From the NCBI RefSeq assembly GCF_002843605.1, contig NZ_CP025263.1, forward strand, positions 5,113,501-5,177,500: a DNA stretch of 64,000 nucleotides, given 5' to 3'. Positions 1 through 64,000 of this stretch are shown piece by piece; the first letter of the stretch is position 1, and every line of letters starts with the position of its first letter. The DNA comes from Pseudomonas sp. S09G 359. GTDB lineage: Bacteria; Pseudomonadota; Gammaproteobacteria; Pseudomonadales; Pseudomonadaceae. Below the pieces are notes generated by a model. That model was given only the letters and a program-made list of their open reading frames with translations. It made no database searches and was not told the origin of the DNA. The position numbers and the translations under genes were made by a program.

Positions 1-1478
1 GCGCGGTCCGGGTTACCGACGTTCATCATGATCTTGAACGGCAGGTCCGGCATCGCGTCGATGGAGTTTTGCTTGATATCGAAGCCCAGCTCGCCTTCGA
101 AGATGAAACCGGTGTCGCCTTCGGCGCAGGATACGGTCACACCCTGGCCGTCTTTCAACAGTTGGGTCGCGTTGCCGCAACCGACGACTGCAGGAATCCC
201 CAGCTCACGGGCGATGATCGCCGCGTGGCAGGTACGCCCGCCGCGGTTGGTGACAATCGCGCTGGCGCGCTTCATCACCGGTTCCCAGTCCGGGTCGGTC
301 ATGTCGGAAACCAGTACGTCACCGGGCTGGACCTTGTCCATTTCGGACACGTCCTTGATGATCCGCACCTTGCCGGCGCCGATACGCTGGCCGATGGCGC
401 GGCCTTCCACCAGCACGGTGCCGGTTTCTTTCAGCAGGTAGCGTTCCATGACATTCGCCGAGGTGCGGCTCTTCACGGTCTCAGGGCGCGCTTGCACGAT
501 GTACAGCTTGCCGTCGTCACCGTCCTTGGCCCACTCGATGTCCATCGGGCACTTGTAGTGCTTTTCGATGATCATCGCTTGTTTGGCCAATTCGCTGACT
601 TCAGCGTCGGTCAGGCAGAAACGCGCACGCTCGGCCTTGTCTACATCAACGGTTTTCACCGAGCGACCGGCCTTGGCCTCGTCGCCGTAGATCATCTTGA
701 TGGCCTTGCTGCCCAGGTTGCGGCGCAGGATGGCCGGGCGGCCGGCTTCAAGGGTGTGTTTGTGTACGTAGAATTCGTCCGGGTTCACCGCGCCTTGTAC
801 GACGGTTTCGCCCAGGCCGTAGGCGCCGGTGATAAACACCACGTCACGGAAGCCCGATTCGGTGTCCAGGGTAAACATGACGCCGGCGGTGCCGGTTTCC
901 GAGCGCACCATGCGCTGCACACCGGCAGACAAAGCCACCAGCTTGTGGTCGAAACCCTGATGCACGCGGTAGGAAATGGCGCGGTCGTTAAAGAGCGAGG
1001 CGAATACTTCCTTGGCCGCGCGGATCACGTTTTCCACGCCGCGAATGTTCAGGAAGGTTTCCTGCTGGCCGGCAAAGGAGGCGTCCGGCAAGTCTTCGGC
1101 GGTGGCCGAGGAGCGCACGGCAACGGCCATGTCCGGGTTACCGGCCGACAGAGCGGCGAAAGCGGTGCGGATTTCTTCGTTGAGCTTCTCGGGGAACTCG
1201 GCTTCCATGATCCACTGGCGGATCTGGCTGCCGGTCTTGGCCAGTGCGTTGACGTCATCGACGTCCAGGGCGTCCAGCGCGGCGTGGATCTGAGCGTTGA
1301 GGCCGCTCAGTTCGAGGAAATCGCGGTAAGCCTGGGCCGTGGTGGCAAAACCACCGGGCACCGACACACCTGCGCCTGCAAGATTACTGATCATCTCGCC
1401 GAGGGATGCGTTCTTGCCCCCCACGTGCTCTACATCATGGACGCCGAGCTTATCGAGGGAAACTACGTACTCTACCAA
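1..1478 (-). CDS. ppsA: Phosphoenolpyruvate synthase, N-terminal part (cut by window edge)
   Basis: Converts pyruvate, ATP and water to phosphoenolpyruvate, AMP and phosphate, the entry step of gluconeogenesis. About 492 residues are visible; the family has about 790, so the PEP/pyruvate-binding C-terminal domain lies outside the window. The start is TTG at 1478 (reads [13 protein letters not shown]), with GGAGAG a few bases upstream and no ATG that fits. The N-terminal ATP-binding domain is followed by the swivelling phosphohistidine domain, motif [15 protein letters not shown] with the phospho-acceptor His near residue 418. It diverges from ppsR, whose product controls it by phosphorylation next to this histidine. 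A TTG start in a central gene may keep translation modest. Identification is firm. Confidence 0.95.
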
Positions 1479-1656
1479 GGTGATCTCTCCACTAACTGTG
1501 TTGGAAAAGCTCAGGACGCCGGCAGCTCAATAGGAGCTAACGCCCGCGCTTGTGGCCTGGACCTGGAAAATAAGTGAGAATGCGGCCCACTGCGGGACGG
1601 CAAAATCGCGCCTATCATATCCAAGATTCGCCATCAGCTTAAGGCCCAGGGCTCAA

Positions 1657-2475
1657 ATGAAACGATCTGCTTTCTTTATCTCCGACGGCACCGGCATTAC
1701 AGCCGAAACATTGGGCCAAAGCCTGCTCGCGCAGTTCGAAAACATTACCTTCGCCAAATTCACGCGGCCCTATATCGACAGCGTGGATAAAGCGCGGGCC
1801 ATGGTACAACAAATCAATCTGGCGGCTGAAAAAGACGGTTTTCGGCCGATCATTTTCGACACCATCGTCAATCAAGACATTCGTGAGATTCTCGCGACGT
1901 CGAATGGTTTCATGATCGACATTTTCTCGACCTTCCTCGCGCCGCTGGAGCAGGAGTTGAGTGAACACTCCTCCTACTCGGTAGGAAAGTCCCATTCCAT
2001 TGGGCATAACTCCAACTACATGGAGCGTATCGAGGCGGTGAATTTCGCCCTCGACAACGACGACGGCGCCCGCACGCACTACTACGACAAGGCCGACCTG
2101 ATTCTGGTGGGCGTGTCGCGCTGCGGCAAAACGCCCACCTGCCTGTACATGGCCATGCAATTCGGCATCCGCGCGGCCAACTACCCGCTGACCGAAGACG
2201 ACATGGAGCACCTGACGCTGCCCGCCGCCCTGCGTGCGCATTCCCACAAGCTGTTCGGCCTGACCATCGACCCGGACCGCCTCACCGCCATCCGCAACGA
2301 ACGCAAGCCCAACAGCCGCTATTCCAGCTACGCCCAGTGCGAGTTCGAAGTGCGCGAAGTGGAAAATCTGTTCCGGCGCGAGAATATTGCGCACATCAAT
2401 TCCACGCATTTTTCGGTGGAAGAGATCTCGGCGAAGATTCTGGTGGAGAAAGGCGTGGAGCGTCGCTTCAAGTAA
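1657..2475 (+). CDS. ppsR: PEP synthase regulatory protein (pyruvate, water dikinase kinase/phosphorylase)
   Basis: Bifunctional ADP-dependent kinase and Pi-dependent phosphorylase (DUF299 family) that inactivates and reactivates PEP synthase. The 272 residues match the family length. It opens [20 protein letters not shown] and has the P-loop GVSRCGKT at residues 152-159. An in-frame GTG/ATG extension to 1552 exists, but the conserved family start is the ATG at 1657. It diverges from ppsA, the usual Pseudomonas arrangement, so enzyme and regulator share a 178-base intergenic region. A REPIN follows the stop. Confidence 0.96.
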
Positions 2476-2507
2476 CCCTGATTGCCCGACAGCGCCGAAA
2501 CTCAAAA

Positions 2508-2601
2508 ATGTGGGAGCGAGCTTGCTCGCGAAGGCAGTGTGTCAGTCAACAGATTCATTGGCTGATTCACCGCATTCGCGAGCAAGCCCGCTCCCACATT
2601 T
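2508..2601. repeat. REPIN (two inverted REP sequences)
   Basis: Two inverted REP cores, GTGGGAGCGAGCTTGCTCGCGA on the left and its near complement on the right, separated by about 45 bases, in the gap after ppsR. This is the typical extragenic palindrome of the P. fluorescens group, mobilised by RAYT transposases elsewhere in the genome. Confidence 0.9.
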
Positions 2602-2621
2602 AGAGCGGTATACATTCATAT

Positions 2622-4046
2622 CTAAAGGTGAAACCTGCCCCCACCCTGCCCCAGCGCCGTCGCCAACGCATCAAACCCCGCCCGCAACAGCTGATCATCC
2701 CCCGACGTATTGCAGATACTCGCGCGGATAAACTGCGGCACCGCCGTTTGCCCCACGGCAAAAGCCTCGGCGGTGGCGATCAGGTAATTGCTCTGCTTGA
2801 GTTCCGCCTCAATTTCCGACGCGCGCCACGGCTCCGGCACTTCGATCCAAAAGTGCGGGCTGTTCAGGTGGGTGCGGTATTCCAGGCCGGCCAGCAGGCC
2901 CTGCACCAGGGCCTTGCGGCGGCTGATCTCGTTGATCTGCTGGCGCAACAGATACTCCGCCGTGCCGTTTTCGATCCACTGGGTGGCCAACTCCAAGGTC
3001 ACCGGTGTGGCCATCCAACAGGTGGAGCGCAACGCCGCCGAGATCCGGCTGACCAATGCCGATGGCGCATGCACGTAGCCCACACGCAGCCCGGCGGACA
3101 CCGCCTTGCTCAAGCTGCTGATCAAAATCGTACGCTCAGGGGCGAAATGGCTGAGGGGCGGCGGGCGGTCTTCGACCAATACGCCGTGGGCTTCGTCCTC
3201 AAGAATCAGCAGATTATGTTCCCGACACACTTTCACCAGGGCCTCACGGCGCGCCACCGATAACACCGCCGTGGTCGGGTTCTGGATAGTCGGCGTGCAA
3301 TACAGCGCCGACACCCGGTGATTGCGACAAACCTCATCCAGCGCACCCGGCAGTACGCCTTCCTCGTCCATCTCCAGGCCGATCAGGCGTATACCGAGCA
3401 TGCGCGCGGCGGTTATCAACCCGGGGTAAGTCAGTTGCTCGGTGACCACCGTATCGCCGGCGCGCAGCAACGCCATCATCGCGCAAAGCAGGCCATGCTG
3501 GCCGCCATTCACGCAAATGACTTGCTCGGGGATCGGATGAAAGTCCCGCTGTACCAGCCATTGCGCACCCGCATCGCGGTAGCGCGGCAAGCCGGCATCC
3601 GGGGTGTAGGCGCTGATGTCCTGGAGGAACTTGGCGTTGGTCGACAGGGTTTGGAAGCTCTGGGCCAGGAAAGTGGTTTCCTGCCCCGGGATATGCATGT
3701 TGCGGCTCATGTCGAAGTACTGGCGCGGCTCCTCGCTGAAATTGCGAAAACCTTCGTCGCGCTGGCGCTCCATCCCACGTTTGCGCACGAAAGTGCCGTC
3801 ACCTACCCGAGCCACCACCAACCCCAGGCGTTCCAGCTCGCCGTAGGCCCGGCTGATGGTGCCGATGGTCACGCCCAGATTGTCGGAAAGCACCCGATGG
3901 GGCGGCAGTTTTCTTCCGGGTTCAATCAAGCCTTCGAGGATGCCCCGTTCCATGACATCGGACAGGCGCTTGTACTTAACGCCCTGCCCGCTGGACAACC
4001 CCTCACGCATAATTGACACCATGTCAATATTTGTTTTGACAGCCAT
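2622..4046 (-). CDS. MocR-type regulator (GntR HTH fused to aminotransferase fold)
   Basis: Predicted PLP-dependent transcription regulator of 474 residues. A winged HTH of GntR type occupies about residues 25-90 (RLSDVMERGI...GVTIGTISRAYGELE). A class I aminotransferase-like domain follows, with the PLP lysine in SSLSK (K314), TPTIQNPTT at 251-259 and an EDEAHG aspartate near 284. The ATG at 4046 is preceded by AGGG. It diverges from the EamA exporter at 4150 across a 103-base gap holding direct repeats, so it probably controls the exporter and the sulfur genes behind it, and may sense an amino acid through PLP. The effector cannot be read from sequence. Confidence 0.88.
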   Translation of the reverse strand: MAVKTNIDMVSIMREGLSSGQGVKYKRLSDVMERGILEGLIEPGRKLPPHRVLSDNLGVTIGTISRAYGELERLGLVVARVGDGTFVRKRGMERQRDEGFRNFSEEPRQYFDMSRNMHIPGQETTFLAQSFQTLSTNAKFLQDISAYTPDAGLPRYRDAGAQWLVQRDFHPIPEQVICVNGGQHGLLCAMMALLRAGDTVVTEQLTYPGLITAARMLGIRLIGLEMDEEGVLPGALDEVCRNHRVSALYCTPTIQNPTTAVLSVARREALVKVCREHNLLILEDEAHGVLVEDRPPPLSHFAPERTILISSLSKAVSAGLRVGYVHAPSALVSRISAALRSTCWMATPVTLELATQWIENGTAEYLLRQQINEISRRKALVQGLLAGLEYRTHLNSPHFWIEVPEPWRASEIEAELKQSNYLIATAEAFAVGQTAVPQFIRASICNTSGDDQLLRAGFDALATALGQGGGRFHL

Positions 4047-4073
4047 CTTTCGCCCTAATAGTGTGCTTTTACG

Positions 4074-4125
4074 GGTTCAATCGCCGAATTTTACAACTCA
4101 TTACAAGCTCAATATAGAGTTCAAT
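4074..4125. promoter_or_regulatory. Direct repeats in the MocR/EamA divergent promoter
   Basis: GTTCAAT occurs at 4075-4081 and 4119-4125, 44 bases apart (about four helical turns). Between them TTACAA is repeated in tandem at 4091 and 4101, ten bases apart. Direct repeats in a divergent promoter are typical MocR operators. The assignment is inferred from position and shape. Confidence 0.45.
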
Positions 4126-4149
4126 TTCGGCTCATGGAAGTAATAAACG

Positions 4150-5100
4150 ATGCCAATGTCCGCCGTTCTCGAAAACACCGCCAAAACAAAAAGCCAAAAA
4201 CAGTGGTTGGCCGGGCTGGTCACCAGTGTGATGTTCCTGATCGTGTGCCTGAGTTGGGGCACCACGTGGCTGGGTATCAAGATTGCCGTGGAGAGCGTGC
4301 CGCCACTGACGTCCGCCGGCCTGCGCTTTCTGATCGCCTTCCCGCTGTTCCTGTGTTTTGCCCTGGTGCGCCGCGAGCCGATCGTGTTTCCACGGGAGAG
4401 CCGCTGGTTCTTCGTGTTCGTGACCCTGTCTTACTTCAGCGTTCCGTATTACCTGCTCAACTATGGCGAGATGCATGTGTCGTCCGGCCTCACCGCCCTG
4501 CTATTCAGCTGCATGCCGGTGTTTATCCTGATTTTTTCCGCGCTGTTTCTGCGCGAGCGCATCTACTTCTCCCAAGTGGTCGGCATCGGTATCGGTTTCG
4601 GCAGCCTCTACATGATCATCCGCAGCCAGGGCCTGCACCTGGATCACGCTGAGTTCTTCGGCGTGCTGGCGATTCTGACGGCCGCGATCATGCACGCCTT
4701 GTGCTACGTGATCACCAAGCAAAAAGGCAGCGCTATCAGCGTGATCACCTACAACACCCTGCCCATCGGCATTGCCGGGTTGATGCTGTTCGTGGCCGGC
4801 CTGTGGTTTGAAACACCCACCTTCGAAAACATCACCCTGCGGTCCTGGAGCGCTCTGTTTTACCTGGGGCTGGTGGCTTCGGTGGGCGGGTTTATCGTGT
4901 ATTTCATGCTGCTCAAGCGTTTGAGCCCGATCATCCTTTCATTTGTCTTCATCATCTTCCCGGTGTTCGCGGTGATCATCGGCGCCTGGTACGAAGGCGT
5001 GGCGATTTCCCGCGACCTGATGCTGTATTCGGCCATCCTGCTGGCCGGTTTTGCGATCACCAAGTTGCCGATTGAAAAACTCCTGGCCAAGAAAAATTGA
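4150..5100 (+). CDS. EamA/DMT-family exporter
   Basis: Inner-membrane protein of 316 residues with about ten hydrophobic segments and the duplicated EamA domain (SWGTTWLGIKIAVE in the first half, YVITKQKGSA leading into the second). The family exports amino acids and metabolites; E. coli EamA exports O-acetylserine and cysteine. The ATG at 4150 has GGAAG nine bases upstream. It is the first gene of a same-strand run (exporter, JAMM-E1 fusion, cysteine synthase-like, serine acetyltransferase, AlaX), so a product of that run is the likely substrate. Family is sure, substrate is inference. Confidence 0.88.
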   Translation: MPMSAVLENTAKTKSQKQWLAGLVTSVMFLIVCLSWGTTWLGIKIAVESVPPLTSAGLRFLIAFPLFLCFALVRREPIVFPRESRWFFVFVTLSYFSVPYYLLNYGEMHVSSGLTALLFSCMPVFILIFSALFLRERIYFSQVVGIGIGFGSLYMIIRSQGLHLDHAEFFGVLAILTAAIMHALCYVITKQKGSAISVITYNTLPIGIAGLMLFVAGLWFETPTFENITLRSWSALFYLGLVASVGGFIVYFMLLKRLSPIILSFVFIIFPVFAVIIGAWYEGVAISRDLMLYSAILLAGFAITKLPIEKLLAKKN

Positions 5101-5126
5101 CCCCTTCACACCAATGCGAGAGAAAC

Positions 5127-6989
5127 ATGGACGTCCTCCGCCCCACCGCCCTGGAACAGATCTACGCCCACGCCAGCCGCAGCTACCCCGAGGAATGCTG
5201 TGGTTTTGTCTTCGCCGACGGCAGTGTGTACCTGGGCAGCAATATCCAGAACGAGTTGCACCGCAAGAACCCCGAGATGTACCCGCGCACCGCCGCCAAC
5301 GGCTACACGTTCTCGGTGGCCGACACGCTGCTGATGAACAAGGCGTTGCGCAGCGACAATCCGGTGGTGGTGATCTACCACTCCCACCCCGATGTCGGCG
5401 CGTACTTCAGCGAAGAAGACCAGGACAAGGCGCTGTTCATGGGCGAGCCGATCTACCCCGTCAGCTATCTGGTGGTAGACGTTCGCCAGGGCCAGGCCCT
5501 GGGCTCAAAGCTGTTTGCCTGGGATGGCCAGTATTTCGCCCTTCAACCCTTCAACGACCTGCACACGGAGTTGTCCATGAACGCTGTCTCTTTCCCTGAC
5601 ATTCTGGTTCGCGTGGCCAAGCTGCCGGAATCGACCCTCGAGGGCACTGGATCGACATTGCGCGAAGTCATTGAAAACCTCTGCAGCAGCCATCCGCAGT
5701 TACGCCCGCACCTGTTTCATGAAAACAACAACCAGCTCAAGGAACACTTCCTGTTCACCGCCGAGGAAGAGCTGATCAGCGCCGACGACCGGCTACCGGA
5801 AAAAGCCCGGATCGAAGTGCTGCTCGCCACCTCCGGCGGCATGGATGTCGATGCGCTGAGCAATGAAGAAATACAACGCTACGTACGCCACATCACCCTG
5901 CCCGGCGTCGGTCGCGAGGGCCAGTTGAACCTCAAGAAAGCCAAGGTGCTGATCATCGGTACCGGCGGCCTGGGCTCGCCGATCAGCCTGTACCTGGCGG
6001 CGGCTGGTGTCGGCACCCTGGGCCTGGTGGATTTCGATGTGGTAGAGAGCAGCAACCTGCAACGCCAGATCGTCCACGGCAACAGCACCCTCGGCATGCC
6101 CAAGGTTGACTCCGCCAAGCAGCGCCTGCACGACCTCAATGCGCATATCCAGATCAACGCCCACAACACCGCCTTGAATGCCGATAACGCCTTGGAGCTG
6201 GTGGGCGCCTACGACCTGGTGATCGACGGCACCGACAATTTCGACACCCGCTACCAGGTCAACGACGCCTGCGTGCAGCTGGGTAAACCGCTGGTGTACG
6301 GCGCCATCTACCGTTTCGACGGGCAGATCAGCGTGCTCAACTATAAAGGTGGGCCGTGCTATCGCTGCCTGTTCCCCAGCGCGCCACCGGCGGAACTGGC
6401 GCCCAATTGCAGCGCGGGCGGGGTGATCGGCGTGCTGCCCGGCGTGGTCGGGATGATCCAGGCCACCGAGGCGATCAAATTGCTGATCGGCATCGGTGAA
6501 CCCCTGTCCGGGCGCTTGATGCGCTTCGATGCGCTGGCGATGAAGTTCAGCGAAATCCGCTTCAAGCGCCGCGCCGACTGCCCGTGCTGCTCCGAGCTGC
6601 GCCACAGCGAAACCCTGGCCCCGGCCGCCTGCGCGGATGCCGTGCCGAACCGGCCGATGCTGGCCGAAGAGCGCTACATCAAGCCGCGGGTGCTCAAGCA
6701 ATTGCTCGACCACCCGCGCAGCGCTGACGTGCTGCTGGACGTACGTGATGCCAGCGAACTGGAAGTGTGCAAATTGCCAGGCGTGGTGCATATCCCCCTG
6801 GCCGAACTCGACGGTCAGCTCGACAGCCTCAGCCGGGATAACACCCACTACCTGATCTGCTATGCCGGCACCCGCGCCGAGCAAGCCGCCAGCACCTTGC
6901 TGGCAGCAGGCTTCGCCAACACCAAAGTCCTGCAGGGCGGCATGAAACACTGGGTTCGCGACGTCGAACCCGACATGCCTTTGTATTGA
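5127..6989 (+). CDS. JAMM protease - MoaD/ThiS-like carrier - E1 (MoeB/ThiF) - rhodanese fusion
   Basis: A 620-residue multidomain protein for sulfur activation and transfer. Residues 1-150 are a JAMM/Mec-like metalloprotease with a full motif: E22/E23, then HSHP with H85 and H87, S95 and D98. Residues about 152-238 look like a beta-grasp sulfur carrier ending IEVLLATSGG, with the diglycine at 237-238 inside the chain. Residues 245-490 are an E1-like adenylyltransferase: GTGGLGS (278-284), the SNLQRQ arginine (R313), zinc pairs CYRC (411-414) and CPCC (485-488), and the transfer cysteine C428. Residues 515-620 are a rhodanese with active-site loop CYAGTR (C578). The ATG at 5127 follows GAGAGA. 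In mycobacteria CysO, MoeZ and Mec are separate proteins; here they form one chain. The carrier needs a free C-terminal GG, so cleavage by its own JAMM domain is plausible. Confidence 0.9.
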   Translation: MDVLRPTALEQIYAHASRSYPEECCGFVFADGSVYLGSNIQNELHRKNPEMYPRTAANGYTFSVADTLLMNKALRSDNPVVVIYHSHPDVGAYFSEEDQDKALFMGEPIYPVSYLVVDVRQGQALGSKLFAWDGQYFALQPFNDLHTELSMNAVSFPDILVRVAKLPESTLEGTGSTLREVIENLCSSHPQLRPHLFHENNNQLKEHFLFTAEEELISADDRLPEKARIEVLLATSGGMDVDALSNEEIQRYVRHITLPGVGREGQLNLKKAKVLIIGTGGLGSPISLYLAAAGVGTLGLVDFDVVESSNLQRQIVHGNSTLGMPKVDSAKQRLHDLNAHIQINAHNTALNADNALELVGAYDLVIDGTDNFDTRYQVNDACVQLGKPLVYGAIYRFDGQISVLNYKGGPCYRCLFPSAPPAELAPNCSAGGVIGVLPGVVGMIQATEAIKLLIGIGEPLSGRLMRFDALAMKFSEIRFKRRADCPCCSELRHSETLAPAACADAVPNRPMLAEERYIKPRVLKQLLDHPRSADVLLDVRDASELEVCKLPGVVHIPLAELDGQLDSLSRDNTHYLICYAGTRAEQAASTLLAAGFANTKVLQGGMKHWVRDVEPDMPLY

Positions 6990-7001
6990 GCCGAGGGCTG
7001 A

Positions 7002-7919
7002 ATGATGTTGCATAACTCCATTCTCGAGGTGATCGGCCACACGCCGATCGTGCGCCTGGCACAGTTTTCCGAAGACCTCGGCATCGAGGTCTACGCCAAG
7101 CTTGAATCCCTCAACCCCGGCGGCAGCCACAAGGCGCGCATCGCCTTGGGCATGATCCTCGACGCCGAACGCCGCGGCGTGTTGATCCGAGATTCCGGGC
7201 AAACCATCATCGAACCCAGCGGCGGCAATACCGGCATCGGCCTGGTGATGGCGGGCAACGTGCTGGGCTACAAAGTGGTGCTGGTAATCCCCGATAACTA
7301 CAGCCCGGAGAAACAGAAGCTGCTGCGCCTGTACGGCGCCAAGGTGGTGCTGTCGGACAGCCGCCTCGGTAACAATTCCCACGGTGAAAAGTGCATGGAA
7401 CTGCAGCTGGAAAACCCCAGCTACGTAATGCTCAACCAGCAACGCAACGGCGCCAACCCGCAAACCCATCGCGACACTACCGCGCCGGAAATCATCCGCG
7501 CCTTTGGGGATCTGCGCGTGGACTACTTCGTCAGCGGCATCGGCACCGGCGGGCATATCACCGGCATCGGCGAAACCCTGAAGGCCAACTGGCCGGCCAT
7601 CCGTGTGATGGGCGTGGAGCCGGAAGAATGCGACCTGCTGAAAAACCAGCACGCGCCCCACCATATCCAGGGCCTGTCGATCGGCCTGATCCCGAGCATC
7701 CTCAACCTGGACGTGATCGACGGCATGCTCAAGGTCTCGCGCCAGGCGTGCATCGACATGATGAAACGCATCATGCGCACCGACGCCATCAGCCTGGGCC
7801 TGTCCTCCGCCGCCAACATGGTGGCCATCGCCCAGCTCGCCCCCGAATTGCCGCCTGAAACGGTGGTGTTGACCATGGTTTACGACAATGCCGACAGCTA
7901 CCTGCCCAGTTTCGAATAG
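7002..7919 (+). CDS. PLP-dependent cysteine synthase family protein (CysK/CysM-like)
   Basis: Fold-type II PLP enzyme of 305 residues. The PLP lysine is K44 in NPGGSHKAR; the phosphate/substrate loops are PSGGNTGIGL and GIGTGGHITG, and the C-terminal serine loop is LSSAANM. Relatives make cysteine from O-acetylserine or O-phosphoserine; CysM of mycobacteria uses the thiocarboxylate of CysO as sulfur donor. The start is ATGATG at 7002/7005 after GAGGG, 12 bases behind the JAMM-E1 gene. The context suggests it takes sulfur from the carrier and O-acetylserine from the next gene. NPGGSHKAR differs from the usual NPSGSVKDR, so the substrate may not be the standard one. Confidence 0.88.
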   Translation: MMLHNSILEVIGHTPIVRLAQFSEDLGIEVYAKLESLNPGGSHKARIALGMILDAERRGVLIRDSGQTIIEPSGGNTGIGLVMAGNVLGYKVVLVIPDNYSPEKQKLLRLYGAKVVLSDSRLGNNSHGEKCMELQLENPSYVMLNQQRNGANPQTHRDTTAPEIIRAFGDLRVDYFVSGIGTGGHITGIGETLKANWPAIRVMGVEPEECDLLKNQHAPHHIQGLSIGLIPSILNLDVIDGMLKVSRQACIDMMKRIMRTDAISLGLSSAANMVAIAQLAPELPPETVVLTMVYDNADSYLPSFE

Positions 7920-7956
7920 GCGGTTTCCCAACCATCCAGAATGCGGGGGTGCCTCC

Positions 7957-8949
7957 ATGGGGGGCTTTATCGACATGCAACAGCTGCACGATGAGTTGCT
8001 CACCCACCTCATCAAAACCCTCACGCCCGCGCAGATGAAACAGCTGGAACCGCACCTGGCGCCGCTGATCCAGAACGCCGCACAGGCGGTGGCCGAGGAT
8101 TTGATCGCCTATACCTATCGCGACCCGGCCTCACGCGGGCGCGGCGAGCTGATCCTGGAGTCCTACGCTTCGTTTAAGGCCGTCTTGTTCTACCGCCTGG
8201 CGCATCTGGTGTGGAATTTCCCGGATCGGGTCAACGGTGTGTTTTCGCGTATCGCCCTGAAGCTGAGCAACCAGGGCAAGGTGCTCTCCGGCGCCGAGAT
8301 CCACCCGGCGGCGCGCATCGGCCGGCGCTTTGTGCTGGACCACGGCTACGGCACGGTAATCGGCGAAACCTGCGAGATCGGCAACGACTGCTACATCCTC
8401 TGCGGCGTGACGCTCGGCGCCCGCGGCATCGCCAACAACCCCGACGGCAAGCGCCACCCGCGGCTGGGCAACAATGTCGAAGTCGGTTCCGGCGCCCGCG
8501 TGCTGGGCTATGTGCTGATTGGCGACAACGTGTTTATCAGCCCGTCCTGCGTGATCACCCAGGATGTGCCCGCCGGCACCAAGGTGAAGGTGGTGAACCA
8601 GATCCAACTGCAAAAAAATCATGAGTCGGACCACAGCAACTACCTCGGCGCGTTTGCCTTGGATGAGCGCTTGCATGTGGTCGGCGAGGTCAACGCCAGC
8701 CACAAGGTCACCGTGCTGGACGCTGACTTCCACCCCCTGCCGGGTTTGATGCTGGAGCCGACGGTAAAGGAACGTCACCACCTGCAATTTCGCCTGCACC
8801 GCGTCGAACCGGGCAACTATCTGCCGCGCTTGCCGCTGAACCTCAAGGTCTGCGGCCCGGAATTTGAAATCACCCTGCTCTCCCCACCTGGCTTGAGCGC
8901 AATGGTGCGTTCGCTGCTGCAAGCCAGCCCCATGAACGTCGGAGGTTGA
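7957..8949 (+). CDS. Serine O-acetyltransferase with C-terminal extension
   Basis: Acetylates serine to O-acetylserine. Of 330 residues, about 1-110 are the helical N-domain. Hexapeptide repeats span about 112-218 with the catalytic pair in LDHGYG (D128, H129), then GETCEIG and RHPRLGN (H167). After VVNQIQLQKN (about 220) there is a further 110-residue domain that I do not recognise; it replaces the short feedback tail of CysE and ends MNVGG. The ATG at 7957 follows a G-rich stretch; the reading frame is open back into the cysteine synthase-like gene, and ATG 7975 is an alternative. The gene is translationally close to both neighbours. Confidence 0.88.
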   Translation: MGGFIDMQQLHDELLTHLIKTLTPAQMKQLEPHLAPLIQNAAQAVAEDLIAYTYRDPASRGRGELILESYASFKAVLFYRLAHLVWNFPDRVNGVFSRIALKLSNQGKVLSGAEIHPAARIGRRFVLDHGYGTVIGETCEIGNDCYILCGVTLGARGIANNPDGKRHPRLGNNVEVGSGARVLGYVLIGDNVFISPSCVITQDVPAGTKVKVVNQIQLQKNHESDHSNYLGAFALDERLHVVGEVNASHKVTVLDADFHPLPGLMLEPTVKERHHLQFRLHRVEPGNYLPRLPLNLKVCGPEFEITLLSPPGLSAMVRSLLQASPMNVGG

Positions 8950-8951
8950 AC

Positions 8952-9680
8952 ATGTCTGTGCATACCATGGAAACCCTGGCGCTGTTCGACAGCGCGCCCT
9001 ACCAAAATGCATTCAGCGCCCGGGTGATTGCCGTCAGCGAACACGGCATCGCCCTGGAGCACACGCTGTTCTATCCCACCGGCGGCGGCCAGCCGGGCGA
9101 CACCGGCCACTTCACCCTGGCCGACGGTACTCGGGTAGACGTGACTGGCACGGTGCGCGACGCGCTGTCGCGTTCGATCATCTGGCACCAGGTGGAACAC
9201 TGCCCTGAACAGTTAACCGCGGGGGTGCAACTGGAGGCCGGCATTGACTGGGCACGCCGCTACCAGCACATGAAAATGCACACCTGCCTGCACTTGCTGT
9301 GTTCGATCATCGACGCACCGGTAACCGGTTGCAGCATCAGCGCCGATAAAGGCCGGCTGGATTTCGACCTGCCGGAAATGACCCTGGACAAGGACACGCT
9401 CACCCGTGATCTCAACGCGCTGATCGCACAGGCCCACGAGGTAAAAACCTTGTCGATGCCCGCGTCGGAATACACCACCCTGCTGCAGATCACCCGCACC
9501 CAGGCGGTTGCGCCGCCGGTGATCCAAGGCTCGGTACGCGTGATTGAAATTGGCGGGATCGATATCCAGCCGTGCGGCGGCACCCATGTGCTGAACACCG
9601 AGGAGATCGGCCGGGTGTTTTGCGAGAAAATCGAGAAAAAGAGCAAGCATAACCGTCGGGTGATTTTGCGCTTCGCGTAA
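8952..9680 (+). CDS. AlaX-type alanyl-tRNA editing protein
   Basis: Stand-alone relative of the AlaRS editing domain, which removes wrong amino acids from tRNA. The 242 residues carry both zinc signatures: HTCLH (H110, H114) and CGGTH (C208, H212), plus the N-terminal YPTGGGQPGDTG loop. The ATG at 8952 has GGAGG at 8941-8945, inside the end of the acetyltransferase gene, so the two are coupled; an upstream TTG at 8946 is unlikely. As last gene of the sulfur run it may clear tRNA misacylated by serine or by an unusual amino acid made here. That role is inference. Confidence 0.88.
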   Translation: MSVHTMETLALFDSAPYQNAFSARVIAVSEHGIALEHTLFYPTGGGQPGDTGHFTLADGTRVDVTGTVRDALSRSIIWHQVEHCPEQLTAGVQLEAGIDWARRYQHMKMHTCLHLLCSIIDAPVTGCSISADKGRLDFDLPEMTLDKDTLTRDLNALIAQAHEVKTLSMPASEYTTLLQITRTQAVAPPVIQGSVRVIEIGGIDIQPCGGTHVLNTEEIGRVFCEKIEKKSKHNRRVILRFA

Positions 9681-9698
9681 GCGATTGATACTCACGCG

Positions 9699-9728
9699 GG
9701 CTAGTGTGGGGGTTACCCAACACTAGCC
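9699..9728. terminator. Hairpin between convergent genes (possible terminator)
   Basis: GGCTAGTGT (9699-9707) pairs perfectly with ACACTAGCC (9720-9728), with a further GGGT/ACCC inside. No T-run follows on either strand, so it may end transcription weakly or act as a boundary between the AlaX gene and the convergent coiled-coil gene. Confidence 0.45.
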
Positions 9729-9744
9729 AATCCGGTGTCGAGCT

Positions 9745-10695
9745 TTATTGTTTTTGCTTGCGGGCTTGCTTGGTCAAGGTATCGAGCTGCTGTTCAAGCT
9801 TTGAAGTGGTCTGCTCAAAGTTCTGCTCCATTTGCTCGATTTGAGCCTCAAGTTCATGGTTTTTGTGCTTGAGGTACTCAACGCTGCCGGGAGCCGGCGC
9901 GGTTGAATCATTGACGTGGGGCGAATTTTCACTTTGTGTGGGGGCCGTTGTTTCGGAAGCGCTGCGGTCTGAAGAAGCAGTCTTTGTGTCCGACTGCGCG
10001 GCGGGTGTCGAGTGTTGAGAAGTACCTTCGCCGAGTAGTTGAGCCAATTTATCCAATTTCTCCGTCAGCTTTTTCATCTCAGCATTGAATTGTTCGATTA
10101 ATTGATTGAACGCACTTTGAATCTTGGTGAGTTCAGTAGCCAATTTATCAAGCCCCTGAGGCTGGTTTTGCTCGGTTCCCGGAGTGTCCTGAGCCCCCTG
10201 GGTAGCCTGGGTAGCCTGGGTAGCCTGGGTGTGAGAGCCCTGTGTAGGAGGCGTTGGCGGCGATACAGACTGACCTTCAGCGCGGCGGCCCTGTGGCTTG
10301 GCATCCGGCGCCATGGGCGCCTCTTCAGTCTTGTTGCCTGGAGTGCTGAGCCGCGCAATAAAGCCGTCTATTTTCGTATTGAGCTCGTTGATCCTCATCG
10401 AAAACTTCTCGGACAACGCGCTGTATTTGGCGATGAGTTTTTGATTTTTCTGAGTCAGTTCTACTATCTCGCTCTTTGAGTCAGCGCCCTGAGAGTGCTG
10501 GTTGACGATGTTGCTGTGTCTTGAAAACTGACCACGCTGTTCGGGCCCTACTGGAGGGCGGGGTGGTGCTGAATTTGCCGAGGTATTGGGGTTGGCGTTT
10601 GCATCGGTGTTGCCGCCTGAACGAACAGGCTGCGGCGTTGGTGGATTTTCGTAGCCGTATCGGGGCGCATACGGTTGATTGTTGACACTCGTCAT
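9745..10695 (-). CDS. Hypothetical coiled-coil, Gln/Thr/Pro-rich protein
   Basis: A 316-residue protein I do not recognise. The N-terminus (about 1-75) is Asn/Pro/Gly-rich and disordered. Heptad-like helices follow at about 85-120, 185-225 and 275-312, separated by Thr/Ser/Pro/Gln-rich linkers. One linker holds ATQATQATQ, encoded by three exact 9-base units at 10201-10227. There is no signal peptide or membrane segment, and Lys/Gln are frequent at the end (KQARKQKQ). The ATG at 10695 is preceded by GGGAAAGG. Base composition is visibly richer in A/T than in the neighbours, so it may be acquired. A secreted or scaffold-type protein is possible, but nothing proves it. Confidence 0.7.
   Translation of the reverse strand: MTSVNNQPYAPRYGYENPPTPQPVRSGGNTDANANPNTSANSAPPRPPVGPEQRGQFSRHSNIVNQHSQGADSKSEIVELTQKNQKLIAKYSALSEKFSMRINELNTKIDGFIARLSTPGNKTEEAPMAPDAKPQGRRAEGQSVSPPTPPTQGSHTQATQATQATQGAQDTPGTEQNQPQGLDKLATELTKIQSAFNQLIEQFNAEMKKLTEKLDKLAQLLGEGTSQHSTPAAQSDTKTASSDRSASETTAPTQSENSPHVNDSTAPAPGSVEYLKHKNHELEAQIEQMEQNFEQTTSKLEQQLDTLTKQARKQKQ
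10201..10227. repeat. 9-base tandem repeat, three units
   Basis: GGTAGCCTG occurs three times in a row inside the coiled-coil gene. It keeps the frame (three residues per unit), so copy number can change without breaking the protein. Confidence 0.85.
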
Positions 10696-10837
10696 AAAAT
10701 ACCTTTCCCGTTTCTCGTTCGGATCGCATGTAAGGTTTGTCAGACGACCTGCCACTACAAGTCATCTGACACCTGATTGGCATGCGTGGGAAATCAGTTC
10801 CAAGGCTGCAAGAAATCCGAGTAGCTGAGGGTGTTTG

Positions 10838-12322
10838 TCAGACTACAAACATGTCCACAAAACGGTTAACGGGTGTGGCCTCAAGCCGCTCCTGATCCTT
10901 GCACAACGCAAATATCTCGGCGCTGTGCTGGGCGGTAAACCGCGTGGCCAGGTTGGCCTTGAACTTGTCTTCCAGCAACGGGATGCCGTCCACCCGGCGC
11001 CGACGATGGCCAATCGGGTATTCCACCGCCACCGGCTCGGTGCGGGTGCCGTCCTTGAAGAACACCTGCACCGCGTTGGCGATGGAGCGCTTGTCGGCTT
11101 CCAGGTATTCGCGGCTGTAGCGAGGGTCTTCGACAATCACCATTTTGTCGCGCAGCTGATCGATGATCGGGTGGGCGGCGTGGAATTCATCCTCGTAGTG
11201 CTCGGCCACCAGGTTGCCGAAAGCCAGGGGTACGGCAGTCATGTATTGCAGGCAATGATCGCGGTCGGCAGCGTTGGCCAGTTGGCCGACCTTGGAGATG
11301 ATGCGGATCGCCGACTCATGGGTAGTGATCACGATGCGCTCGATCTCATCCAGGCGGTGCTTCACCAGCGGGTGCAAGGTCACCGCCGCCTCGCAGGCGG
11401 TTTGCGCGTGAAACTCGGCGGGAAAGCTGATCTTGAACAGCACGTTTTCCATCACATAGGTGCCGTAGGGCTGTGACAGGCTGAACGCGCGTTTGTCTGC
11501 GGGCTTGAGGGCCAGGTCCTTGTTGGTGTGGCTGAACAGCACGTCATAAAAGCCCCATTGCGGCGCACTCAGCACACCGGGGATGCCCATCTCGCCACGC
11601 AGGGCGATGTCCGCCAGGCGTACGCCACGGCTCGACGCATCCCCCGCCGCCCAGGATTTGCGCGAGCCCGCGTTCGGCGCATGTCGATAGGTGCGCAAGG
11701 CCTGGCCATCGACAAACGCGTGAGACAGCGCCGCCAGCAACTGTTCGCGGTTGGCGCCCATCAGCTTGGCCGTGACCGCCGTGGAGGCGACTTTCACCAG
11801 CAGCACATGGTCGAGGCCGACACGGTTGAAGGAGTTTTCCAGGGCGATTACGCCCTGGATTTCATGGGCCATGATCATCGCTTCCAGCACTGCGCGCACG
11901 GTCAGCGGCGCATCGCCATTGGCCACGCGTTTTTGCGAAAGGTGATCGGCCACGGCGAGGATGCCGCCGAGGTTATCCGAGGGGTGGCCCCATTCAGCGG
12001 CGAGCCAGGTGTCGTTGTAGTCGAGCCAGCGCACGATACAGCCGATGTCCCAGGCGGCCTTGACCGGGTCCAACCGGAAGGAGGTGCCCGGCACGCGCGC
12101 ACCGAACGGCACCACCGTGCCCTCCACCAGCGGCCCCAGGTGCTTGGTGCACTCGGGGAAACGCAGGGCCAGCAAACCGCAACCGAGGGTGTCCATCAGG
12201 CAGTTGCGCGCGGTGTCCAATGCGGCCTGGGAATCGATGCGGTAATTAAGGACGTAGTCGGCGATGTCCTGCAAAACCTGGTCGTATTCGGGGCGGTTGT
12301 TCTGGTCGACGTTGGCGCTCAT
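10838..12322 (-). CDS. prpD: 2-methylcitrate dehydratase
   Basis: MmgE/PrpD family enzyme of the methylcitrate cycle that dehydrates 2-methylcitrate. The 494 residues match the usual length, and stretches such as [20 protein letters not shown] and [14 protein letters not shown] are characteristic. The ATG at 12322 follows GGAGTAACTGCC. It is the last gene of the leftward prp operon, separated from prpF by about 195 bases with a REPIN. Since acnD and prpF together can do the same overall step, prpD provides a second route, as in other pseudomonads. Confidence 0.95.
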
Positions 12323-12411
12323 GGCAGTTACTCCTAAAAGGTTGGGTTAGTCCTCAGAATCACGGTTGCTGGAAGCAGATCTTGAGTGTCTGCCTTGGAA
12401 TAAAGATCACC

Positions 12412-12499
12412 TGTGGGAGCGGGCTGGCTCGCGAAGGCGGTGTATCAGGTACTGAAATGTCACTGACCCACCGCATTCGCGAGCAAGCCCGCTCCCACA
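12412..12499. repeat. REPIN
   Basis: TGTGGGAGCGGGCTGGCTCGCGA and the inverted CGCGAGCAAGCCCGCTCCCACA lie in the prpF-prpD gap. Inside an operon such a pair could change mRNA stability or limit prpD expression. Confidence 0.9.
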
Positions 12500-12517
12500 T
12501 TGGTGCGGAGTTGAACC

Positions 12518-13708
12518 TTAGAAAGCGTCGCCCGGGATGCGCACGAAGCCTTCCATCAACACCCGCGCACTGCGGCTCATGATGGCTTTTTTCACCACCC
12601 ATTCGCCGTTGACCTGGGTGGCTTCGGCGCCGACACGCAAGGTCCCGGAGGGATGCCCGAACCGCACGGCGTTACGCTCCACACCACCGGCCGCGAGATT
12701 GACCAGAGTTCCGGAAATCGCCGCCGCCGTGCCGATCGCCACCGCCGCCGTGCCCATCATCGCGTGGTGCAGCTTGCCCATGGACAGCGCGCGCACCAGC
12801 AGGTCGACGTCGGCAGCCTTGATCGCCTTGCCGCTGGACGCCACGTAATCCGCGGGCTTGGCCACAAACGCGACCTTCGGTGTGTGCTGACGCTGGGCGG
12901 CCTCGTCCAGGTGCTTGATCAGGCCCATGCGCAACGCGCCATACGCCCGTACGGTTTCGAACATGGCCAGGGCTTTCGGGTCGCTGTTGATCGCGCCTTG
13001 CAGCTCGGTGCCGGTGTAGCCGAGGTCTTCGGCGTTGATAAAAATCGTCGGGATGCCCGCGTTGATCAGCGTGGCCTTGAAGGTGCCGACGCCGGGCAAT
13101 TCCAGGTCGTCGACCAGATTGCCGGTGGGAAACATCGACCCGCCGCCGCCCTCTTCTTCCGCCGCTGGGTCGATGAATACCAGCTGCACTTCGGCGGCCG
13201 GAAAGGTCACGCCGTCGAGTTCGAAGTCACCGGTTTCCTGCACCGCCCCATCGGTGATCGGCACGTGGGCGATGATGGTCTTGCCGATATTGGCCTGCCA
13301 GACCCGCACCACAGCCACGCCGTTGTGGGGTATGCGGGCCGGGTCGACCAGCCCTGCGCTGACGGCGAACGAACCCACCGCCGCCGACAGGTTGCCGCAA
13401 TTGCCGCTCCAGTCCACAAAGGGCTTGTCGATGGAAACCTGGCCAAACAAGTAGTCCACGTCGTGATCGGCGCGGGTGCTTTTGGCGAGAATCACGCTTT
13501 TGCTGGTGCTCGACGTCGCGCCGCCCATGCCGTCGATCTGTTTGTCATAGGGGTCGGGGCTGCCGATCACCCGCAGCAACAGGGCATCGCGTGCGGCGCC
13601 CGGGACCTGCGCCGCAGCGGGCAGGTCCTGGAGGCTGAAAAAGACGCCCTTGCTGGTGCCGCCACGCATGTAAGTGGCGGCGATCTTGATTTGCGGTGCG
13701 TGTGCCAT
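12518..13708 (-). CDS. prpF: 2-methylaconitate cis-trans isomerase
   Basis: AcnD-accessory protein that isomerises the 2-methylaconitate isomer made by AcnD. The 396 residues begin MAHAPQIKIAATYMRGGTS, the family start; the ATG at 13708 has AGAGGA upstream. The fold is of diaminopimelate-epimerase type, and the glycine-rich GNCGNLSAAVG region holds the family cysteine. It starts 11 bases after acnD, so the two are co-translated. Confidence 0.94.
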   Translation of the reverse strand: MAHAPQIKIAATYMRGGTSKGVFFSLQDLPAAAQVPGAARDALLLRVIGSPDPYDKQIDGMGGATSSTSKSVILAKSTRADHDVDYLFGQVSIDKPFVDWSGNCGNLSAAVGSFAVSAGLVDPARIPHNGVAVVRVWQANIGKTIIAHVPITDGAVQETGDFELDGVTFPAAEVQLVFIDPAAEEEGGGGSMFPTGNLVDDLELPGVGTFKATLINAGIPTIFINAEDLGYTGTELQGAINSDPKALAMFETVRAYGALRMGLIKHLDEAAQRQHTPKVAFVAKPADYVASSGKAIKAADVDLLVRALSMGKLHHAMMGTAAVAIGTAAAISGTLVNLAAGGVERNAVRFGHPSGTLRVGAEATQVNGEWVVKKAIMSRSARVLMEGFVRIPGDAF

Positions 13709-13719
13709 GGTTGTCCTCT

Positions 13720-16314
13720 TCAAGCGGTCGCCGCCGATTCCAGGAAGTCCTGGGCAAAACGTTGCAACACGCCGCCCGCCTCGTAGATCGACACTTCTTC
13801 GGCAGTGTCGAGGCGGCAGGTCACCGGCACTTCGACACGTTCGCCATTCTTGCGGTTGATCACCAGGGTCAACTGCGCACGCGGGGTGCGTTCGCCGACC
13901 ACGTCATAGGTTTCGCTGCCGTCGATCTGCAAGGTGTGGCGATCGGTGCCGGGCAAAAACTCCAGGGGCAACACGCCCATGCCCACCAGGTTGGTGCGGT
14001 GGATGCGCTCGAAACCTTCGGCGGCAATCGCTTCCACACCGGCCAGGCGCACGCCCTTGGCCGCCCAGTCGCGGGAGGAACCCTGGCCGTAGTCGGCGCC
14101 GGCGATGATGATCAACGGCTGCTTGCGTTCCATGTAGGTTTCGATGGCTTCCCACATCCGCGTGACCTGGCCTTCCGGCTCGATCCGCGCCAGGGAACCC
14201 TGCTTGACCTTGCCGTTTTCCAGCACCATTTCGTTGAACAGTTTCGGGTTGGCGAAAGTGGCGCGTTGCGCGGTCAAGTGGTCACCCCGGTGAGTCGCGT
14301 AGGAGTTGAAGTCGACTTCCGGCAGGCCCATTTTCGCCAGGTATTCGCCGGCGGCGCTGTCGAGCATGATCGCGTTGGACGGCGACAGGTGGTCAGTGGT
14401 GATGTTGTCCGGCAGCACCGCCAGCGGGCGCATGCCCTTGAGCGGCCGCGCACCGGCCAGCGCGCCTTCCCAGTACGGCGGGCGGCGGATGTAGGTGCTT
14501 TGCGGGCGCCAGTCATACAGCGGAGTAACCTTGGGGCCGGTGTCTTCGTGAATCGCGAACATCGGGATATACACCGCACGGAACTGCTCCGGTTTCACCG
14601 AGGCCTTGACCACGGCGTCGATCTCTTCGTCGCTCGGCCAGATGTCTTGCAGGCGGATTTCCTTGCCGTTGGCGTCGAGGCCCAGCACGTCCTTTTCGAT
14701 GTCGAAACGGATGGTGCCGGCAATCGCGTAGGCCACTATCAACGGCGGCGAGGCCAGGAACGCTTGCTTGGCGTACGGGTGAATACGCCCGTCGAAGTTG
14801 CGGTTGCCCGAGAGCACGGCGGTGGCGTACAGGTCGCGGTCGATGATTTCCTGTTGGATCACCGGGTCGAGCGCGCCGGACATGCCGTTGCAGGTGGTGC
14901 AGGCAAATGCCACCACGCCGAAGCCGAGTTTTTCCAGCTCATGGCCCAGGCCCGCTTCTTCGAGGTACATGGCCACGGTTTTCGAACCCGGTGCCAGGGA
15001 CGACTTGACCCACGGCTTGCGCGTCAACCCGAGCTTGTTGGCGTTACGCGCCAGCAGGCCAGCGGCGATCACGTTGCGCGGGTTGCTGGTATTGGTGCAA
15101 CTGGTGATGGCGGCGATGATCACCGCGCCGTCGGGCATTTGCCCCGGCACGTCGTCCCACTGGCCGCTGATGCCCTTGGACGCCAGGTCGCTGGTCGCCA
15201 CGCGGGCATGCGGGTTGCTCGGGCCGGCCATGTTGCGCACGACGCTGGACAGGTCGAAGGTGAGGCCGCGCTCATATTGCGCGCCTTTGAGGTCATCGGC
15301 CCACAGGCCGGTATGGCGGGCGTATTGCTCCACCAAGGCGACTTGCTCGTCTTCGCGGCCAGTGAGTTTCAGGTAGGCGATGGTCTGCTGGTCGATGTAG
15401 AACATCGCCGCCGTGGCGCCGTATTCCGGGGCCATGTTGGAGATGGTCGCGCGGTCGCCCAGGGTCAGGGCCGAGGCCCCCTCGCCGAAGAACTCCAACC
15501 AGGCGCCAACCACTTTCTGTTTACGCAGGAATTCGGTCAGCGCCAGCACCATGTCGGTGGCAGTGATGCCCGGCAGCAATTTACCCGTCAGCTCCACGCC
15601 GACGCTTTCCGGCAGGCGCATCCACGACGCACGGCCGAGCATCACGCTCTCGGCTTCGAGGCCGCCGACGCCGATAGCGATCACGCCCAGGGCATCCACG
15701 TGCGGCGTGTGGCTGTCGGTGCCGACGCAGGTATCGGGGAAGGCCACACCATCACGCACCTGGATCACCGGGGACATTTTCTCCAGGTTGATCTGGTGCA
15801 TGATGCCGTTGCCCGGCGGGATCACGTCGACGTTCTTGAAGGCCTTTTTGGTCCACTCGATAAAGTGGAAACGGTCTTCGTTGCGACGGTCTTCGATGGC
15901 GCGGTTTTTCTCGAATGCCTGCGGGTCGAAACCACCGGCTTCGACGGCCAGGGAATGGTCGACGATCAATTGGGTCGGCACCACCGGGTTGACCTGCGCC
16001 GGGTCGCCGCCTTGCAGGGCGATAGCGTCGCGCAGGCCGGCGAGGTCGACCAGGGCGGTCTGGCCGAGGATGTCGTGGCACACCACGCGCGCCGGGAACC
16101 AAGGAAAGTCGAGGTCGCGTTTGCGTTCGATCAACTGGCTCAGGGAGGCGTTGAGGGTGGCCGGGTCGCAACGGCGCACCAGGTTTTCGGCGAGCACGCG
16201 GGAGGTGTAGGGCAACGTGGCGTAGGCGCCGGGGGTGATGGCTTCGACAGCCGCGCGGGCGTCGAAGTAATCCAGGCGGCTGCCGGGGAGCGGTTTGCGG
16301 AATTCAGTGTTCAT
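13720..16314 (-). CDS. acnD: Fe/S-dependent 2-methylisocitrate dehydratase
   Basis: Aconitase-like enzyme of 864 residues that dehydrates 2-methylcitrate to 2-methylaconitate. It has 4Fe-4S ligand motifs AITSCTNTSNP and FACTTCNGMSG, and the C-terminal swivel domain with GSSRDWAAKG. The start ATG at 16314 (MNTEFRKPLPGSRLDYFDAR) fits the family; the longer open frame only translates a REP sequence. It lies between prpC and prpF. The opposite strand carries a 908-residue open frame, a shadow caused by high GC. Confidence 0.95.
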   Translation of the reverse strand: MNTEFRKPLPGSRLDYFDARAAVEAITPGAYATLPYTSRVLAENLVRRCDPATLNASLSQLIERKRDLDFPWFPARVVCHDILGQTALVDLAGLRDAIALQGGDPAQVNPVVPTQLIVDHSLAVEAGGFDPQAFEKNRAIEDRRNEDRFHFIEWTKKAFKNVDVIPPGNGIMHQINLEKMSPVIQVRDGVAFPDTCVGTDSHTPHVDALGVIAIGVGGLEAESVMLGRASWMRLPESVGVELTGKLLPGITATDMVLALTEFLRKQKVVGAWLEFFGEGASALTLGDRATISNMAPEYGATAAMFYIDQQTIAYLKLTGREDEQVALVEQYARHTGLWADDLKGAQYERGLTFDLSSVVRNMAGPSNPHARVATSDLASKGISGQWDDVPGQMPDGAVIIAAITSCTNTSNPRNVIAAGLLARNANKLGLTRKPWVKSSLAPGSKTVAMYLEEAGLGHELEKLGFGVVAFACTTCNGMSGALDPVIQQEIIDRDLYATAVLSGNRNFDGRIHPYAKQAFLASPPLIVAYAIAGTIRFDIEKDVLGLDANGKEIRLQDIWPSDEEIDAVVKASVKPEQFRAVYIPMFAIHEDTGPKVTPLYDWRPQSTYIRRPPYWEGALAGARPLKGMRPLAVLPDNITTDHLSPSNAIMLDSAAGEYLAKMGLPEVDFNSYATHRGDHLTAQRATFANPKLFNEMVLENGKVKQGSLARIEPEGQVTRMWEAIETYMERKQPLIIIAGADYGQGSSRDWAAKGVRLAGVEAIAAEGFERIHRTNLVGMGVLPLEFLPGTDRHTLQIDGSETYDVVGERTPRAQLTLVINRKNGERVEVPVTCRLDTAEEVSIYEAGGVLQRFAQDFLESAATA

Positions 16315-16366
16315 CGTCAGGACTCGGTCACGGTAGTTACAAAAGGAGAAGACTGCGACGGGCCAG

Positions 16367-16455
16367 TGTGGGAGCGGGCTTGCTCGCGAATGCGGTTTGT
16401 CAATCAACACATCTGTTACTGATACACCGCTTTCGCGAGCAAGCCCGCTCCCACA
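16367..16455. repeat. REPIN
   Basis: GTGGGAGCGGGCTTGCTCGCGA and its inverted partner lie in the prpC-acnD gap, directly upstream of acnD. Together with the prpF-prpD copy, the operon has two internal REPINs. Confidence 0.9.
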
Positions 16456-16495
16456 TTTGATTCGATTACCAAACCCGGATCGTCGGTCTCCTCAT

Positions 16496-17623
16496 TCAGC
16501 GACGTTCGATTGGCACGAACTTGCGCTGCTCAACGCCGGTGTACTCGGCGCTTGGACGGATGATGCGGTTGTTGGCACGTTGTTCGAACACGTGCGCGGC
16601 CCAGCCAGTCAGGCGCGAGCACACGAAAATAGGCGTGAACAGCTTTGTCGGGATGCCCATGAAGTGGTACGCCGAGGCATGGTAGAAGTCGGCGTTGGGG
16701 AACAGCTTCTTCTGTTCCCACATGGTCTTGTCGATGGCTTCCGAGACCGGGAACAGCACCTTGTCGCCCACTTCGTCAGCGAGTTTTTTCGACCAACCCT
16801 TGATCACTTCATTGCGCGGGTCGCTGTCTTTGTAGATCGCATGGCCGAAGCCCATGATCTTGTCCTTGCGCGCCAGCATGCCGAGGGTGCCTTCCACCGC
16901 TTCTTCAGCGGACGAGAAGCGCTCGATCATTTCCATTGCGGCTTCGTTGGCACCGCCGTGCAGTGGGCCGCGCAACGAGCCGATGGCGGCGGTGACGCAG
17001 GAATACAGGTCGGACAAGGTCGACGCGCAGACACGGGCGGTGAACGTCGACGCGTTGAATTCGTGCTCGGCATAGAGAATCAGCGACACGTTCATGACCT
17101 TCTCGTGCAACTCGCTGGGCTTCTTACCGTGCAGCAGATGCAGGAAGTGGCCGCCGATGGTCGGCTCGTCGGTCACGCAGTCGATGCGTTTGCCGTCGTG
17201 GCTGAAGCGGTACCAGTAGCACATGATCGCCGGGAAGGCGGCGAGCAGGCGGTCGGTGACATCGCGTTGCACGCTGAAGTCTTTCTCGGGCTCGATATTG
17301 CCCAGGAACGAACAACCGGTACGCATCACGTCCATCGGGTGGGCGTCGGCGGGGATGCGTTCCAGCACTTCTTTCAGGGCCTGGGGCAGGTCGCGCAGTT
17401 GGCTGAGCTTTTTGCTGTAGTCAGCCAATTCGGTTTTGGTTGGCAGTTCGCCGTACAACAGCAGGTAGGCAACTTCTTCAAACTGCGCGTCGGCAGCCAG
17501 TTCGCGCACGTCGTAGCCACGGTAGGTCAAGCCGGCACCGGCCTGGCCGACGGTGGACAGCGCGGTCTGCCCGGCCACCTGGCCACGCAGGCCGGCGCCA
17601 CTCAATACTTTTGCTTCAGCCAT
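16496..17623 (-). CDS. prpC: 2-methylcitrate synthase
   Basis: Condenses propionyl-CoA with oxaloacetate. The 375 residues show citrate-synthase motifs: RGPLHGGANEAAM with an active-site His, and MGFGHAIYKDSDPRN with the second His and Asp region. The N-terminus MAEAKVLSGAGLRGQVAGQT is typical of PrpC. The ATG at 17623 follows GGAG. It is the second enzyme gene of the operon, 42 bases after prpB. Confidence 0.95.
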   Translation of the reverse strand: MAEAKVLSGAGLRGQVAGQTALSTVGQAGAGLTYRGYDVRELAADAQFEEVAYLLLYGELPTKTELADYSKKLSQLRDLPQALKEVLERIPADAHPMDVMRTGCSFLGNIEPEKDFSVQRDVTDRLLAAFPAIMCYWYRFSHDGKRIDCVTDEPTIGGHFLHLLHGKKPSELHEKVMNVSLILYAEHEFNASTFTARVCASTLSDLYSCVTAAIGSLRGPLHGGANEAAMEMIERFSSAEEAVEGTLGMLARKDKIMGFGHAIYKDSDPRNEVIKGWSKKLADEVGDKVLFPVSEAIDKTMWEQKKLFPNADFYHASAYHFMGIPTKLFTPIFVCSRLTGWAAHVFEQRANNRIIRPSAEYTGVEQRKFVPIERR

Positions 17624-17665
17624 GTTCGTTCTCCAATTTTGTAGTTATTCAGGGAGCCGTGGTGA

Positions 17666-18559
17666 TTACTTCTTCGCGGCGAACAGCGCGTCGAGCTTCT
17701 GCTCGAAGGTGTGGTAGTCGATGCGATCGTAAAGCTCCATGCGGGTTTGCATGGTGTCGATCACGTTCTGTTGGGTGCCGTCGCGACGGATCGCGGTGTA
17801 AACGTTCTCGGCGGCCTTGTTCATCGCGCGGAAGGCCGAGAGCGGGTACAACACCAGGGAAACATCGGCAGATTTCAACTGTTCGGTGGTGTACAGTGGG
17901 GTCGAACCGAACTCGGTGATATTGGCCAGGATCGGCGCCTTCACCCGGGCGGCGAACAGCTTGTACATCTCCAGTTCAGTGATGGCTTCGGGGAACACCA
18001 TGTCGGCGCCGGCCTCGATGCAGGCGGCGGCGCGCTCCAGGGCGGACTCCAGGCCTTCGACGGCCAGGGCATCGGTACGCGCCATGATCACGAAGCTGTC
18101 ATCGGTGCGCGCGTCCACGGCGGCCTTGATGCGGTCGACCATTTCCTGCTGGGACACGATTTCTTTGTTCGGGCGATGACCGCAGCGCTTGGCGCCAACC
18201 TGGTCTTCGATATGGATGGCGGCGGCGCCGAACTTGATCATCGACTTGACGGTACGCGCCACGTTGAACGCCGACGAGCCGAAACCGGTATCCACGTCCA
18301 CCAGCAGCGGCAGGTCGCACACGTCGGTGATGCGGCGCACGTCGGTGAGCACGTCATCCAGGCCGGTAATCCCTAAGTCCGGCACGCCCAGGGAGCCGGC
18401 AGCCACACCGCCACCCGACAGGTAGATCGCCTTGAAGCCGGCGCGCTTGGCCAGCAGGGCGTGGTTGGCGTTGATCGCGCCCACCACCTGCAACGGCTGT
18501 TCGCTGGCGACGGCGTCACGGAAACGCTGGCCGGGTGTGCTCTTATTATTGGAACTCAT
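17666..18559 (-). CDS. prpB: 2-methylisocitrate lyase
   Basis: Cleaves 2-methylisocitrate into pyruvate and succinate, closing the methylcitrate cycle. The 297 residues carry the isocitrate-lyase-family signature KRCGHRPNK with the catalytic cysteine, and the metal-binding DVDTGFG. The ATG at 18559 is preceded by AGAGGTGAG and overlaps the regulator stop as ATGA, so it is translationally coupled to the regulator. Confidence 0.95.
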
Positions 18560-19269
18560 GACTCACCTCTTGATTGGGGCGCACCGTCCGGGAAGTGACG
18601 GGCAATGTTGCGTTTGGACGCGCCGATGTGGCGGCGCATCAACAATTCGGCCAGTTCACCGTCGCGATCGGCAATCGCGTCGAGAATACGGTGGTGCTCG
18701 GCAAAAGCCTGGCGTGGACGATTGGGGGTGGCGGAGAACTGGATGCGGTACATGCGCACCAACTGGTACAGCTCGCCGCAGAGCATTTGGGTGAGGGTGC
18801 GGTTACCGGCGCCTTGAATTATCCGGTAATGAAAATCGAAGTCGCCTTCCTGCTGGTAGTAGCCGACACCGGCCTGGAACGCGGCATCGCGCTCATGGGT
18901 GTGCAGCACTTGGCGCAGCTCTTCGATTTCCGCATCGGTCATGCGCTCGGCGGCCAGGCGGCAGGCCATGCCCTCAAGGGACTCGCGGATTTCGTAAAGC
19001 TCGATCAGTTCGGCGTGGCTCAAGGACACCACTCGCGCGCCCACATGCGGCACGCGCACCAGCAGGCGCTGGCCTTCCAGGCGATGGATCGCCTCCCGCA
19101 GCGGGCCACGGCTGATGCCATAGGTGCGGGCCAGCTCCGGCTCGGAGATCTTGCTGCCGGGGGCGATCTCGCCCTTGACGATGGCGGCCTGGATACGCCG
19201 GAAGACGTGCTCGGACATGGTCTGGGAATCGTCTTGCGCCACCACTGGGGTTTCCAGTTGATCCAGCAT
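18556..19269 (-). CDS. prpR: GntR/FCD-family regulator of the prp operon
   Basis: Predicted repressor of 237 residues from ATG 19269 ([10 protein letters not shown]). The winged HTH is at about 18-85 ([25 protein letters not shown]), and an FCD ligand-binding domain follows with metal-type residues around DFDFHYRII and [10 protein letters not shown] longer frame to 19311 exists but lacks a ribosome site; AAAGGTG lies about ten bases before 19269. First gene of the prp operon with an ATGA overlap to prpB, so it is likely autoregulated by the cycle's intermediates. Confidence 0.88.
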
Positions 19270-19279
19270 ATTGTCGACA
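19270..19279. promoter_or_regulatory. Candidate operator at the start of prpR
   Basis: ATTGTCGACA directly abuts the prpR start codon. It matches ten bases of the perfect palindrome 73 bases upstream. FadR-type GntR proteins bind palindromes of this size. Binding here would block initiation of the prp transcript or its translation. Confidence 0.5.
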
Positions 19280-19342
19280 CCTTTAAAAGCAATGCCGCAA
19301 AAACTAGCCAATCAGCCCCACTTAGTCAAAGAATAAATCCAT

Positions 19343-19354
19343 ATTGTCGACAAT
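19343..19354. promoter_or_regulatory. Candidate operator upstream of prpR
   Basis: ATTGTCGACAAT is a perfect 12-base palindrome. With the related site at 19270 it has centre spacing 73 bases, about seven helical turns, which would allow two dimers on one DNA face. Owner (the GntR regulator) is inferred from position. Confidence 0.55.
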
Positions 19355-19541
19355 CGTCTAATAACCGCGATTGCACTCTATCAGGGCATGGCCGCCTGCC
19401 AGCGCTGGCGTCAGAAAAGCATCATGTTAGAATGCCCGCCGCTTTTGCCTGACATCATTGGATGAAACGGCGCACGAGGGAGTTTGCGCAGCAATGCCAG
19501 TCGCCTTGAATTGAACATCGCACTGCACCGCCTCAGGATCT

Positions 19542-20075
19542 ATGAGACTCAAGCCCTTCCCCCTGTTATGCCTACTGCTTGCACCGAGCCTTGGCGCTGC
19601 CGCCGAGAAGACCGTGTATGGCCTCAACGAATATGCGCAATTGGCCGGCATCGACCTTGAAGTGGCCGCCAAACTCGACACCGGCGCCAAGACCGCCTCC
19701 CTCAGCGCCCGGGATATCAAGCGTTTCAAGCGCAACGGCGAATCCTGGGTGCGCTTCTACCTGGCCATCGACACCGCCCACTCCCACCCCATCGAACGCC
19801 CCCTGGCCCGCGTGAGCAAGATCAAGCGCCGCGCCGGTGACTACGACCCCGATGAGGACAAGAACTACACCGCCCGTCCGGTGATTGCCCTGGATATCTG
19901 CATGGGCACCGCATTACGCAGCATAGAAGTGAACTTGACCGACCGAAGTGCCTTCCAATACCCGCTGCTGATCGGCTCCGAAGCGCTGAAACGCTTTGAT
20001 GCGCTGGTCGACCCCAGTCTTAAATACGCAGCAGGCAAACCCGCCTGCGCCGCCGACGCTCATACCGCCGAGTAA
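19542..20075 (+). CDS. Periplasmic retropepsin-like (ATP-dependent zinc protease family) peptidase
   Basis: A 177-residue secreted protein with a cleavable signal (MRLKPFPLLCLLLAPSLGAA). The motif KLDTGAKTASLSARD has the D-T-G of aspartic retropepsins; the family is often named RimK-associated ATP-dependent zinc protease, which is probably a misnomer. It sits five bases before an inactive transglutaminase membrane protein and an ATP-grasp ligase, a set described by comparative genomics as a peptide-ligation/cleavage system (Iyer and co-workers, amidoligase survey). Likely trims or releases the product outside the membrane; the substrate is unknown. Confidence 0.82.
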   Translation: MRLKPFPLLCLLLAPSLGAAAEKTVYGLNEYAQLAGIDLEVAAKLDTGAKTASLSARDIKRFKRNGESWVRFYLAIDTAHSHPIERPLARVSKIKRRAGDYDPDEDKNYTARPVIALDICMGTALRSIEVNLTDRSAFQYPLLIGSEALKRFDALVDPSLKYAAGKPACAADAHTAE

Positions 20076-20080
20076 ACCGA

Positions 20081-21613
20081 ATGCGCTCTCTAACCCTGCA
20101 CCTGAGAATCCTGATCGCCATCCTGGTGGTGTTGGGTATTTCGGTCACCGCCTACCAGATCTTCGTGCTCGGCATTCCCGTCACCGAAGACGCCACCGAC
20201 GACTTGTGGAACATCGACGCCAAGGTCGAGTTCGTCGCCAACCCGAAAGACCCGGTGAAGATCCAGATGTTCGTGCCGCCATTGAGCCGCGACTTCGTCA
20301 GCCTCAATGAGAGTTTTATTTCGAATAATTACGGCGTGAGCGTCAACCGCACCGACGGCAACCGCAAGGTCACTTGGTCGGCACGCCGCGCCAAGGGCAA
20401 CCAGACCCTGTATTACCGCCTGGTGCTGACCAAGCGTTACAGCGGTGAAAAGGTCAAGGTCAAGGGCCCGACCTTCCGTGACAGCATCGCCGTGGAAGGC
20501 CCGGAAAAAATCGCCGCCGAAGCCCTGCTGGCGCCGATCCGCCAGCACTCGGCCGACGTCGAAACCTTTATCACCGAAGCGATCAAGCGCACCAACAACC
20601 TCAATGACGACAATGTGAAGCTGCTGCTGGCGGGCGACCCGTCGACGCCGCACAAGGCCAAGATCGTCGAGTTGCTGCTGTCCATCGCCCATGTGCCGGT
20701 GGAAAAAGTCCACACCATCCGCCTGGTCGCCGACCAGCCGCAAGCCCCGGAACTGTGGCTGCGCAGCTTCAATGGCAATGACTGGCTGTACTTCAACCCG
20801 GAAACCGGCGAACAGGGCCTGCCCGCCGACCGCTTGTTGTGGTGGACCGGCGATGAAAACCTGATCACGGTCGATGGCGGCAAGAAAGCCATGGTCACCT
20901 TCAGCCTCAACAACAGCGAAATGAACGCGATTCGCCTGGCCAAGCTGACCGACGAGAACACCGACGCCAACTTCCTCGAATACTCGCTGTACGGCCTGCC
21001 GCTGCAGACCCAGCAGACCTTCATGATCATGGTGATGATCCCGATTGGCGTGTTGGTGATTTTGATCCTGCGCAACCTGATCGGCTTGCAGACCCTGGGC
21101 ACCTTCACCCCGGTGCTGATCGCCCTGGCGTTCCGCGAGACGCAGCTGGGCTTCGGGATCGTGCTGTTTACGATTATCACGGCGCTGGGCCTGTCGCTCA
21201 GGTCGTACCTGGAACACTTGAAGCTGCAGATGCTGCCGAGGCTATCGGTAGTGCTCACCTTCGTGGTGGTGCTGATCGCGGCCATCAGCCTGTTCAGCCA
21301 TAAACTCGGGCTGGAACGCGGGCTGTCGGTGGCGCTGTTCCCGATGGTGATCCTGACCATGACCATCGAACGCCTGTCGATCACCTGGGAAGAGCGCGGC
21401 GCCAACCATGCGCTGAAAGTGGCGATTGGCACGCTGTTCGCCGCGTCCCTGGCGCACCTGATCATGAGCGTGCCGGAGCTGGTGTACTTCGTGTTCACCT
21501 TCCCGGCGGTCCTGTTGATCCTGGTGGGCTTCATGCTGGCCATGGGGCGTTATCGCGGCTACCGCCTGACCGAACTGGTGCGCTTCAAGGCGTTCTTGAA
21601 GGCTGACTCGTAA
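20081..21613 (+). CDS. Inactive transglutaminase-domain membrane protein with C-terminal 7TM
   Basis: A 510-residue membrane protein. There is one N-terminal transmembrane helix (LRILIAILVVLGISVTAYQI), a periplasmic region about 35-300 with a transglutaminase-like fold, and then about seven hydrophobic segments (300-500). The region aligned with the catalytic triad has no Cys (LSIAHVPVEKVHTIRL...LRSFNGNDWLYFNPETG), so it is probably binding-only. The start follows the protease stop by five bases; the stop overlaps the ligase start (TAATG). It likely links the external protease with the cytosolic ligase. Confidence 0.85.
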   Translation: MRSLTLHLRILIAILVVLGISVTAYQIFVLGIPVTEDATDDLWNIDAKVEFVANPKDPVKIQMFVPPLSRDFVSLNESFISNNYGVSVNRTDGNRKVTWSARRAKGNQTLYYRLVLTKRYSGEKVKVKGPTFRDSIAVEGPEKIAAEALLAPIRQHSADVETFITEAIKRTNNLNDDNVKLLLAGDPSTPHKAKIVELLLSIAHVPVEKVHTIRLVADQPQAPELWLRSFNGNDWLYFNPETGEQGLPADRLLWWTGDENLITVDGGKKAMVTFSLNNSEMNAIRLAKLTDENTDANFLEYSLYGLPLQTQQTFMIMVMIPIGVLVILILRNLIGLQTLGTFTPVLIALAFRETQLGFGIVLFTIITALGLSLRSYLEHLKLQMLPRLSVVLTFVVVLIAAISLFSHKLGLERGLSVALFPMVILTMTIERLSITWEERGANHALKVAIGTLFAASLAHLIMSVPELVYFVFTFPAVLLILVGFMLAMGRYRGYRLTELVRFKAFLKADS

Positions 21614-22599
21614 TGTTCGGCTTCTGGAAGACGTGGAAGGCCCTGGAAGCGCGGGGGATCATGGGCATCAACCGGCGTAACGCCGACTACGTGCTCAAGT
21701 ACAACAAGCGCAGCCTGTACCCGATCGTGGATGACAAGATCATCACCAAGGAACGGGCGATTGCCGCCGGCATCCATGTGCCGGAAATGTACGGGATCAT
21801 TTCCACCGAAAAGGAAATCGACAAGCTAGACGAGATCATTGGCGGGCGTAGCGACTTCGTGATCAAGCCGGCCCAGGGCGCTGGCGGTGACGGCATCCTG
21901 GTGGTGGCCGACCGCTTTGAAGGGCGCTACCGCACGGTGTCCGGCAAGATCATCAGCCATGAAGAGATCGAGCATCAGATTTCCAGCATCCTCACCGGCC
22001 TGTATTCCCTCGGTGGCCACCGCGACCGCGCGTTGATTGAATACCGCGTGGTGCCCGACCAGATCTTCAAAAGCATCAGCTACGAAGGCGTGCCGGATAT
22101 CCGCATCATCGTGCTGATGGGCTACCCGGTGATGGCCATGCTGCGCTTGCCGACCCGTCAGTCCGGCGGCAAGGCCAACCTGCACCAGGGCGCGATCGGC
22201 GTGGGCGTCGACCTCGCCACCGGCCTGACGCTGCGCGGCACCTGGCTGAACAACATCATCACCAAGCATCCCGACACCACCAACGCGGTGGATGGCGTGC
22301 AGTTGCCCAACTGGGACGGTTTCATGAAGCTCGCGGCCGGCTGCTATGAGCTGTGCGGGCTCGGCTATATCGGCGTGGACATGGTGCTGGACCAGGAAAA
22401 AGGTCCGCTGATTCTTGAGCTGAATGCGCGCCCGGGGCTGAACATCCAGATCGCCAACGACTGCGGCCTGACCCTGCGCACCCATGCGGTAGAGGCGCGG
22501 CTGGAAGAATTGAAAGCCGCCGGCGTCACCGAAACCCCGGAAGAACGGGTGAAGTTCGTCCAGGAAATGTTTGGGCACATCCCCGCCGTAGAGGGCTGA
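21613..22599 (+). CDS. ATP-grasp ligase (alpha-L-glutamate ligase-like)
   Basis: A 328-residue cytosolic ligase of RimK type, forming an amide or peptide bond with ATP. ATP-grasp features are DFVIKPAQGAGGDGILVV (nucleotide-binding loop) and the metal-binding end LILELNARPGLNIQIAN. The ATG shares a base with the previous stop. As third gene of the protease/transglutaminase/ligase set it probably attaches amino acids (glutamate in the best-known relatives) to a target; the target cannot be read. Confidence 0.88.
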   Translation: MFGFWKTWKALEARGIMGINRRNADYVLKYNKRSLYPIVDDKIITKERAIAAGIHVPEMYGIISTEKEIDKLDEIIGGRSDFVIKPAQGAGGDGILVVADRFEGRYRTVSGKIISHEEIEHQISSILTGLYSLGGHRDRALIEYRVVPDQIFKSISYEGVPDIRIIVLMGYPVMAMLRLPTRQSGGKANLHQGAIGVGVDLATGLTLRGTWLNNIITKHPDTTNAVDGVQLPNWDGFMKLAAGCYELCGLGYIGVDMVLDQEKGPLILELNARPGLNIQIANDCGLTLRTHAVEARLEELKAAGVTETPEERVKFVQEMFGHIPAVEG

Positions 22600-22612
22600 C
22601 GCCACTCCAAAG

Positions 22613-22699
22613 GTGGGAGCGGGCTTGCTCGCGAAGGCGGAGTGTCATTCAACACACACGGGACTGATACACCGCCTTCGCGAGCAAGCCCGCTCCCAC
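22613..22699. repeat. REPIN
   Basis: GTGGGAGCGGGCTTGCTCGCGA and its inverted copy lie between the ATP-grasp gene and pabB. Confidence 0.9.
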
Positions 22700-22778
22700 A
22701 TTTGAACCTCGCTCTAGGACCAACCCCTTCAGGGAGACTACAATCGCCTCCCCCACGCCAACGGCTGATCCACCCCGC

Positions 22779-24122
22779 ATGTCGACCTGCTCCGTACACC
22801 CGCTGCCCTACCGGGCCAACCCCGCCGAGTATTTTGCGGCGATCCGCCATGCGCCTGGCGCGGTGCTGCTCGACAGCGGCCGGCCGGCGGCCGAGCGCGG
22901 GCGTTATGACCTGCTCAGCGCCTGGCCACAGGCGACGTTGACCGTAGGGCCTGATGAAAGCGGCAGTGATTTCCTGCAGCGCCTACGGAAAAACCTGACC
23001 CAACTGGGTGAAGCGGCAATCCCCAAAGGTTTAGAGCTGCCGTTTGCCGGCGGCCTGATCGGCTACCTGAGCTATGACTTTGGCCGACACCTGGAACACA
23101 TGCCGCACCTGGCCACAGACGATTTACACCTGCCGGACGCGCGCTTGGGCCTCTACGCCTGGGCGCTGATCACGGATCACCAGGCGCAGGCCAGCCAATT
23201 GGTATTTCACCCGACGTTGGCCGAGGGCGAGCAGCAACGCTTGATCACGCTGTTCAGCGCTGCCATTCCCGACACGCCCGCGACCTTTACACTGCAGGGC
23301 CCGATGGCACCGGACCTGACCGCCCAGGCCTATCAGCAGGCCATCGCGCGCATTCACGCCTATATACAGGCCGGCGACTGCTACCAGGTCAACTTTGCCC
23401 AGCGTTTCCGCGCGCCGTGCAGCGGCGATCCCTGGGTCGCCTATTGCGCCTTGCGCGAAGCCTGCCCCACGCCGTTTTCCGGGTTCCAGAGCCTGCCGGA
23501 TGACGGCGCGGTGCTGAGCCTGTCGCCGGAGCGCTTTGTGCGCATCAGTGAACGCCAGGTGGAAACCCGCCCGATCAAAGGCACCCGCCCCCGTGGCCTG
23601 ACCCCAGAAGAAGACGCCGCGAACGCCGCCGAACTGCTGGCCAGCCCCAAGGATCGCGCCGAAAACCTGATGATCGTCGACCTGCTGCGCAACGACCTCG
23701 GCCGTACCTGCCGCACCGGTTCGGTGAAGGTGCCCGAGTTGTTCAGCCTGGAAAGCTACCCCAACGTGCACCACCTGGTCAGTAGCGTGACCGGCGAACT
23801 GGCCGACGACAAAGACGCCCTCGACCTGATCGCCGGCAGCTTCCCCGGCGGCTCCATCACCGGCGCACCGAAGATCCGCGCCATGCAGATCATCGACGAG
23901 CTGGAACCCACCCGACGCGGGCTGTACTGCGGCTCGCTGGTGTACCTGGACGTGCGCGGCGAAATGGACAGCTCCATCGCCATCCGCAGCTTGCTGGTCA
24001 AGGATGGTCAGGTGTGCTGCTGGGGCGGCGGCGGGATCGTCGCGGATTCGCAGTGGGAGGCGGAGTATCAGGAGTCGCTGACCAAGGTGCGGGTTTTGTT
24101 ACATACCTTGGAGAGCCTGTAG
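22779..24122 (+). CDS. pabB: Aminodeoxychorismate synthase component I
   Basis: Makes 4-amino-4-deoxychorismate from chorismate with the glutamine amidotransferase PabA; first step to p-aminobenzoate and folate. The 447 residues match the family. Chorismate-binding motifs: RPIKGTRPRG (573-592 region of the gene path), DLLRNDLGR, SVTGEL, and SFPGGSITGAPK. The ATG at 22779 has no clear ribosome site, so the exact start is less certain. It is monocistronic here. Confidence 0.92.
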   Translation: MSTCSVHPLPYRANPAEYFAAIRHAPGAVLLDSGRPAAERGRYDLLSAWPQATLTVGPDESGSDFLQRLRKNLTQLGEAAIPKGLELPFAGGLIGYLSYDFGRHLEHMPHLATDDLHLPDARLGLYAWALITDHQAQASQLVFHPTLAEGEQQRLITLFSAAIPDTPATFTLQGPMAPDLTAQAYQQAIARIHAYIQAGDCYQVNFAQRFRAPCSGDPWVAYCALREACPTPFSGFQSLPDDGAVLSLSPERFVRISERQVETRPIKGTRPRGLTPEEDAANAAELLASPKDRAENLMIVDLLRNDLGRTCRTGSVKVPELFSLESYPNVHHLVSSVTGELADDKDALDLIAGSFPGGSITGAPKIRAMQIIDELEPTRRGLYCGSLVYLDVRGEMDSSIAIRSLLVKDGQVCCWGGGGIVADSQWEAEYQESLTKVRVLLHTLESL

Positions 24123-24290
24123 GTCCAAGTCAGCCCTGCCTTTGAGAGGCAGCACCCTCTGGAAGAAAAAATCTGAATCAGAACGACTGTGGACGGAGTG
24201 TGAGTTGGGCGATAGCGTCCGGCTCCTACCCGCCCAATGGCCGTCTGTGAAGGATCACATATGCGACTGCTGACTCATCAGGAATTATTT

Positions 24291-24307
24291 CCGGGATTGC
24301 ATCCCGG
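24291..24307. promoter_or_regulatory. Inverted repeat upstream of higBA
   Basis: CCGGGAT-TGC-ATCCCGG: perfect 7-base arms with a 3-base spacer, 43 bases before the toxin start. Either an operator for the antitoxin or a small hairpin in the leader. Confidence 0.45.
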
Positions 24308-24325
24308 CCTACCCGCTTCTATTAT

Positions 24326-24340
24326 CTCCCAAATTGGGAG
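24326..24340. promoter_or_regulatory. Inverted repeat overlapping the higB ribosome site
   Basis: CTCCCAA-A-TTGGGAG: perfect 7-base arms that include part of the ribosome-binding sequence TTGGGAGG before the toxin ATG. A HigA operator here would fit the autorepression of such pairs; as RNA it could hide the ribosome site. Confidence 0.5.
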
Positions 24341-24349
24341 GTTGGAACG

Positions 24350-24652
24350 ATGCGAATAATCGCGCTATCAACCTTACGAATATTCTGGGACAGCCACCCT
24401 GGTCATACCGATGCCAAACCGCCCATGGTCGAGTTGTATCGGCATATGGAGAAAGCAACTTACCCGACGCCGCAGGCGCTCAAGGCACAACTCAGAACGG
24501 CGAGCATTCTCAAAGGCGGCAGGGTTGTTTTCAACGTGGGCGGTAACAAGTATCGGGTAGTCATGGCAATCGACTATCAGCGGCAGCTCGGGTTCATACG
24601 CTTTGTGGGAACCCATGCGCAGTACGACCAAATCAACGCGGAGACCGTGTGA
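24350..24652 (+). CDS. higB: HigB-type mRNA interferase toxin
   Basis: A 100-residue protein of the HigB toxin family, which cleaves mRNA on the ribosome. Recognisable features are the N-terminal MRIIALSTLRIFW, the central VVFNVGGNKYRVVMAIDY and the terminal IRFVGTHAQYDQINAETV. Toxin first, antitoxin second, overlapping by one base (TGATG), is the HigBA order. GGGAGG precedes the ATG. Confidence 0.88.
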   Translation: MRIIALSTLRIFWDSHPGHTDAKPPMVELYRHMEKATYPTPQALKAQLRTASILKGGRVVFNVGGNKYRVVMAIDYQRQLGFIRFVGTHAQYDQINAETV

Positions 24653-25008
24653 TGAACATCAAACCTATTCACTCCCAGGAAGACCTGACCGCCGCCCTGG
24701 CACGCGTCGAACAGCTATGGGGAGCGGGCATCGGTTCACCTGAAGGTGATGAACTGGAAATTCTCGCCGTACTCATTGAAAAGTACGAGGCCGAACATTT
24801 TCCAATGCCCCCTTCCGATCCGGTGGAAGCGATCAGATTTCGCATGGAGCAAATGGGTCTGAGTGCCCGCGATCTGGAGCCTTTTATCGGCACCAGCGGG
24901 CGGGTTTCAGAAGTGCTGAACCACAAGCGCAAGCTGAGCCTGTCGATGATCAAACGCCTGCATGAGGGTTTGAGCATTCCTTACGAGCGGTTGCTGGCAG
25001 AGGGCTAA
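24652..25008 (+). CDS. higA: HigA-type antitoxin (Xre HTH)
   Basis: A 118-residue antitoxin. An acidic N-terminal half (DELEILAVLIEKYEAEHF) is probably the toxin-neutralising part. A C-terminal HTH at about 62-112 (MGLSARDLEPFIGTSGRVSEVL then HKRKLSLSMIKRLHEGL) binds the promoter. The ATG at 24652 is coupled to the toxin stop; the GTG one codon earlier is less likely. Confidence 0.88.
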   Translation: MNIKPIHSQEDLTAALARVEQLWGAGIGSPEGDELEILAVLIEKYEAEHFPMPPSDPVEAIRFRMEQMGLSARDLEPFIGTSGRVSEVLNHKRKLSLSMIKRLHEGLSIPYERLLAEG

Positions 25009-25028
25009 GCGGTGGCTGGTCGGGCCCT

Positions 25029-25100
25029 ATCGGGGGCAAGCCCCCTCCCACATGTTGAATTGTGAATACATTCGAGTGTGGGAGGGGGCTTGCCCCCGAT
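25029..25100. repeat. REP pair (GGGGGC class), outward orientation
   Basis: ATCGGGGGCAAGCCCCCTCCCACA and TGTGGGAGGGGGCTTGCCCCCGAT flank about 25 bases. The arms are in the opposite orientation to the other REPINs here. It lies between convergent higA and thrH. Confidence 0.88.
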
Positions 25101-25125
25101 GAGGCCGCCAGCATCACTGAATGAC

Positions 25126-25743
25126 CTACAGGCTCAACGGCCGATTCGACGCCTTGATGAACTCTTTCTTCAAGTCCTCAAACGTATGCACCGCCGGGAA
25201 CTGCGGGAACTCGCGAATCACGTTCTCCGGTGCATGGAACAGAATCCCACGGTCGGCCTCGCCGAGCATGGTGGTGTCGTTGTAGGAGTCGCCTGCGGCA
25301 ATCACGCGGTAGTAGAGGGTCTTGAACGCCAGCACCGACTGGCGCTTGGGATCTTTCTGGCGCAATTGGTAACTCACCACCCGGTCGTTTTCATCGGTGA
25401 TCAGGCGGTGGCACAGCAGGGTCGGAAAGCCCAGCTGGCGCATCAGCGGTTGGGAGAATTCGTAGAAGGTGTCGGACAGGATCACCACCTGGAAACGCTC
25501 GCGCAGCCAGTTGACGAACTCGATGGCACCGTCCAGCGGCTTGAGGGTGGCGATCACTTCCTGGATATCGGCGAGCTTCAGGCCGTGCTCATCAAGGATG
25601 CGCAGGCGCTGCTTCATCAGCACGTCGTAGTCGGGAATGTCCCGGGTGGTGGCCCGCAAGGATTCAATACCGGTTTTTTCGGCGAAGGCGATCCAGATTT
25701 CCGGAACCAGCACCCCTTCCAGGTCGAGACAGGCAATTTCCAC
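25126..25743 (-). CDS. thrH: Phosphoserine phosphatase / homoserine phosphotransferase
   Basis: HAD-family enzyme of 205 residues that dephosphorylates phosphoserine and can move the phosphate to homoserine. The motifs are DLEGVL (nucleophile Asp, a D-x-E-G variant typical of ThrH), SDTFYEF (motif II), KRQSVLAF (Lys) and AAGDSYNDTTML (motif III). The best start is GTG at 25743 (MEIACLDLEGVLV), with GGAG eight bases upstream; the ATG at 25755 lacks a ribosome site. Monocistronic. Confidence 0.93.
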   Translation of the reverse strand: MEIACLDLEGVLVPEIWIAFAEKTGIESLRATTRDIPDYDVLMKQRLRILDEHGLKLADIQEVIATLKPLDGAIEFVNWLRERFQVVILSDTFYEFSQPLMRQLGFPTLLCHRLITDENDRVVSYQLRQKDPKRQSVLAFKTLYYRVIAAGDSYNDTTMLGEADRGILFHAPENVIREFPQFPAVHTFEDLKKEFIKASNRPLSL

Positions 25744-25893
25744 AAGACACTCCATTAGATGTTGTTAGTTGAGCGAGCAAAAGGACTGCCGAACTCTAGC
25801 GATTCACGCTCGCCGCCGCAACGCAGAGCGGATTTTGATACCATCGCTCCCCTATAGAGCGCTCAGCGCCACTGACCTGTAGGAACCGTGCTG

Positions 25894-26628
25894 ATGAACC
25901 AAGCCTTCGACGTCGCTGAACTCGCCGCGACTTATGCCAACAAATCCGCCCAGGACATTCTCAAGCTGGCGTTCAGCCAGTTCGGCGATGACCTGTGGAT
26001 TTCCTTCAGCGGCGCCGAGGACGTGGTGCTGGTGGACATGGCCTGGAAGCTGAACAAAAACGTCAAGGTGTTCAGCCTTGATACCGGCCGCCTGCACCCG
26101 GAGACCTACCGGTTTATCGAGCAGGTACGCGACTTCTACAAGATCGATATCGAATTGATCTCGCCGGACCAGAGCAAGCTCGAACCCTTCGTCAAGGAAA
26201 AGGGCCTGTTCAGCTTCTATAAGGACGGCCATGGCGAATGCTGCGGTGTACGCAAGATTGAACCGCTGCGCCGCAAGCTTTCCGCCGTGAGTGCGTGGGC
26301 CACCGGTCAGCGTCGCGACCAGAGCCCCGGTACCCGCAGCCAGGTGGCGGCGCTGGAAATCGACAGCGCTTTCTCCACCCCGGAACGCACCCTGTACAAG
26401 TTCAACCCGCTGGCGCAGATGACCAGCGAGGAAGTCTGGGGTTACATCCGCATGCTCGAGCTGCCGTACAACAGCCTGCATGAGCGCGGCTTTATCAGCA
26501 TTGGCTGCGAGCCCTGCACCCGCCCGGTGTTGCCGAATCAGCACGAGCGCGAAGGCCGCTGGTGGTGGGAAGAGGCCACGCAGAAGGAATGTGGGCTGCA
26601 TGCGGGGAATATCATCAGCAAGGCTTGA
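25894..26628 (+). CDS. cysH: Adenylylsulfate (APS) reductase
   Basis: Reduces activated sulfate to sulfite in assimilatory sulfate reduction. The 244 residues have the two cysteine pairs GECCGVRK and IGCEPC that bind a 4Fe-4S cluster, the mark of APS rather than PAPS reductases, and the P-loop-like [15 protein letters not shown] terminal KECGLH carries the catalytic cysteine. The ATG at 25894 follows AGGA by nine bases; the GTG at 25888 is too close. Confidence 0.95.
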
Positions 26629-26996
26629 AGGTTGCTGAGGTAAAAATGTTGGAATTGAGTTGTACACATACATGTAACCATTGGTGCCATTTATGTGTGC
26701 AATTTTTATTCACCCGCACCATAACGTAACACCCAACCTCAATCGCGGTTTGCTCAGGTGAATCGCACTCTCGCAGTAGAAAAATAAATACCTGTTCAAA
26801 CGGTCAATTTATATCGCTTTGAATTCAGTTAGTTATTTGCGCCCCCTATAAAAACGAAATTACCCACGGTTTTCATAGATCGAAAACTGGCACGCCTATG
26901 GCTTAAGGTGAAAAGCGCTTTGTATACAATAAATACAAAACCTACATACACTTTGCCATCCGCGGCTTCGCTGCAGATGTGCTGGAGCCTGCCGGA
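26629..26996. other. Intergenic region before the NCS1 transporter
   Basis: About 370 A/T-rich bases with no credible gene. It holds the palindrome at 26920 and should contain the transporter promoter. I see no terminator for cysH and no RNA gene. Confidence 0.6.
26920..26929. promoter_or_regulatory. TTGTATACAA palindrome, candidate GntR operator
   Basis: Perfect 10-base palindrome TTGTATACAA, followed by a half-site ATACAA seven bases later, 67 bases before the transporter start. Operators of FCD-type GntR regulators of purine/hydantoin genes have this form. No such regulator is adjacent, so it would act in trans. Confidence 0.5.
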
Positions 26997-28526
26997 ATGC
27001 GTACAAGCCTCTCGAATGACCTTGCACTGGATCTGCCCTCCTCCGCCCTGAACCCCGAGGCCGCCAGCCCCGGCCCGTTGGTACTCAGCCCGCGCCTGCA
27101 CAACAAAGACCTGGCGCCCACCAAGGTCGAGGGTCGCCGCTGGGGGCGCTATAGCATCTTTGCGCTGTGGACCAACGACGTGCACAACATTGCCAACTAC
27201 TCGTTCGCCATTGGCCTGTACGCGCTGGGCCTGGGTGGCTGGCAGATCCTGTTGTCCCTGGGGATCGGCGCGGCGCTGGTGTACTTCTTCATGAACCTGT
27301 CGGGGTACATGGGGCAGAAAACCGGCGTACCGTTCCCGGTGATCAGCCGCATCAGCTTCGGTATTCATGGTGCGCAGATTCCAGCGTTGATCCGCGCGGT
27401 GATTGCAATTGCCTGGTTCGGTATCCAGACCTACCTGGCTTCGGTGGTTTTCCGTGTATTGCTGACGGCCATTCATCCAGGCTTTGCCGACTATGACCAC
27501 AACTCGATCCTGGGCCTGTCGACCTTGGGCTGGGCCTGTTTCGTAGCCATCTGGTTCGTGCAACTGGTGATCCTGGCCTACGGCATGGAGATGGTGCGGC
27601 GCTATGAAGGCTTCGCCGGGCCGGTGATCCTGCTGACCGTGGCCTCCCTGGCCGGCTGGATGTATTACCAGGCGGGCGGCAACATTGCCTGGTCGATCCG
27701 CGAGCCGCTGAGCGGCGCTGAGATGTGGCGCAATATCTTTGCCGGTGGCGCGCTGTGGCTGGCAATCTACGGCACGCTGATCCTCAATTTCTGCGACTTC
27801 GCCCGCTCGTCGCCGTGCCGCAAGACCATCCAGGTCGGCAACTTCTGGGGCCTGCCCGTGAATATCCTGGTGTTTGCCGCCATCACCGTGCTGCTCTGCG
27901 GTGGGCAATTCCAACTCAATGGCCGGGTGATCGAAAGCCCGACTGAAATCATCGCGGCCATCCCCAATACCTTCTTCCTCGTGCTCGGTTGCCTGGCCTT
28001 TCTGATCGTGACCGTGGCGGTGAACATCATGGCCAACTTCGTTGCGCCGGCCTTTGTGCTGAGCAACCTGGCGCCCAAGTACCTGAACTTTCGCCGCGCC
28101 GGCCTGATCAGCGCCACCGTGGCCGTGCTGATTTTGCCGTGGAACCTCTACAACAGCCCGCTGGTGATCGTGTATTTCCTGTCTGGCCTGGGCGCACTGC
28201 TGGGGCCGCTGTATGGGGTGATCATGGTCGATTACTGGCTGATCCGTAAAAGCCAAGTGGACGTGCCGCAGCTGTATAGCGAAGACCCGAATGGCGTTTA
28301 TTACTACAGCCGTGGGGTCAACTTACGTGCGGTGGCGGCCTTTATTCCTGCGGCCGTGATCGCCATCCTGCTGGCGCTGTTGCCAGGGTTTGCCAGCGTG
28401 TCGCCGTTTTCCTGGTTGTTTGGCGCCGGTATTGCAGGGTTGCTATACCTGCTGATCGCCAAGCGCCAGCCGCACTACGCCGATGTCAGTGGCGAAAGCA
28501 TTGCAGTCGATAACGTCAGTCATTAA
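26997..28526 (+). CDS. NCS1-family nucleobase/hydantoin permease
   Basis: Inner-membrane symporter of 509 residues with about 12 hydrophobic segments. The first conserved block is ALWTNDVHNIANYSFAIGLY; NFCDFARSSP and VPFPVISRISFGIHGAQIPA are NCS1 signatures. The ATG at 26997 has GGAG nine bases upstream; the GTG at 26979 is an alternative. It is followed 13 bases later by a hydantoin-racemase-like gene, so a hydantoin, allantoin or related ring is the likely cargo. Confidence 0.9.
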   Translation: MRTSLSNDLALDLPSSALNPEAASPGPLVLSPRLHNKDLAPTKVEGRRWGRYSIFALWTNDVHNIANYSFAIGLYALGLGGWQILLSLGIGAALVYFFMNLSGYMGQKTGVPFPVISRISFGIHGAQIPALIRAVIAIAWFGIQTYLASVVFRVLLTAIHPGFADYDHNSILGLSTLGWACFVAIWFVQLVILAYGMEMVRRYEGFAGPVILLTVASLAGWMYYQAGGNIAWSIREPLSGAEMWRNIFAGGALWLAIYGTLILNFCDFARSSPCRKTIQVGNFWGLPVNILVFAAITVLLCGGQFQLNGRVIESPTEIIAAIPNTFFLVLGCLAFLIVTVAVNIMANFVAPAFVLSNLAPKYLNFRRAGLISATVAVLILPWNLYNSPLVIVYFLSGLGALLGPLYGVIMVDYWLIRKSQVDVPQLYSEDPNGVYYYSRGVNLRAVAAFIPAAVIAILLALLPGFASVSPFSWLFGAGIAGLLYLLIAKRQPHYADVSGESIAVDNVSH

Positions 28527-28539
28527 TCAAGGACATTCC

Positions 28540-29268
28540 ATGCGCATCCTCGTGGTCAACGTCAACACCACCGCTTCCATCACCGACACCATCGCCCAGC
28601 AGGCACGGGCCGTGGCCTCACCGGGCACCGAGATTGTCGGGCTCACGCCTTACTTCGGCGCCGAATCGGTGGAAGGCAATTTTGAAAGTTACCTGGCGGC
28701 CATCGCCGTGATGGACCGGGTGATGGCCTACGACCAGCCCTTCGATGCGGTGATCCAGGCCGGCTACGGCGAACATGGTCGCGAAGGCTTGCAGGAGTTG
28801 CTCAACGTGCCGGTGGTGGACATCACCGAAGCCGCCGCCAGCACCGCGATGTTCCTGGGCCACGCCTATTCGGTGGTGACCACCCTGGACCGCACTGTGC
28901 CGCTGATCGAAGACCGCCTGAAACTGGCCGGCCTGTACCAACGCTGCGCCTCGGTGCGGGCCAGTGGCATGGCCGTGCTGGAGTTGGAAGAAAACCCGCT
29001 GGCCGCCATGGAAGCCATCGTGCGCCAGGCAGAACTGGCGATCAGCGAGGACAAGGCGGAGGTGATCTGCCTGGGTTGCGGCGGCATGGCCGGGTTGGAC
29101 GAGCAGATTCGCCAACGCACCGGCGTGCCGGTGGTGGATGGGGTGACAGCGGCGGTGACCATTGCCGAGTCGCTGGTGCGGCTGGGGCTGTCGACGTCGA
29201 AGATTCGGACTTATGCGACGCCGCGGCCGAAGAAGATCATCGGCTGGCCGGGAAAGTTTGGCCACTGA
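28540..29268 (+). CDS. Asp/Glu/hydantoin racemase family protein
   Basis: A 242-residue relative of hydantoin/allantoin racemases, which use two cysteines on opposite faces. The second cysteine is present (CLGCGGMAG, C180). The position of the first reads AGYGEHG, with Gly75 where relatives have ACFGDPG; the 105-residue spacing matches the C79/C184 pair of allantoin racemase. It may therefore be one-sided (racemisation lost, perhaps a hydrolase or isomerase). The ATG at 28540 follows AAGGAC and is coupled to the permease gene. Confidence 0.85.
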   Translation: MRILVVNVNTTASITDTIAQQARAVASPGTEIVGLTPYFGAESVEGNFESYLAAIAVMDRVMAYDQPFDAVIQAGYGEHGREGLQELLNVPVVDITEAAASTAMFLGHAYSVVTTLDRTVPLIEDRLKLAGLYQRCASVRASGMAVLELEENPLAAMEAIVRQAELAISEDKAEVICLGCGGMAGLDEQIRQRTGVPVVDGVTAAVTIAESLVRLGLSTSKIRTYATPRPKKIIGWPGKFGH

Positions 29269-29291
29269 AGATCAAAAATGTATGCCTGGCT

Positions 29292-30215
29292 TTAAATCGC
29301 GCTGAAGCTCCGTCCCAGTTTCTGCTCGGCAAACTGCTCAATGATGAAATCCACAAACGCCCGGGTCTTGCCGGGCAGCAGTTTGTGTTCGGCGTAGTAG
29401 ATGGAAATATTGCCGTCATCCACATACCAGTCGGGCAGCACGCGCACCACCTCGCCACTGCGTAAAAACGGCACCGCCATCGGCATGCTCACCAGCGCAA
29501 TCCCCAGGCCCTGGGCGCTGGCACAACAAGCGGCTTCGGAGTCGCTCATGGTCATGCCGGGCTTGAGTACCAAGGGGCGATGTTCACGCTCAAGGCTGGT
29601 CAGCTGCCAGGAACGCACGCGGCCGGTCTGCGGCGAGCGGATCAGGATGCCGCTGCAGCGCGCCAGGTCTTCGGGCTCGCGCACCGGCGGGCGTTGCGCC
29701 AGGTAGCCCGGCGCGGCGACCAGCACACGGTGCGCGGGAGTCAGCTTGCGCGCCACTACCCCTTGAGGCAGCTCAAAACCACCGCCAATCGCGGCGTCGA
29801 AGCCCTGGCCGATCAGGTCGACCTGACGGTTATCGAAATGCCAATCCGGGCTGATATCCGGGAAACGTCGCATAAACTCCCCGAGCAGCGGCACCACATA
29901 GCGATTGCCGAACACCGTGCCCATGCTGACCTTGAGCGTGCCCACCGGCCGCCCCTCGGCGCTGGCCAGGTTGGCCACGGCATTCTGGATAGTGGTGAGG
30001 CTGCCGCTGACTTCTTCCAGGAACAGTTTGCCGGCTTCGGTCAGCGCCAGGCGCCGGGTGCTGCGCTGAAACAGCCGCACACCGAGGCGCGCTTCGAGCT
30101 TGGCGACGCTTTTGCCGACGGCCGCCGGGGTCAGGCTCAGGTGTCGCGCGGCCTCGGCAAAACTGCCGCCCTCGGCGCTGCGTACAAAGCATTCGATACT
30201 GCCAAAGCTTTCCAT
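29292..30215 (-). CDS. LysR-family regulator
   Basis: A 307-residue regulator with an N-terminal HTH (FAEAARHLSLTPAAVGKSVAKLEARLG) and a substrate-binding domain from about 90. It diverges from a short-chain dehydrogenase gene across 126 bases, and so probably controls it. GTGGGGCG precedes the ATG. The effector is unknown. Confidence 0.92.
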   Translation of the reverse strand: MESFGSIECFVRSAEGGSFAEAARHLSLTPAAVGKSVAKLEARLGVRLFQRSTRRLALTEAGKLFLEEVSGSLTTIQNAVANLASAEGRPVGTLKVSMGTVFGNRYVVPLLGEFMRRFPDISPDWHFDNRQVDLIGQGFDAAIGGGFELPQGVVARKLTPAHRVLVAAPGYLAQRPPVREPEDLARCSGILIRSPQTGRVRSWQLTSLEREHRPLVLKPGMTMSDSEAACCASAQGLGIALVSMPMAVPFLRSGEVVRVLPDWYVDDGNISIYYAEHKLLPGKTRAFVDFIIEQFAEQKLGRSFSAI

Positions 30216-30341
30216 ATCGCCCCACTCTAAACTTTTGGTTTACACAGACTATAGCAATCACGGTCTACCGGCAGGGGCGGGTGAGGTCGATACTCGGCTC
30301 CAACAACAAGGCATCCCGCCTTGAACAGCTAGGAGATCGAC

Positions 30342-31088
30342 ATGACCACACAGAACCTCATCGGCAAAGTCGCCTTGATTCAAGGCGGTTCCCGCGGCAT
30401 CGGCGCCGCCATCGTCAAGCGCCTCGCGGCGCAGGGTGCAGCCGTGGCCTTTACCTATGTCAGCTCGGCCGCCAAGGCTGAAGAATTGCAGAACAGCGTG
30501 ATCAGCGCAGGCGGCAAAGCCCTGGCGATTCACGCCGACAGCGCCGACGCCACGGCGATCCGCAACGCCGTGCACGCCACCGTAGAAGCCTTCGGCCGCC
30601 TGGATATCCTGGTGAACAACGCCGGCGTGCTGGCCATCGCGCCGCTGGAAGACTTCAAGCTCGAAGACTTCGACCAGACCCTGGCCATCAACGTGCGCAG
30701 CGTGTTTATCGCCACCCAGGAAGCCGCCAAGCATATGGGTGAAGGGGGTCGCGTGATCAATATCGGCAGCACCAATGCCGAGCGCATGCCCTTTGGCGGT
30801 GGCGGGCCGTACGCAATGAGCAAGGCCGCGCTGGTCGGTTTGACCAAGGGCCTGGCGCGGGACCTGGGGCCACGCGGCATCACCATCAACAACGTGCAGC
30901 CTGGGCCGGTGGACACCGATATGAACCCGGCGAACAGTGATTTTGCCGAAAGCCTGATTGGGTTGATGGCGGTGGGCCGTTACGGGCATGTGGAAGAGAT
31001 CGCCAGCTTTGTGGCGTATCTGGCGGGGCCGGAAGCGGGTTACATCACTGGTGCGAGCTTGACCATCGACGGTGGTTTCAGCGCCTGA
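30342..31088 (+). CDS. Short-chain dehydrogenase/reductase
   Basis: NAD(P)-dependent oxidoreductase of 248 residues, FabG-like. It has the cofactor loop GGSRGIGAA, NNAG, the catalytic serine region NIGSTNAER and the YAMSK Tyr-Lys pair, and ends GASLTIDGGFSA. TAGGAGATCGAC precedes the ATG. The divergent LysR gene is its likely regulator. The substrate is unknown. Confidence 0.92.
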   Translation: MTTQNLIGKVALIQGGSRGIGAAIVKRLAAQGAAVAFTYVSSAAKAEELQNSVISAGGKALAIHADSADATAIRNAVHATVEAFGRLDILVNNAGVLAIAPLEDFKLEDFDQTLAINVRSVFIATQEAAKHMGEGGRVINIGSTNAERMPFGGGGPYAMSKAALVGLTKGLARDLGPRGITINNVQPGPVDTDMNPANSDFAESLIGLMAVGRYGHVEEIASFVAYLAGPEAGYITGASLTIDGGFSA

Positions 31089-31114
31089 CGTTTCTGGAGC
31101 TCTGCAAAACCAAA

Positions 31115-31203
31115 TGTGGGAGGGGGCTTGCCCCCGATGGCAGTGGGTCAGCCAGTTTATTTGTGACTGATCCACTGCTATCGGGGGCAAGCCCCCTCCC
31201 ACA
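31115..31203. repeat. REPIN (GGGGGC class)
   Basis: TGTGGGAGGGGGCTTGCCCCCGATGG and its inverted partner lie between the convergent SDR and HAD genes. Confidence 0.9.
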
Positions 31204-31219
31204 TTTTGACCGGGTTGAA

Positions 31220-31912
31220 TCAGGACATTGGCGGCAGGCCGTAGGCCGCCAGGTCGAAGTCCGCGAGTTTGCGGATGATCTGGTCGGCGTGGTGGTACTT
31301 GCTGTCGGCCATGGCCTCGTCGGGCACCGCGATGGCGGTCATGTGGGCGGCCTTGGCGGCGGTGACGCCGAATGGCGAATCCTCGAACACCAGGCAATCC
31401 TCGGGCGCTACACCCAGGCGGCGCGCGGCGGTGAGGAAGATGTCCGGCGCCGGTTTGGCGGCACCGACTTCCGGGTCGTCCGCGGTGACAATGGTGTCGA
31501 ACAAGCCAAACCACTCACGGTGCAACGTGGTCTTGTGGCCAAAAGAATTGCGCGATGAACTGGTGCCCACGGCAATCGGAATATTGTGCGCTTTCAAGTG
31601 CCGCACCAGCTCCTCGGCGCCAGGCATGCCCAGGGCCTTGGGGAAACGCTCGCTCATCAACGGTTCGCGAATCGTCAGGAACTCAGCCGGGGTGATCGGC
31701 AAGTCCAGCGCCTTTACCACATAGTCCGCCAGGTCCTGAGCCCCTCGGCCGATGATGTGCTGCTTGATCCCCCAATCGTAGGTGCGGCCGTAGCGTTCGG
31801 CGATTATCTGCGTAACTTCGGTGTAGATACCTTCCGTATCCAGCAACAATCCGTCCATATCAAAAATCACGGCCTTGATCGGACCGACTGCGGTACGCGG
31901 AGCATTCATCAC
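31220..31912 (-). CDS. HAD-superfamily phosphatase (HAD-IA, GS1-like)
   Basis: A 230-residue phosphatase with motif I FDMDGLLLDTE, motif II GTSSSRNS, a motif III lysine in AAKPAPDIF, and motif IV FEDSPFGV. The closest type by look is the pseudouridine-5-phosphatase/beta-phosphoglucomutase-like group with a helical cap at 18-85. Substrate is not determined. The start is 31912 or the next codon (MM). Confidence 0.88.
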   Translation of the reverse strand: MMNAPRTAVGPIKAVIFDMDGLLLDTEGIYTEVTQIIAERYGRTYDWGIKQHIIGRGAQDLADYVVKALDLPITPAEFLTIREPLMSERFPKALGMPGAEELVRHLKAHNIPIAVGTSSSRNSFGHKTTLHREWFGLFDTIVTADDPEVGAAKPAPDIFLTAARRLGVAPEDCLVFEDSPFGVTAAKAAHMTAIAVPDEAMADSKYHHADQIIRKLADFDLAAYGLPPMS

Positions 31913-32115
31913 TACAAAACCCTGGGGGAAGGACTAAAAGGATTCAGCACAATAGCGGCGCACGCTGCCAGTAAGCAACCTTCGCGGCGCGGTTAATAGC
32001 GCGTAACAGTTTTACCCACAGGCCTACAGCGCGGCCAGCTAGGGTTTGTAGAGGCAGTTCACCGACCACCAGAAAACACCCCTTGCAAACCTTATAAAAG
32101 ACTTATTAACCTCCC

Positions 32116-32427
32116 ATGAATTCAATCCACTGGACACGAAAAGCCGTCAAACAATTGCTTCGGTTGCATTCGTACCATCAGCATCAAGTACGCGACGCCG
32201 TCCTCGCTCTTGAACGCATGCCCGATACCACCAACGTCAAGGCGCTGGTTAACTACTCCCACGCTTATCGTTTACGGGTAGGTCATTACCGCGTGCTTTT
32301 CGACTGGGACGGCGACATCCATGTGGTCAGTATTCAAGAGGTCAAAAAACGTGACGAACGAACCTACTGCCATACAGATCATCCACAATACGGAGGGCAA
32401 GCCAGCCTTCGTGGTGATCCCCTATGA
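32116..32427 (+). CDS. RelE/ParE-family toxin
   Basis: A 103-residue RelE-like toxin: IHWTRKAVKQLLRL, YRLRVGHYRVLFDWDG and HVVSIQEVKKRDERTY are the family blocks. The usual protein ends near RDERTY; about 19 further residues here are encoded in the overlap with the antitoxin gene. Toxin-first order with an Xre-type antitoxin resembles HigBA-like or RelE/Xre pairs. Confidence 0.82.
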   Translation: MNSIHWTRKAVKQLLRLHSYHQHQVRDAVLALERMPDTTNVKALVNYSHAYRLRVGHYRVLFDWDGDIHVVSIQEVKKRDERTYCHTDHPQYGGQASLRGDPL

Positions 32428-32677
32428 ACGCTATCTGGCCCAACAGAACGACCCCAACCTTATCCCCCACGCCGTCGTCAGCCGCCTGGTGGATGGCGCA
32501 ACCCCCATCCGCGCCTGGCGCGAACACCTGAACCTGACCCAGGAAGAAGTCGCCAAGCGCCTGGGCATCTCCCAATCGGCCTTCGCCCAGCAAGAAGCAG
32601 TGAACAAACCTCGCCGGGCAACACGCGAGAAAATCGCTGAGGCGTTTGGCATCAACGCCAGCCAGCTGGAGTTGTAA
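32351..32677 (+). CDS. Xre-type antitoxin (GTG start, overlaps toxin)
   Basis: A 108-residue antitoxin from GTG 32351, with AGAGG about nine bases before it. The N-terminal part (EPTAIQIIHNTEGKPAFVVIPYERYLA) resembles Phd/RelB-type toxin-binding segments. The C-terminal half is an HTH (LTQEEVAKRLGISQSAFAQQE). It overlaps the toxin gene by 77 bases in another frame, which is long for a TA pair. Confidence 0.8.
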   Translation: MTNEPTAIQIIHNTEGKPAFVVIPYERYLAQQNDPNLIPHAVVSRLVDGATPIRAWREHLNLTQEEVAKRLGISQSAFAQQEAVNKPRRATREKIAEAFGINASQLEL

Positions 32678-32795
32678 TTTTATTCCGGTAACCCGCGCCG
32701 CCCAGCATCCCCACGCCCGGCTTGCGCATGAATGCATCAACCTGAAAGAAGAACCCAGCGCCCGACCCCGGCCAACCTTTAAAGCGAACCCAAAC

Positions 32796-33161
32796 ATGCT
32801 CTATCGCGCAGCGGCCGACGGCCTGGTGCTGTTTCACCTGTGTTTCATCCTGTTCGTATTGTTCGGCGGGCTGCTGGCCCTGAAATGGCGGCCGGTGATC
32901 TGGCTGCACCTGCCGGCGGCGGCCTGGGGCGTGGCGGTGGAAGTGTTCCACCTGCCCTGCCCGCTGACCCGCTGGGAAAACCTGTTTCGCCACCTGGCCG
33001 GGCAGGACGGTTATGGCGGTGGGTTTATCGAACACTACATCCTCACGCTGATCTATCCGGCCGGGCTGACCCCAGGTATTCAACTGGTGCTGGGGGCGGT
33101 GGTGCTGCTGATCAATATTGTTGTGTATGGGCGGCTGATCCGGCGTTACGTACAGGGTTGA
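32796..33161 (+). CDS. DUF2784 membrane protein
   Basis: A 121-residue inner-membrane protein with about three hydrophobic segments and the DUF2784 blocks HLCFILFVLFGG, PCPLTRWEN and FIEHYILTLIYP. The ATG at 32796 is the conserved start; the longer frame upstream is noncoding. Function unknown. Confidence 0.85.
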   Translation: MLYRAAADGLVLFHLCFILFVLFGGLLALKWRPVIWLHLPAAAWGVAVEVFHLPCPLTRWENLFRHLAGQDGYGGGFIEHYILTLIYPAGLTPGIQLVLGAVVLLINIVVYGRLIRRYVQG

Positions 33162-33215
33162 GACAGCTGAAGAGGTGAAGAATCAGTCTCCCTCATTCCG
33201 TTCGTAGACGCCCCC

Positions 33216-33794
33216 ATGTCCGAAGCCTTCGAAGTCCCCAGCCCCCACGAAAAACACCTAGAACACACCACCGAACATGCCCACGGCCGCGGGGACAATT
33301 TCGCCAGCCGCATCGCGGTGATGACCGCCCTGATGGCCACCCTCGGCGCCATGCTCAGCTACCAGGCCGGCTCCACCGAAAGCGAAGCGGCGATGGACAA
33401 AAACAACGCGGCCATCATCAAGACCGAGGCCGCCAACCAGTGGAACTACTACCAGGCCAAGTCCAGCCGGCAAAACCTGGCCGAACTGGCCACCCACATT
33501 CCGGGGGTGGATGCCGCGCATTACAAGCAAGAGATCGAGCGCTACAAAAGCCAGAAGGAAGACGTGCGCAAACAGGCGGAGAAACTCGAAGCCACCTCGC
33601 GGGAATGGGACGAAAAATCCGAACAGGCGCTGCACCAGCATCATCGCTGGGCCCAGGCGATGACCGCGATTCAGATTGCGATTTCATTGGCCGCGATCAC
33701 CTTGCTGACGCGCAAGGAGTGGCTTAAACGCATGTCTTACACGGCGGGCGGTGTGGCGATGGTATTGGGTGGCCTGGCGTGGCTGCATCTCTAG
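33216..33794 (+). CDS. DUF4337 protein
   Basis: A 192-residue protein of the DUF4337 family: a hydrophilic His-rich start, a transmembrane helix at about 33-52 (IAVMTALMATLGAMLSYQAG), a helical periplasmic or cytosolic part with NQWNYYQAKSSRQ, and two C-terminal membrane segments. Function unknown. Confidence 0.85.
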   Translation: MSEAFEVPSPHEKHLEHTTEHAHGRGDNFASRIAVMTALMATLGAMLSYQAGSTESEAAMDKNNAAIIKTEAANQWNYYQAKSSRQNLAELATHIPGVDAAHYKQEIERYKSQKEDVRKQAEKLEATSREWDEKSEQALHQHHRWAQAMTAIQIAISLAAITLLTRKEWLKRMSYTAGGVAMVLGGLAWLHL

Positions 33795-33864
33795 CAATTT
33801 TACTTGGGCGCCCTGCCCTCAGCGCTATATAGTAAATAGCATAACGCTACCCAAGGAGACACCG

Positions 33865-34524
33865 GTGTCCGCACAACCCAAAGAAGCCGTGGGCGCCGCC
33901 TACAGTATCGAATCCATGCGCTACGCCCAGGCCATGACCTGGCAAGCCATCGAACAGCTCGCCCAGCGCATCCGCCCGGGCATGCTCGAGTCCCAAGCCC
34001 GCGAGCTGGGCAAGCAAGTGCTCGCTGACCTCGACATGCAACGCATCTGGCACCCGCTGCTGGTGCGCTTTGGCGCCAACACCCTCAAGGCCTTCAACCA
34101 ACGTTCCGAAGGTGACCCGGTGCTGGGCGACAACGATATTTTCTTCATCGACATGGGCGCCGTGTGGCAAGGCCACGAAGGCGACGCCGGCGCCACCTTT
34201 GCCACCGGCAACGACGCGGAAATGATCGCCTGTGCCGCTGCCGCCAAAGAGCTGTTCGACCGCGTGCAAACGCGCTGGAAAAACGACCGGGTCGTCGGCC
34301 TCGAGCTCTACCGCTACGCCGAAGAACAGGCCCAGGCCATGGGCTGGCAACTGAACCTCGACATCAAGGGCCACCGCGTCAGCGACTTCCCCCACGCGAT
34401 CCATCGCGGCGGCGACCTGAGGGATTTTGAACACTACCCGAATGCCGGGTTGTGGATCCTCGAAATCCAGATTGCCCATCCGACCAAACCCTACGGCGCC
34501 TTCTACGAAGACTTACTCGCTTGA
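33865..34524 (+). CDS. M24-family (pita-bread) peptidase-like protein
   Basis: A 219-residue protein with the methionine-aminopeptidase/prolidase fold: FIDMGAVWQGHEGDAGATF holds the two metal-site Asp, and KGHRVSDFPHAIH and LEIQIAH the later ligands. It is shorter than typical prolidases. The start is GTG at 33865 with AAGGAG six bases before. It is followed by a GGCT-like gene 16 bases later. Substrate unknown. Confidence 0.85.
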   Translation: MSAQPKEAVGAAYSIESMRYAQAMTWQAIEQLAQRIRPGMLESQARELGKQVLADLDMQRIWHPLLVRFGANTLKAFNQRSEGDPVLGDNDIFFIDMGAVWQGHEGDAGATFATGNDAEMIACAAAAKELFDRVQTRWKNDRVVGLELYRYAEEQAQAMGWQLNLDIKGHRVSDFPHAIHRGGDLRDFEHYPNAGLWILEIQIAHPTKPYGAFYEDLLA

Positions 34525-34540
34525 CCGTTAAGGACTACAA

Positions 34541-34894
34541 ATGAACCGCTCCACCGAACACCCCGTGCTGTTGTTTTCCTACGGCACATTGCAGGACAAA
34601 GCCGTGCAACTGGCCAACTTCGGTCGCGAACTGTCCGGCCAGCACGACGCCATGTTGGGCTATGCGCAAAGTTGGGTAGAAATCACCGACCCGCAGGTGC
34701 TGGCCAGCAGTGGCAAGACTCATCACCCTATTGTCAGGCCCTCCACCGAGCACGGCGCGCGGGTTGAGGGGACGGTGTTTCAGATTACCGAGCAGGAATT
34801 GGCCGCGGCGGATGCGTATGAAGTGTCGGACTACAAACGCGTGTCGGTGGCACTGGCGTCAGGGCTGACGGCGTGGGTGTATGTGCAGGCCTAA
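34541..34894 (+). CDS. Gamma-glutamylcyclotransferase-like (AIG2/YtfP) protein
   Basis: A 117-residue GGCT-fold protein with YGTL at residues 14-17, HHPIVRP and the acidic ADAYEVSDYKRV motif. Relatives cleave gamma-glutamyl amines. Co-transcribed with the M24 protein (16-base gap, AAGGA site). Confidence 0.85.
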   Translation: MNRSTEHPVLLFSYGTLQDKAVQLANFGRELSGQHDAMLGYAQSWVEITDPQVLASSGKTHHPIVRPSTEHGARVEGTVFQITEQELAAADAYEVSDYKRVSVALASGLTAWVYVQA

Positions 34895-34982
34895 GGGGCG
34901 ATTGTTTTCATTTTGTTACGGGAGCGATTAAAGTGCGGCCCCCGAGAATTGAATCTCGGGCTTTAGCCCATGGAGTTTCCCA

Positions 34983-35318
34983 GTGAAGTACGTCAGTAAA
35001 GTGGTTGCAGCAGCAGTTCTCGGTTTCGCCCTTGCAGGCTGCACCGGCACCGCCATCAAATCCCCGCAATACGACAGCAGCCAATACACCGTGCTGGGTC
35101 ACAGCGAAGCCAGCGCCACCGGCATCATGCTGTTCGGTATCATCCCGATCGGCCAGAACAGCCGTTTCGTCCGCGCCCAGACCGCCGCCATCCAGGCCAA
35201 AGGCGGCGACGCGCTGATCAACACCGAAGTTCAGGAAAAATGGTTCTGGGCATGGGTATTGAGCGGCTACACCACCAAGATCTCGGGTGATGTGGTTAAG
35301 CTGAAAACCGCGCAGTAA
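34983..35318 (+). CDS. Small lipoprotein
   Basis: A 111-residue protein with a lipoprotein signal and lipobox LAGC (C20). The body (TGIMLFGIIPIGQNSRFVRAQ, GGDALINTEVQEKWFWAW) resembles TRL-like small lipoproteins, but I would not assign a function. The start is GTG at 34983, with GGAG before it. Confidence 0.8.
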   Translation: MKYVSKVVAAAVLGFALAGCTGTAIKSPQYDSSQYTVLGHSEASATGIMLFGIIPIGQNSRFVRAQTAAIQAKGGDALINTEVQEKWFWAWVLSGYTTKISGDVVKLKTAQ

Positions 35319-35367
35319 ATCCACGGGATTTACCACGTATCATGGGCTGAACTCTCGAGGGCAGCCC

Positions 35368-36408
35368 ATGAACCTCAGTATCGTTTATGCCCTCGCGGCC
35401 GCCGCCCTGTTCGGCGCCAGCACCCCGCTTGCCAAACACCTCGGGCTGGGCCTCTCGCCCGTACTGCTCGCCGGCTTGCTTTACCTCGGCAGCGGCTTCG
35501 GCCTCGCCGCTGTGCGCCTTATCCGTGATCGCGGCTGGAAACCCACTGGCCTGACTCCCTCCGAATGGCCCTGGCTGATCGGCGCCATCGCTTTCGGCGG
35601 CATCCTCGGCCCCGTCGCCTTGATGTTCGGCCTGGCCCGCACCGCCGGCGCCACCGCCTCCCTGATGCTCAACCTTGAATCGGTACTGACCGCCGTAATC
35701 GCCTGGGTGGTGTTCAGGGAGAACGCCGATCGCCGCATAATCTTCGGGATGCTCGCGATAGTACTGGGCGGCCTGGTGCTGTCATCGTCCGAGGGTGGCG
35801 GAACCAGCCACGACTGGACCGGCCCGTTTGCCGTCGCCGTCGCCTGCCTGTGCTGGGGGATTGATAACAACCTGACGCGCAAGGTGTCTGCGTCTGACGC
35901 ATTGTTTATAGCAGGGGCCAAGGGGTTGATTGCGGGTCTGGTGAATTGCGGATTGGCGCTGTATCTCAGTGCGCAGCTACCAGCCGCAACACAACTGGCG
36001 CCGATCCTGCTGGTTGGGTTTCTGGGGTATGGCATCAGCCTGGTCATGTTTGTGCTGGCGCTACGCGGGCTGGGCAGTGCACGCACGGGGGCTTACTTCT
36101 CTACCGCGCCGTTCTTGGGGGCCGCGATTGCGCTGCTGGTACTGGGTGAGTCAGTGACAATGGCGTTCTGGCTGGCGTCGGCACTGATGGCCTTGGGGGT
36201 GTGGCTGCACCTGACCGAGCGGCATGCGCATGAGCATCTGCATGAGGCTACGGAACACGGGCACCGGCATGTGCATGATGAGCATCATCAGCATGAGCAT
36301 GGGTTTGAGTGGGATCCCAAGGTGCCGCATAGTCATGTGCATGCGCACAAAGTGCTGAGGCATAGCCATGCGCATTTTCCGGATGTGCATCATCGGCATA
36401 GGCATTGA
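35368..36408 (+). CDS. EamA-family transporter with His-rich C-terminal tail
   Basis: A 346-residue inner-membrane transporter with ten hydrophobic segments in two EamA halves (FGASTPLAKHLGLGLSP, CWGIDNNLTRKVSA). After the last helix (residue about 282) comes a cytosolic tail of some 65 residues in which about a third are His, mostly as HxH and HEH steps, ending HRHRH. Such tails bind zinc, nickel or cobalt. The tail is richer in A/T (CAT, GAG codons) than the body. A metal or metal-complex exporter, or metal-gated activity, is possible. Confidence 0.88.
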   Translation: MNLSIVYALAAAALFGASTPLAKHLGLGLSPVLLAGLLYLGSGFGLAAVRLIRDRGWKPTGLTPSEWPWLIGAIAFGGILGPVALMFGLARTAGATASLMLNLESVLTAVIAWVVFRENADRRIIFGMLAIVLGGLVLSSSEGGGTSHDWTGPFAVAVACLCWGIDNNLTRKVSASDALFIAGAKGLIAGLVNCGLALYLSAQLPAATQLAPILLVGFLGYGISLVMFVLALRGLGSARTGAYFSTAPFLGAAIALLVLGESVTMAFWLASALMALGVWLHLTERHAHEHLHEATEHGHRHVHDEHHQHEHGFEWDPKVPHSHVHAHKVLRHSHAHFPDVHHRHRH

Positions 36409-36434
36409 GGGGTGGGCTCACCGTAAAAAGGTTT

Positions 36435-36539
36435 TTTGGCAACGTCCTACGTCCAATTCGGAAGCGTCGGCCTTCCGCTTATAAATTGCCAAACCTATAG
36501 TCGCCCGGTCGCTCTGATGAGTGGCCGGGTTTGGCGACT
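36435..36539. other. Two-hairpin structured element upstream of a small ORF
   Basis: Outer arms TTTGGCAA (36435-36442) and TTGCCAAA (36486-36493) enclose GGAAG/CTTCC (36460/36472). A second hairpin follows, AGTCGCC (36499-36505) with GGCGACT (36533-36539). The small gene starts 107 bases later. This is either a structured RNA leader or a DNA repeat used in rearrangement. I do not recognise a named family. Confidence 0.55.
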
Positions 36540-36645
36540 CGAAAACAAGACGGAATGTGAACGACGTTATTTCTAGGCGATTGCCGCTTTTGGCACTGAC
36601 CCGTGAAAGCTTCGTTGTTTTTTCTTTGTCTAAATGGAGTCACGC

Positions 36646-36915
36646 ATGAACCAATACATGGCCCTCACCAGCAACGACAGCGCCACCCCTGCAATTTTTG
36701 TCGACACCACCGTCCCCCTGGAAATACTCCTCGACGCCGCGAGCTATCGGCTTCGTGCCGTCACCCAAGTCCTGGAGAACCTCGCACTGCGTAGTGAAAT
36801 CAGTAGTGATGCGGTTGTGCTCAGTGACTTCGCGTTGCTGTGCTCAATACCGCTGCGGGATGGCTGCGACTTGCTGGACGTCATTGGGCGACGCATGGAT
36901 ATGCCAAGCGCGTGA
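36646..36915 (+). CDS. Small hypothetical protein
   Basis: An 89-residue protein of unknown function (MNQYMALTSNDSATPAIF..., helical, one Cys-rich-looking stretch LCSIPLRDGC). It resembles small Pseudomonas DUF3077/DUF6124-like proteins in size and helical layout, but I cannot assign it surely. GGAG lies six bases before the ATG at 36646. A structured element precedes it and a strong hairpin follows. Confidence 0.7.
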   Translation: MNQYMALTSNDSATPAIFVDTTVPLEILLDAASYRLRAVTQVLENLALRSEISSDAVVLSDFALLCSIPLRDGCDLLDVIGRRMDMPSA

Positions 36916-36950
36916 ACTGATAAAGGTTGAATTTTCAAACCCCAGAAATC

Positions 36951-36988
36951 ACAAAACCCCTGGTTTCTCTCGAAACCAGGGGTTTTGT
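36951..36988. terminator. Bidirectional rho-independent terminator
   Basis: ACAAAACCCCTGGTTTC and its exact complement GAAACCAGGGGTTTTGT form a 17-pair stem with a TCTC loop. T-rich sequence on both strands allows it to end the small gene (plus) and tRNA-Ser (minus). Confidence 0.88.
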
Positions 36989-37000
36989 TTACATCGAATT

Positions 37001-37090
37001 TGGCGGTGAAGGAGAGATTCGAACTCTCGATACAATTTCTTGTATACACACTTTCCAGGCGTGCTCCTTAAGCCACTCGGACACTTCACC
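37001..37090 (-). tRNA. tRNA-Ser(GGA)
   Basis: The reverse strand reads GGTGAAGTGTCCGAGTGGCT ... CTCTCCTTCACCGCCA, 90 bases including an encoded CCA. The acceptor stem GGTGAAG pairs with CTTCACC, the anticodon loop is CTGGAAA (anticodon GGA), there is a long class II variable arm (GTATACAAGAAATTGTATC), and the T arm contains GTTCGAATC. Confidence 0.95.
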
Positions 37091-37424
37091 GTATCTCGTC
37101 AAACCAGTTCAGTCTGTCGAGGCGCGCTAATGTAGTCGAAAGCCTTTCTGATGGCAAAGGTTTTTTTCAGAATTTTCATGCGGTTAGCAGGCTATGCCGG
37201 AATGCGTCCGGCAAGGGGTGGTGATTCTGCCATTCTCAGGCAGGCATAACACACGTCCGGGACGGCTACTGTGCCCTGCCCTAGGCTGTCTGCCAGCGCG
37301 CTTGAGGGAAAAGTCTGACTGGGTAGTCAGTCACGGCGCTTTACCGGGGCGGGCGTGGTGGGTAACGTCTGTGCATGCATTTCTATTACAGCCTCCTATA
37401 ACAAGCCCTACAAGGAACCGCGTC
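37091..37424. other. Intergenic region between tRNA-Ser and the crotonase gene
   Basis: About 330 bases without a credible gene. It carries the tRNA promoter near the left end (see 37129-37157) and must hold the crotonase promoter on the right. Nothing else stands out. Confidence 0.6.
37129..37157 (-). promoter_or_regulatory. sigma70 promoter of tRNA-Ser
   Basis: On the reverse strand TTGCCA, 17 bases, TACATT, followed by the GC-rich discriminator AGCGCGCC. The GC-rich discriminator is typical of stable-RNA promoters under stringent control. Confidence 0.65.
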
Positions 37425-38117
37425 ATGAGTGAGTTGATTGCCTACCACCTCGAAGACGGTATCGCGACCCTGACCTTGAGCAACGGCAAGGTGAACGCCA
37501 TTTCTCCCGATGTGGTCAGTGCCTTTAATACAGCGCTGGACCAGGCCGAGAAGGACCGCGCGGTGGTGATCATTACCGGCACGCCGGGGATTCTGTCGGG
37601 TGGTTATGATTTGAAGGTGATGACCGCCGGCCCTAAAGAGGCGATCGGGCTGGTGACGTCGGGCTCGACGTTGGCGCGGCGTTTGTTGTCGCACCCGTTC
37701 CCGGTGATTGTGGCGTGCCCTGGGCATGCGGTGGCCAAGGGCGCGTTCCTGCTGTTGTCGGCGGATTATCGGATTGGGGTGGAGGGCCCGTTCAGCATTG
37801 GCCTGAATGAAGTGGCGATTGGCATGACCATGCACCACGCCGGTATCGAGTTGGCGCGTGATCGCTTGCGCAAGTCGGCGTTTCATCGCTCGGTGATCAA
37901 TGCCGAGATGTTCGACCCGCAGGGCGCTTTGGGCGCCGGCTTCCTTGATAAGGTAGTGGCACCGGAGGAGTTACAGGCGGCAGCGCTGGAAGCCGGACGC
38001 CAGTTGAAGAAGCTCAATATGAACGCCCACAAGCACACCAAGCTGAAGGTGCGGAAGGCGCTGTTGGAAGCCCTGGACGATGCGATCATCCAGGACCAGG
38101 GGCATATCCTGAGTTAA
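37425..38117 (+). CDS. Enoyl-CoA hydratase/isomerase family protein (crotonase)
   Basis: A 230-residue crotonase-fold protein. Oxyanion-hole segments are ILSGGYDLKVM and ACPGHAVAKGAFLLLSADYRIG. The usual catalytic glutamates are not at the standard places (GLNEVAIGMTM has one Glu). AAGGA precedes the ATG at 37425. The exact acyl-CoA is unknown. A terminator follows. Confidence 0.88.
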   Translation: MSELIAYHLEDGIATLTLSNGKVNAISPDVVSAFNTALDQAEKDRAVVIITGTPGILSGGYDLKVMTAGPKEAIGLVTSGSTLARRLLSHPFPVIVACPGHAVAKGAFLLLSADYRIGVEGPFSIGLNEVAIGMTMHHAGIELARDRLRKSAFHRSVINAEMFDPQGALGAGFLDKVVAPEELQAAALEAGRQLKKLNMNAHKHTKLKVRKALLEALDDAIIQDQGHILS

Positions 38118-38138
38118 TTCCTGCTGACGCCTCGCAAG

Positions 38139-38166
38139 AGCCCGACCTTGAGTCGGGCTTTTTCTT
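38139..38166 (+). terminator. Rho-independent terminator after the crotonase gene
   Basis: AGCCCGAC-CTTGA-GTCGGGCT, then a T-rich tract (TTTTTC). It ends the upstream plus-strand gene. Confidence 0.9.
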
Positions 38167-38330
38167 ACATTCAAATCCGAATCGTCTTCGGCCGCTCTAG
38201 CCTGCCGGTGCTGGCAGATGTTGAAATATGTACTTAAACATCGCCTATCTCCTCCCTCTACAGGGGTAATTGCCGAAGACAGTGCACAACCGTACACTGC
38301 GCCACCTTTTGCCCCCGATAGGCTGTGTCG

Positions 38331-39053
38331 ATGCTTTTTCTGTTGCGTATGTTGTTGATGGGCCCGCACTTTATGCTCGCCGGTGTGCTTGGCGTGCTGA
38401 TTGGTATATGCCGGCCGTTCAACCCGGACAACAGCCGCCTATGCGCACGACTGTATGCTTTGCCAGCCATGTGGATCCTGCGGCTGAAGGTGAAGACCGA
38501 CGTGGACTCACTGCGCAACAAGCCCGGCACCTGCGTGATCATCGCCAACCACCAGTCCAACTATGACCTGTTTGTGTTCGGCAACGTGGTGCCGCATCGC
38601 ACCGTGTGTATCGCCAAGAAAAGCCTGAAATGGGTGCCGCTGTTCGGCCAGTTGTTCTGGCTGGCGGGCAATGTGCTGATCGACCGCGGCAACGCACACA
38701 AAGCGCGCCGCGCGATGCTCACCACCACCCACACCTTGCAGCACGAAGACACCTCGATCTGGGTGTTCCCCGAAGGTACGCGCAACCTGGGCAAGGGCCT
38801 GCTGCCGTTCAAGAAAGGCGCGTTCCATATGGCGATTGCGGCCGGTGTGCCCATCGTGCAGGTGTGCGTGAGCAATTACGTCACTCATATGCAGCTCAAT
38901 CGCTGGGACGCGGGTGATGTGCTCATACGCTCGCTGCCGCCGATTCCTACGGCGGGGCTGACTTCGGATGACATTCCGGCGTTGATGCAGGCCTGTCAGG
39001 CGCAGATGGATGCGTGCATTGCGGGGATGGATCGGGAGTTGCACTCTGCTTAG
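38331..39053 (+). CDS. 1-acylglycerol-3-phosphate acyltransferase (PlsC-like)
   Basis: A 240-residue membrane-bound acyltransferase of phosphatidic acid synthesis. Motif I NHQSNYD, motif II (KWVPLFGQLFWLAGNVLIDR), motif III FPEGTRN and motif IV (GVPIVQVCV) are all present, with hydrophobic helices at the N-terminus. The ATG at 38331 is chosen over GTG 38325. Its last 190 bases are repeated in tandem downstream. Confidence 0.9.
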   Translation: MLFLLRMLLMGPHFMLAGVLGVLIGICRPFNPDNSRLCARLYALPAMWILRLKVKTDVDSLRNKPGTCVIIANHQSNYDLFVFGNVVPHRTVCIAKKSLKWVPLFGQLFWLAGNVLIDRGNAHKARRAMLTTTHTLQHEDTSIWVFPEGTRNLGKGLLPFKKGAFHMAIAAGVPIVQVCVSNYVTHMQLNRWDAGDVLIRSLPPIPTAGLTSDDIPALMQACQAQMDACIAGMDRELHSA

Positions 39054-39403
39054 GTACTGTTGGGCGTGCTTCGCACGCCAACGCGAGCAAGCTCGCTCGC
39101 CACAAAAAGCTCGCTTCTAGAACATCTGCCAAAGTGCGTGAGCAATTACGTCACCCATATGCAGCTCAATCGCTGGGACGCGGGTGATGTGCTCATACGC
39201 TCGCTGCCGCCGATTCCTACGGCTGGGCTGACTTCGGATGACATTCCGGCGTTGATGCAGGCCTGTCAGGCGCAGATGGATGCGTGCATTGCGGGGATGG
39301 ATCGGGAGTTGCAATCTGCTTAGGTACTGTTGGGCGTGCTTCGCACGCCAACGCGAGCAAGCTCGCTCGCCACAAAAAGCTCACTTCTAGAACATCTGCC
39401 AAA
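38864..39403. repeat. Tandem duplication, two 270-base units
   Basis: 38864-39133 and 39134-39403 are the same 270 bases with about four mismatches. The unit covers the last 63 codons of the plsC-like gene, its stop, and a short hairpin with GGGCGTGCTTCGCACGCC plus a GAGCAAGCTCGCTC palindrome. The length is a multiple of three. Confidence 0.92.
39134..39323 (+). pseudogene. Duplicated 3' fragment of the plsC-like gene
   Basis: The second repeat unit carries the last 62 codons (VSNYVTHMQLNRWDAGD to ELQSA) without the N-terminal acyltransferase motifs. An in-frame start at 39060 makes an 87-residue frame, but it lacks the catalytic HX4D part and should be nonfunctional. Confidence 0.8.
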
Positions 39404-39472
39404 GCTACTACGGAACGCCATTCGAGCTAAGCTGCCCAACATCTGTCCTCCTAATAAGAAGTGATCAGCACC

Positions 39473-40444
39473 ATGGGTAGAGTTGTTGCGGCCGCCGTTT
39501 ACAGCGACGGAAAGAAAGTTACTGATATCACCCTTGACGAAGGCGCGGCCTGGGCCGCCAAACCCGGCCACTTTGTGTGGATCGGCCTGGAAGAACCCAA
39601 CGCCCAGGAACTGGCCAACCTGCAACGCCAGTTCAACCTGCATGAACTGGCGATCGAAGACGCCCTGGAAAAACACAGCCGACCGAAGCTGGAAACCTTC
39701 GGCGATGCACTGTTTATCGTCACCTACTCGCCGGTGCGTGATAACGGCAAGCTGGAATTCATTGAGACGCATATTTTTGCCGGCAATGGCTACATCATTA
39801 CCGCACGTAACGGCCACTCGGCATCCTACGGCTTAGTGCGCCAGCGCTGTGAGGCGCGGCCGTTGTTGCTGGAGCATGGGGAAGATTTCGTACTCTATGC
39901 GCTGCTGGATTTCGTCACCGAAAACTACCAGCCGGTGAGCGAAGCCATCCATGCCGAGATCGATGAGCTGGAGCATAACGTGCTGTGCAGCTCCTTGAGC
40001 GAGCGCGATATCCAGAAGATCCACGGCCTGCGCCGCGATGTATTGCGGCTCAAGCGTTATGTGGCGCCGATGGTGGAGATCAGCCAGGAGCTGCAGAAGC
40101 TGAGCTTCCCGTTTATCGACAAGAACATGCGCCCGTACTTCCGTGACGTGCAGATCCACGTGACGCGGCAGATGGAAGACCTCACCACCCTGCGCGATAT
40201 CGCCAGCCAGACCATTGAGATCGGGGTGTTGCTGGAGGCGTCACGCCAGAGCGTGGTGCAACGCAAGTTCGCCGCGTGGGCGGCGATCCTGGCATTCCCC
40301 ACGGCGGTGGCGGGGATTTATGGGATGAATTTCCAGAACATGCCCGAGCTGCAATGGCACTACGGCTATTTTGCCGTGCTCGGGTTTATTGCGTTGGGCT
40401 GTACTGGCTTGTGGGCCAGCTTCAAACGCTCGGGCTGGCTTTAA
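39473..40444 (+). CDS. CorA-family Mg2+/divalent cation transporter
   Basis: A 323-residue CorA-like protein. An N-terminal alpha/beta cytosolic domain and long helices are followed by two C-terminal transmembrane segments, with the signature YGMNF (about residue 287) after the first. The loop after it (QNMPELQW) is MPEL, as in CorA/ZntB. The ATG at 39473 is preferred over GTG 39461. The stop shares TTAA with the convergent amidotransferase stop. Confidence 0.88.
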   Translation: MGRVVAAAVYSDGKKVTDITLDEGAAWAAKPGHFVWIGLEEPNAQELANLQRQFNLHELAIEDALEKHSRPKLETFGDALFIVTYSPVRDNGKLEFIETHIFAGNGYIITARNGHSASYGLVRQRCEARPLLLEHGEDFVLYALLDFVTENYQPVSEAIHAEIDELEHNVLCSSLSERDIQKIHGLRRDVLRLKRYVAPMVEISQELQKLSFPFIDKNMRPYFRDVQIHVTRQMEDLTTLRDIASQTIEIGVLLEASRQSVVQRKFAAWAAILAFPTAVAGIYGMNFQNMPELQWHYGYFAVLGFIALGCTGLWASFKRSGWL

Positions 40445-41166
40445 ACCCGCGCCTCTGGCTTGTGGGCCACAAAGCGCATCATCCATTCCGCCACGGTTGC
40501 GCCGTGGTGGTCGCGCTCCAGGCTTGCCACGCCGTTGGTGTAGACCGTTTCGCCCAAGGTTGTCTGAAGAATCTCCAGCAGCTCGCGGGAATAGTCGTGG
40601 ATAAATTCCGGGTGGCCCTGGAAGCACAGCACCTGGTCGCCGATGTGGTACGCGGCGAACGGGCAAAAATCGCTGGAGGCGATAACCGTAGCGTTTTCCG
40701 GCAAGGTGGTGACCTGGTCCTGATGGCTGATCAATAGCGTCAGCTCTGGCACCTCAGGGCTCATCCATGGCGCCTTGGCGTCGAGTTTGTAGTCGTGGAT
40801 GCCCATGCCCCAGCCTTTGCTGGCGCGCTCGGTCTTGCCGCCGAGCAGCAGCGCCAACAACTGGTGGCCGAAGCAGATGCCCAGCAACTTGTCGCCGCGC
40901 TCATAGCGTTCGAGCAGGTAGGTCTTGAGGGTCTGGATCCACGGGTCGGTACCAAAGGAATCGGCCTTGCTGCCGGTGACCAGGTAGGCGTCAAACACTT
41001 CGTCGTCCGACGGGTATTCGCCCTGCACCACGTTGTACACCACGAACTCGGCGGCAATCGGCTGCTTGGAAAACAGGCGCTTGAACATCTGCCCGTACCC
41101 TTGGTATTGATCGATCAAGCCTGGACGCAGGATATCGGTTTCCAGGATACAGACGCGTAGCGACAT
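40441..41166 (-). CDS. Class I glutamine amidotransferase (GMP synthase-like)
   Basis: A 241-residue GATase domain with nucleophile elbow GICFGHQ and the His/Glu pair in FQGHPEF. There is no synthase domain, so it resembles stand-alone GuaA-like or gamma-glutamyl hydrolase types. AGGTATTTTTT precedes the ATG. The substrate is unknown. It converges with the CorA gene. Confidence 0.88.
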   Translation of the reverse strand: MSLRVCILETDILRPGLIDQYQGYGQMFKRLFSKQPIAAEFVVYNVVQGEYPSDDEVFDAYLVTGSKADSFGTDPWIQTLKTYLLERYERGDKLLGICFGHQLLALLLGGKTERASKGWGMGIHDYKLDAKAPWMSPEVPELTLLISHQDQVTTLPENATVIASSDFCPFAAYHIGDQVLCFQGHPEFIHDYSRELLEILQTTLGETVYTNGVASLERDHHGATVAEWMMRFVAHKPEARV

Positions 41167-41263
41167 AAAAAATACCTGACACGGTGATGGGAATAATGCA
41201 CACCCCAGAGCCTGCCTTGAAACACCCCTTCAAGGCAAGCCCCGGTTGCTTCCCACCTGCTGA

Positions 41264-43411
41264 TCACCGAAAGGCTTCACCCTGTGCAGCTTTTTCCAGC
41301 AATAGTGCCGGCGGTGAGAAGCGTTCGCCGTATTGCTCGGCCAGATAACGCGCGCGGGCGACGAAGTCGTTGAGCCCGTACTGGTTGATAAACTGCAGGG
41401 CGCCGCCGCTCCAGGCGGCAAAACCAATGCCGAAGATCGACCCCACGTTGGCGTCGGCCGTGGACATCAACACGCCCTCCTCCACGCAGCGCACGGTTTC
41501 GATAGCCTGGATAAACAACAAACGGTCGCGCACATCCTGGGGCGAAATCTGTTTGCCTGGCTGTTCAAACCGGGTTTTCAACTCGGGCCACAGGTGCTTC
41601 TGCCCACCGGCCGGGTAGTCGTAGAAACCGCCTCCCGCCGCCTTGCCCGCGCGCTTGTATTCATTCACCAACAGCTCGATCACCTGTGTCGCCGGGTGAG
41701 TCGGCACAGCCTTACCTTCCGCCTGCAGATCCTTGGCGGTTTGTTGTCGGATATGGCTCATCAGGCTGAGGGACACTTCGTCCGACACCGCCAACGGCCC
41801 CACCGGCATGCCCGCCTTGCGCGCCTCGGTCTCGATCATCGGCGCAGCCACGCCTTCGCCGAGCATGGCGATGCCTTCGTTGGTGAAGGTGCCGAATACC
41901 CGCGAAGTGAAAAAGCCGCGGCTGTCGTTGACCACAATCGGGGTTTTCTTGATTTGCAGTACGAAATCGAAACCTCGGGCCAGGGTTTCGTCCGAGGTAT
42001 GCGCGCCCTTGATGATTTCCACCAGGGGCATCTTGTCCACCGGGCTGAAGAAATGCAGGCCGATAAACTTGCCTGGGTCGGGTACGGCCGTGGCCAGGCC
42101 GCTGATGGGCAAGGTGGAGGTGTTGGAGGCGATCACCGCGTCGACGCCGACCACGCTGTGCGCGGCCGCCGACACCTTGGCCTTGAGTTCGCGGTCTTCG
42201 AACACGGCTTCGATGATCAGGTCACAGCCAGCCAATTCGGCATCGGCGGCCGTAGGACGAATACGCGCCAGGGTGCTTTCACGCTGCTCGGCGGTCAGTT
42301 GCCCACGACCGACCTTCTTGTCGAGCAACGCAGCCGAGTGCGCCTTGCCCTTGTCGGCGGCCGCCAGCGTGACGTCCTTGAGCACTACGTCGATGCCGGC
42401 GCAGGCGCTGACATAAGCAATACCCGCGCCCATCATCCCGGCGCCAAGCACACCGACCTTGCGCGTGACGTAAGGCGCAAAACCGTGTGGGCGTGAGCTG
42501 CCGGCGTTGATTTCATTGAGCTGGAACCAGAAGGTGCCGATCATGTTTTTCGCCACCTGCCCGGTGACCAGCTCGGTGAAGTAGCGGGTTTCGATCAGGT
42601 GCGCGGTATCAAAATCCACCTGGGCGCCTTCCACGGCGGCGCAGAGGATTTTCTCCGGCGCCGGGAAGCAGCCATGGGTTTTGCTGCGCAGGATCGAAGG
42701 CGCTATCGCCAGCATCTGCGCAACCTTGGGGTTCGACGGTGTGCCGCCGGGGATCTGGTACGCCTTGTTGTCCCATGGCTGCTTGGCCTGCGGGTTGGCG
42801 AGAACCCAGGCGCGGGCCTTGGCCAGCAGTTCAGTGCGGTCCGCCTCCAGTTCATTGATCAAGCCGGCTTGCAGCGCCTGTTGTGGGCGGACTTTTTTGC
42901 CTTCCAACAAGTACGGCAAGGCCTTTTCCAACCCGAGCATGCGCACCATGCGCACCACCCCGCCGCCGCCCGGCAGCAGGCCCAGCGTCACTTCCGGCAG
43001 GCCCAACTGCACCGATTTGTCGTCGAGCGCGACGCGGTAATGGCACGCCAGGCAAATCTCCCAGCCGCCGCCGAGGGCCGCGCCGTTGATTGCGGCGGCC
43101 ACCGGTTTACCCAGGGTTTCCAGGCGGCGCAGTTGCGCTTTCAGCACGCACACGCTGGCGTAGAATTCCTTGGCGTGGGCCTTGTCGACCTTGATCAACT
43201 CATTGAGGTCGCCGCCGGCAAAAAATGTCTTCTTCGCCGAGGTGATAACCACCCCGGCTATGTCGTCCTTTTCCGCTTCAAGGCGTGCGACGGTGGCCGC
43301 CATCGCCTCGCGGTACACGCCGTTCATGGTGTTGGCGCTCTGGCCGGGCATATCCAGGGTCAGCACCACGATCTGGTCCTGGCCTTTTTCGTAACGAATG
43401 GCTTCGGTCAT
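41264..43411 (-). CDS. Bifunctional enoyl-CoA hydratase / 3-hydroxyacyl-CoA dehydrogenase (FadB-like)
   Basis: A 715-residue beta-oxidation enzyme. The crotonase domain (residues 1-190) has NGAALGGGWEICLAC and GLPEVTLGLLPGGGG. The dehydrogenase part has the NAD loop GAGMMGAGIAY, then HFFSPVDKMPLVEI and the C-terminal domain with NEGIAMLGEGV. The ATG at 43411 (MTEAIRYEKGQDQ) has AAGGA. It sits 17 bases behind the thiolase gene, as in the FadAB1-type pair (PA1736-PA1737 order) of P. aeruginosa. Confidence 0.92.
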   Translation of the reverse strand: MTEAIRYEKGQDQIVVLTLDMPGQSANTMNGVYREAMAATVARLEAEKDDIAGVVITSAKKTFFAGGDLNELIKVDKAHAKEFYASVCVLKAQLRRLETLGKPVAAAINGAALGGGWEICLACHYRVALDDKSVQLGLPEVTLGLLPGGGGVVRMVRMLGLEKALPYLLEGKKVRPQQALQAGLINELEADRTELLAKARAWVLANPQAKQPWDNKAYQIPGGTPSNPKVAQMLAIAPSILRSKTHGCFPAPEKILCAAVEGAQVDFDTAHLIETRYFTELVTGQVAKNMIGTFWFQLNEINAGSSRPHGFAPYVTRKVGVLGAGMMGAGIAYVSACAGIDVVLKDVTLAAADKGKAHSAALLDKKVGRGQLTAEQRESTLARIRPTAADAELAGCDLIIEAVFEDRELKAKVSAAAHSVVGVDAVIASNTSTLPISGLATAVPDPGKFIGLHFFSPVDKMPLVEIIKGAHTSDETLARGFDFVLQIKKTPIVVNDSRGFFTSRVFGTFTNEGIAMLGEGVAAPMIETEARKAGMPVGPLAVSDEVSLSLMSHIRQQTAKDLQAEGKAVPTHPATQVIELLVNEYKRAGKAAGGGFYDYPAGGQKHLWPELKTRFEQPGKQISPQDVRDRLLFIQAIETVRCVEEGVLMSTADANVGSIFGIGFAAWSGGALQFINQYGLNDFVARARYLAEQYGERFSPPALLLEKAAQGEAFR

Positions 43412-43427
43412 GACTGATTCCTTCGGC

Positions 43428-44633
43428 TCAGAGGCGTTCGATAATGGTGGCGATACCCATGCCACCGCCGACACACAGGGTGGCCAGGCCATAGCGCTGT
43501 TGGCGCGCCTCCAGCTCGTCGAGCAGGGTGCCGAGGATCGCGCAGCCGGTGGCGCCCAGTGGGTGGCCCATGGCGATGGAGCCGCCGTTGACGTTGACCC
43601 GCGCGGCGTCGATGCGCATGTCCTGGATGAACTTGAGCACCACCGAGGCGAAGGCTTCGTTGACCTCGAACAGGTCGATGTCTTCTACGCGCAACCCGGC
43701 CTTGGCCAGGGCTTTGCGCGTGGCCGGTGCCGGGCCGGTGAGCATGATGGTCGGGTCGGTGCTGGTGACCGCCGTGGCCACGATACGCGCTCGCGGCTGC
43801 AAGCCCAGTTCGCGGCCCTTGGCCTCGGAGCCGATCAACATCAGTGCTGCGCCGTCGACGATGCCGGAGCTGTTGCCGGGTGTGTGTACGTGGTTGATGC
43901 GCTCGACGTGGCTGTAGACCCGCAATGCCGTGGCATCGAAGCCCATCTGGCCCATCATCTCGAAGCTGGGCTTGAGTTTGCCGAGGCCTTCGAGGGTAGA
44001 GTCGCCACGGATAAATTCGTCATGGTCGAGCAGCACGATGCCGTTTTGGTCCTGCACCGCAATCAGCGACTTGTTGAAGGAACCGTCTGCACGGGCCCTG
44101 GCCGCTTTCTGCTGGGAGTGTAGGGCGAAGGTGTCGACATCTTCGCGGGTGAAGCCTTCAAGCGTGGCGATCAGGTCTGCGCCGATGCCCTGGGGGGTGA
44201 AGTGGCTGTGCATGTTGGTTTGCGGGTCGAGTACCCAGGCACCACCATCGCTGCCCATGGGCACGCGGGACATGGATTCGACCCCGCCCACTACCACCAG
44301 GTCTTCAAAGCCAGAGCGCACTTTCATCGCACCCAGGTTGACGGCCTCCAGGCCCGAGGCGCAGAAACGGTTGACCTGCACGCCGGCGACGCTGATGGCC
44401 CAGTCCGCCACCAACGCTGCTGTCTTGGCGATGTCGGCCCCTTGATCGCCCACCGGGGTGACGCAGCCGAGCACGATGTCATCCACCTGCTGGGTGTCGA
44501 GGTCGCTGCGTTGGGCCAGCGCGGTGAGCAGGCCGGCCACCAGGTTTACCGGCTTGACGCTGTGCAAGGCGCCGTCAGCCTTGCCTTTGCCCCGGGGCGT
44601 GCGTATCGCATCAAAGATCAAAGCTTGGGTCAT
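43428..44633 (-). CDS. Acetyl-CoA C-acyltransferase (thiolase, FadA-like)
   Basis: A 401-residue thiolase that cleaves 3-ketoacyl-CoA. The nucleophile is in [13 protein letters not shown] (Cys about 91), later [11 protein letters not shown] and CVGGGMG. GAGGATG precedes the ATG. It is first in a two-gene operon with the FadB-like enzyme; the electrons go to Etf at 56-58 kb. Confidence 0.93.
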
Positions 44634-45023
44634 GACATCCTCGAACTGCTGTGCAGGTGTGCCCCTACCTTAGGCCCGATTGACACGGTTTCAATGACCG
44701 ATGCGCTCATTGCTTTTGACCACCACGCTCGGACGAACGGTAGGACGCAACGGTAATAGCTTGATTAATCGTTTTAGCTGTCTAGCCAAGGCATTGGCGC
44801 CAAGATGGCGATAGGCCTCATTACGTTTTTAGCGAAAAAGCTGATTAGCTGATATGAAATGGATCTAAGCCACGCAGAACGAGGGCTCTAAGGTTCACTC
44901 AGTAGGAGGTTGCTGCCGGGTTTTGCTGGAGCAACTGTAAGAAAAGCGACACGTCACATCGGCATAGTAGATTTTACCGGCACGCATTTGACGCTCAGGA
45001 ATAACAACAAAAGGCAGTCAGCC
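44634..45023. other. Intergenic region upstream of the thiolase
   Basis: About 390 rather A/T-rich bases. It should hold the thiolase promoter on the left and the promoter of the 31-residue peptide on the right. I see no clear fatty-acid operator and no RNA gene. Confidence 0.55.
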
Positions 45024-45119
45024 ATGTTCAAACATTCGAAAGTACGTCAGGCGGGACTTATTCTCTTCGCCACCACATTGATTCTGATCTTGCCCAACTT
45101 AACCAAGGTTATTGGGTGA
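45024..45119 (+). CDS. Small membrane peptide (31 aa)
   Basis: MFKHSKVRQAGLILFATTLI then LILPNLTKVIG: a basic N-terminus and one transmembrane helix. AAGG precedes the ATG by eleven bases. It is below the length most finders accept, but base use and layout look like a real small membrane protein. The role is unknown. Confidence 0.65.
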   Translation: MFKHSKVRQAGLILFATTLILILPNLTKVIG

Positions 45120-45282
45120 CCCCTCACACCCCACATTTCGTGCACACACAGCACCAGGACTGCAGCTTTTGGCAGCACCTGCCGGGACATTGCGCATAGC
45201 GGTCCTGTTGCAGGGGCTGTCTTTTTACGTGCGGATTTCCGCTATCGTGAACCCCCTCGCCATTTTGCATCGGGCCTCTGCC

Positions 45283-46089
45283 TTGAAATCGATCCTCGCC
45301 GTTCTCGCCCTGCTCATCAGCCTGCCGGCCACGGCGGCGCAACTGACCATTGAACTCGACCATACCCGCAAGACCTGGCAGACCGCCGAGCTGCTCCAGC
45401 ACCCGGACGCGCAGACGGTGCAGATCGTCGATGACGTTTCCTACAAGCGCAACATGACCTATCGCGCAGTGCCGTTGGCGGTGCTGCTACCGGGCCTGCA
45501 GCCTGAGAGCCATCTGCAAGCCGTCGCCCTGGATGGCTTCGCCGCCGAACTCGCGGCCGCGCCCCTGCTGGAAACACGTGGCGCCCGTGCCTGGCTGGCG
45601 GTGGAAGACCCGGCCCACCCGTGGCCCGCGCTGGCAGACGGCAAACCCAGTGCCGGGCCGTTTTACCTGGTGTGGACCGACCCGCAAGCCGGGCATATCA
45701 GCCCGGAACAGTGGCCCTTCCAAGTCTCTGCGATCAAGCAGTTGAAGACCGTGGCCGAGCGCTTCCCGGCACTGTTGCCTGACTCGAAATTGGCGGCGAA
45801 TAGCCCGGTCAACCAGGGTTTTGCGTTGTTCCAGAAAAACTGCCTGGCGTGCCACCGGCTCAACGGCGCCGGTGATGCGCAGGTGGGGCCTGACCTGAAT
45901 ATTCCCTACAACCCCACCGAGTATTTCGGCGGCGATTTCCTCAAGCGCTACATCCGTGACCCGCAAAGCTTGAGGCATTGGCCGCAGGCGAAGATGCCGG
46001 CGTTCGCGGCCAGCGTGCTACCGGACAAAGAGCTGGATTTATTGGTGGGGTATTTGAAGCATATGGCGGGGCGTAAACAACAGCCCTGA
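45283..46089 (+). CDS. Monohaem c-type cytochrome with N-terminal periplasmic domain
   Basis: About 268 residues. The chosen start is TTG 45283, giving a signal peptide (MKSILAVLALLISLPATAAQ); GTG 45247 is an alternative and the real start is uncertain. Residues about 25-165 resemble a sulfite-oxidase/YedY-type molybdopterin fold, without a Cys for the metal. Then a cytochrome c domain with CLACH haem site and KMPAF as methionine ligand. A periplasmic redox role is likely; the partner is unknown. Confidence 0.75.
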   Translation: MKSILAVLALLISLPATAAQLTIELDHTRKTWQTAELLQHPDAQTVQIVDDVSYKRNMTYRAVPLAVLLPGLQPESHLQAVALDGFAAELAAAPLLETRGARAWLAVEDPAHPWPALADGKPSAGPFYLVWTDPQAGHISPEQWPFQVSAIKQLKTVAERFPALLPDSKLAANSPVNQGFALFQKNCLACHRLNGAGDAQVGPDLNIPYNPTEYFGGDFLKRYIRDPQSLRHWPQAKMPAFAASVLPDKELDLLVGYLKHMAGRKQQP

Positions 46090-46107
46090 GGTTTGCGAAA
46101 AGTCCTG

Positions 46108-46136
46108 ATGTGGGAGGGGCTTGCCACTTCCCACAT
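46108..46136. repeat. Single REP hairpin
   Basis: ATGTGGGAGGGGCTTGCCAC then TTCCCACAT, a shortened GGGGGC-class REP after the cytochrome gene. Confidence 0.75.
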
Positions 46137-46168
46137 TCGACCACCAAGCAGGCGCCTGAGCAGGCCTT

Positions 46169-46300
46169 TGTGGCGAGCGGGCTTGCCCGCGTGGGGCTGT
46201 GCAGCAGCCCCTCTAAAGGTAAATGCGCTGTGTCAGGACTCCTCAGGCGCAGGTCTTGGGGCCGCTTCGCGGCCCAACGCGGGCAAGCCCGCTCGCCACA
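46169..46300. repeat. REP pair (GTGGCGAGCGGGC class)
   Basis: TGTGGCGAGCGGGCTTGCCC and GGGCAAGCCCGCTCGCCACA stand inverted about 85 bases apart, between the cytochrome gene and the transglutaminase gene. A third REP type in this window. Confidence 0.85.
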
Positions 46301-46364
46301 GAAGATGTTCCGTTGTGCCTCTCTGTATCAGGTCAACACACCTCCCTGTGGCGAGCGCGTTGCG

Positions 46365-47168
46365 CTATTGTTGCTGCACGGAGATCACCGGCGTCGGCGC
46401 CACGAATACCTTGGCATGCATCTGCTCATGCCCGCCGCCACGGCGCATGCCGCGCACGGGGCAGGCGTCGAGGTAGTCCAGGCCCACGGCCAGTTTCAAA
46501 TGCCGCTCCGGGCGGGCCAGTTGGTTGGTTACGTCAAAGCTGTACCAGGCGTCATCCAGCCAGGCTTCGGCCCAGGCATGGCTGGCCAGGTGCGTGCTGT
46601 CCTCGGTGTACAAATACCCCGACACATACCGCGCCGGAATCCCCAGGCTGCGCGCGCAGGCCAGAAACGCGTGGGTGTGGTCCTGGCACACGCCTGCCTG
46701 CCCGGCGAAGGCTGCAGCGGCGCAGGTGTCGACCTCGGTGGCGCCTGGCGTGTAGGCCATTGCCTGGTGGAGGGCGTGCATCAAGTCGATCAATGCGCTG
46801 CGATCACGCCGCTGGTGGCAGTGCTGCTGAGCAAAACCGCGCAACGCCTCGTCGGGTTCGGTCAGACGCGTGCACCGCAGGAACGGAAAGGCCGATTGGC
46901 TCTCATGCTCGGCCTCGCGTAATTCGTCGATGTCCACCTGGCCACGTGCGCCGATGATGATGGCGTCGTGGGGTTCGTCCAGGGTCAGCACATGCAGGAT
47001 GTTACCGAACGGGTCGACCTGGGCGCGCACCGGGCGTGGCAGGTCCAGCTGCCAGCTGAGCACATGCTGGCGCTCGCTGTCGTGGGGCGTGAGGCGCAGG
47101 TATTGGATGCTGGCGCGCACCTGGTCCTCGTAGTGGTAGGTGGTTTCGTGGCTGATGGAGAGTCTCAT
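46365..47168 (-). CDS. Transglutaminase-family protein
   Basis: A 267-residue protein with a bacterial transglutaminase-like domain. The catalytic Cys is in GVCQDHTHAF (about residue 160), the His in SHAWAEAWL and the Asp in YSFDVTN. The N-terminal domain (about 1-90) matches the usual beta-fold. The ATG at 47168 overlaps the alpha-E stop as ATGA. It is the last gene of a three-gene set. Confidence 0.9.
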   Translation of the reverse strand: MRLSISHETTYHYEDQVRASIQYLRLTPHDSERQHVLSWQLDLPRPVRAQVDPFGNILHVLTLDEPHDAIIIGARGQVDIDELREAEHESQSAFPFLRCTRLTEPDEALRGFAQQHCHQRRDRSALIDLMHALHQAMAYTPGATEVDTCAAAAFAGQAGVCQDHTHAFLACARSLGIPARYVSGYLYTEDSTHLASHAWAEAWLDDAWYSFDVTNQLARPERHLKLAVGLDYLDACPVRGMRRGGGHEQMHAKVFVAPTPVISVQQQ

Positions 47169-48115
47169 GCGGCCTCCAGGTAGGAACTGTAGATGGCGTC
47201 GCCCAGTTGGCGCACCAGAGGGATAAAGTCGGTCAGCCAAGCGTGCAGGCCTTCCTCGAGGATTTCATCGATGGCGGTAAAGCGCAGGCGCGCGTCCATC
47301 TCGGCGGCCAGGCGCTGCGCCGGACGACCATTGAGGCCAGGCAGGCTGGCGAGGATCTGGTCGATCTCTTCACTGCACGCGCGCAGCGAGCGCGGTACGT
47401 CGGCGCGCAACAGCAACAGCTCTGCGACTTGGCGGGCACCAGGCGCGTCGCGGTAAATCTCGGTATAGGCCTCAAACGACGACAATGCGCGCAGCAAGGC
47501 ACTCCATTGATAGTAGGCGTGGGCGGTGCCATCGGTGACAGCGCTGGCTTGGTCGCCGGCCATTTCATAGCGCGCATCCAGCAGGCGCAGGGTGTTGTCG
47601 GCGCGTTCGATAAAGGTGCCCAGGCGAATAAACCGGAACGCGTCGTTACGCATGATGGTGCCGTAGGTGGCCCCCCGGAACAGGTGGGAACGCTCCTTGA
47701 CCCATTCACAGAACCGGCTCATGCCGTAGCGGCTCAAGCCCTGTTGGGCGATATCGCGGATATCCAGCCAGGTGGCGTTGATGTTTTCCCACATGTCTGC
47801 GGTAATTCGCCCACGCACGGCATGGGCACTGGCCCGCGCAGCACCGAGGCAACTGTAGATGCTCGCCGGGTTGGCCGCGTCCAGCGCGAAGAAGTGCAGC
47901 AGGCGTTCGGCGTGCAGTTCACCGTGGCGCTCGAGATAGTCCTCCAGAGTGCCGGTGATCAACAGCGGCATGGCCAATTCATGTAGGCCGTCACCGCGCC
48001 CATCCTGGGGCATCAGCGACAGCGAATAACTGACATCGAGCATGCGTGCGAGGTTTTCCGCACGCTCCAGGTAGCGCGACATCCAGTACAGATCCGAGGC
48101 AGTTCTACTCAACAT
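47165..48115 (-). CDS. Alpha-E domain protein
   Basis: A 316-residue all-helical protein of the alpha-E family (starts MLSRTASDLYWMSRYLERAE). Biochemical role unknown; it always travels with the circularly permuted ATP-grasp and transglutaminase genes. It starts three bases after the ATP-grasp gene and overlaps the transglutaminase start. Confidence 0.9.
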   Translation of the reverse strand: MLSRTASDLYWMSRYLERAENLARMLDVSYSLSLMPQDGRGDGLHELAMPLLITGTLEDYLERHGELHAERLLHFFALDAANPASIYSCLGAARASAHAVRGRITADMWENINATWLDIRDIAQQGLSRYGMSRFCEWVKERSHLFRGATYGTIMRNDAFRFIRLGTFIERADNTLRLLDARYEMAGDQASAVTDGTAHAYYQWSALLRALSSFEAYTEIYRDAPGARQVAELLLLRADVPRSLRACSEEIDQILASLPGLNGRPAQRLAAEMDARLRFTAIDEILEEGLHAWLTDFIPLVRQLGDAIYSSYLEAA

Positions 48116-48118
48116 ATT

Positions 48119-49528
48119 TCAATCCTCGACCACCCAGGTGTCTTTGGTGCCACCGCCCTGGGACGAGTTGACCACCAGCGAACCCTCCCGCAACGCCACG
48201 CGGGTCAAGCCGCCGGGCACCACGCGGGTTTCCTTGCCCGATAACACGAACGGGCGCAGGTCGATATGCCGGGGCGCGATGCCGTTTTCGACAAAGGTGG
48301 GGCAGGTGGATAAACACAGCGTCGGTTGTGCGATATAGGCGTGGGGCTTGGCTTTGATGCGGGCGCGGAAGGCTTCGATTTCCGCTGCCGTGGAGGCCGG
48401 CCCAACAAGCATGCCGTAGCCGCCGGAGCCTTGGGTTTCCTTGACCACCAGCTCTGGCAAGTTGGCCAGCACGTGGGACAGTTCCTCAGGCTTACGGCAT
48501 TGAAAGGTAGGAACGTTCTGCAGGATCGGCTCTTCGTCCAGGTAAAAACGGATCATCTCGGTGACGAAGGGGTACACCGACTTGTCATCCGCCACCCCGG
48601 TGCCGATGGCATTCGCCAGTACCACATTGCCCGAGCGATAAGCCGCCAGCAGGCCGGGCACGCCGAGCATGGAGTCCGGGTTGAACGCCAGCGGGTCGAG
48701 GAACGCATCGTCGAGGCGACGGTAGATCACATCCACGGCCTTGGGGCCGTCGGTGGTGCGCATGAACACGCGGTCATCACGCACAAACAGGTCGGCGCCC
48801 TCTACCAGTTCCACGCCCATTTCCCGGGCTAAAAAGGCATGTTCAAAAAACGCGCTGTTGAAACGCCCCGGGGTCAGCACCACCACGCTGGGGTTATCCA
48901 GGGGGCTGGAGCTTTTCAGGGTGTCGAGCAACAGGTTGGGGTAATGGTCGATGGGAGCAATGCGCTGGGCGGCGAACAGTTCGGGGAACAGGCGCATCAT
49001 CATTTTGCGGTCTTCGAGCATGTAGCTGACACCGCTCGGGGTACGCAGGTTGTCTTCCAGCACGTAGTAACTGCCGTCGCCATCGCGTACGAGGTCGACC
49101 CCGGAGATGTGGGAATACAGATCGCGGTGCAGGTTGAGCCCCTGCATTGCCAACTGGTACTGCTCGTTGGCCAGTACCTGTTCGGCAGGGATAATCCCGG
49201 CCTTGATGATGCGCTGGTCGCGGTAAAGGTCGGCCAGAAACATGTTCAGGGCCTTGACCCGCTGGATACAGCCGCGCTCGACCATACGCCATTCGCTGGC
49301 GGGGATGCTGCGCGGGATGGTGTCAAAGGGAATCAGGCGCTCGGTGCCCTGCTCGTCGCCGTACAAGGTGAAGGTGATACCCGCGCGGTGAAACAGCAAA
49401 TCGGCTTCGCGCCGGCGCTGGGCCAGCAGTTCAGCCGGGGTTTCAGCCAACCAGCGGGCGAATTCGCGGTAATGGGGGCGAACCTGCCCTGCCCCGTCGT
49501 ACATTTCGTCGTAATAAGTGCGGATCAT
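48119..49528 (-). CDS. Circularly permuted ATP-grasp (type 2) protein
   Basis: A 469-residue ligase of the CP-ATPgrasp_2 family that should form amide or peptide bonds. Typical blocks: MIRTYYDEMYDG, HRDLYSHISGVDLVRDGDGSYYVLEDN read in parts, ETQGSGGYGMLVGP and RPFVLSGKETRVVPGG. AAGGAG precedes the ATG at 49528. It heads the ATP-grasp/alpha-E/transglutaminase operon. Confidence 0.92.
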   Translation of the reverse strand: MIRTYYDEMYDGAGQVRPHYREFARWLAETPAELLAQRRREADLLFHRAGITFTLYGDEQGTERLIPFDTIPRSIPASEWRMVERGCIQRVKALNMFLADLYRDQRIIKAGIIPAEQVLANEQYQLAMQGLNLHRDLYSHISGVDLVRDGDGSYYVLEDNLRTPSGVSYMLEDRKMMMRLFPELFAAQRIAPIDHYPNLLLDTLKSSSPLDNPSVVVLTPGRFNSAFFEHAFLAREMGVELVEGADLFVRDDRVFMRTTDGPKAVDVIYRRLDDAFLDPLAFNPDSMLGVPGLLAAYRSGNVVLANAIGTGVADDKSVYPFVTEMIRFYLDEEPILQNVPTFQCRKPEELSHVLANLPELVVKETQGSGGYGMLVGPASTAAEIEAFRARIKAKPHAYIAQPTLCLSTCPTFVENGIAPRHIDLRPFVLSGKETRVVPGGLTRVALREGSLVVNSSQGGGTKDTWVVED

Positions 49529-49939
49529 GCCGAACTCCTTGTCACCCGGACGCAAGAACTATCGCAAGGCCCGTGCCAGCGGCATAAACACTTAAGAATC
49601 AGTGAGTTGAATTACCACCAGGTTCTGGCCGCACCGTCCTGGTGCGCAGAATGCCCGGTGCCTCCCCGCGCGCTTCATCGCAATGCGGGCTTTGGCTATC
49701 AACAGCATAGTCAGAGTTGATTTCACTGCCCGGCCACACCTGCGGATAATTGCCATCATCTGCTGAACAGTCTTCAGCGCACCGCTCTTCCCTTTAGGCC
49801 ACCCTGCTTTGGGTGGCTTTTTTTTGGTGCTGAAAAAGTGATGACAAGTTCCGAGTAGTTTTCACACAGCACAAACAAAATCGGCCGACCCAAAGGTCAG
49901 CCGATACGCTGCGGTTTTCATGCGAATCAATAGCGTAAT
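49529..49939. other. Intergenic region with an orphan terminator
   Basis: About 410 bases. No protein gene is credible. It holds the ATP-grasp promoter (reverse strand) and a plus-strand terminator at 49798 that has no plus-strand gene upstream, hence a possible small RNA. Confidence 0.5.
49798..49825 (+). terminator. Rho-independent terminator, no obvious gene before it
   Basis: GCCACCC-TGCTTT-GGGTGGC followed by eight T on the plus strand. All nearby protein genes point the other way, so it may end a small RNA starting around 49.7 kb. Confidence 0.8.
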
Positions 49940-50281
49940 TTACATGGGTAACCCACGCACCTCCTGCTTGACGCCCCATCCTTCGATGATGCCGCCCAGA
50001 GGCTCGACCACCGCCTCAAAGTCCTGCTCGAAGTCTCCTATGCCGTCGTAGGTTGCGAACATGATCTTGCTCAGTTCCAGGTACCAGGCGCCATCGTCGC
50101 GCGCGCTGACCTGGGCATTCAGGGATTCCCCACGAAACTCACCCGCAGCCCTGCGCGCCCGTTCCTCATCCGGGAATATGGCGTAGAACTCGATGGGGTG
50201 GAAACGCGAGAAGTCGAAGCCGCCTTCTTTCATGCGGCGCAGAACGTTGGTGCTGATGTCTTCTTGATAGGCTGTGCTCAT
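49940..50281 (-). CDS. RraB-like (ribonuclease E inhibitor) family protein
   Basis: A 113-residue protein from ATG 50281 with GGAG upstream. Blocks are DISTNVLRRMKEGGFDF, EFYAIFPDEERARRAA and DFEAVVEPLGG...GWGVKQEV. The layout fits the RraB family, which binds RNase E and lowers RNA decay. Function here is by family only. Confidence 0.75.
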   Translation of the reverse strand: MSTAYQEDISTNVLRRMKEGGFDFSRFHPIEFYAIFPDEERARRAAGEFRGESLNAQVSARDDGAWYLELSKIMFATYDGIGDFEQDFEAVVEPLGGIIEGWGVKQEVRGLPM

Positions 50282-50494
50282 GAAAAGTGCTCCTCGAATT
50301 GATGGATAGACTTTCCGTGCTTCCCGAAGCCCGCGCCCTACTGGCGCGGGAGCTACGGCACATACAACACCGCTGGAAAACAAGCATGTAGCTGACAAGA
50401 CCAGACCTTAGCGATTCATTCGCTGATCTCATTTGCAGAGTAGCGCGAAGCTATCACCTCCACCAGAGGTGTGTGATGGGCATACAGGGATTGT

Positions 50495-50731
50495 TCAGGC
50501 GGCAGGCGAGATGTCGAGGATCTGGATACTGTTCTGGTCTTTGAGGATCTTGACCGTAGGCTCGGGTTTGCGCCCTTCCAGGTCATTGAGGTCCAGCTCT
50601 GCAGCCACCGGCACCAGCTTGTTGCGGATCATGTGCGCCGCATCTTCGAGGCTGGGCTTTTGCTCGCAGGTGAACTGCTCCACGGTCTGCACGCCGTGAT
50701 CATCAACGAAGGTAATTTGCCACGTTTGCAT
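50495..50731 (-). CDS. Small hypothetical protein
   Basis: A 78-residue soluble protein (MQTWQITFVDDHGVQTVEQF start), with acidic middle DLNDLEGRKPEP. GAGGAGGCACC precedes the ATG at 50731, a very good ribosome site. No function recognised. Confidence 0.78.
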   Translation of the reverse strand: MQTWQITFVDDHGVQTVEQFTCEQKPSLEDAAHMIRNKLVPVAAELDLNDLEGRKPEPTVKILKDQNSIQILDISPAA

Positions 50732-50834
50732 CGGTGCCTCCTCGATAAAGCCCGCGTGTGGGCTCACAACTATCTGGACCTTGAGGGTTAACCAAACGTT
50801 CCACTCAAGGCCGGAGGCACCGGATCAGCTGCAC

Positions 50835-51440
50835 TTACTTTTCAGCGTGTTCCTTGAGGGCTTTCAAGGTGTTGAACGGCGCATCCACCACGAACTTGTT
50901 GGCCAGCCACGAAGGCACGCTACCGCCTGGCTCGGTGTGCACCTGGTAGGTGACTTCGGTCTGGTTGTCGCCTTTGGGCACCAGTTTCCAGAACCCGTCG
51001 ACTTTGGCGACGCGCACGTAGCCTTTTTCTTCAGGCTTGTAGGTCGGAACACCTTCCAGCTTGCGGGTCAGGGTGCCGTCGGCCGCCTTGCTGGTGGTGA
51101 TATGCAGGTAGGAATCACGATCCGTCACCGGGAACGGGGCCTTGAATTGGGTGTAGGTCCAACTCTCGTCACCTTTCTTGTCCACCAGTTTCTGCGATTT
51201 GCACTCATGGATCCAGGAACAGGCACCGGCCACGTCTTCCTGCAGAGCGACGATCTTGGCGACGGGCGCCTTGATAACTGTTACACCGCGATACGCCTTG
51301 TACTTGGAGCCGGCGATTTCGCTTAGGGACACTTTGATACCGTCTTCATCCTTGGCGACTTGCCAATCTTCAGCCTGGGCAGTGGCGGCAAACAACACTG
51401 TAAAACCGCACAACACAGCCATTCGTTTCAGCGAACCCAT
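50835..51440 (-). CDS. START-domain periplasmic protein
   Basis: A 201-residue secreted protein: signal peptide MGSLKRMAVLCGFTVLFAATAQA, then a START/lipid-binding fold with GVTVIKAPVAKIVAL, FPVTDRDSYLH and VPSWLANKFVVDAPFNTL. Likely binds a lipid or hydrophobic ligand in the periplasm. Confidence 0.88.
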   Translation of the reverse strand: MGSLKRMAVLCGFTVLFAATAQAEDWQVAKDEDGIKVSLSEIAGSKYKAYRGVTVIKAPVAKIVALQEDVAGACSWIHECKSQKLVDKKGDESWTYTQFKAPFPVTDRDSYLHITTSKAADGTLTRKLEGVPTYKPEEKGYVRVAKVDGFWKLVPKGDNQTEVTYQVHTEPGGSVPSWLANKFVVDAPFNTLKALKEHAEK

Positions 51441-51481
51441 TGTTGTATTCCTTATTGTTGAAGTTCAGATAGTAAAGCCCA

Positions 51482-51736
51482 TCAAGCCGCCGTCATCTGC
51501 TCCCACCAGCCGATCAACCGGATCGCATCGGCCTGGTCGGTACCACAGACTTCGATATCCGCCTTGAACTCACTGCACACCGCCGGGCGTTCCGGCTGCC
51601 CGAACAGCTGGCATAGCTGTTCGACCGACAGGTGCAGGCAGCGTTCGCCCGCCGGTTTGCCCTGTGGCATTCCCGGTAATGGCGAACTGATGGAGGGGGC
51701 GATGCAGCAAGCGCCACAGCCTTCACGGCAATTCAT
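51482..51736 (-). CDS. YkgJ-type cysteine-cluster protein
   Basis: An 84-residue protein with CGACC near the N-terminus (MNCREGCGACCIAP), then CLHL, CQLF, CSEF and CGTD. Such clusters bind Zn or Fe. Function unknown. Confidence 0.85.
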   Translation of the reverse strand: MNCREGCGACCIAPSISSPLPGMPQGKPAGERCLHLSVEQLCQLFGQPERPAVCSEFKADIEVCGTDQADAIRLIGWWEQMTAA

Positions 51737-51898
51737 GACCAGCAGGTCCTCGACGACTCAATGTGGATGGCCGGGCTAGAGTACGCCCTTAAACAGCCGT
51801 TTTAAAATGGTCTAACAGGGGTTTTTCGCACAAAACAAATGTGACTGACCAGTCTGCGACAGATGGTCGAGGGGCGACGTCACGTCTGTGGGAAAAGT

Positions 51899-52378
51899 TT
51901 ACTGCTTGAACTCGAATTCCAACGCGGCGCCTTCCACTTCACGGCGCTCTTCGTTGCGCAGTTGCAGCTTCATCTCATTGCTGAGCAGGCGGCCGTTGAT
52001 CTGGAACGCGCTGTTGTCGGTGGGCTTCTCGCCAAACATCGGTGGCAGCAGCGGCACACTTTTGGGCTTGGGCACGGTGCCCAGGGGTTGCAGGTGCCGG
52101 ACCATGTCCGAAGGCAGGGACAGATCCAACTGTGCCGGTGGCAATTGGGTTTGCGCCACTTCACGGGATGATTTGGACGCTGCGCGTTTTTTAACCGTGG
52201 CGGCTTTTTTCTTCGCCACCGCCGCTTTTTGGGCGGCAGCCGGTTTTTTCGCGGGAGTCTTCTGCTGGGTGCTGGCAGCGGGCTTGCTGTCAGTCACGGG
52301 GGCTGCCGCCAGCACCGTGCCAACGTTACACAGGCTTAACAGGCCAATCACCAAAGCAGCACGAACAATCGAGGTCAT
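51899..52378 (-). CDS. Secreted Ala/Lys-rich protein
   Basis: A 159-residue protein with a signal peptide (MTSIVRAALVIGLLSLCNVG), a long Ala/Lys/Pro-rich disordered segment (about 35-75, KKPAAAQKAAVAKKKAATVK), and a folded-looking C-terminal part. Often annotated as IF-2-like only because of the Ala/Lys repeats. Function unknown. Confidence 0.78.
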   Translation of the reverse strand: MTSIVRAALVIGLLSLCNVGTVLAAAPVTDSKPAASTQQKTPAKKPAAAQKAAVAKKKAATVKKRAASKSSREVAQTQLPPAQLDLSLPSDMVRHLQPLGTVPKPKSVPLLPPMFGEKPTDNSAFQINGRLLSNEMKLQLRNEERREVEGAALEFEFKQ

Positions 52379-52486
52379 ATCGCCAACAGCATTAACGGCA
52401 GAGGGCCATATGCTCGCTTGTTGTGCGCGGCATGACAAGCGCGGTGATTAGCCAGCTATCGGAGCTGTCCCCATTGTGTGCCTCAT

Positions 52487-53929
52487 CTACAGCAGGCCGG
52501 CCGCAGTTTCCTGGCATAACTGGCTGGCCAGCATGCCCAACGTCATCAGCGCCCGCTCCGCCTCGCGGTTCCACGGCGTGCCGCAGTTGAGGCGGATACA
52601 GTGGTTGAACTGCTCGGTATTGCTGAAGATCAGCCCCGGCGCAATGCTGATGCCCTGTTGCAGTGCACGCACGTGCAGTTCCTGGGTATTGACCCGCCCA
52701 GGCAAACTGACCCACAGGATAAAACCGCCGGTCGGACGGGTCATCTGGGTGCCTTCCGGGAAGTACTGCTGCACCGCCAGCTGGAACGCGCTCAGGTTCT
52801 TGCGGTATTCCTGGCGGATGTAGCGCAAGTGCCGGTCGTAGCCGCCGTTCTCCAGGTAGGCGGCGACGCCCATCTGGGTGACGCTGCACGCCGAATGCGT
52901 GCTGAACATCTGCAGGCGCTGGATTTCCTGCTGGTACTTGCCGGCGATCATCCAACCGATGCGCACGCCTGGGGACAGCGTTTTCGAAAAGCTTGAGCAA
53001 TAGATGACCCGGTCAAGGCGGTCGTAGGCTTTCAGGGCCTTGGTGCGGCCCACTTCGAACATCAGCTCGCCGTAGATATCGTCCTCGACGATCTGGATAT
53101 CGAAATCCGAGGCCAGGCGCAGCAACTGTTTCTGCCGCTCTTCGGGCATGGTGCCGCCCAAGGGATTGCTCAGGCGGGTAGTCAGCACCAAGGCCTTGAT
53201 CGACCATTGGTTGGCCGCCAGCTGCAGGGCTTCCAGGCTCATGCCGGTGGCGGGGTCGCTGGGAATCTCGATAACCTTCAGGCCCAGCAGATCGGCCAGC
53301 TGCAGCAAGCCATAATAGGTCGGTGATTCAGCGGCAATCAGGTCACCAGGGCGTGTCAGCACCCGCAGCGACATCTGCAACGCATCCACGCAACCGTGGG
53401 TAATCACCACTTCGGAAGGGTCCACCACCACGCCGGCATCACGCATGCGAATCGCCACCTGGCGGCGCAGTGGTTCGAAACCGGGGCTGAACATGTAGCT
53501 GAAGGCGCGCGGGCTCTGGAAGCGCGTGACCTTGGCCAGTTGCTGGTGCAGTGCGCGCACCGGCAAGTAGTCGACGCTCGGCACGGCGGCGCCCAACGGG
53601 AATACGCCTTCACGGCGCGACTCGCCCAATACCTGTTGAATAATGCTGCTGCGGGTAACCAACCCCGGGCGCTCGACCCGGGCGATGTCCGGCGTCGGCG
53701 CGGTCAGCGCCGGTGTCTGGTGCACGTAATAGCCGGACTGCGGCCGCGCCCGGATCAGCCCCTGGTCTTCCAGGTTGGCGTAGGCCTGCAACACCGTGGC
53801 ATGGCTGACGTTGAGCTGGGAACTCATCTTGCGCACCGAAGGCACGCGCTCACCCGGTTGATAGACACCGCGCCGGATATCCTCAGCCAGTTGCTGGGCG
53901 ATACGTTGGTAAAGCAACAGATTGGTCAT
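52487..53929 (-). CDS. MocR-type regulator / PLP aminotransferase-fold protein
   Basis: A 480-residue protein with a GntR winged HTH (residues 1-75, GVYQPGERVPSVRKMSSQLNVS) and an aminotransferase-like domain with the PLP lysine in SSFSKTLSPG. Unlike the regulator at 2.6-4.0 kb, it has no divergent partner; the target is unknown. Confidence 0.9.
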   Translation of the reverse strand: MTNLLLYQRIAQQLAEDIRRGVYQPGERVPSVRKMSSQLNVSHATVLQAYANLEDQGLIRARPQSGYYVHQTPALTAPTPDIARVERPGLVTRSSIIQQVLGESRREGVFPLGAAVPSVDYLPVRALHQQLAKVTRFQSPRAFSYMFSPGFEPLRRQVAIRMRDAGVVVDPSEVVITHGCVDALQMSLRVLTRPGDLIAAESPTYYGLLQLADLLGLKVIEIPSDPATGMSLEALQLAANQWSIKALVLTTRLSNPLGGTMPEERQKQLLRLASDFDIQIVEDDIYGELMFEVGRTKALKAYDRLDRVIYCSSFSKTLSPGVRIGWMIAGKYQQEIQRLQMFSTHSACSVTQMGVAAYLENGGYDRHLRYIRQEYRKNLSAFQLAVQQYFPEGTQMTRPTGGFILWVSLPGRVNTQELHVRALQQGISIAPGLIFSNTEQFNHCIRLNCGTPWNREAERALMTLGMLASQLCQETAAGLL

Positions 53930-54092
53930 GACGCAGCACTCGATTTCACGGGTATTTTATTTTTGTGTGAAACATACCAGCACAGTTTAGAAGTGTACGG
54001 GGACAGTTACCACAATAGTCGAGCGCTGGCGGGAGTGACAGTAAAAACTGTAGGGGTGGCTGACTGAATTTTCAGATAGACACAGAAACAAA

Positions 54093-54180
54093 TGTGGGAG
54101 GGGCCTGCCCCCGATGAGGGAGTTTCAGTCACCAAAGAGGTTGACTGACCGCCGCCATCGGGGGCAAGCCCCCTCCCACA
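54093..54180. repeat. REPIN (GGGGGC class)
   Basis: TGTGGGAGGGGCCTGCCCCCGA and its inverted partner, just downstream of the OmpA-like gene. Confidence 0.88.
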
Positions 54181-54201
54181 TTTCTGATCTACACCAGGCT
54201 G

Positions 54202-55008
54202 TTAGCGAGCGGCGCCTAACTGGCCTTTTTCGTCGGAGAACACGATCTCCACGCGACGATTCTGCGCCCTGCCCCGCTCGGAGGCATTCGCTTCCACCGG
54301 GTACTGGTCGCCATAACCTTCGACCTGGATGCGTTTTTCGTCGATGCCCAGGTCCACCAGCACATCAGCCACTGCTTGCGCACGGTCGCGGGACAGCTTG
54401 AGGTTTTCCTGCTCACCGCCCGTGTTGTCGGCGTAACCCTCGATGCGCACCACGCGCTTGGGGTTCAGTTGCAGGAACTGCACGATTTTCAGCACGATGC
54501 GGTTGGCCGAGTTTTTCAGTTCGGCGTCACCGGTGTCGAACAGCACATCGCCCAGGGTCATCACCAGGCCGCGATCAGTCTGGGTAGTGGCCAGGCTGGC
54601 GATCTGTTCCTCAAGCCATTTGCCCTGTTGCTGCACGCTGATCAGCTTGTTTTCACGCAGGGCCAGTTGCAGGCGCTGACGTTCCAGTTCGAGCTTGGCG
54701 CCGCGCTCTTCGTTGAGCGCCTGTTCGGTGTGTTCGCGGGCAATCGCACTGTAGCGCTGGCTCAGGTAGGCGTAATGCACCACGTCCGCACCGCTGCCCC
54801 AATAGCTGGACAAGCGATCGGCACGCGCCAGGGATTCACCGGCGCGAATCACGTCCTTGGGCGCGATGCGCAACACATTGGCGTCTTCCTTGACCTTCTG
54901 GAAGTCGCTGCCGGCCTGCTGCAAGGCCTGCTCGCCACTCGGGTGGCTGGCGCAACCGCCGAGTACCGCAGCCCCCAGCAGCACAACACAACGCAAACGC
55001 CGGCTCAT
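54202..55008 (-). CDS. OmpA-family lipoprotein
   Basis: A 268-residue outer-membrane lipoprotein: lipobox LGGC (C19), a helical DUF4398-like part (about 25-140), and a C-terminal OmpA peptidoglycan-binding domain (GDVLFDTGDAEL, EGYADNTG, LSRDRAQAVADVL, GRAQNRRVEI). It overlaps the DUF4398 gene by four bases. Confidence 0.9.
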   Translation of the reverse strand: MSRRLRCVVLLGAAVLGGCASHPSGEQALQQAGSDFQKVKEDANVLRIAPKDVIRAGESLARADRLSSYWGSGADVVHYAYLSQRYSAIAREHTEQALNEERGAKLELERQRLQLALRENKLISVQQQGKWLEEQIASLATTQTDRGLVMTLGDVLFDTGDAELKNSANRIVLKIVQFLQLNPKRVVRIEGYADNTGGEQENLKLSRDRAQAVADVLVDLGIDEKRIQVEGYGDQYPVEANASERGRAQNRRVEIVFSDEKGQLGAAR

Positions 55009-55367
55009 TGGGCTTCCCCCAACTGCAATTGCTTGCGCAGGCGCGTGATGCGGGTGTTGAGCACGTTGAGTTGCTCCTGGCTCTTGCGGGTCAGCACGCG
55101 AGCTTCGGCCAAGCGTGCATCCAGCTCGGCCTGTTCGGCCTGCATGCGCGCGTCTTTGTAGGATTGGTCGGCCATGTCGGCCTTGGCCTGGGCGAATTTA
55201 TCTTCGGCCAGCTTCAATTCGGGTGATTCGTCGGCACTGGCACCCACGGCATTGGCTTGTTCCAAGGCTTGCTGGGTGAGGCGTATTTGTTCATTCGGCG
55301 CAGGATCGGCTGCACATCCCGCCAGAGCGACAACGGCGAGGGCCGCGAAAAGAGGTCGAAGAGTCAC
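55005..55367 (-). CDS. DUF4398 lipoprotein
   Basis: A 120-residue lipoprotein (lipobox LAGC, C18) with a long helical coiled coil (residues 30-118). GTG start at 55367. Same fold as the N-part of the OmpA-like neighbour, so the two may bind each other. Middle gene of an envelope trio. Confidence 0.88.
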   Translation of the reverse strand: MTLRPLFAALAVVALAGCAADPAPNEQIRLTQQALEQANAVGASADESPELKLAEDKFAQAKADMADQSYKDARMQAEQAELDARLAEARVLTRKSQEQLNVLNTRITRLRKQLQLGEAQ

Positions 55368-55376
55368 TGAAAATCC

Positions 55377-56192
55377 CTACTTTGTTGGGGTGCCGACGGG
55401 TTGTTGCAATTGCGCTTTCCAACGCTCGAGGTTGCGCTGCAGCGCGGCTTCCGTCACACCGGACGCGGGCAATTCTGTCATCTTTTTGGCGAGCTGTCCG
55501 CGCAACCACGGATCATTGCAGGCCGAGTTGTGGGAAATCGCCAGGTACAGACCGGGCTGGTCGATGGGAATATCACGGGCGACCAGGTCGTTACTCATGC
55601 CCAATGTCTGCGCCATGGCCATGCCGGAATAACGCCCGGCCAACACGTAATCGACTTCCCCGAGCAGCAGCTTCTGGAACGCGGGAGTCAGGCTGGGCAG
55701 ACGTTGCAGGCTGAGTTGCTGGCCGGCGAAGGTCTCGAATTCGCGGCTCAAGCGTGCGCGCTCCGACACGGCGCCCTTGTGCCCATGCAGGTCGGCCGCA
55801 ATGGTGTAGGCCAAGGCCGAATCCTTGCGTGTCCACACCAGGTAGTCGGTTTGCACCAACGCCGGGTGGATGTAGTCGAGGCTGTCCAGTTCGCCCAGGT
55901 TCAGCGGCGCATCGGCGAGGATGTCCATGCGCCCGCTGCGCACTTCATCCAAAGCCAGGGAGCGCTTGCCGCCATAGAGCAGGTCGACTTTGAGGCCCAA
56001 CTCCTTGGCCACTTGCTGCAACACATCGGCGGTGGCGCCGATCAGGTGCGTGGGGTCCTGAGGGTCACGCCAGAGCAAGGGCGGCGCGTCCGGGCTGCCG
56101 GTGATCACCAGGCGGTCACACTTGCCGGCGGCCAGCGTCAGGCCCGGCAGTAGCGTAAGACCGAGCAATACGGTCCAGTGGCGCAATTGCAT
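55377..56192 (-). CDS. Periplasmic solute-binding protein (ABC type 3-like)
   Basis: A 271-residue secreted protein with signal peptide (MQLRHWTVLLGLTLLPGLTLA) and a PBPb/SBP_bac_3 fold (VITGSPDAPPLLWRDP, LALDEVRSGRMDILADAPLN, YVLAGRYSGMAMAQTLGM). No transporter genes are next to it, so it may sense rather than import. It starts the trio with DUF4398 and OmpA. Confidence 0.85.
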   Translation of the reverse strand: MQLRHWTVLLGLTLLPGLTLAAGKCDRLVITGSPDAPPLLWRDPQDPTHLIGATADVLQQVAKELGLKVDLLYGGKRSLALDEVRSGRMDILADAPLNLGELDSLDYIHPALVQTDYLVWTRKDSALAYTIAADLHGHKGAVSERARLSREFETFAGQQLSLQRLPSLTPAFQKLLLGEVDYVLAGRYSGMAMAQTLGMSNDLVARDIPIDQPGLYLAISHNSACNDPWLRGQLAKKMTELPASGVTEAALQRNLERWKAQLQQPVGTPTK

Positions 56193-56205
56193 GGCGATGC
56201 CTCCA

Positions 56206-56237
56206 AAAATAAAAAAGCCCGGTCACAAGACCGGGCT
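56206..56237 (-). terminator. Rho-independent terminator after etfA
   Basis: On the reverse strand AGCCCGGTC-TTGT-GACCGGGCT followed by a T-run. It ends the etfBA transcript before the solute-binding gene on the same strand. Confidence 0.9.
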
Positions 56238-56259
56238 CTTTATAAGTGAAGCGACTGGA

Positions 56260-57189
56260 TTAGACCAGCTTCTCCAACTCAGGTACGGCTTCGAACAAGT
56301 CCGCAACCAGGCCGTAATCAGCCACCTGGAAGATCGGTGCTTCTTCGTCCTTGTTGATCGCGACGATCACTTTGGAGTCTTTCATACCGGCCAAGTGCTG
56401 GATCGCGCCGGAGATACCGACCGCGATGTACAGCTGTGGCGCAACGATTTTGCCGGTCTGGCCGACCTGCATGTCGTTGGGTACGAAACCTGCGTCGACG
56501 GCCGCGCGGGAAGCGCCGACCGCAGCGCCGAGCTTGTCAGCCAGGGCGTACAGGTGTTTGAAGTTGTCACCGTTCTGCATGCCACGGCCGCCGGAAACGA
56601 CGATCTTGGCAGCGGTCAGCTCAGGGCGGTCCGACTTGGCCAGCTCTTCGCCAACAAAGCTGGAAGTGCCAGCGTCGTGGGCAGCAGCGACGGCTTCAAC
56701 GGCAGCCGAACCACCTTCAGCAGCAACCGGGTCGAAACCGGTGGCACGCACGGTGATCACTTTGATCGCGGCGGTCGATTGCACGGTGGCAATGGCGTTA
56801 CCGGCGTAGATCGGGCGCTTGAAGGTGTCGGCGCTTTCTACCGAAACGATCTCGGAGATCTGGTCAACGTCCAACTGCGCGGCAACGCGTGGCAGGATGT
56901 TTTTGCCGTTGGAAGTGGCGGCAGCCAGGATGTGGCTGTAGCCGGCGCCCAGCTCTGCGACCAGAGGAGCAACGTTTTCCGGCAACTGGTGAGCGTACGC
57001 GGCGTTGTCGGCCAGCAGCACTTTGCTCACGCCAGCGATTTTCGCAGCGGCTTCAGCCACGGCGCCAGCGCCTTGACCGGCTACCAGCACGTGAATGTCG
57101 CCACCGATTTTCGCGGCAGCAGCCACGGTGTTCAGGGTGGCCGGGGCCAGCGCCTTGTTGTCGTGTTCGGCGATTACGAGGATAGCCAT
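56260..57189 (-). CDS. etfA: Electron transfer flavoprotein, alpha subunit
   Basis: FAD-binding subunit of ETF, which takes electrons from acyl-CoA and other dehydrogenases. The 309 residues carry the C-terminal FAD-domain motifs [37 protein letters not shown] and NKDEEAPIF. It starts two bases after etfB. Confidence 0.96.
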
Positions 57190-57191
57190 GA

Positions 57192-57941
57192 TCAGATCAC
57201 CTTCGCTTCGTTTTTCAGTTTCTCGACCAGTTCAGCCACCGACTTGACCTTGATGCCCGCGCTGCGTGCAGCCGGCGCTTCGACTTTGACGGTCTTGTTG
57301 GTGGAGGCGGTGGAAACGCCCAAAGCGTCCGGAGTCAGCACTTCGAGAGGCTTCTTCTTGGCTTTCATGATGTTTGGCAGGGACGCGTAGCGCGGCTCGT
57401 TCAAACGCAGGTCGGTGGTGACGATGGCCGGCAGTTTCAGGGAAACCGTCTGTGCGCCGCCGTCGATTTCGCGGGTGACGGCAACGCTGTCGCCGCTCAC
57501 TTCGACTTTCGAGGCGAAGGTGCCCTGGCCGTAACCGGTCAGCGCAGCCAGCATCTGGCCAGTCTGGTTGTTGTCGCTGTCGATGGCTTGTTTGCCGAGG
57601 ATCACCAGCTGAGGCTGTTCCTTGTCGACAACGGCCTTGAGCAACTTGGCCACGGCCAGGGAGGTCAGCTCTTCAGCGGACTCAACCAGCACGGCGCGGT
57701 CGGCGCCCAGCGCCAGGGCGGTACGCAGCTGCTCTTGAGCAGTGGTAGGGCCGATGGAAACCACGACGATTTCAGTCGCCACGCCTTTTTCTTTCAGGCG
57801 TACGGCTTCTTCCACGGCGATTTCACAGAATGGGTTCATCGACATCTTGACGTTAGCAAGGTCGACGCCGGAATTGTCCGCCTTGACGCGAACTTTCACG
57901 TTGTAATCGACAACGCGTTTGACAGCTACAAGAACCTTCAT
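57192..57941 (-). CDS. etfB: Electron transfer flavoprotein, beta subunit
   Basis: AMP-binding subunit of ETF, 249 residues, with VRLKEKG, the recognition-loop region [16 protein letters not shown] and [27 protein letters not shown] precedes the ATG. It heads etfBA and diverges from the ETF-ubiquinone oxidoreductase gene. Confidence 0.96.
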
Positions 57942-58210
57942 GGATTCCTCGTTACTCTCCGGTGAAAAGAAAGTCGCCTAGGCGAACCTGGCGGTTGATG
58001 CTCATCGGCACACAAGGGCACCTCCAAAAACCTCGGCGAGTGACCCTGCTCACGGGAAATGATGACCGTTCGTCAGTGGTGACTGAGAGGTCATTCTTTA
58101 TCGCGGCGTGTAAACTGCGCGCCAGTGTTTTGGCCCGCGTCATCCGTCTTGCTTTTGGACGTGCTCTTGAAACCTGCTGTCTGCCTACGGTAAGCGCAAA
58201 ACCGACCGTA

Positions 58211-58240
58211 TATTGACCGGAACGCCTATTCTGGTCAATA
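58211..58240. promoter_or_regulatory. Inverted repeat in the etfB / ETF-QO intergenic region
   Basis: TATTGACC (58211-58218) and GGTCAATA (58233-58240) are perfect 8-base arms around a 14-base spacer. In the 506-base gene-free gap between etfB and the ETF-QO gene. A regulator site of unknown owner is likely. Confidence 0.45.
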
Positions 58241-58298
58241 CGGCAAAATGGTCAGTCATAAGCCGCGTTGCTTTGATTTACCTAGCCTGCGGGCAATT

Positions 58299-58312
58299 CA
58301 AACAAACGTTTG
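58299..58312. promoter_or_regulatory. PsrA-like operator
   Basis: CAAAC-AAAC-GTTTG matches the published PsrA form (G/C)AAAC(N2-4)GTTTG(C). It lies directly upstream of the -35 of the ETF-QO promoter. PsrA is a long-chain-fatty-acid-sensing repressor in Pseudomonas, and would release this promoter when fatty acids are present. Confidence 0.65.
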
Positions 58313-58314
58313 TA

Positions 58315-58343
58315 TTGGACGCTGACAGTGGTCTATATATAAT
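58315..58343 (+). promoter_or_regulatory. sigma70 promoter of the ETF-QO gene
   Basis: TTGGAC, 17 bases, TATAAT. The -10 is perfect and the spacing ideal; the leader to the GTG start is about 100 bases. The adjacent PsrA-like palindrome overlaps the polymerase site. Confidence 0.8.
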
Positions 58344-58447
58344 GCGCCACCTAGAGAGAAAGGTGGGTCTTGCCGTTGCCGCAAGACGACACCGAACCTC
58401 CACCCATTAGAAAAAAAGCCTGTTGAGCCTTGAGTAGGAGATAGCCT

Positions 58448-60112
58448 GTGGAACGCGAATACATGGAATTCGACGTGGTCATCGTCGGCGCTGGCCCGGC
58501 GGGCCTGTCCGCCGCCTGCCGACTGAAGCAGAAGGCCGCCGAAGCCGGTAAAGAAATCAGCGTCTGCGTGGTCGAGAAAGGCTCCGAAGTCGGCGCCCAC
58601 ATCCTCTCCGGTGCGGTGTTTGAACCACGCGCCCTGAACGAACTGTTTCCGGACTGGAAAGAACTCGGCGCCCCGCTCAACACCCCGGTGGTGCGCGATG
58701 ACATCTATGTACTGCGCAGCCCCGAAGCCTCCACCAAGGTTCCTGACTTCTTTGTGCCCAAGACCATGCACAACGAAGGCAACTACATCATCTCCCTGGG
58801 CAACCTGTGCCGCTGGCTGGCCCAGCAGGCCGAGAACCTCGGCGTGGAAGTCTACCCAGGCTTTGCCGCGCAGGAAGCGCTGTTCGATGAAAACGGCGTG
58901 GTACGCGGGATCATCACCGGCGACCTCGGCGTCGACCGCGAAGGCAACCCGAAAGAAGGCGTGTACACCCCAGGCATGGAGCTGCGTGGCAAATACACGC
59001 TGTTCGCCGAAGGCTGCCGTGGGCATATCGGCAAGCAACTGATCCAGCGCTTCAACCTGGACAGCGACGCCGACGCCCAGCACTACGGCATCGGCTTGAA
59101 AGAAATCTGGGAAATCGACCCGGCCAAGCACCAGCCAGGCCTGGTGGTGCACACCGCCGGTTGGCCGCTGGACATCATGAGCGCCGAGAACACCGGCGGC
59201 TCGTTCCTTTATCACCTGGAAAACAACCAGGTGGTCGTGGGCCTGATCGTGGACCTGTCCTACAGCAACACCTTCCTGTCGCCGTTCGATGAATTCCAGC
59301 GCCTCAAGCACCACCCGGTGCTGGCCCAATACCTGGAAGGCGGCAAGCGCATCAGCTACGGCGCCCGCGCCATCTGCAAAGGCGGCCTGAACTCGCTGCC
59401 GAAGATGGTCTTCAAGGGCGGCGCGCTGATCGGTTGCGACCTCGGCACCCTGAACTTCGCCAAGATCAAAGGCAGCCACACCGCGATGAAGTCCGGCATG
59501 CTCGCCGCCGACGCGGTGGCTGATCGCCTGTTCGCCGAATCCGAAGGCGGTGATGAACTGACCGCCTACGTCGACAGCTTCAAATCCAGCTGGCTCTACG
59601 AAGAACTGTTCGCCAGCCGCAACTTCGGCCCGGCGATGCACAAGTTCGGCCCGATCATCGGCGCCGGCTTCAACTGGTTCGACCAGAACATCCTCGGCGG
59701 CAAAATGCCGTTCACCCTGCACGACACCAAGCCGGACTACGCCTGCCTCAAGCTGGCCAAAGACAGCAAGAAAATCGACTATCCAAAGCCCGACGGCAAG
59801 CTGAGCTTCGACAAGCTGAGCTCGGTGTTCATCTCCGGTACCAACCACGAAGAAGAGCAGCCGTGCCACTTGAAGTTGAAAGACCCAAGCATCCCGATCG
59901 GCACCAACCTGCCGCTCTACGATGAACCGGCGCAACGCTACTGCCCGGCCGGCGTGTATGAGGTGATCACCAAGGAAGACGGCGAGAAGCGCTTCCAGAT
60001 CAACGCCCAGAACTGCGTGCACTGCAAGACCTGTGACATCAAGGACCCTTCGCAGAACATCACGTGGGTCACGCCGGAAGGCGCGGGCGGGCCGACTTAC
60101 CCGAATATGTAA
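58448..60112 (+). CDS. ETF-ubiquinone oxidoreductase
   Basis: Membrane-associated FAD/4Fe-4S enzyme of 554 residues that moves electrons from ETF to ubiquinone. FAD motif VVIVGAGPAGLSAACRL at the N-terminus; the C-terminal cluster has CPAGVYEV, then NCVHCKTCDIKDP. The start is GTG 58448 with AGGAGAT upstream. The 506-base gap to divergent etfB holds the promoter and operator listed here and no other gene. Confidence 0.95.
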   Translation: MEREYMEFDVVIVGAGPAGLSAACRLKQKAAEAGKEISVCVVEKGSEVGAHILSGAVFEPRALNELFPDWKELGAPLNTPVVRDDIYVLRSPEASTKVPDFFVPKTMHNEGNYIISLGNLCRWLAQQAENLGVEVYPGFAAQEALFDENGVVRGIITGDLGVDREGNPKEGVYTPGMELRGKYTLFAEGCRGHIGKQLIQRFNLDSDADAQHYGIGLKEIWEIDPAKHQPGLVVHTAGWPLDIMSAENTGGSFLYHLENNQVVVGLIVDLSYSNTFLSPFDEFQRLKHHPVLAQYLEGGKRISYGARAICKGGLNSLPKMVFKGGALIGCDLGTLNFAKIKGSHTAMKSGMLAADAVADRLFAESEGGDELTAYVDSFKSSWLYEELFASRNFGPAMHKFGPIIGAGFNWFDQNILGGKMPFTLHDTKPDYACLKLAKDSKKIDYPKPDGKLSFDKLSSVFISGTNHEEEQPCHLKLKDPSIPIGTNLPLYDEPAQRYCPAGVYEVITKEDGEKRFQINAQNCVHCKTCDIKDPSQNITWVTPEGAGGPTYPNM

Positions 60113-60126
60113 ATTAACTCGGTCAA

Positions 60127-60247
60127 ATGTGGGAGGGGCGGTGCGACGATTCGACTTGCCCCCGATGGCAGTGTGTCAGTCAGCCTATCTGTAGCTGACC
60201 CACCGCTATCGGGGGCAAGTCGAATCGTCGCACCGCCCCTCCCACAT
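60127..60247. repeat. Long-stem REPIN variant
   Basis: REP arms of the GGGGGC class with an extra stretch GGTGCGACGATTCGAC inserted between GTGGGAGGGG and TTGCCCCCGAT in the left arm; the right arm has its complement. The stem is thus longer than in other REPINs here. Confidence 0.88.
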
Positions 60248-60273
60248 TTTTAACCTGATTGTGTCAGGGATAT

Positions 60274-61167
60274 TCAGGCAGCCCGCTCTTCACCGGGGTT
60301 ACGCAAAAAGTAGCGCTTGTATTCGCGACTGAACTGCGACGTACTCTGGTACCCCACGCTGTGCGCCGCCTGCGCCACGCCCATGCCGTCTACCAGCAGC
60401 AACTGCTGGGCCTTCAGCAGCCGTAATCGCTTGAGGTACTGCACCGGCGACAACAAGGTGCAGCGCTTGAAGTGCTCATGAAACGTCGACGCACTCATGT
60501 GCGCATAACCGGCCAAGGTCTCGATATTCAGCGGCTCGGCGTAATGCGCATGCAGGTGATTCAACGACGTGGCGATCCGCGAAAACTGCCCCTGCTGCTC
60601 CACCAATGCGCGCAGCACATCGGCCTGTGGCCCGCGCAGCGCGGTAAACAACAATTCACGCACTCGCGCCGGGCCCATGATCCGGCTTTCCAGCGGATCG
60701 TGCAGGCACTGCAACAGCCGCTCCACGCAGCCGCGCATGGCGTCATCGAGCACCACCGAACTCATCGATTCCAAGGTCTGCGCCGTCGGCGGCGGCCCGG
60801 CTTGCATGCCCATGGCCATCACCAATTCGCCCAGCACCACGCGGTCGATGCCTACCGTTACGCCGTACAGCGGCACATCGGACGCCATGGCGAACGTCTC
60901 GCACTCGAACGGCACCGGCATCGCCTGGATCAGGTAATGCCCGGCGCCGTACTCCAGGGTACGCGGGCCCAGATAGGCAACTTTGCTGCCCTGGGCCACA
61001 AACATCAGGCTCGGCTCGTAGATCTGCGGCCCACGTGCAACGTCGCAACTGGCGCGCAACACCTGCACGCCCGGCAGGTGGGTTGGCGAAAAACCGTCAC
61101 AGGGCGTGAGCCCCTCAATCAAGGAAACCAGCGTGGCGTTGGCGTCGAGATGGCGGGTCAACAACAT
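60274..61167 (-). CDS. AraC-family regulator
   Basis: A 297-residue regulator with the AraC_N domain (GPQIYEPSLMFVAQGSKVAYLG) and a C-terminal double HTH (LAGYAHMSASTFHEHFKR, GVAQAAHSVGYQSTSQFSREYKR). It diverges from the alcohol dehydrogenase at 61350 and probably activates it. The ribosome site is weak. Confidence 0.9.
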   Translation of the reverse strand: MLLTRHLDANATLVSLIEGLTPCDGFSPTHLPGVQVLRASCDVARGPQIYEPSLMFVAQGSKVAYLGPRTLEYGAGHYLIQAMPVPFECETFAMASDVPLYGVTVGIDRVVLGELVMAMGMQAGPPPTAQTLESMSSVVLDDAMRGCVERLLQCLHDPLESRIMGPARVRELLFTALRGPQADVLRALVEQQGQFSRIATSLNHLHAHYAEPLNIETLAGYAHMSASTFHEHFKRCTLLSPVQYLKRLRLLKAQQLLLVDGMGVAQAAHSVGYQSTSQFSREYKRYFLRNPGEERAA

Positions 61168-61349
61168 GGCAAAAAACTTCGCGAAAAAGGCATGAGAGCA
61201 TCATCGCAGGTCTGAGGGCACATGCATCCAAACACAGGGCACTGCCGGACGAATAGGCATGAGGTTCGGAGCAATCGCCATGGCCGCACCGGGGGGTGGC
61301 GCGGAGAATGGCCCGCCTTACCTGTCACTGCTTTTGCGAGGTTTTCCCC

Positions 61350-62402
61350 ATGTACACCGCCATCGGTTATGCCGCCCAGTCGGCCACCACTCCCCTCGCC
61401 CCCATGTCGTTCGAACGCCGCAGCCCGCGCGCCGATGACGTGGCCATCGAAATCCTGTACTGCGGCGTGTGCCACTCCGATATCCACCAGGCACGCAACG
61501 AGTGGGGCATCGCCGTGTACCCGCTGATGCCGGGCCACGAGATCGTCGGTAAAGTCACTGCCGTCGGCGCCAGCGTCACCGCGCATAAAGTCGGCGACCT
61601 GGTCGGCGTGGGCTGCATGGTCGATTCGTGCCGTCACTGCGACGCGTGCAAGTCGGACCTGGAGCAATACTGCCTCGAAGGCCCAACCATGACCTACGCC
61701 ACCCCGGACCGCGTAGACGGCAGCAACACCATGGGCGGCTACTCCGACAGCATCGTGGTCAGCGAGCACTTTGTGGTGAAGATTCCGGCCAAGCTCGACC
61801 TGGCCAGTGCCGCGCCGATCCTGTGTGCAGGCATCACCACCTACTCGCCGCTCAAGCACTACGGCGTGAAGGCTGGCGATAAAGTCGGCATTCTGGGCAT
61901 GGGCGGCCTCGGCCACATGGGCATCAAGTTCGCCAAGGCGATGGGTGCTGAAGTCACGCTGTTCACCCGCTCCGCGAGCAAGGCTGAGGAAGGCCGTCGC
62001 CAAGGCGCCGATCACGTGATCGTGTCCACCGATGCCGAGCAGATGAAAGCCGCTGCCGGCAGCTTCGACTTCCTGCTGGACACCATCCCGGTGCAGCACG
62101 ACCTGAACCCCTACCTGGATACCCTGCGCTTTGACGGCGTGCATATCCTGGTCGGCCTGATCGAGCCTGTAGACCCACCGGTACATGCCGGCAAGTTGGT
62201 AATGAGCCGCCGCGTGCTGGCCGGTTCGTTGATCGGCGGCATTGCCGAAACCCAGGAAGTCCTGGATTTCTGCGCCGAGCATGACATTACCTGCGACATC
62301 GAAATGCTCGACATCCGCCAGATCAACGAGGCCTACGCCCGCATGATCGCCGGCGATGTGAAGTACCGCTTTGTCATCGACATGGCGACCCTGAAGGCCT
62401 GA
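61350..62402 (+). CDS. NAD(P)-dependent zinc alcohol dehydrogenase (YahK-like)
   Basis: A 350-residue medium-chain dehydrogenase. Catalytic zinc: CGVCHSDIH and GHE; structural zinc: CRHCDACKSDLEQYC; cofactor loop GMGGLGHMGIKFAK. Cinnamyl-type/aldehyde-reducing relatives are broad in substrate. GAGG precedes the ATG at 61350. The stop abuts the IclR gene end. Confidence 0.92.
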   Translation: MYTAIGYAAQSATTPLAPMSFERRSPRADDVAIEILYCGVCHSDIHQARNEWGIAVYPLMPGHEIVGKVTAVGASVTAHKVGDLVGVGCMVDSCRHCDACKSDLEQYCLEGPTMTYATPDRVDGSNTMGGYSDSIVVSEHFVVKIPAKLDLASAAPILCAGITTYSPLKHYGVKAGDKVGILGMGGLGHMGIKFAKAMGAEVTLFTRSASKAEEGRRQGADHVIVSTDAEQMKAAAGSFDFLLDTIPVQHDLNPYLDTLRFDGVHILVGLIEPVDPPVHAGKLVMSRRVLAGSLIGGIAETQEVLDFCAEHDITCDIEMLDIRQINEAYARMIAGDVKYRFVIDMATLKA

Positions 62403-63206
62403 TCAGGCCTTCGCGCCCAACTCCGCTGACAGCCGCGCTGCAACCTGTTTGATCACAGGGATCAGCTCGGCCATTTTTTCCAGCGGCATGTAGGGCACGG
62501 TACTGGCGATGCTGATGCCGGCGACGATACGCCGGCTGGCATCGCGCACCGGTGCTGCGACACAACGGATCGACGGTTCGTTGTCTTCCAGGTCGAACGC
62601 GTAACCGCCCACCACATACTCACGCATGCGCTGCTCGAACTGCGCCCAGGACTGCTCCGGGTGCTGCGGCCATTGCAGGTTTTTCCCACCCGCTGGCTGG
62701 CTGACTTCGTACAGGCGCTGCCACTCCTCCACCGTGTCATCCAGCAACAACGCCTTGCCGATCCCCGTGCGCGCCAACGGCATGCGATGGCCAACCCGCG
62801 AGCGCATTTCCGGGCCGTTGCGGCCGGGGTTCTTGTGCAGGTAGAGCACGTCGTCATATTCGCGAATAGCCAGGTGGATGGTGTCGCCGGTCAGCGCCGA
62901 CAACTCATCCAGATACGGTATGGCCAAGGTCACCAACGGCAGTTCTTCGCGCGCCTGAAACCCCAGCTCGATCAATTTTGGCCCCAGCAGGTAGCCGACT
63001 TGCGGCACCACGCGCAGATAACGCTCGTCCACCAGGCAACTGGCCAGGCGGTGCGTGGTGCTGCGGGTGGTGCCGATGCGCCGGGCGATCTCTTTGAGAT
63101 CCCGCGCACCAGCCGCCACGGCTTGCACCACGCCCAGGCCACGCAGCAGGGTCTGGGTGCCGGTGGGCGCGGCGTCTTTGACGGGGGGTTGGACGGTTTC
63201 CTGCAT
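62403..63206 (-). CDS. IclR-family regulator
   Basis: A 267-residue regulator: N-terminal HTH (VAAGARDLKEIARRIGTTRSTTHRL) and a C-terminal IclR effector domain (TLAIPYLDELSALTGDTIHLA, SIASTVPYMP). It may control the sugar transport genes just right of it, but a REPIN separates them. Confidence 0.92.
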   Translation of the reverse strand: MQETVQPPVKDAAPTGTQTLLRGLGVVQAVAAGARDLKEIARRIGTTRSTTHRLASCLVDERYLRVVPQVGYLLGPKLIELGFQAREELPLVTLAIPYLDELSALTGDTIHLAIREYDDVLYLHKNPGRNGPEMRSRVGHRMPLARTGIGKALLLDDTVEEWQRLYEVSQPAGGKNLQWPQHPEQSWAQFEQRMREYVVGGYAFDLEDNEPSIRCVAAPVRDASRRIVAGISIASTVPYMPLEKMAELIPVIKQVAARLSAELGAKA

Positions 63207-63271
63207 ATCGGGCCTATAAGTGTGAAAGCGCGGGCATTATGGCAAATACCAACCTTCAATACATTGGAGAT

Positions 63272-63398
63272 CCAATGTGGGAGGGGCGGTGCGACGACTC
63301 GGCTTGCCCCCGATGACGGTGGGTCAGCTACCGATGTGTTGACTGACACACCGCATTCGGGGGCAAGTCGAATCGTCGCACCGCCCCTCCCACATTGG
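63272..63398. repeat. Long-stem REPIN variant (second copy)
   Basis: Same enlarged arms as at 60127: right arm CAAGTCGAATCGTCGCACCG identical, left arm with two changes (GACGACTCGGCTTG). The flanking ends form CCAATGTGGG/CCCACATTGG. Confidence 0.88.
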
Positions 63399-63424
63399 AA
63401 CCTCTGTGTTGTTGAAAACTGCGC

Positions 63425-64000
63425 CTAGCGCTGTTTCATACGGTCGATAATGACCGCCAGCAACAGGATCGAACCCCGGATCACATACTGGTAAAAGGTG
63501 TCGATGTTCTTCAGGTTCATCGCATTCTCGATGATCGCCAGAATCAGCACCCCGGCGATCACATGGCGGATCATGCCGATGCCGCCGCTCAACGATACCC
63601 CGCCGAGGACGCAGGCCGAAATCACCGTCAGCTCAAAACCCTGGCCGATCATCGGCTGGCCCGAGGTCATGCGCGAGGCAAGGATCACCCCGGCCAGTGC
63701 GCCGACCAGCCCGTGCACGGCAAAGATGATGATCTTGGTGCGGTCGACATTCACGCCCGCCAGCAGCGCCGCTTCCTGGTTGCCGCCGATGGCCATGGTG
63801 TTGCGCCCGTAGGTGGTGTAGTTGAGCAGCCAGCCGAAGAACACAAAGCACACGATGGTGATGATGATCGGCACCGGCACGCCCATCAGTTGGCCGTTGC
63901 CGAACACGAAGAAGCCTTCATCCATTACACCCACGGCCTTGCCGTTGGAGAAGATATAGGCCAGGCCGCGCACGATCTGCATGGTCGCCAGCGTCGCGAT
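63425..64000 (-). CDS. Sugar ABC transporter permease, C-terminal part (AraH-like, cut by window edge)
   Basis: About 191 residues are visible, with hydrophobic segments typical of the RbsC/AraH permease family. GGNQEAALLAGVNVDRTKI is the coupling-loop signature, and VIRGSILLLAVIIDRMKQR is the arabinose/ribose-type C-terminus. The N-terminal half lies beyond base 64000. L-arabinose permease AraH is the closest type I know; the sugar is inferred. The visible MQ at 63982 is an internal methionine, not the start. Confidence 0.85.
   Translation of the reverse strand: MATLATMQIVRGLAYIFSNGKAVGVMDEGFFVFGNGQLMGVPVPIIITIVCFVFFGWLLNYTTYGRNTMAIGGNQEAALLAGVNVDRTKIIIFAVHGLVGALAGVILASRMTSGQPMIGQGFELTVISACVLGGVSLSGGIGMIRHVIAGVLILAIIENAMNLKNIDTFYQYVIRGSILLLAVIIDRMKQR

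Follow-up and report, generated by a model that had tools for sequence, protein, structure and literature searches.

To carry a thiocarboxylate, a carrier requires a free C-terminal glycine, as work on CysO and MoaD has established. JAB, carrier and E1-rhodanese parts are combined, in Pseudomonas too, in the PDTC and quinolobactin clusters (PdtFGH; the Qbs names belong to the quinolobactin cluster). In the CysO-CysM-Mec-MoeZ pathway of mycobacteria, a beta-grasp carrier ending in Gly-Gly (GG), an E1-rhodanese, a JAMM peptidase and a PLP-dependent beta-replacement enzyme are separate proteins, and the carrier C-terminus is free. The chemistry of CysO, CysM and Mec, including release of the product from CysO by Mec, is described in the accessible part of PMC3227635. 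Carriers with GG inside a longer chain, freed by cleavage, are represented by MoaX (M. tuberculosis) and MoaD-MoaE (Deinococcus), in both of which the carrier is fused to MoaE and the protease is separate. According to the accessible text, the cut in MoaX lies between Gly82 and Ser83 and is required for its work, the protease being left unnamed there (PMC4326299), and DRJAMM cuts MoaD-MoaE to leave a C-terminal Gly (PMC8832034). The initial annotation of the DNA analyzed here had pointed to fused JAMM/ThiS/E1 arrangements from comparative genomics, and this precedent proved looser than worded: in the accessible parts of Iyer 2006 (PMC1779556), JAB is fused to E1 in bacterial ubiquitin-like operons (rows 6a-6e), never together with a rhodanese and with no ThiS-type carrier described in the chain, and the JAB of the operon class with an E1-rhodanese and a sulfur carrier is termed stand-alone. 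The same source places P. aeruginosa among the organisms with operons for a ThiS/MoaD-like protein, an E1-rhodanese, a JAB protein and a cysteine synthase, and lists a CaiB-like CoA transferase with an AMP ligase for the PDTC/quinolobactin clusters (row 4a); Pfam found neither in the six operon proteins scanned here.

The P. aeruginosa genes PA2100-PA2106 share the gene order of the present locus by published annotation, their orthology being a matter of annotation alone: a regulator bound by a PLP probe, an EamA protein, a Mov34/MPN protein, MoeB, a cysteine synthase, an acetyltransferase and an AlaS-domain protein (accessible parts of PMC9431628, PMC9866376 and PMC13256707). There, JAMM and MoeB are separate genes, unlike the fused gene described below. 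In the available portions of the respective studies, PA2100 was enriched by a pyridoxal probe (PMC9321722), and PA2101-PA2104 and PA2106 rose 2.2- to 4.3-fold after 15 minutes of rpoH induction. N-acetylcysteine raised PA2100-PA2103 (log2 values of 0.7, 1.7, 1.2 and 0.8, respectively); this induction was considered as a link to cysteine and set aside, the authors having read it mainly as zinc starvation, and PA2100-PA2103 are not marked as Zur regulon in the part of that study available. Neither a description of the four-part gene nor a functional study joining protein-borne sulfur, amino-acid export and tRNA editing was found in the literature searched, a search in which most subscription papers and figures lay outside the scope.

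The window analyzed here is a stretch of 64,000 nucleotides from Pseudomonas sp. S09G 359 (contig NZ_CP025263.1, positions 5,113,501 to 5,177,500), and its features of interest are as follows (window coordinates, strand, description and basis).

2622..4046, minus strand: MocR-type regulator, divergent, with GntR DNA-binding and aminotransferase-like domains (Pfam GntR, Aminotran_1_2)
4150..5100, plus strand: EamA-family exporter (Pfam EamA; 80 of 80 loci)
5127..6989, plus strand: four-part gene JAMM-sulfur carrier-E1-rhodanese, 620 aa (Pfam, translation, alignment)
5148..5480, plus strand: predicted JAMM/Prok-JAB protease domain, residues 8-118 (Pfam; conserved E23, H85, H87, S95, D98)
5553..5576, plus strand: linker, residues 143-150, the former intergenic spacer, holding a GGAG ribosome-binding motif (alignment of fused and split DNA)
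5577..5579, plus strand: conserved internal ATG (Met151), where the former carrier-E1-rhodanese gene began (alignment, codon counts)
5577..5840, plus strand: predicted beta-grasp sulfur carrier, residues 151-238, ending ATSGG (ThiS score, profiles, model)
5835..5840, plus strand: internal diglycine G237-G238, cut predicted after G238 (alignment)
5880..6587, plus strand: E1-type adenylyltransferase, ThiF/MoeB fold, residues 252-487, with C428 (Pfam, solved relatives, alignment)
6690..6959, plus strand: rhodanese domain, residues 522-611, with C578 (Pfam; C578 in 21 of 21 rows)
7002..7919, plus strand: cysteine-synthase-like PLP enzyme with altered active-site loops (Pfam, NCBIfam, solved relatives, loop comparison)
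7888..8949, plus strand: serine acetyltransferase-like protein with a C-terminal extension (TIGR01172 below cut-off; mechanical ORF, start may lie downstream)
8946..9680, plus strand: AlaX-type alanyl-tRNA editing protein (Pfam tRNA_SAD; NCBIfam AlaXM below cut-off)

The frame at 5127-6989 (plus strand) was intact and stop-free over its 620 codons, and Pfam on the full chain assigned Prok-JAB to residues 8-118 (60.5 bits, cut-off 25), ThiF to residues 252-487 (273.8 bits, cut-off 28.1) and Rhodanese to residues 522-611 (53.8 bits, cut-off 22.2). Together with the carrier model described below, this bore out the reading of JAMM, sulfur carrier, E1 and rhodanese in one chain made by the initial annotation, whose HSHP at 85, FSEED at 94, C428, C578 and ATSGG at 234-238 all stood at the positions it had given. 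The JAMM motif is defined by a Glu plus an HxH-x7-S-x2-D set; the domain carried this set, with E23, H85, H87, S95 and D98 invariant in all 21 rows that covered the region in a 35-sequence alignment (a selection from the loci at hand), and is predicted to be a zinc-dependent peptidase. C428 and C578 were each kept in 21 of 21 rows, and putative zinc cysteines of the E1 part in 19 of 21 (C411/C414) and 19 of 19 (C485/C488). A ThiF domain followed by a C-terminal rhodanese, both with their active-site cysteines, is the MoeZ/MOCS3-type layout. The best solved relatives of the E1 part were MoeB, ThiF and Uba4; it missed the NCBIfam equivalog cut-offs for MoeB/MoeZ and passed the MoeB subfamily model PRK05690. 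By pLDDT, the full-chain model was confident in its E1 and rhodanese parts, fair over the carrier and poor over the JAMM domain (ten-residue means of 35-63), and values below 50 at residues 140-150, 235-260 and 493-509 resembled those of flexible linkers. Elsewhere in the genome of the window there were two other ThiS-family matches, further ThiF-family genes and a single other Prok-JAB match, a JAB plus NlpC/P60 protein of phage-tail type (L080 1042-1914; G000:C1:3630332-3630634).

Recognition of the carrier depended on isolating it. Pfam on the full chain did not name it, a genome-wide search with the ThiS model did not report it, and cut out as residues 151-238 it scored 23.3 bits with ThiS, barely over the cut-off of 22.5. 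The AlphaFold model of this piece (mean pLDDT 90.7) matched SAMP1 (3po0) and two CysO structures, that of M. tuberculosis (3dwg) and, from the BexX complex, that of Amycolatopsis (4n6e), at TM-scores of about 0.78-0.83; the segment, called carrier-like at the outset, is thus predicted by the model to have a beta-grasp fold, with SAMP1 and CysO as its top matches. A profile that included free and distant carriers aligned with CysO end to end, GG on GG (E 7.6e-22), and a profile built from Pseudomonas and Vreelandella carriers only matched a solved carrier weakly (E 0.004).

ThiS/MoaD carriers have a free C-terminal GG; here GG was internal, at residues 237-238, and would become terminal only after cleavage. 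It was invariant in 58 of 58 equal-length fused genes, and both glycines were kept in all 22 rows of the wider alignment covering the region, while position 239, directly after it, drifted among M, I, L, V, A and E. The internal GG lined up with the C-terminal GG of free carriers from six other clusters of the genus (three of them 90-codon frames, three at the end of longer mechanical frames), in which the GG-ending carrier is its own protein, unlike the four-part gene, and it was also seen in the split-locus carriers aligned, including L078 and L079; some carriers in this alignment of free and split forms had been shortened by slicing. The six free carriers (L092-L097) end in AVAGG and lie beside E1-rhodanese and JAB-like genes, and L092, the one checked by Pfam, also holds a Prok-JAB protein, a CoA-transferase family III protein and a class-III aminotransferase protein. 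Because pLDDT fell below 50 at residues 235-260, GG probably sits in an exposed and flexible tail. Two other accounts of the junction were discarded. An internal start at Met239, in place of cleavage, would use an ATG that was present in 43 of 58 genes and never (0 of 58) preceded by a Shine-Dalgarno (SD)-like motif. In G176, what resembled a natural un-fusion at the diglycine was a broken copy, in which a small deletion had destroyed GG and shifted the frame. At L088 (2452-4342), the copy with its small deletion at the diglycine stood in an operon intact in all other parts.

Occurrence of the gene was followed in two overlapping sets. In the reference-genome scan, the best 79 distinct loci out of 151 confirmed stretches comprised 64 with an intact four-part gene, 3 with an interrupted one (L059, L060 and L074, excluded from all residue and codon counts) and 12 with a separate JAMM gene. 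In the genus sample, 45 of 298 genomes, that of the window included, had an uninterrupted full-length match, with the gene interrupted in two genomes (G176, G286) and split in two (G148, G028); one genus-sample stretch, L089, apparently comes from the same contig as L059. As 64 of 79 loci and 45 of 298 genus genomes carried the uninterrupted gene, it is not a chance product. In a class-wide search of 369 genomes, two passed E 1e-110, namely the window's own and G572 (residues 235-617 only), and this sample held no further four-part gene. The species names of the carriers of the fused gene presumably point to the P. fluorescens group.

In the 12 split loci, a JAMM gene of 139-161 codons stood immediately upstream of one of 470-481 codons for carrier, E1 and rhodanese; with L090 and L091 added, the two genes adjoined in 14 of 14 split loci, a count to be read with the selection of the best-matching 79 loci in mind, which favors loci having JAMM. 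Nine of the 12 were from Pseudomonas or Vreelandella and three from Acidobacteriota or Planctomycetota (L077-L079). Since split loci reach such distant phyla, the carrier-E1 fusion with its internal GG appears to be widespread, and the JAMM fusion appears confined, within the genomes sampled, to part of Pseudomonas. In a quick maximum-likelihood tree (midpoint-rooted, without L051), the 64 fused rows all fell on one side of a single branch (SH-aLRT 90) and had the split strains PS723 and PS691 (L062, L070) as neighbors, a topology consistent with one fusion in Pseudomonas that joined a JAMM gene to a carrier-E1-rhodanese gene. The initial description as one chain was correct for the four-part gene and incomplete for the system, the two genes being still separate in sister strains and a second product being implied by the junction.

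At that junction, the fused genes retained the spacer of the split loci, together with its GGAG and the ATG of the second gene. GGAG preceded the ATG of Met151 in 65 of 65 intact fused genes (64 of 64, and then L051, which had been omitted from the tree and the first start-site count and was read separately, with motif and ATG present). In the 58 equal-length genes used for codon tables (seven intact genes of other length were left out), codon 148 was GAG and codon 151 ATG in all 58, codon 149 was TTG in 56, and codon 147 ended in G throughout, even where the residue changed (ACG 54, GCG 2, ATG 2); the gene-wide shares of GAG, ACG and TTG within their own amino acids were 0.40, 0.14 and 0.17, respectively. 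Among the 11 internal Met codons shared by over half of the genes, an SD-like motif was conserved at Met151 only (58 of 58, and at most 4 of 58 at the others), and codons 145-156 had the lowest synonymous diversity of 52 bins. The low diversity spanned about codons 130-180, wider than a start site alone would need, and the crude SD rule found the gene's own start in only 1 of 65 genes, which marks the limit of the rule. A permutation test on codons 144-165 gave 0 of 20,000, on a range picked after inspection, and counts for less than the binned minimum and the SD comparison. Codons 169-183 (window 5631-5675), inside the carrier, formed another stretch poor in synonymous variation. Because the internal GGAG and ATG are conserved, translation probably still starts at Met151 and yields a JAMM-less carrier-E1-rhodanese of 470 residues; given such a product, cutting would be possible in trans as well as in cis.

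The surrounding operon, absent from the initial annotation, bears on what the sulfur is for. Genes for EamA, JAMM, carrier, E1, rhodanese, the cysteine-synthase-like enzyme, the acetyltransferase and AlaX lay on one strand within about 5.5 kb in 80 of 80 loci (76 of the reference-scan loci plus L088-L091), with a divergent MocR relative in 78 of them; the other two, L088 and L091, are short stretches. In L077-L079 a cysteine synthase lay upstream instead, and a search of these three loci for the acetyltransferase and AlaX gave no match. The partner enzyme in the operon missed the NCBIfam cut-offs of cysM (221.7 against 394.2 bits), cysKM (299.2 against 344.15) and cysK, and neither 3dwg nor a chain named cysteine synthase B was among the best 60 of its 145 solved relatives, so that it does not classify as the CysM-type partner of the CysO-CysM-Mec pathway. 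Its loops read SHKAR, PSGGNTG and QRN, against SVKDR, PTSGNTG and QFEN in cysteine synthase, and they were shared by four split Pseudomonas or Vreelandella relatives, two of them with one substitution (SHKTR or SHKVR); by its sequence, the enzyme may act on a substrate other than the usual one. With the cysK, cysM and cysKM cut-offs missed and the loops non-standard, cysteine may not be the product. The genome also holds, elsewhere, two other cysteine synthases and one CysE over curated cut-offs, so a further route to cysteine is not obviously needed.

AlaX was also encountered apart from the sulfur block. In G011 and G105, the same chromosomal site held MocR, EamA and AlaX only, the block being absent (L103 6425-9640, L108 6068-9246), between relatives of the window genes at 1552-2475 and 10838-13723, which we take to be PpsR, PrpD and PrpF. 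Of 119 genomes of the genus sample, 18 had AlaX: 15 with the fused gene, one with the split form and these two with the reduced operon. Among three more distant AlaX loci, MocR stood beside AlaX, and divergent from it, in two (L104 7484-9750 and L106 150-3857); one of these two also had a LysE-type exporter two genes away in the run. The third, L105, had AlaX with neither MocR nor EamA, a contrary context. Because MocR-EamA-AlaX and other MocR-AlaX loci exist without the block, the setting appears to be mostly one of amino-acid export and tRNA editing, into which the sulfur block is a removable insert.

The locus is a clade-wide fusion of CysO/Mec/MoeZ-like relay parts that places GG within the chain and conserves an internal start, and self-processing is the best inference from it. 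Domains, conserved residues, the grouping of fused genes, the operon and the conserved internal start motif were read directly from the DNA; cleavage, thiocarboxylate chemistry, the product and use of the internal start are what we infer. Our preferred reading, to which as a whole pathway we assign a probability of about 0.6, is an all-in-one version of such a sulfur-carrier relay. The JAMM domain, in cis or in trans, would cut after G238 and free the diglycine end, which the E1 domain would adenylate with ATP and a persulfide on Cys578 of the rhodanese would convert to a thiocarboxylate. The cysteine-synthase-like neighbor would form aminoacrylate from activated serine supplied by the serine acetyltransferase, and the carrier thiocarboxylate would donate its sulfur to this aminoacrylate, with cysteine, as in the CysO-CysM-Mec pathway, a candidate product. 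JAMM would then hydrolyze the carrier-amino acid adduct and recycle the carrier (by analogy with Mec and CysO, one JAMM may thus both free the carrier and release its product), the EamA protein would export the product, and AlaX would clear mischarged tRNA(Ala). The four-part gene itself would have arisen from a JAMM gene and a carrier-E1-rhodanese gene, whose old start is probably still in use. Compared with CysO-CysM-Mec-MoeZ, the parts here are in one gene, the partner falls below the CysM cut-off with altered loops, and a serine acetyltransferase is in the operon; compared with MoaX and MoaD-MoaE, protease and substrate share a chain.

The proposed freeing of the carrier through a JAMM cut after G238 has good support in the predicted beta-grasp fold, the invariant GG beside a drifting position 239, the adjoining JAMM gene in 14 of 14 split loci, the NlpC/P60 type of the only other Prok-JAB protein in the genome, and the precedents of MoaX and DRJAMM. 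The initial annotation proposed that the chain cuts itself; we keep the predicted cut after G238, though not its restriction to cis, as the Met151 start would also permit cutting in trans. A version acting in trans only, in which fusion merely sets the ratio of JAMM to carrier and the internally started 470-residue product is the main source of E1, is in keeping with JAMM being a separate protein in every split locus and with the conserved internal start; against it, the fused chain may well be cut in cis too and the short form is itself a predicted product, and we regard this version as possible and somewhat unlikely. That the diglycine is vestigial, the chain stays uncut and the carrier part only aids folding or docking seems improbable: cutting is indirectly argued and a carrier-E1 fusion is tolerated in distant phyla (L077-L079), but GG did not vary in 58 of 58 fused genes or in any of the 22 wider rows, next to a drifting position 239, and JAMM goes with the carrier-E1-rhodanese copies read. 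Attachment of the carrier to proteins, as in ubiquitin-like systems, is suggested by JAMM, E1 and the SAMP1-like fold, yet the rhodanese, the cysteine-synthase-like enzyme and the serine acetyltransferase point to small-molecule sulfur transfer, and Pfam and NCBIfam found no E2-like domain in the six operon proteins scanned; we consider conjugation very improbable indeed.

The product could be an exported unusual sulfur amino acid in place of cysteine, with EamA as its exporter and AlaX clearing tRNA(Ala) charged with the product or with serine. Such a product would suit the AlaX gene that follows the sulfur block in 80 of 80 loci, the altered loops common to the four split relatives, the MocR-EamA-AlaX operon without the block in two genomes together with the divergent MocR beside AlaX in two distant loci, and the other cysteine synthases and CysE of the genome. 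Against it, the operon lacks an extra tailoring enzyme, cysteine would be the simplest compound for these parts to make, EamA proteins export cysteine and O-acetylserine too, and the fifth AlaX context, L105, has neither MocR nor EamA; on balance this product is possible and somewhat unlikely. More speculative still is the combined picture of a nested two-product gene, giving a self-cutting chain and, from an internal start that selection has maintained ever since the fusion, a JAMM-less carrier-E1-rhodanese. This gene would lie at the center of a plug-in sulfur block, inserted in an operon for amino-acid export and tRNA editing, whose sulfur amino acid is secreted and prevented by AlaX from entering the cell's own proteins.

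If one gene does provide the carrier together with its releasing protease and its charging enzymes, then cutting, charging and recycling could be studied with one construct, clean point mutants would be usable, and the split sister strains would provide a natural control. The operon ties protein-borne sulfur to amino-acid export and tRNA editing, and supplies hypotheses that can be tested on PA2100-PA2106 of P. aeruginosa.
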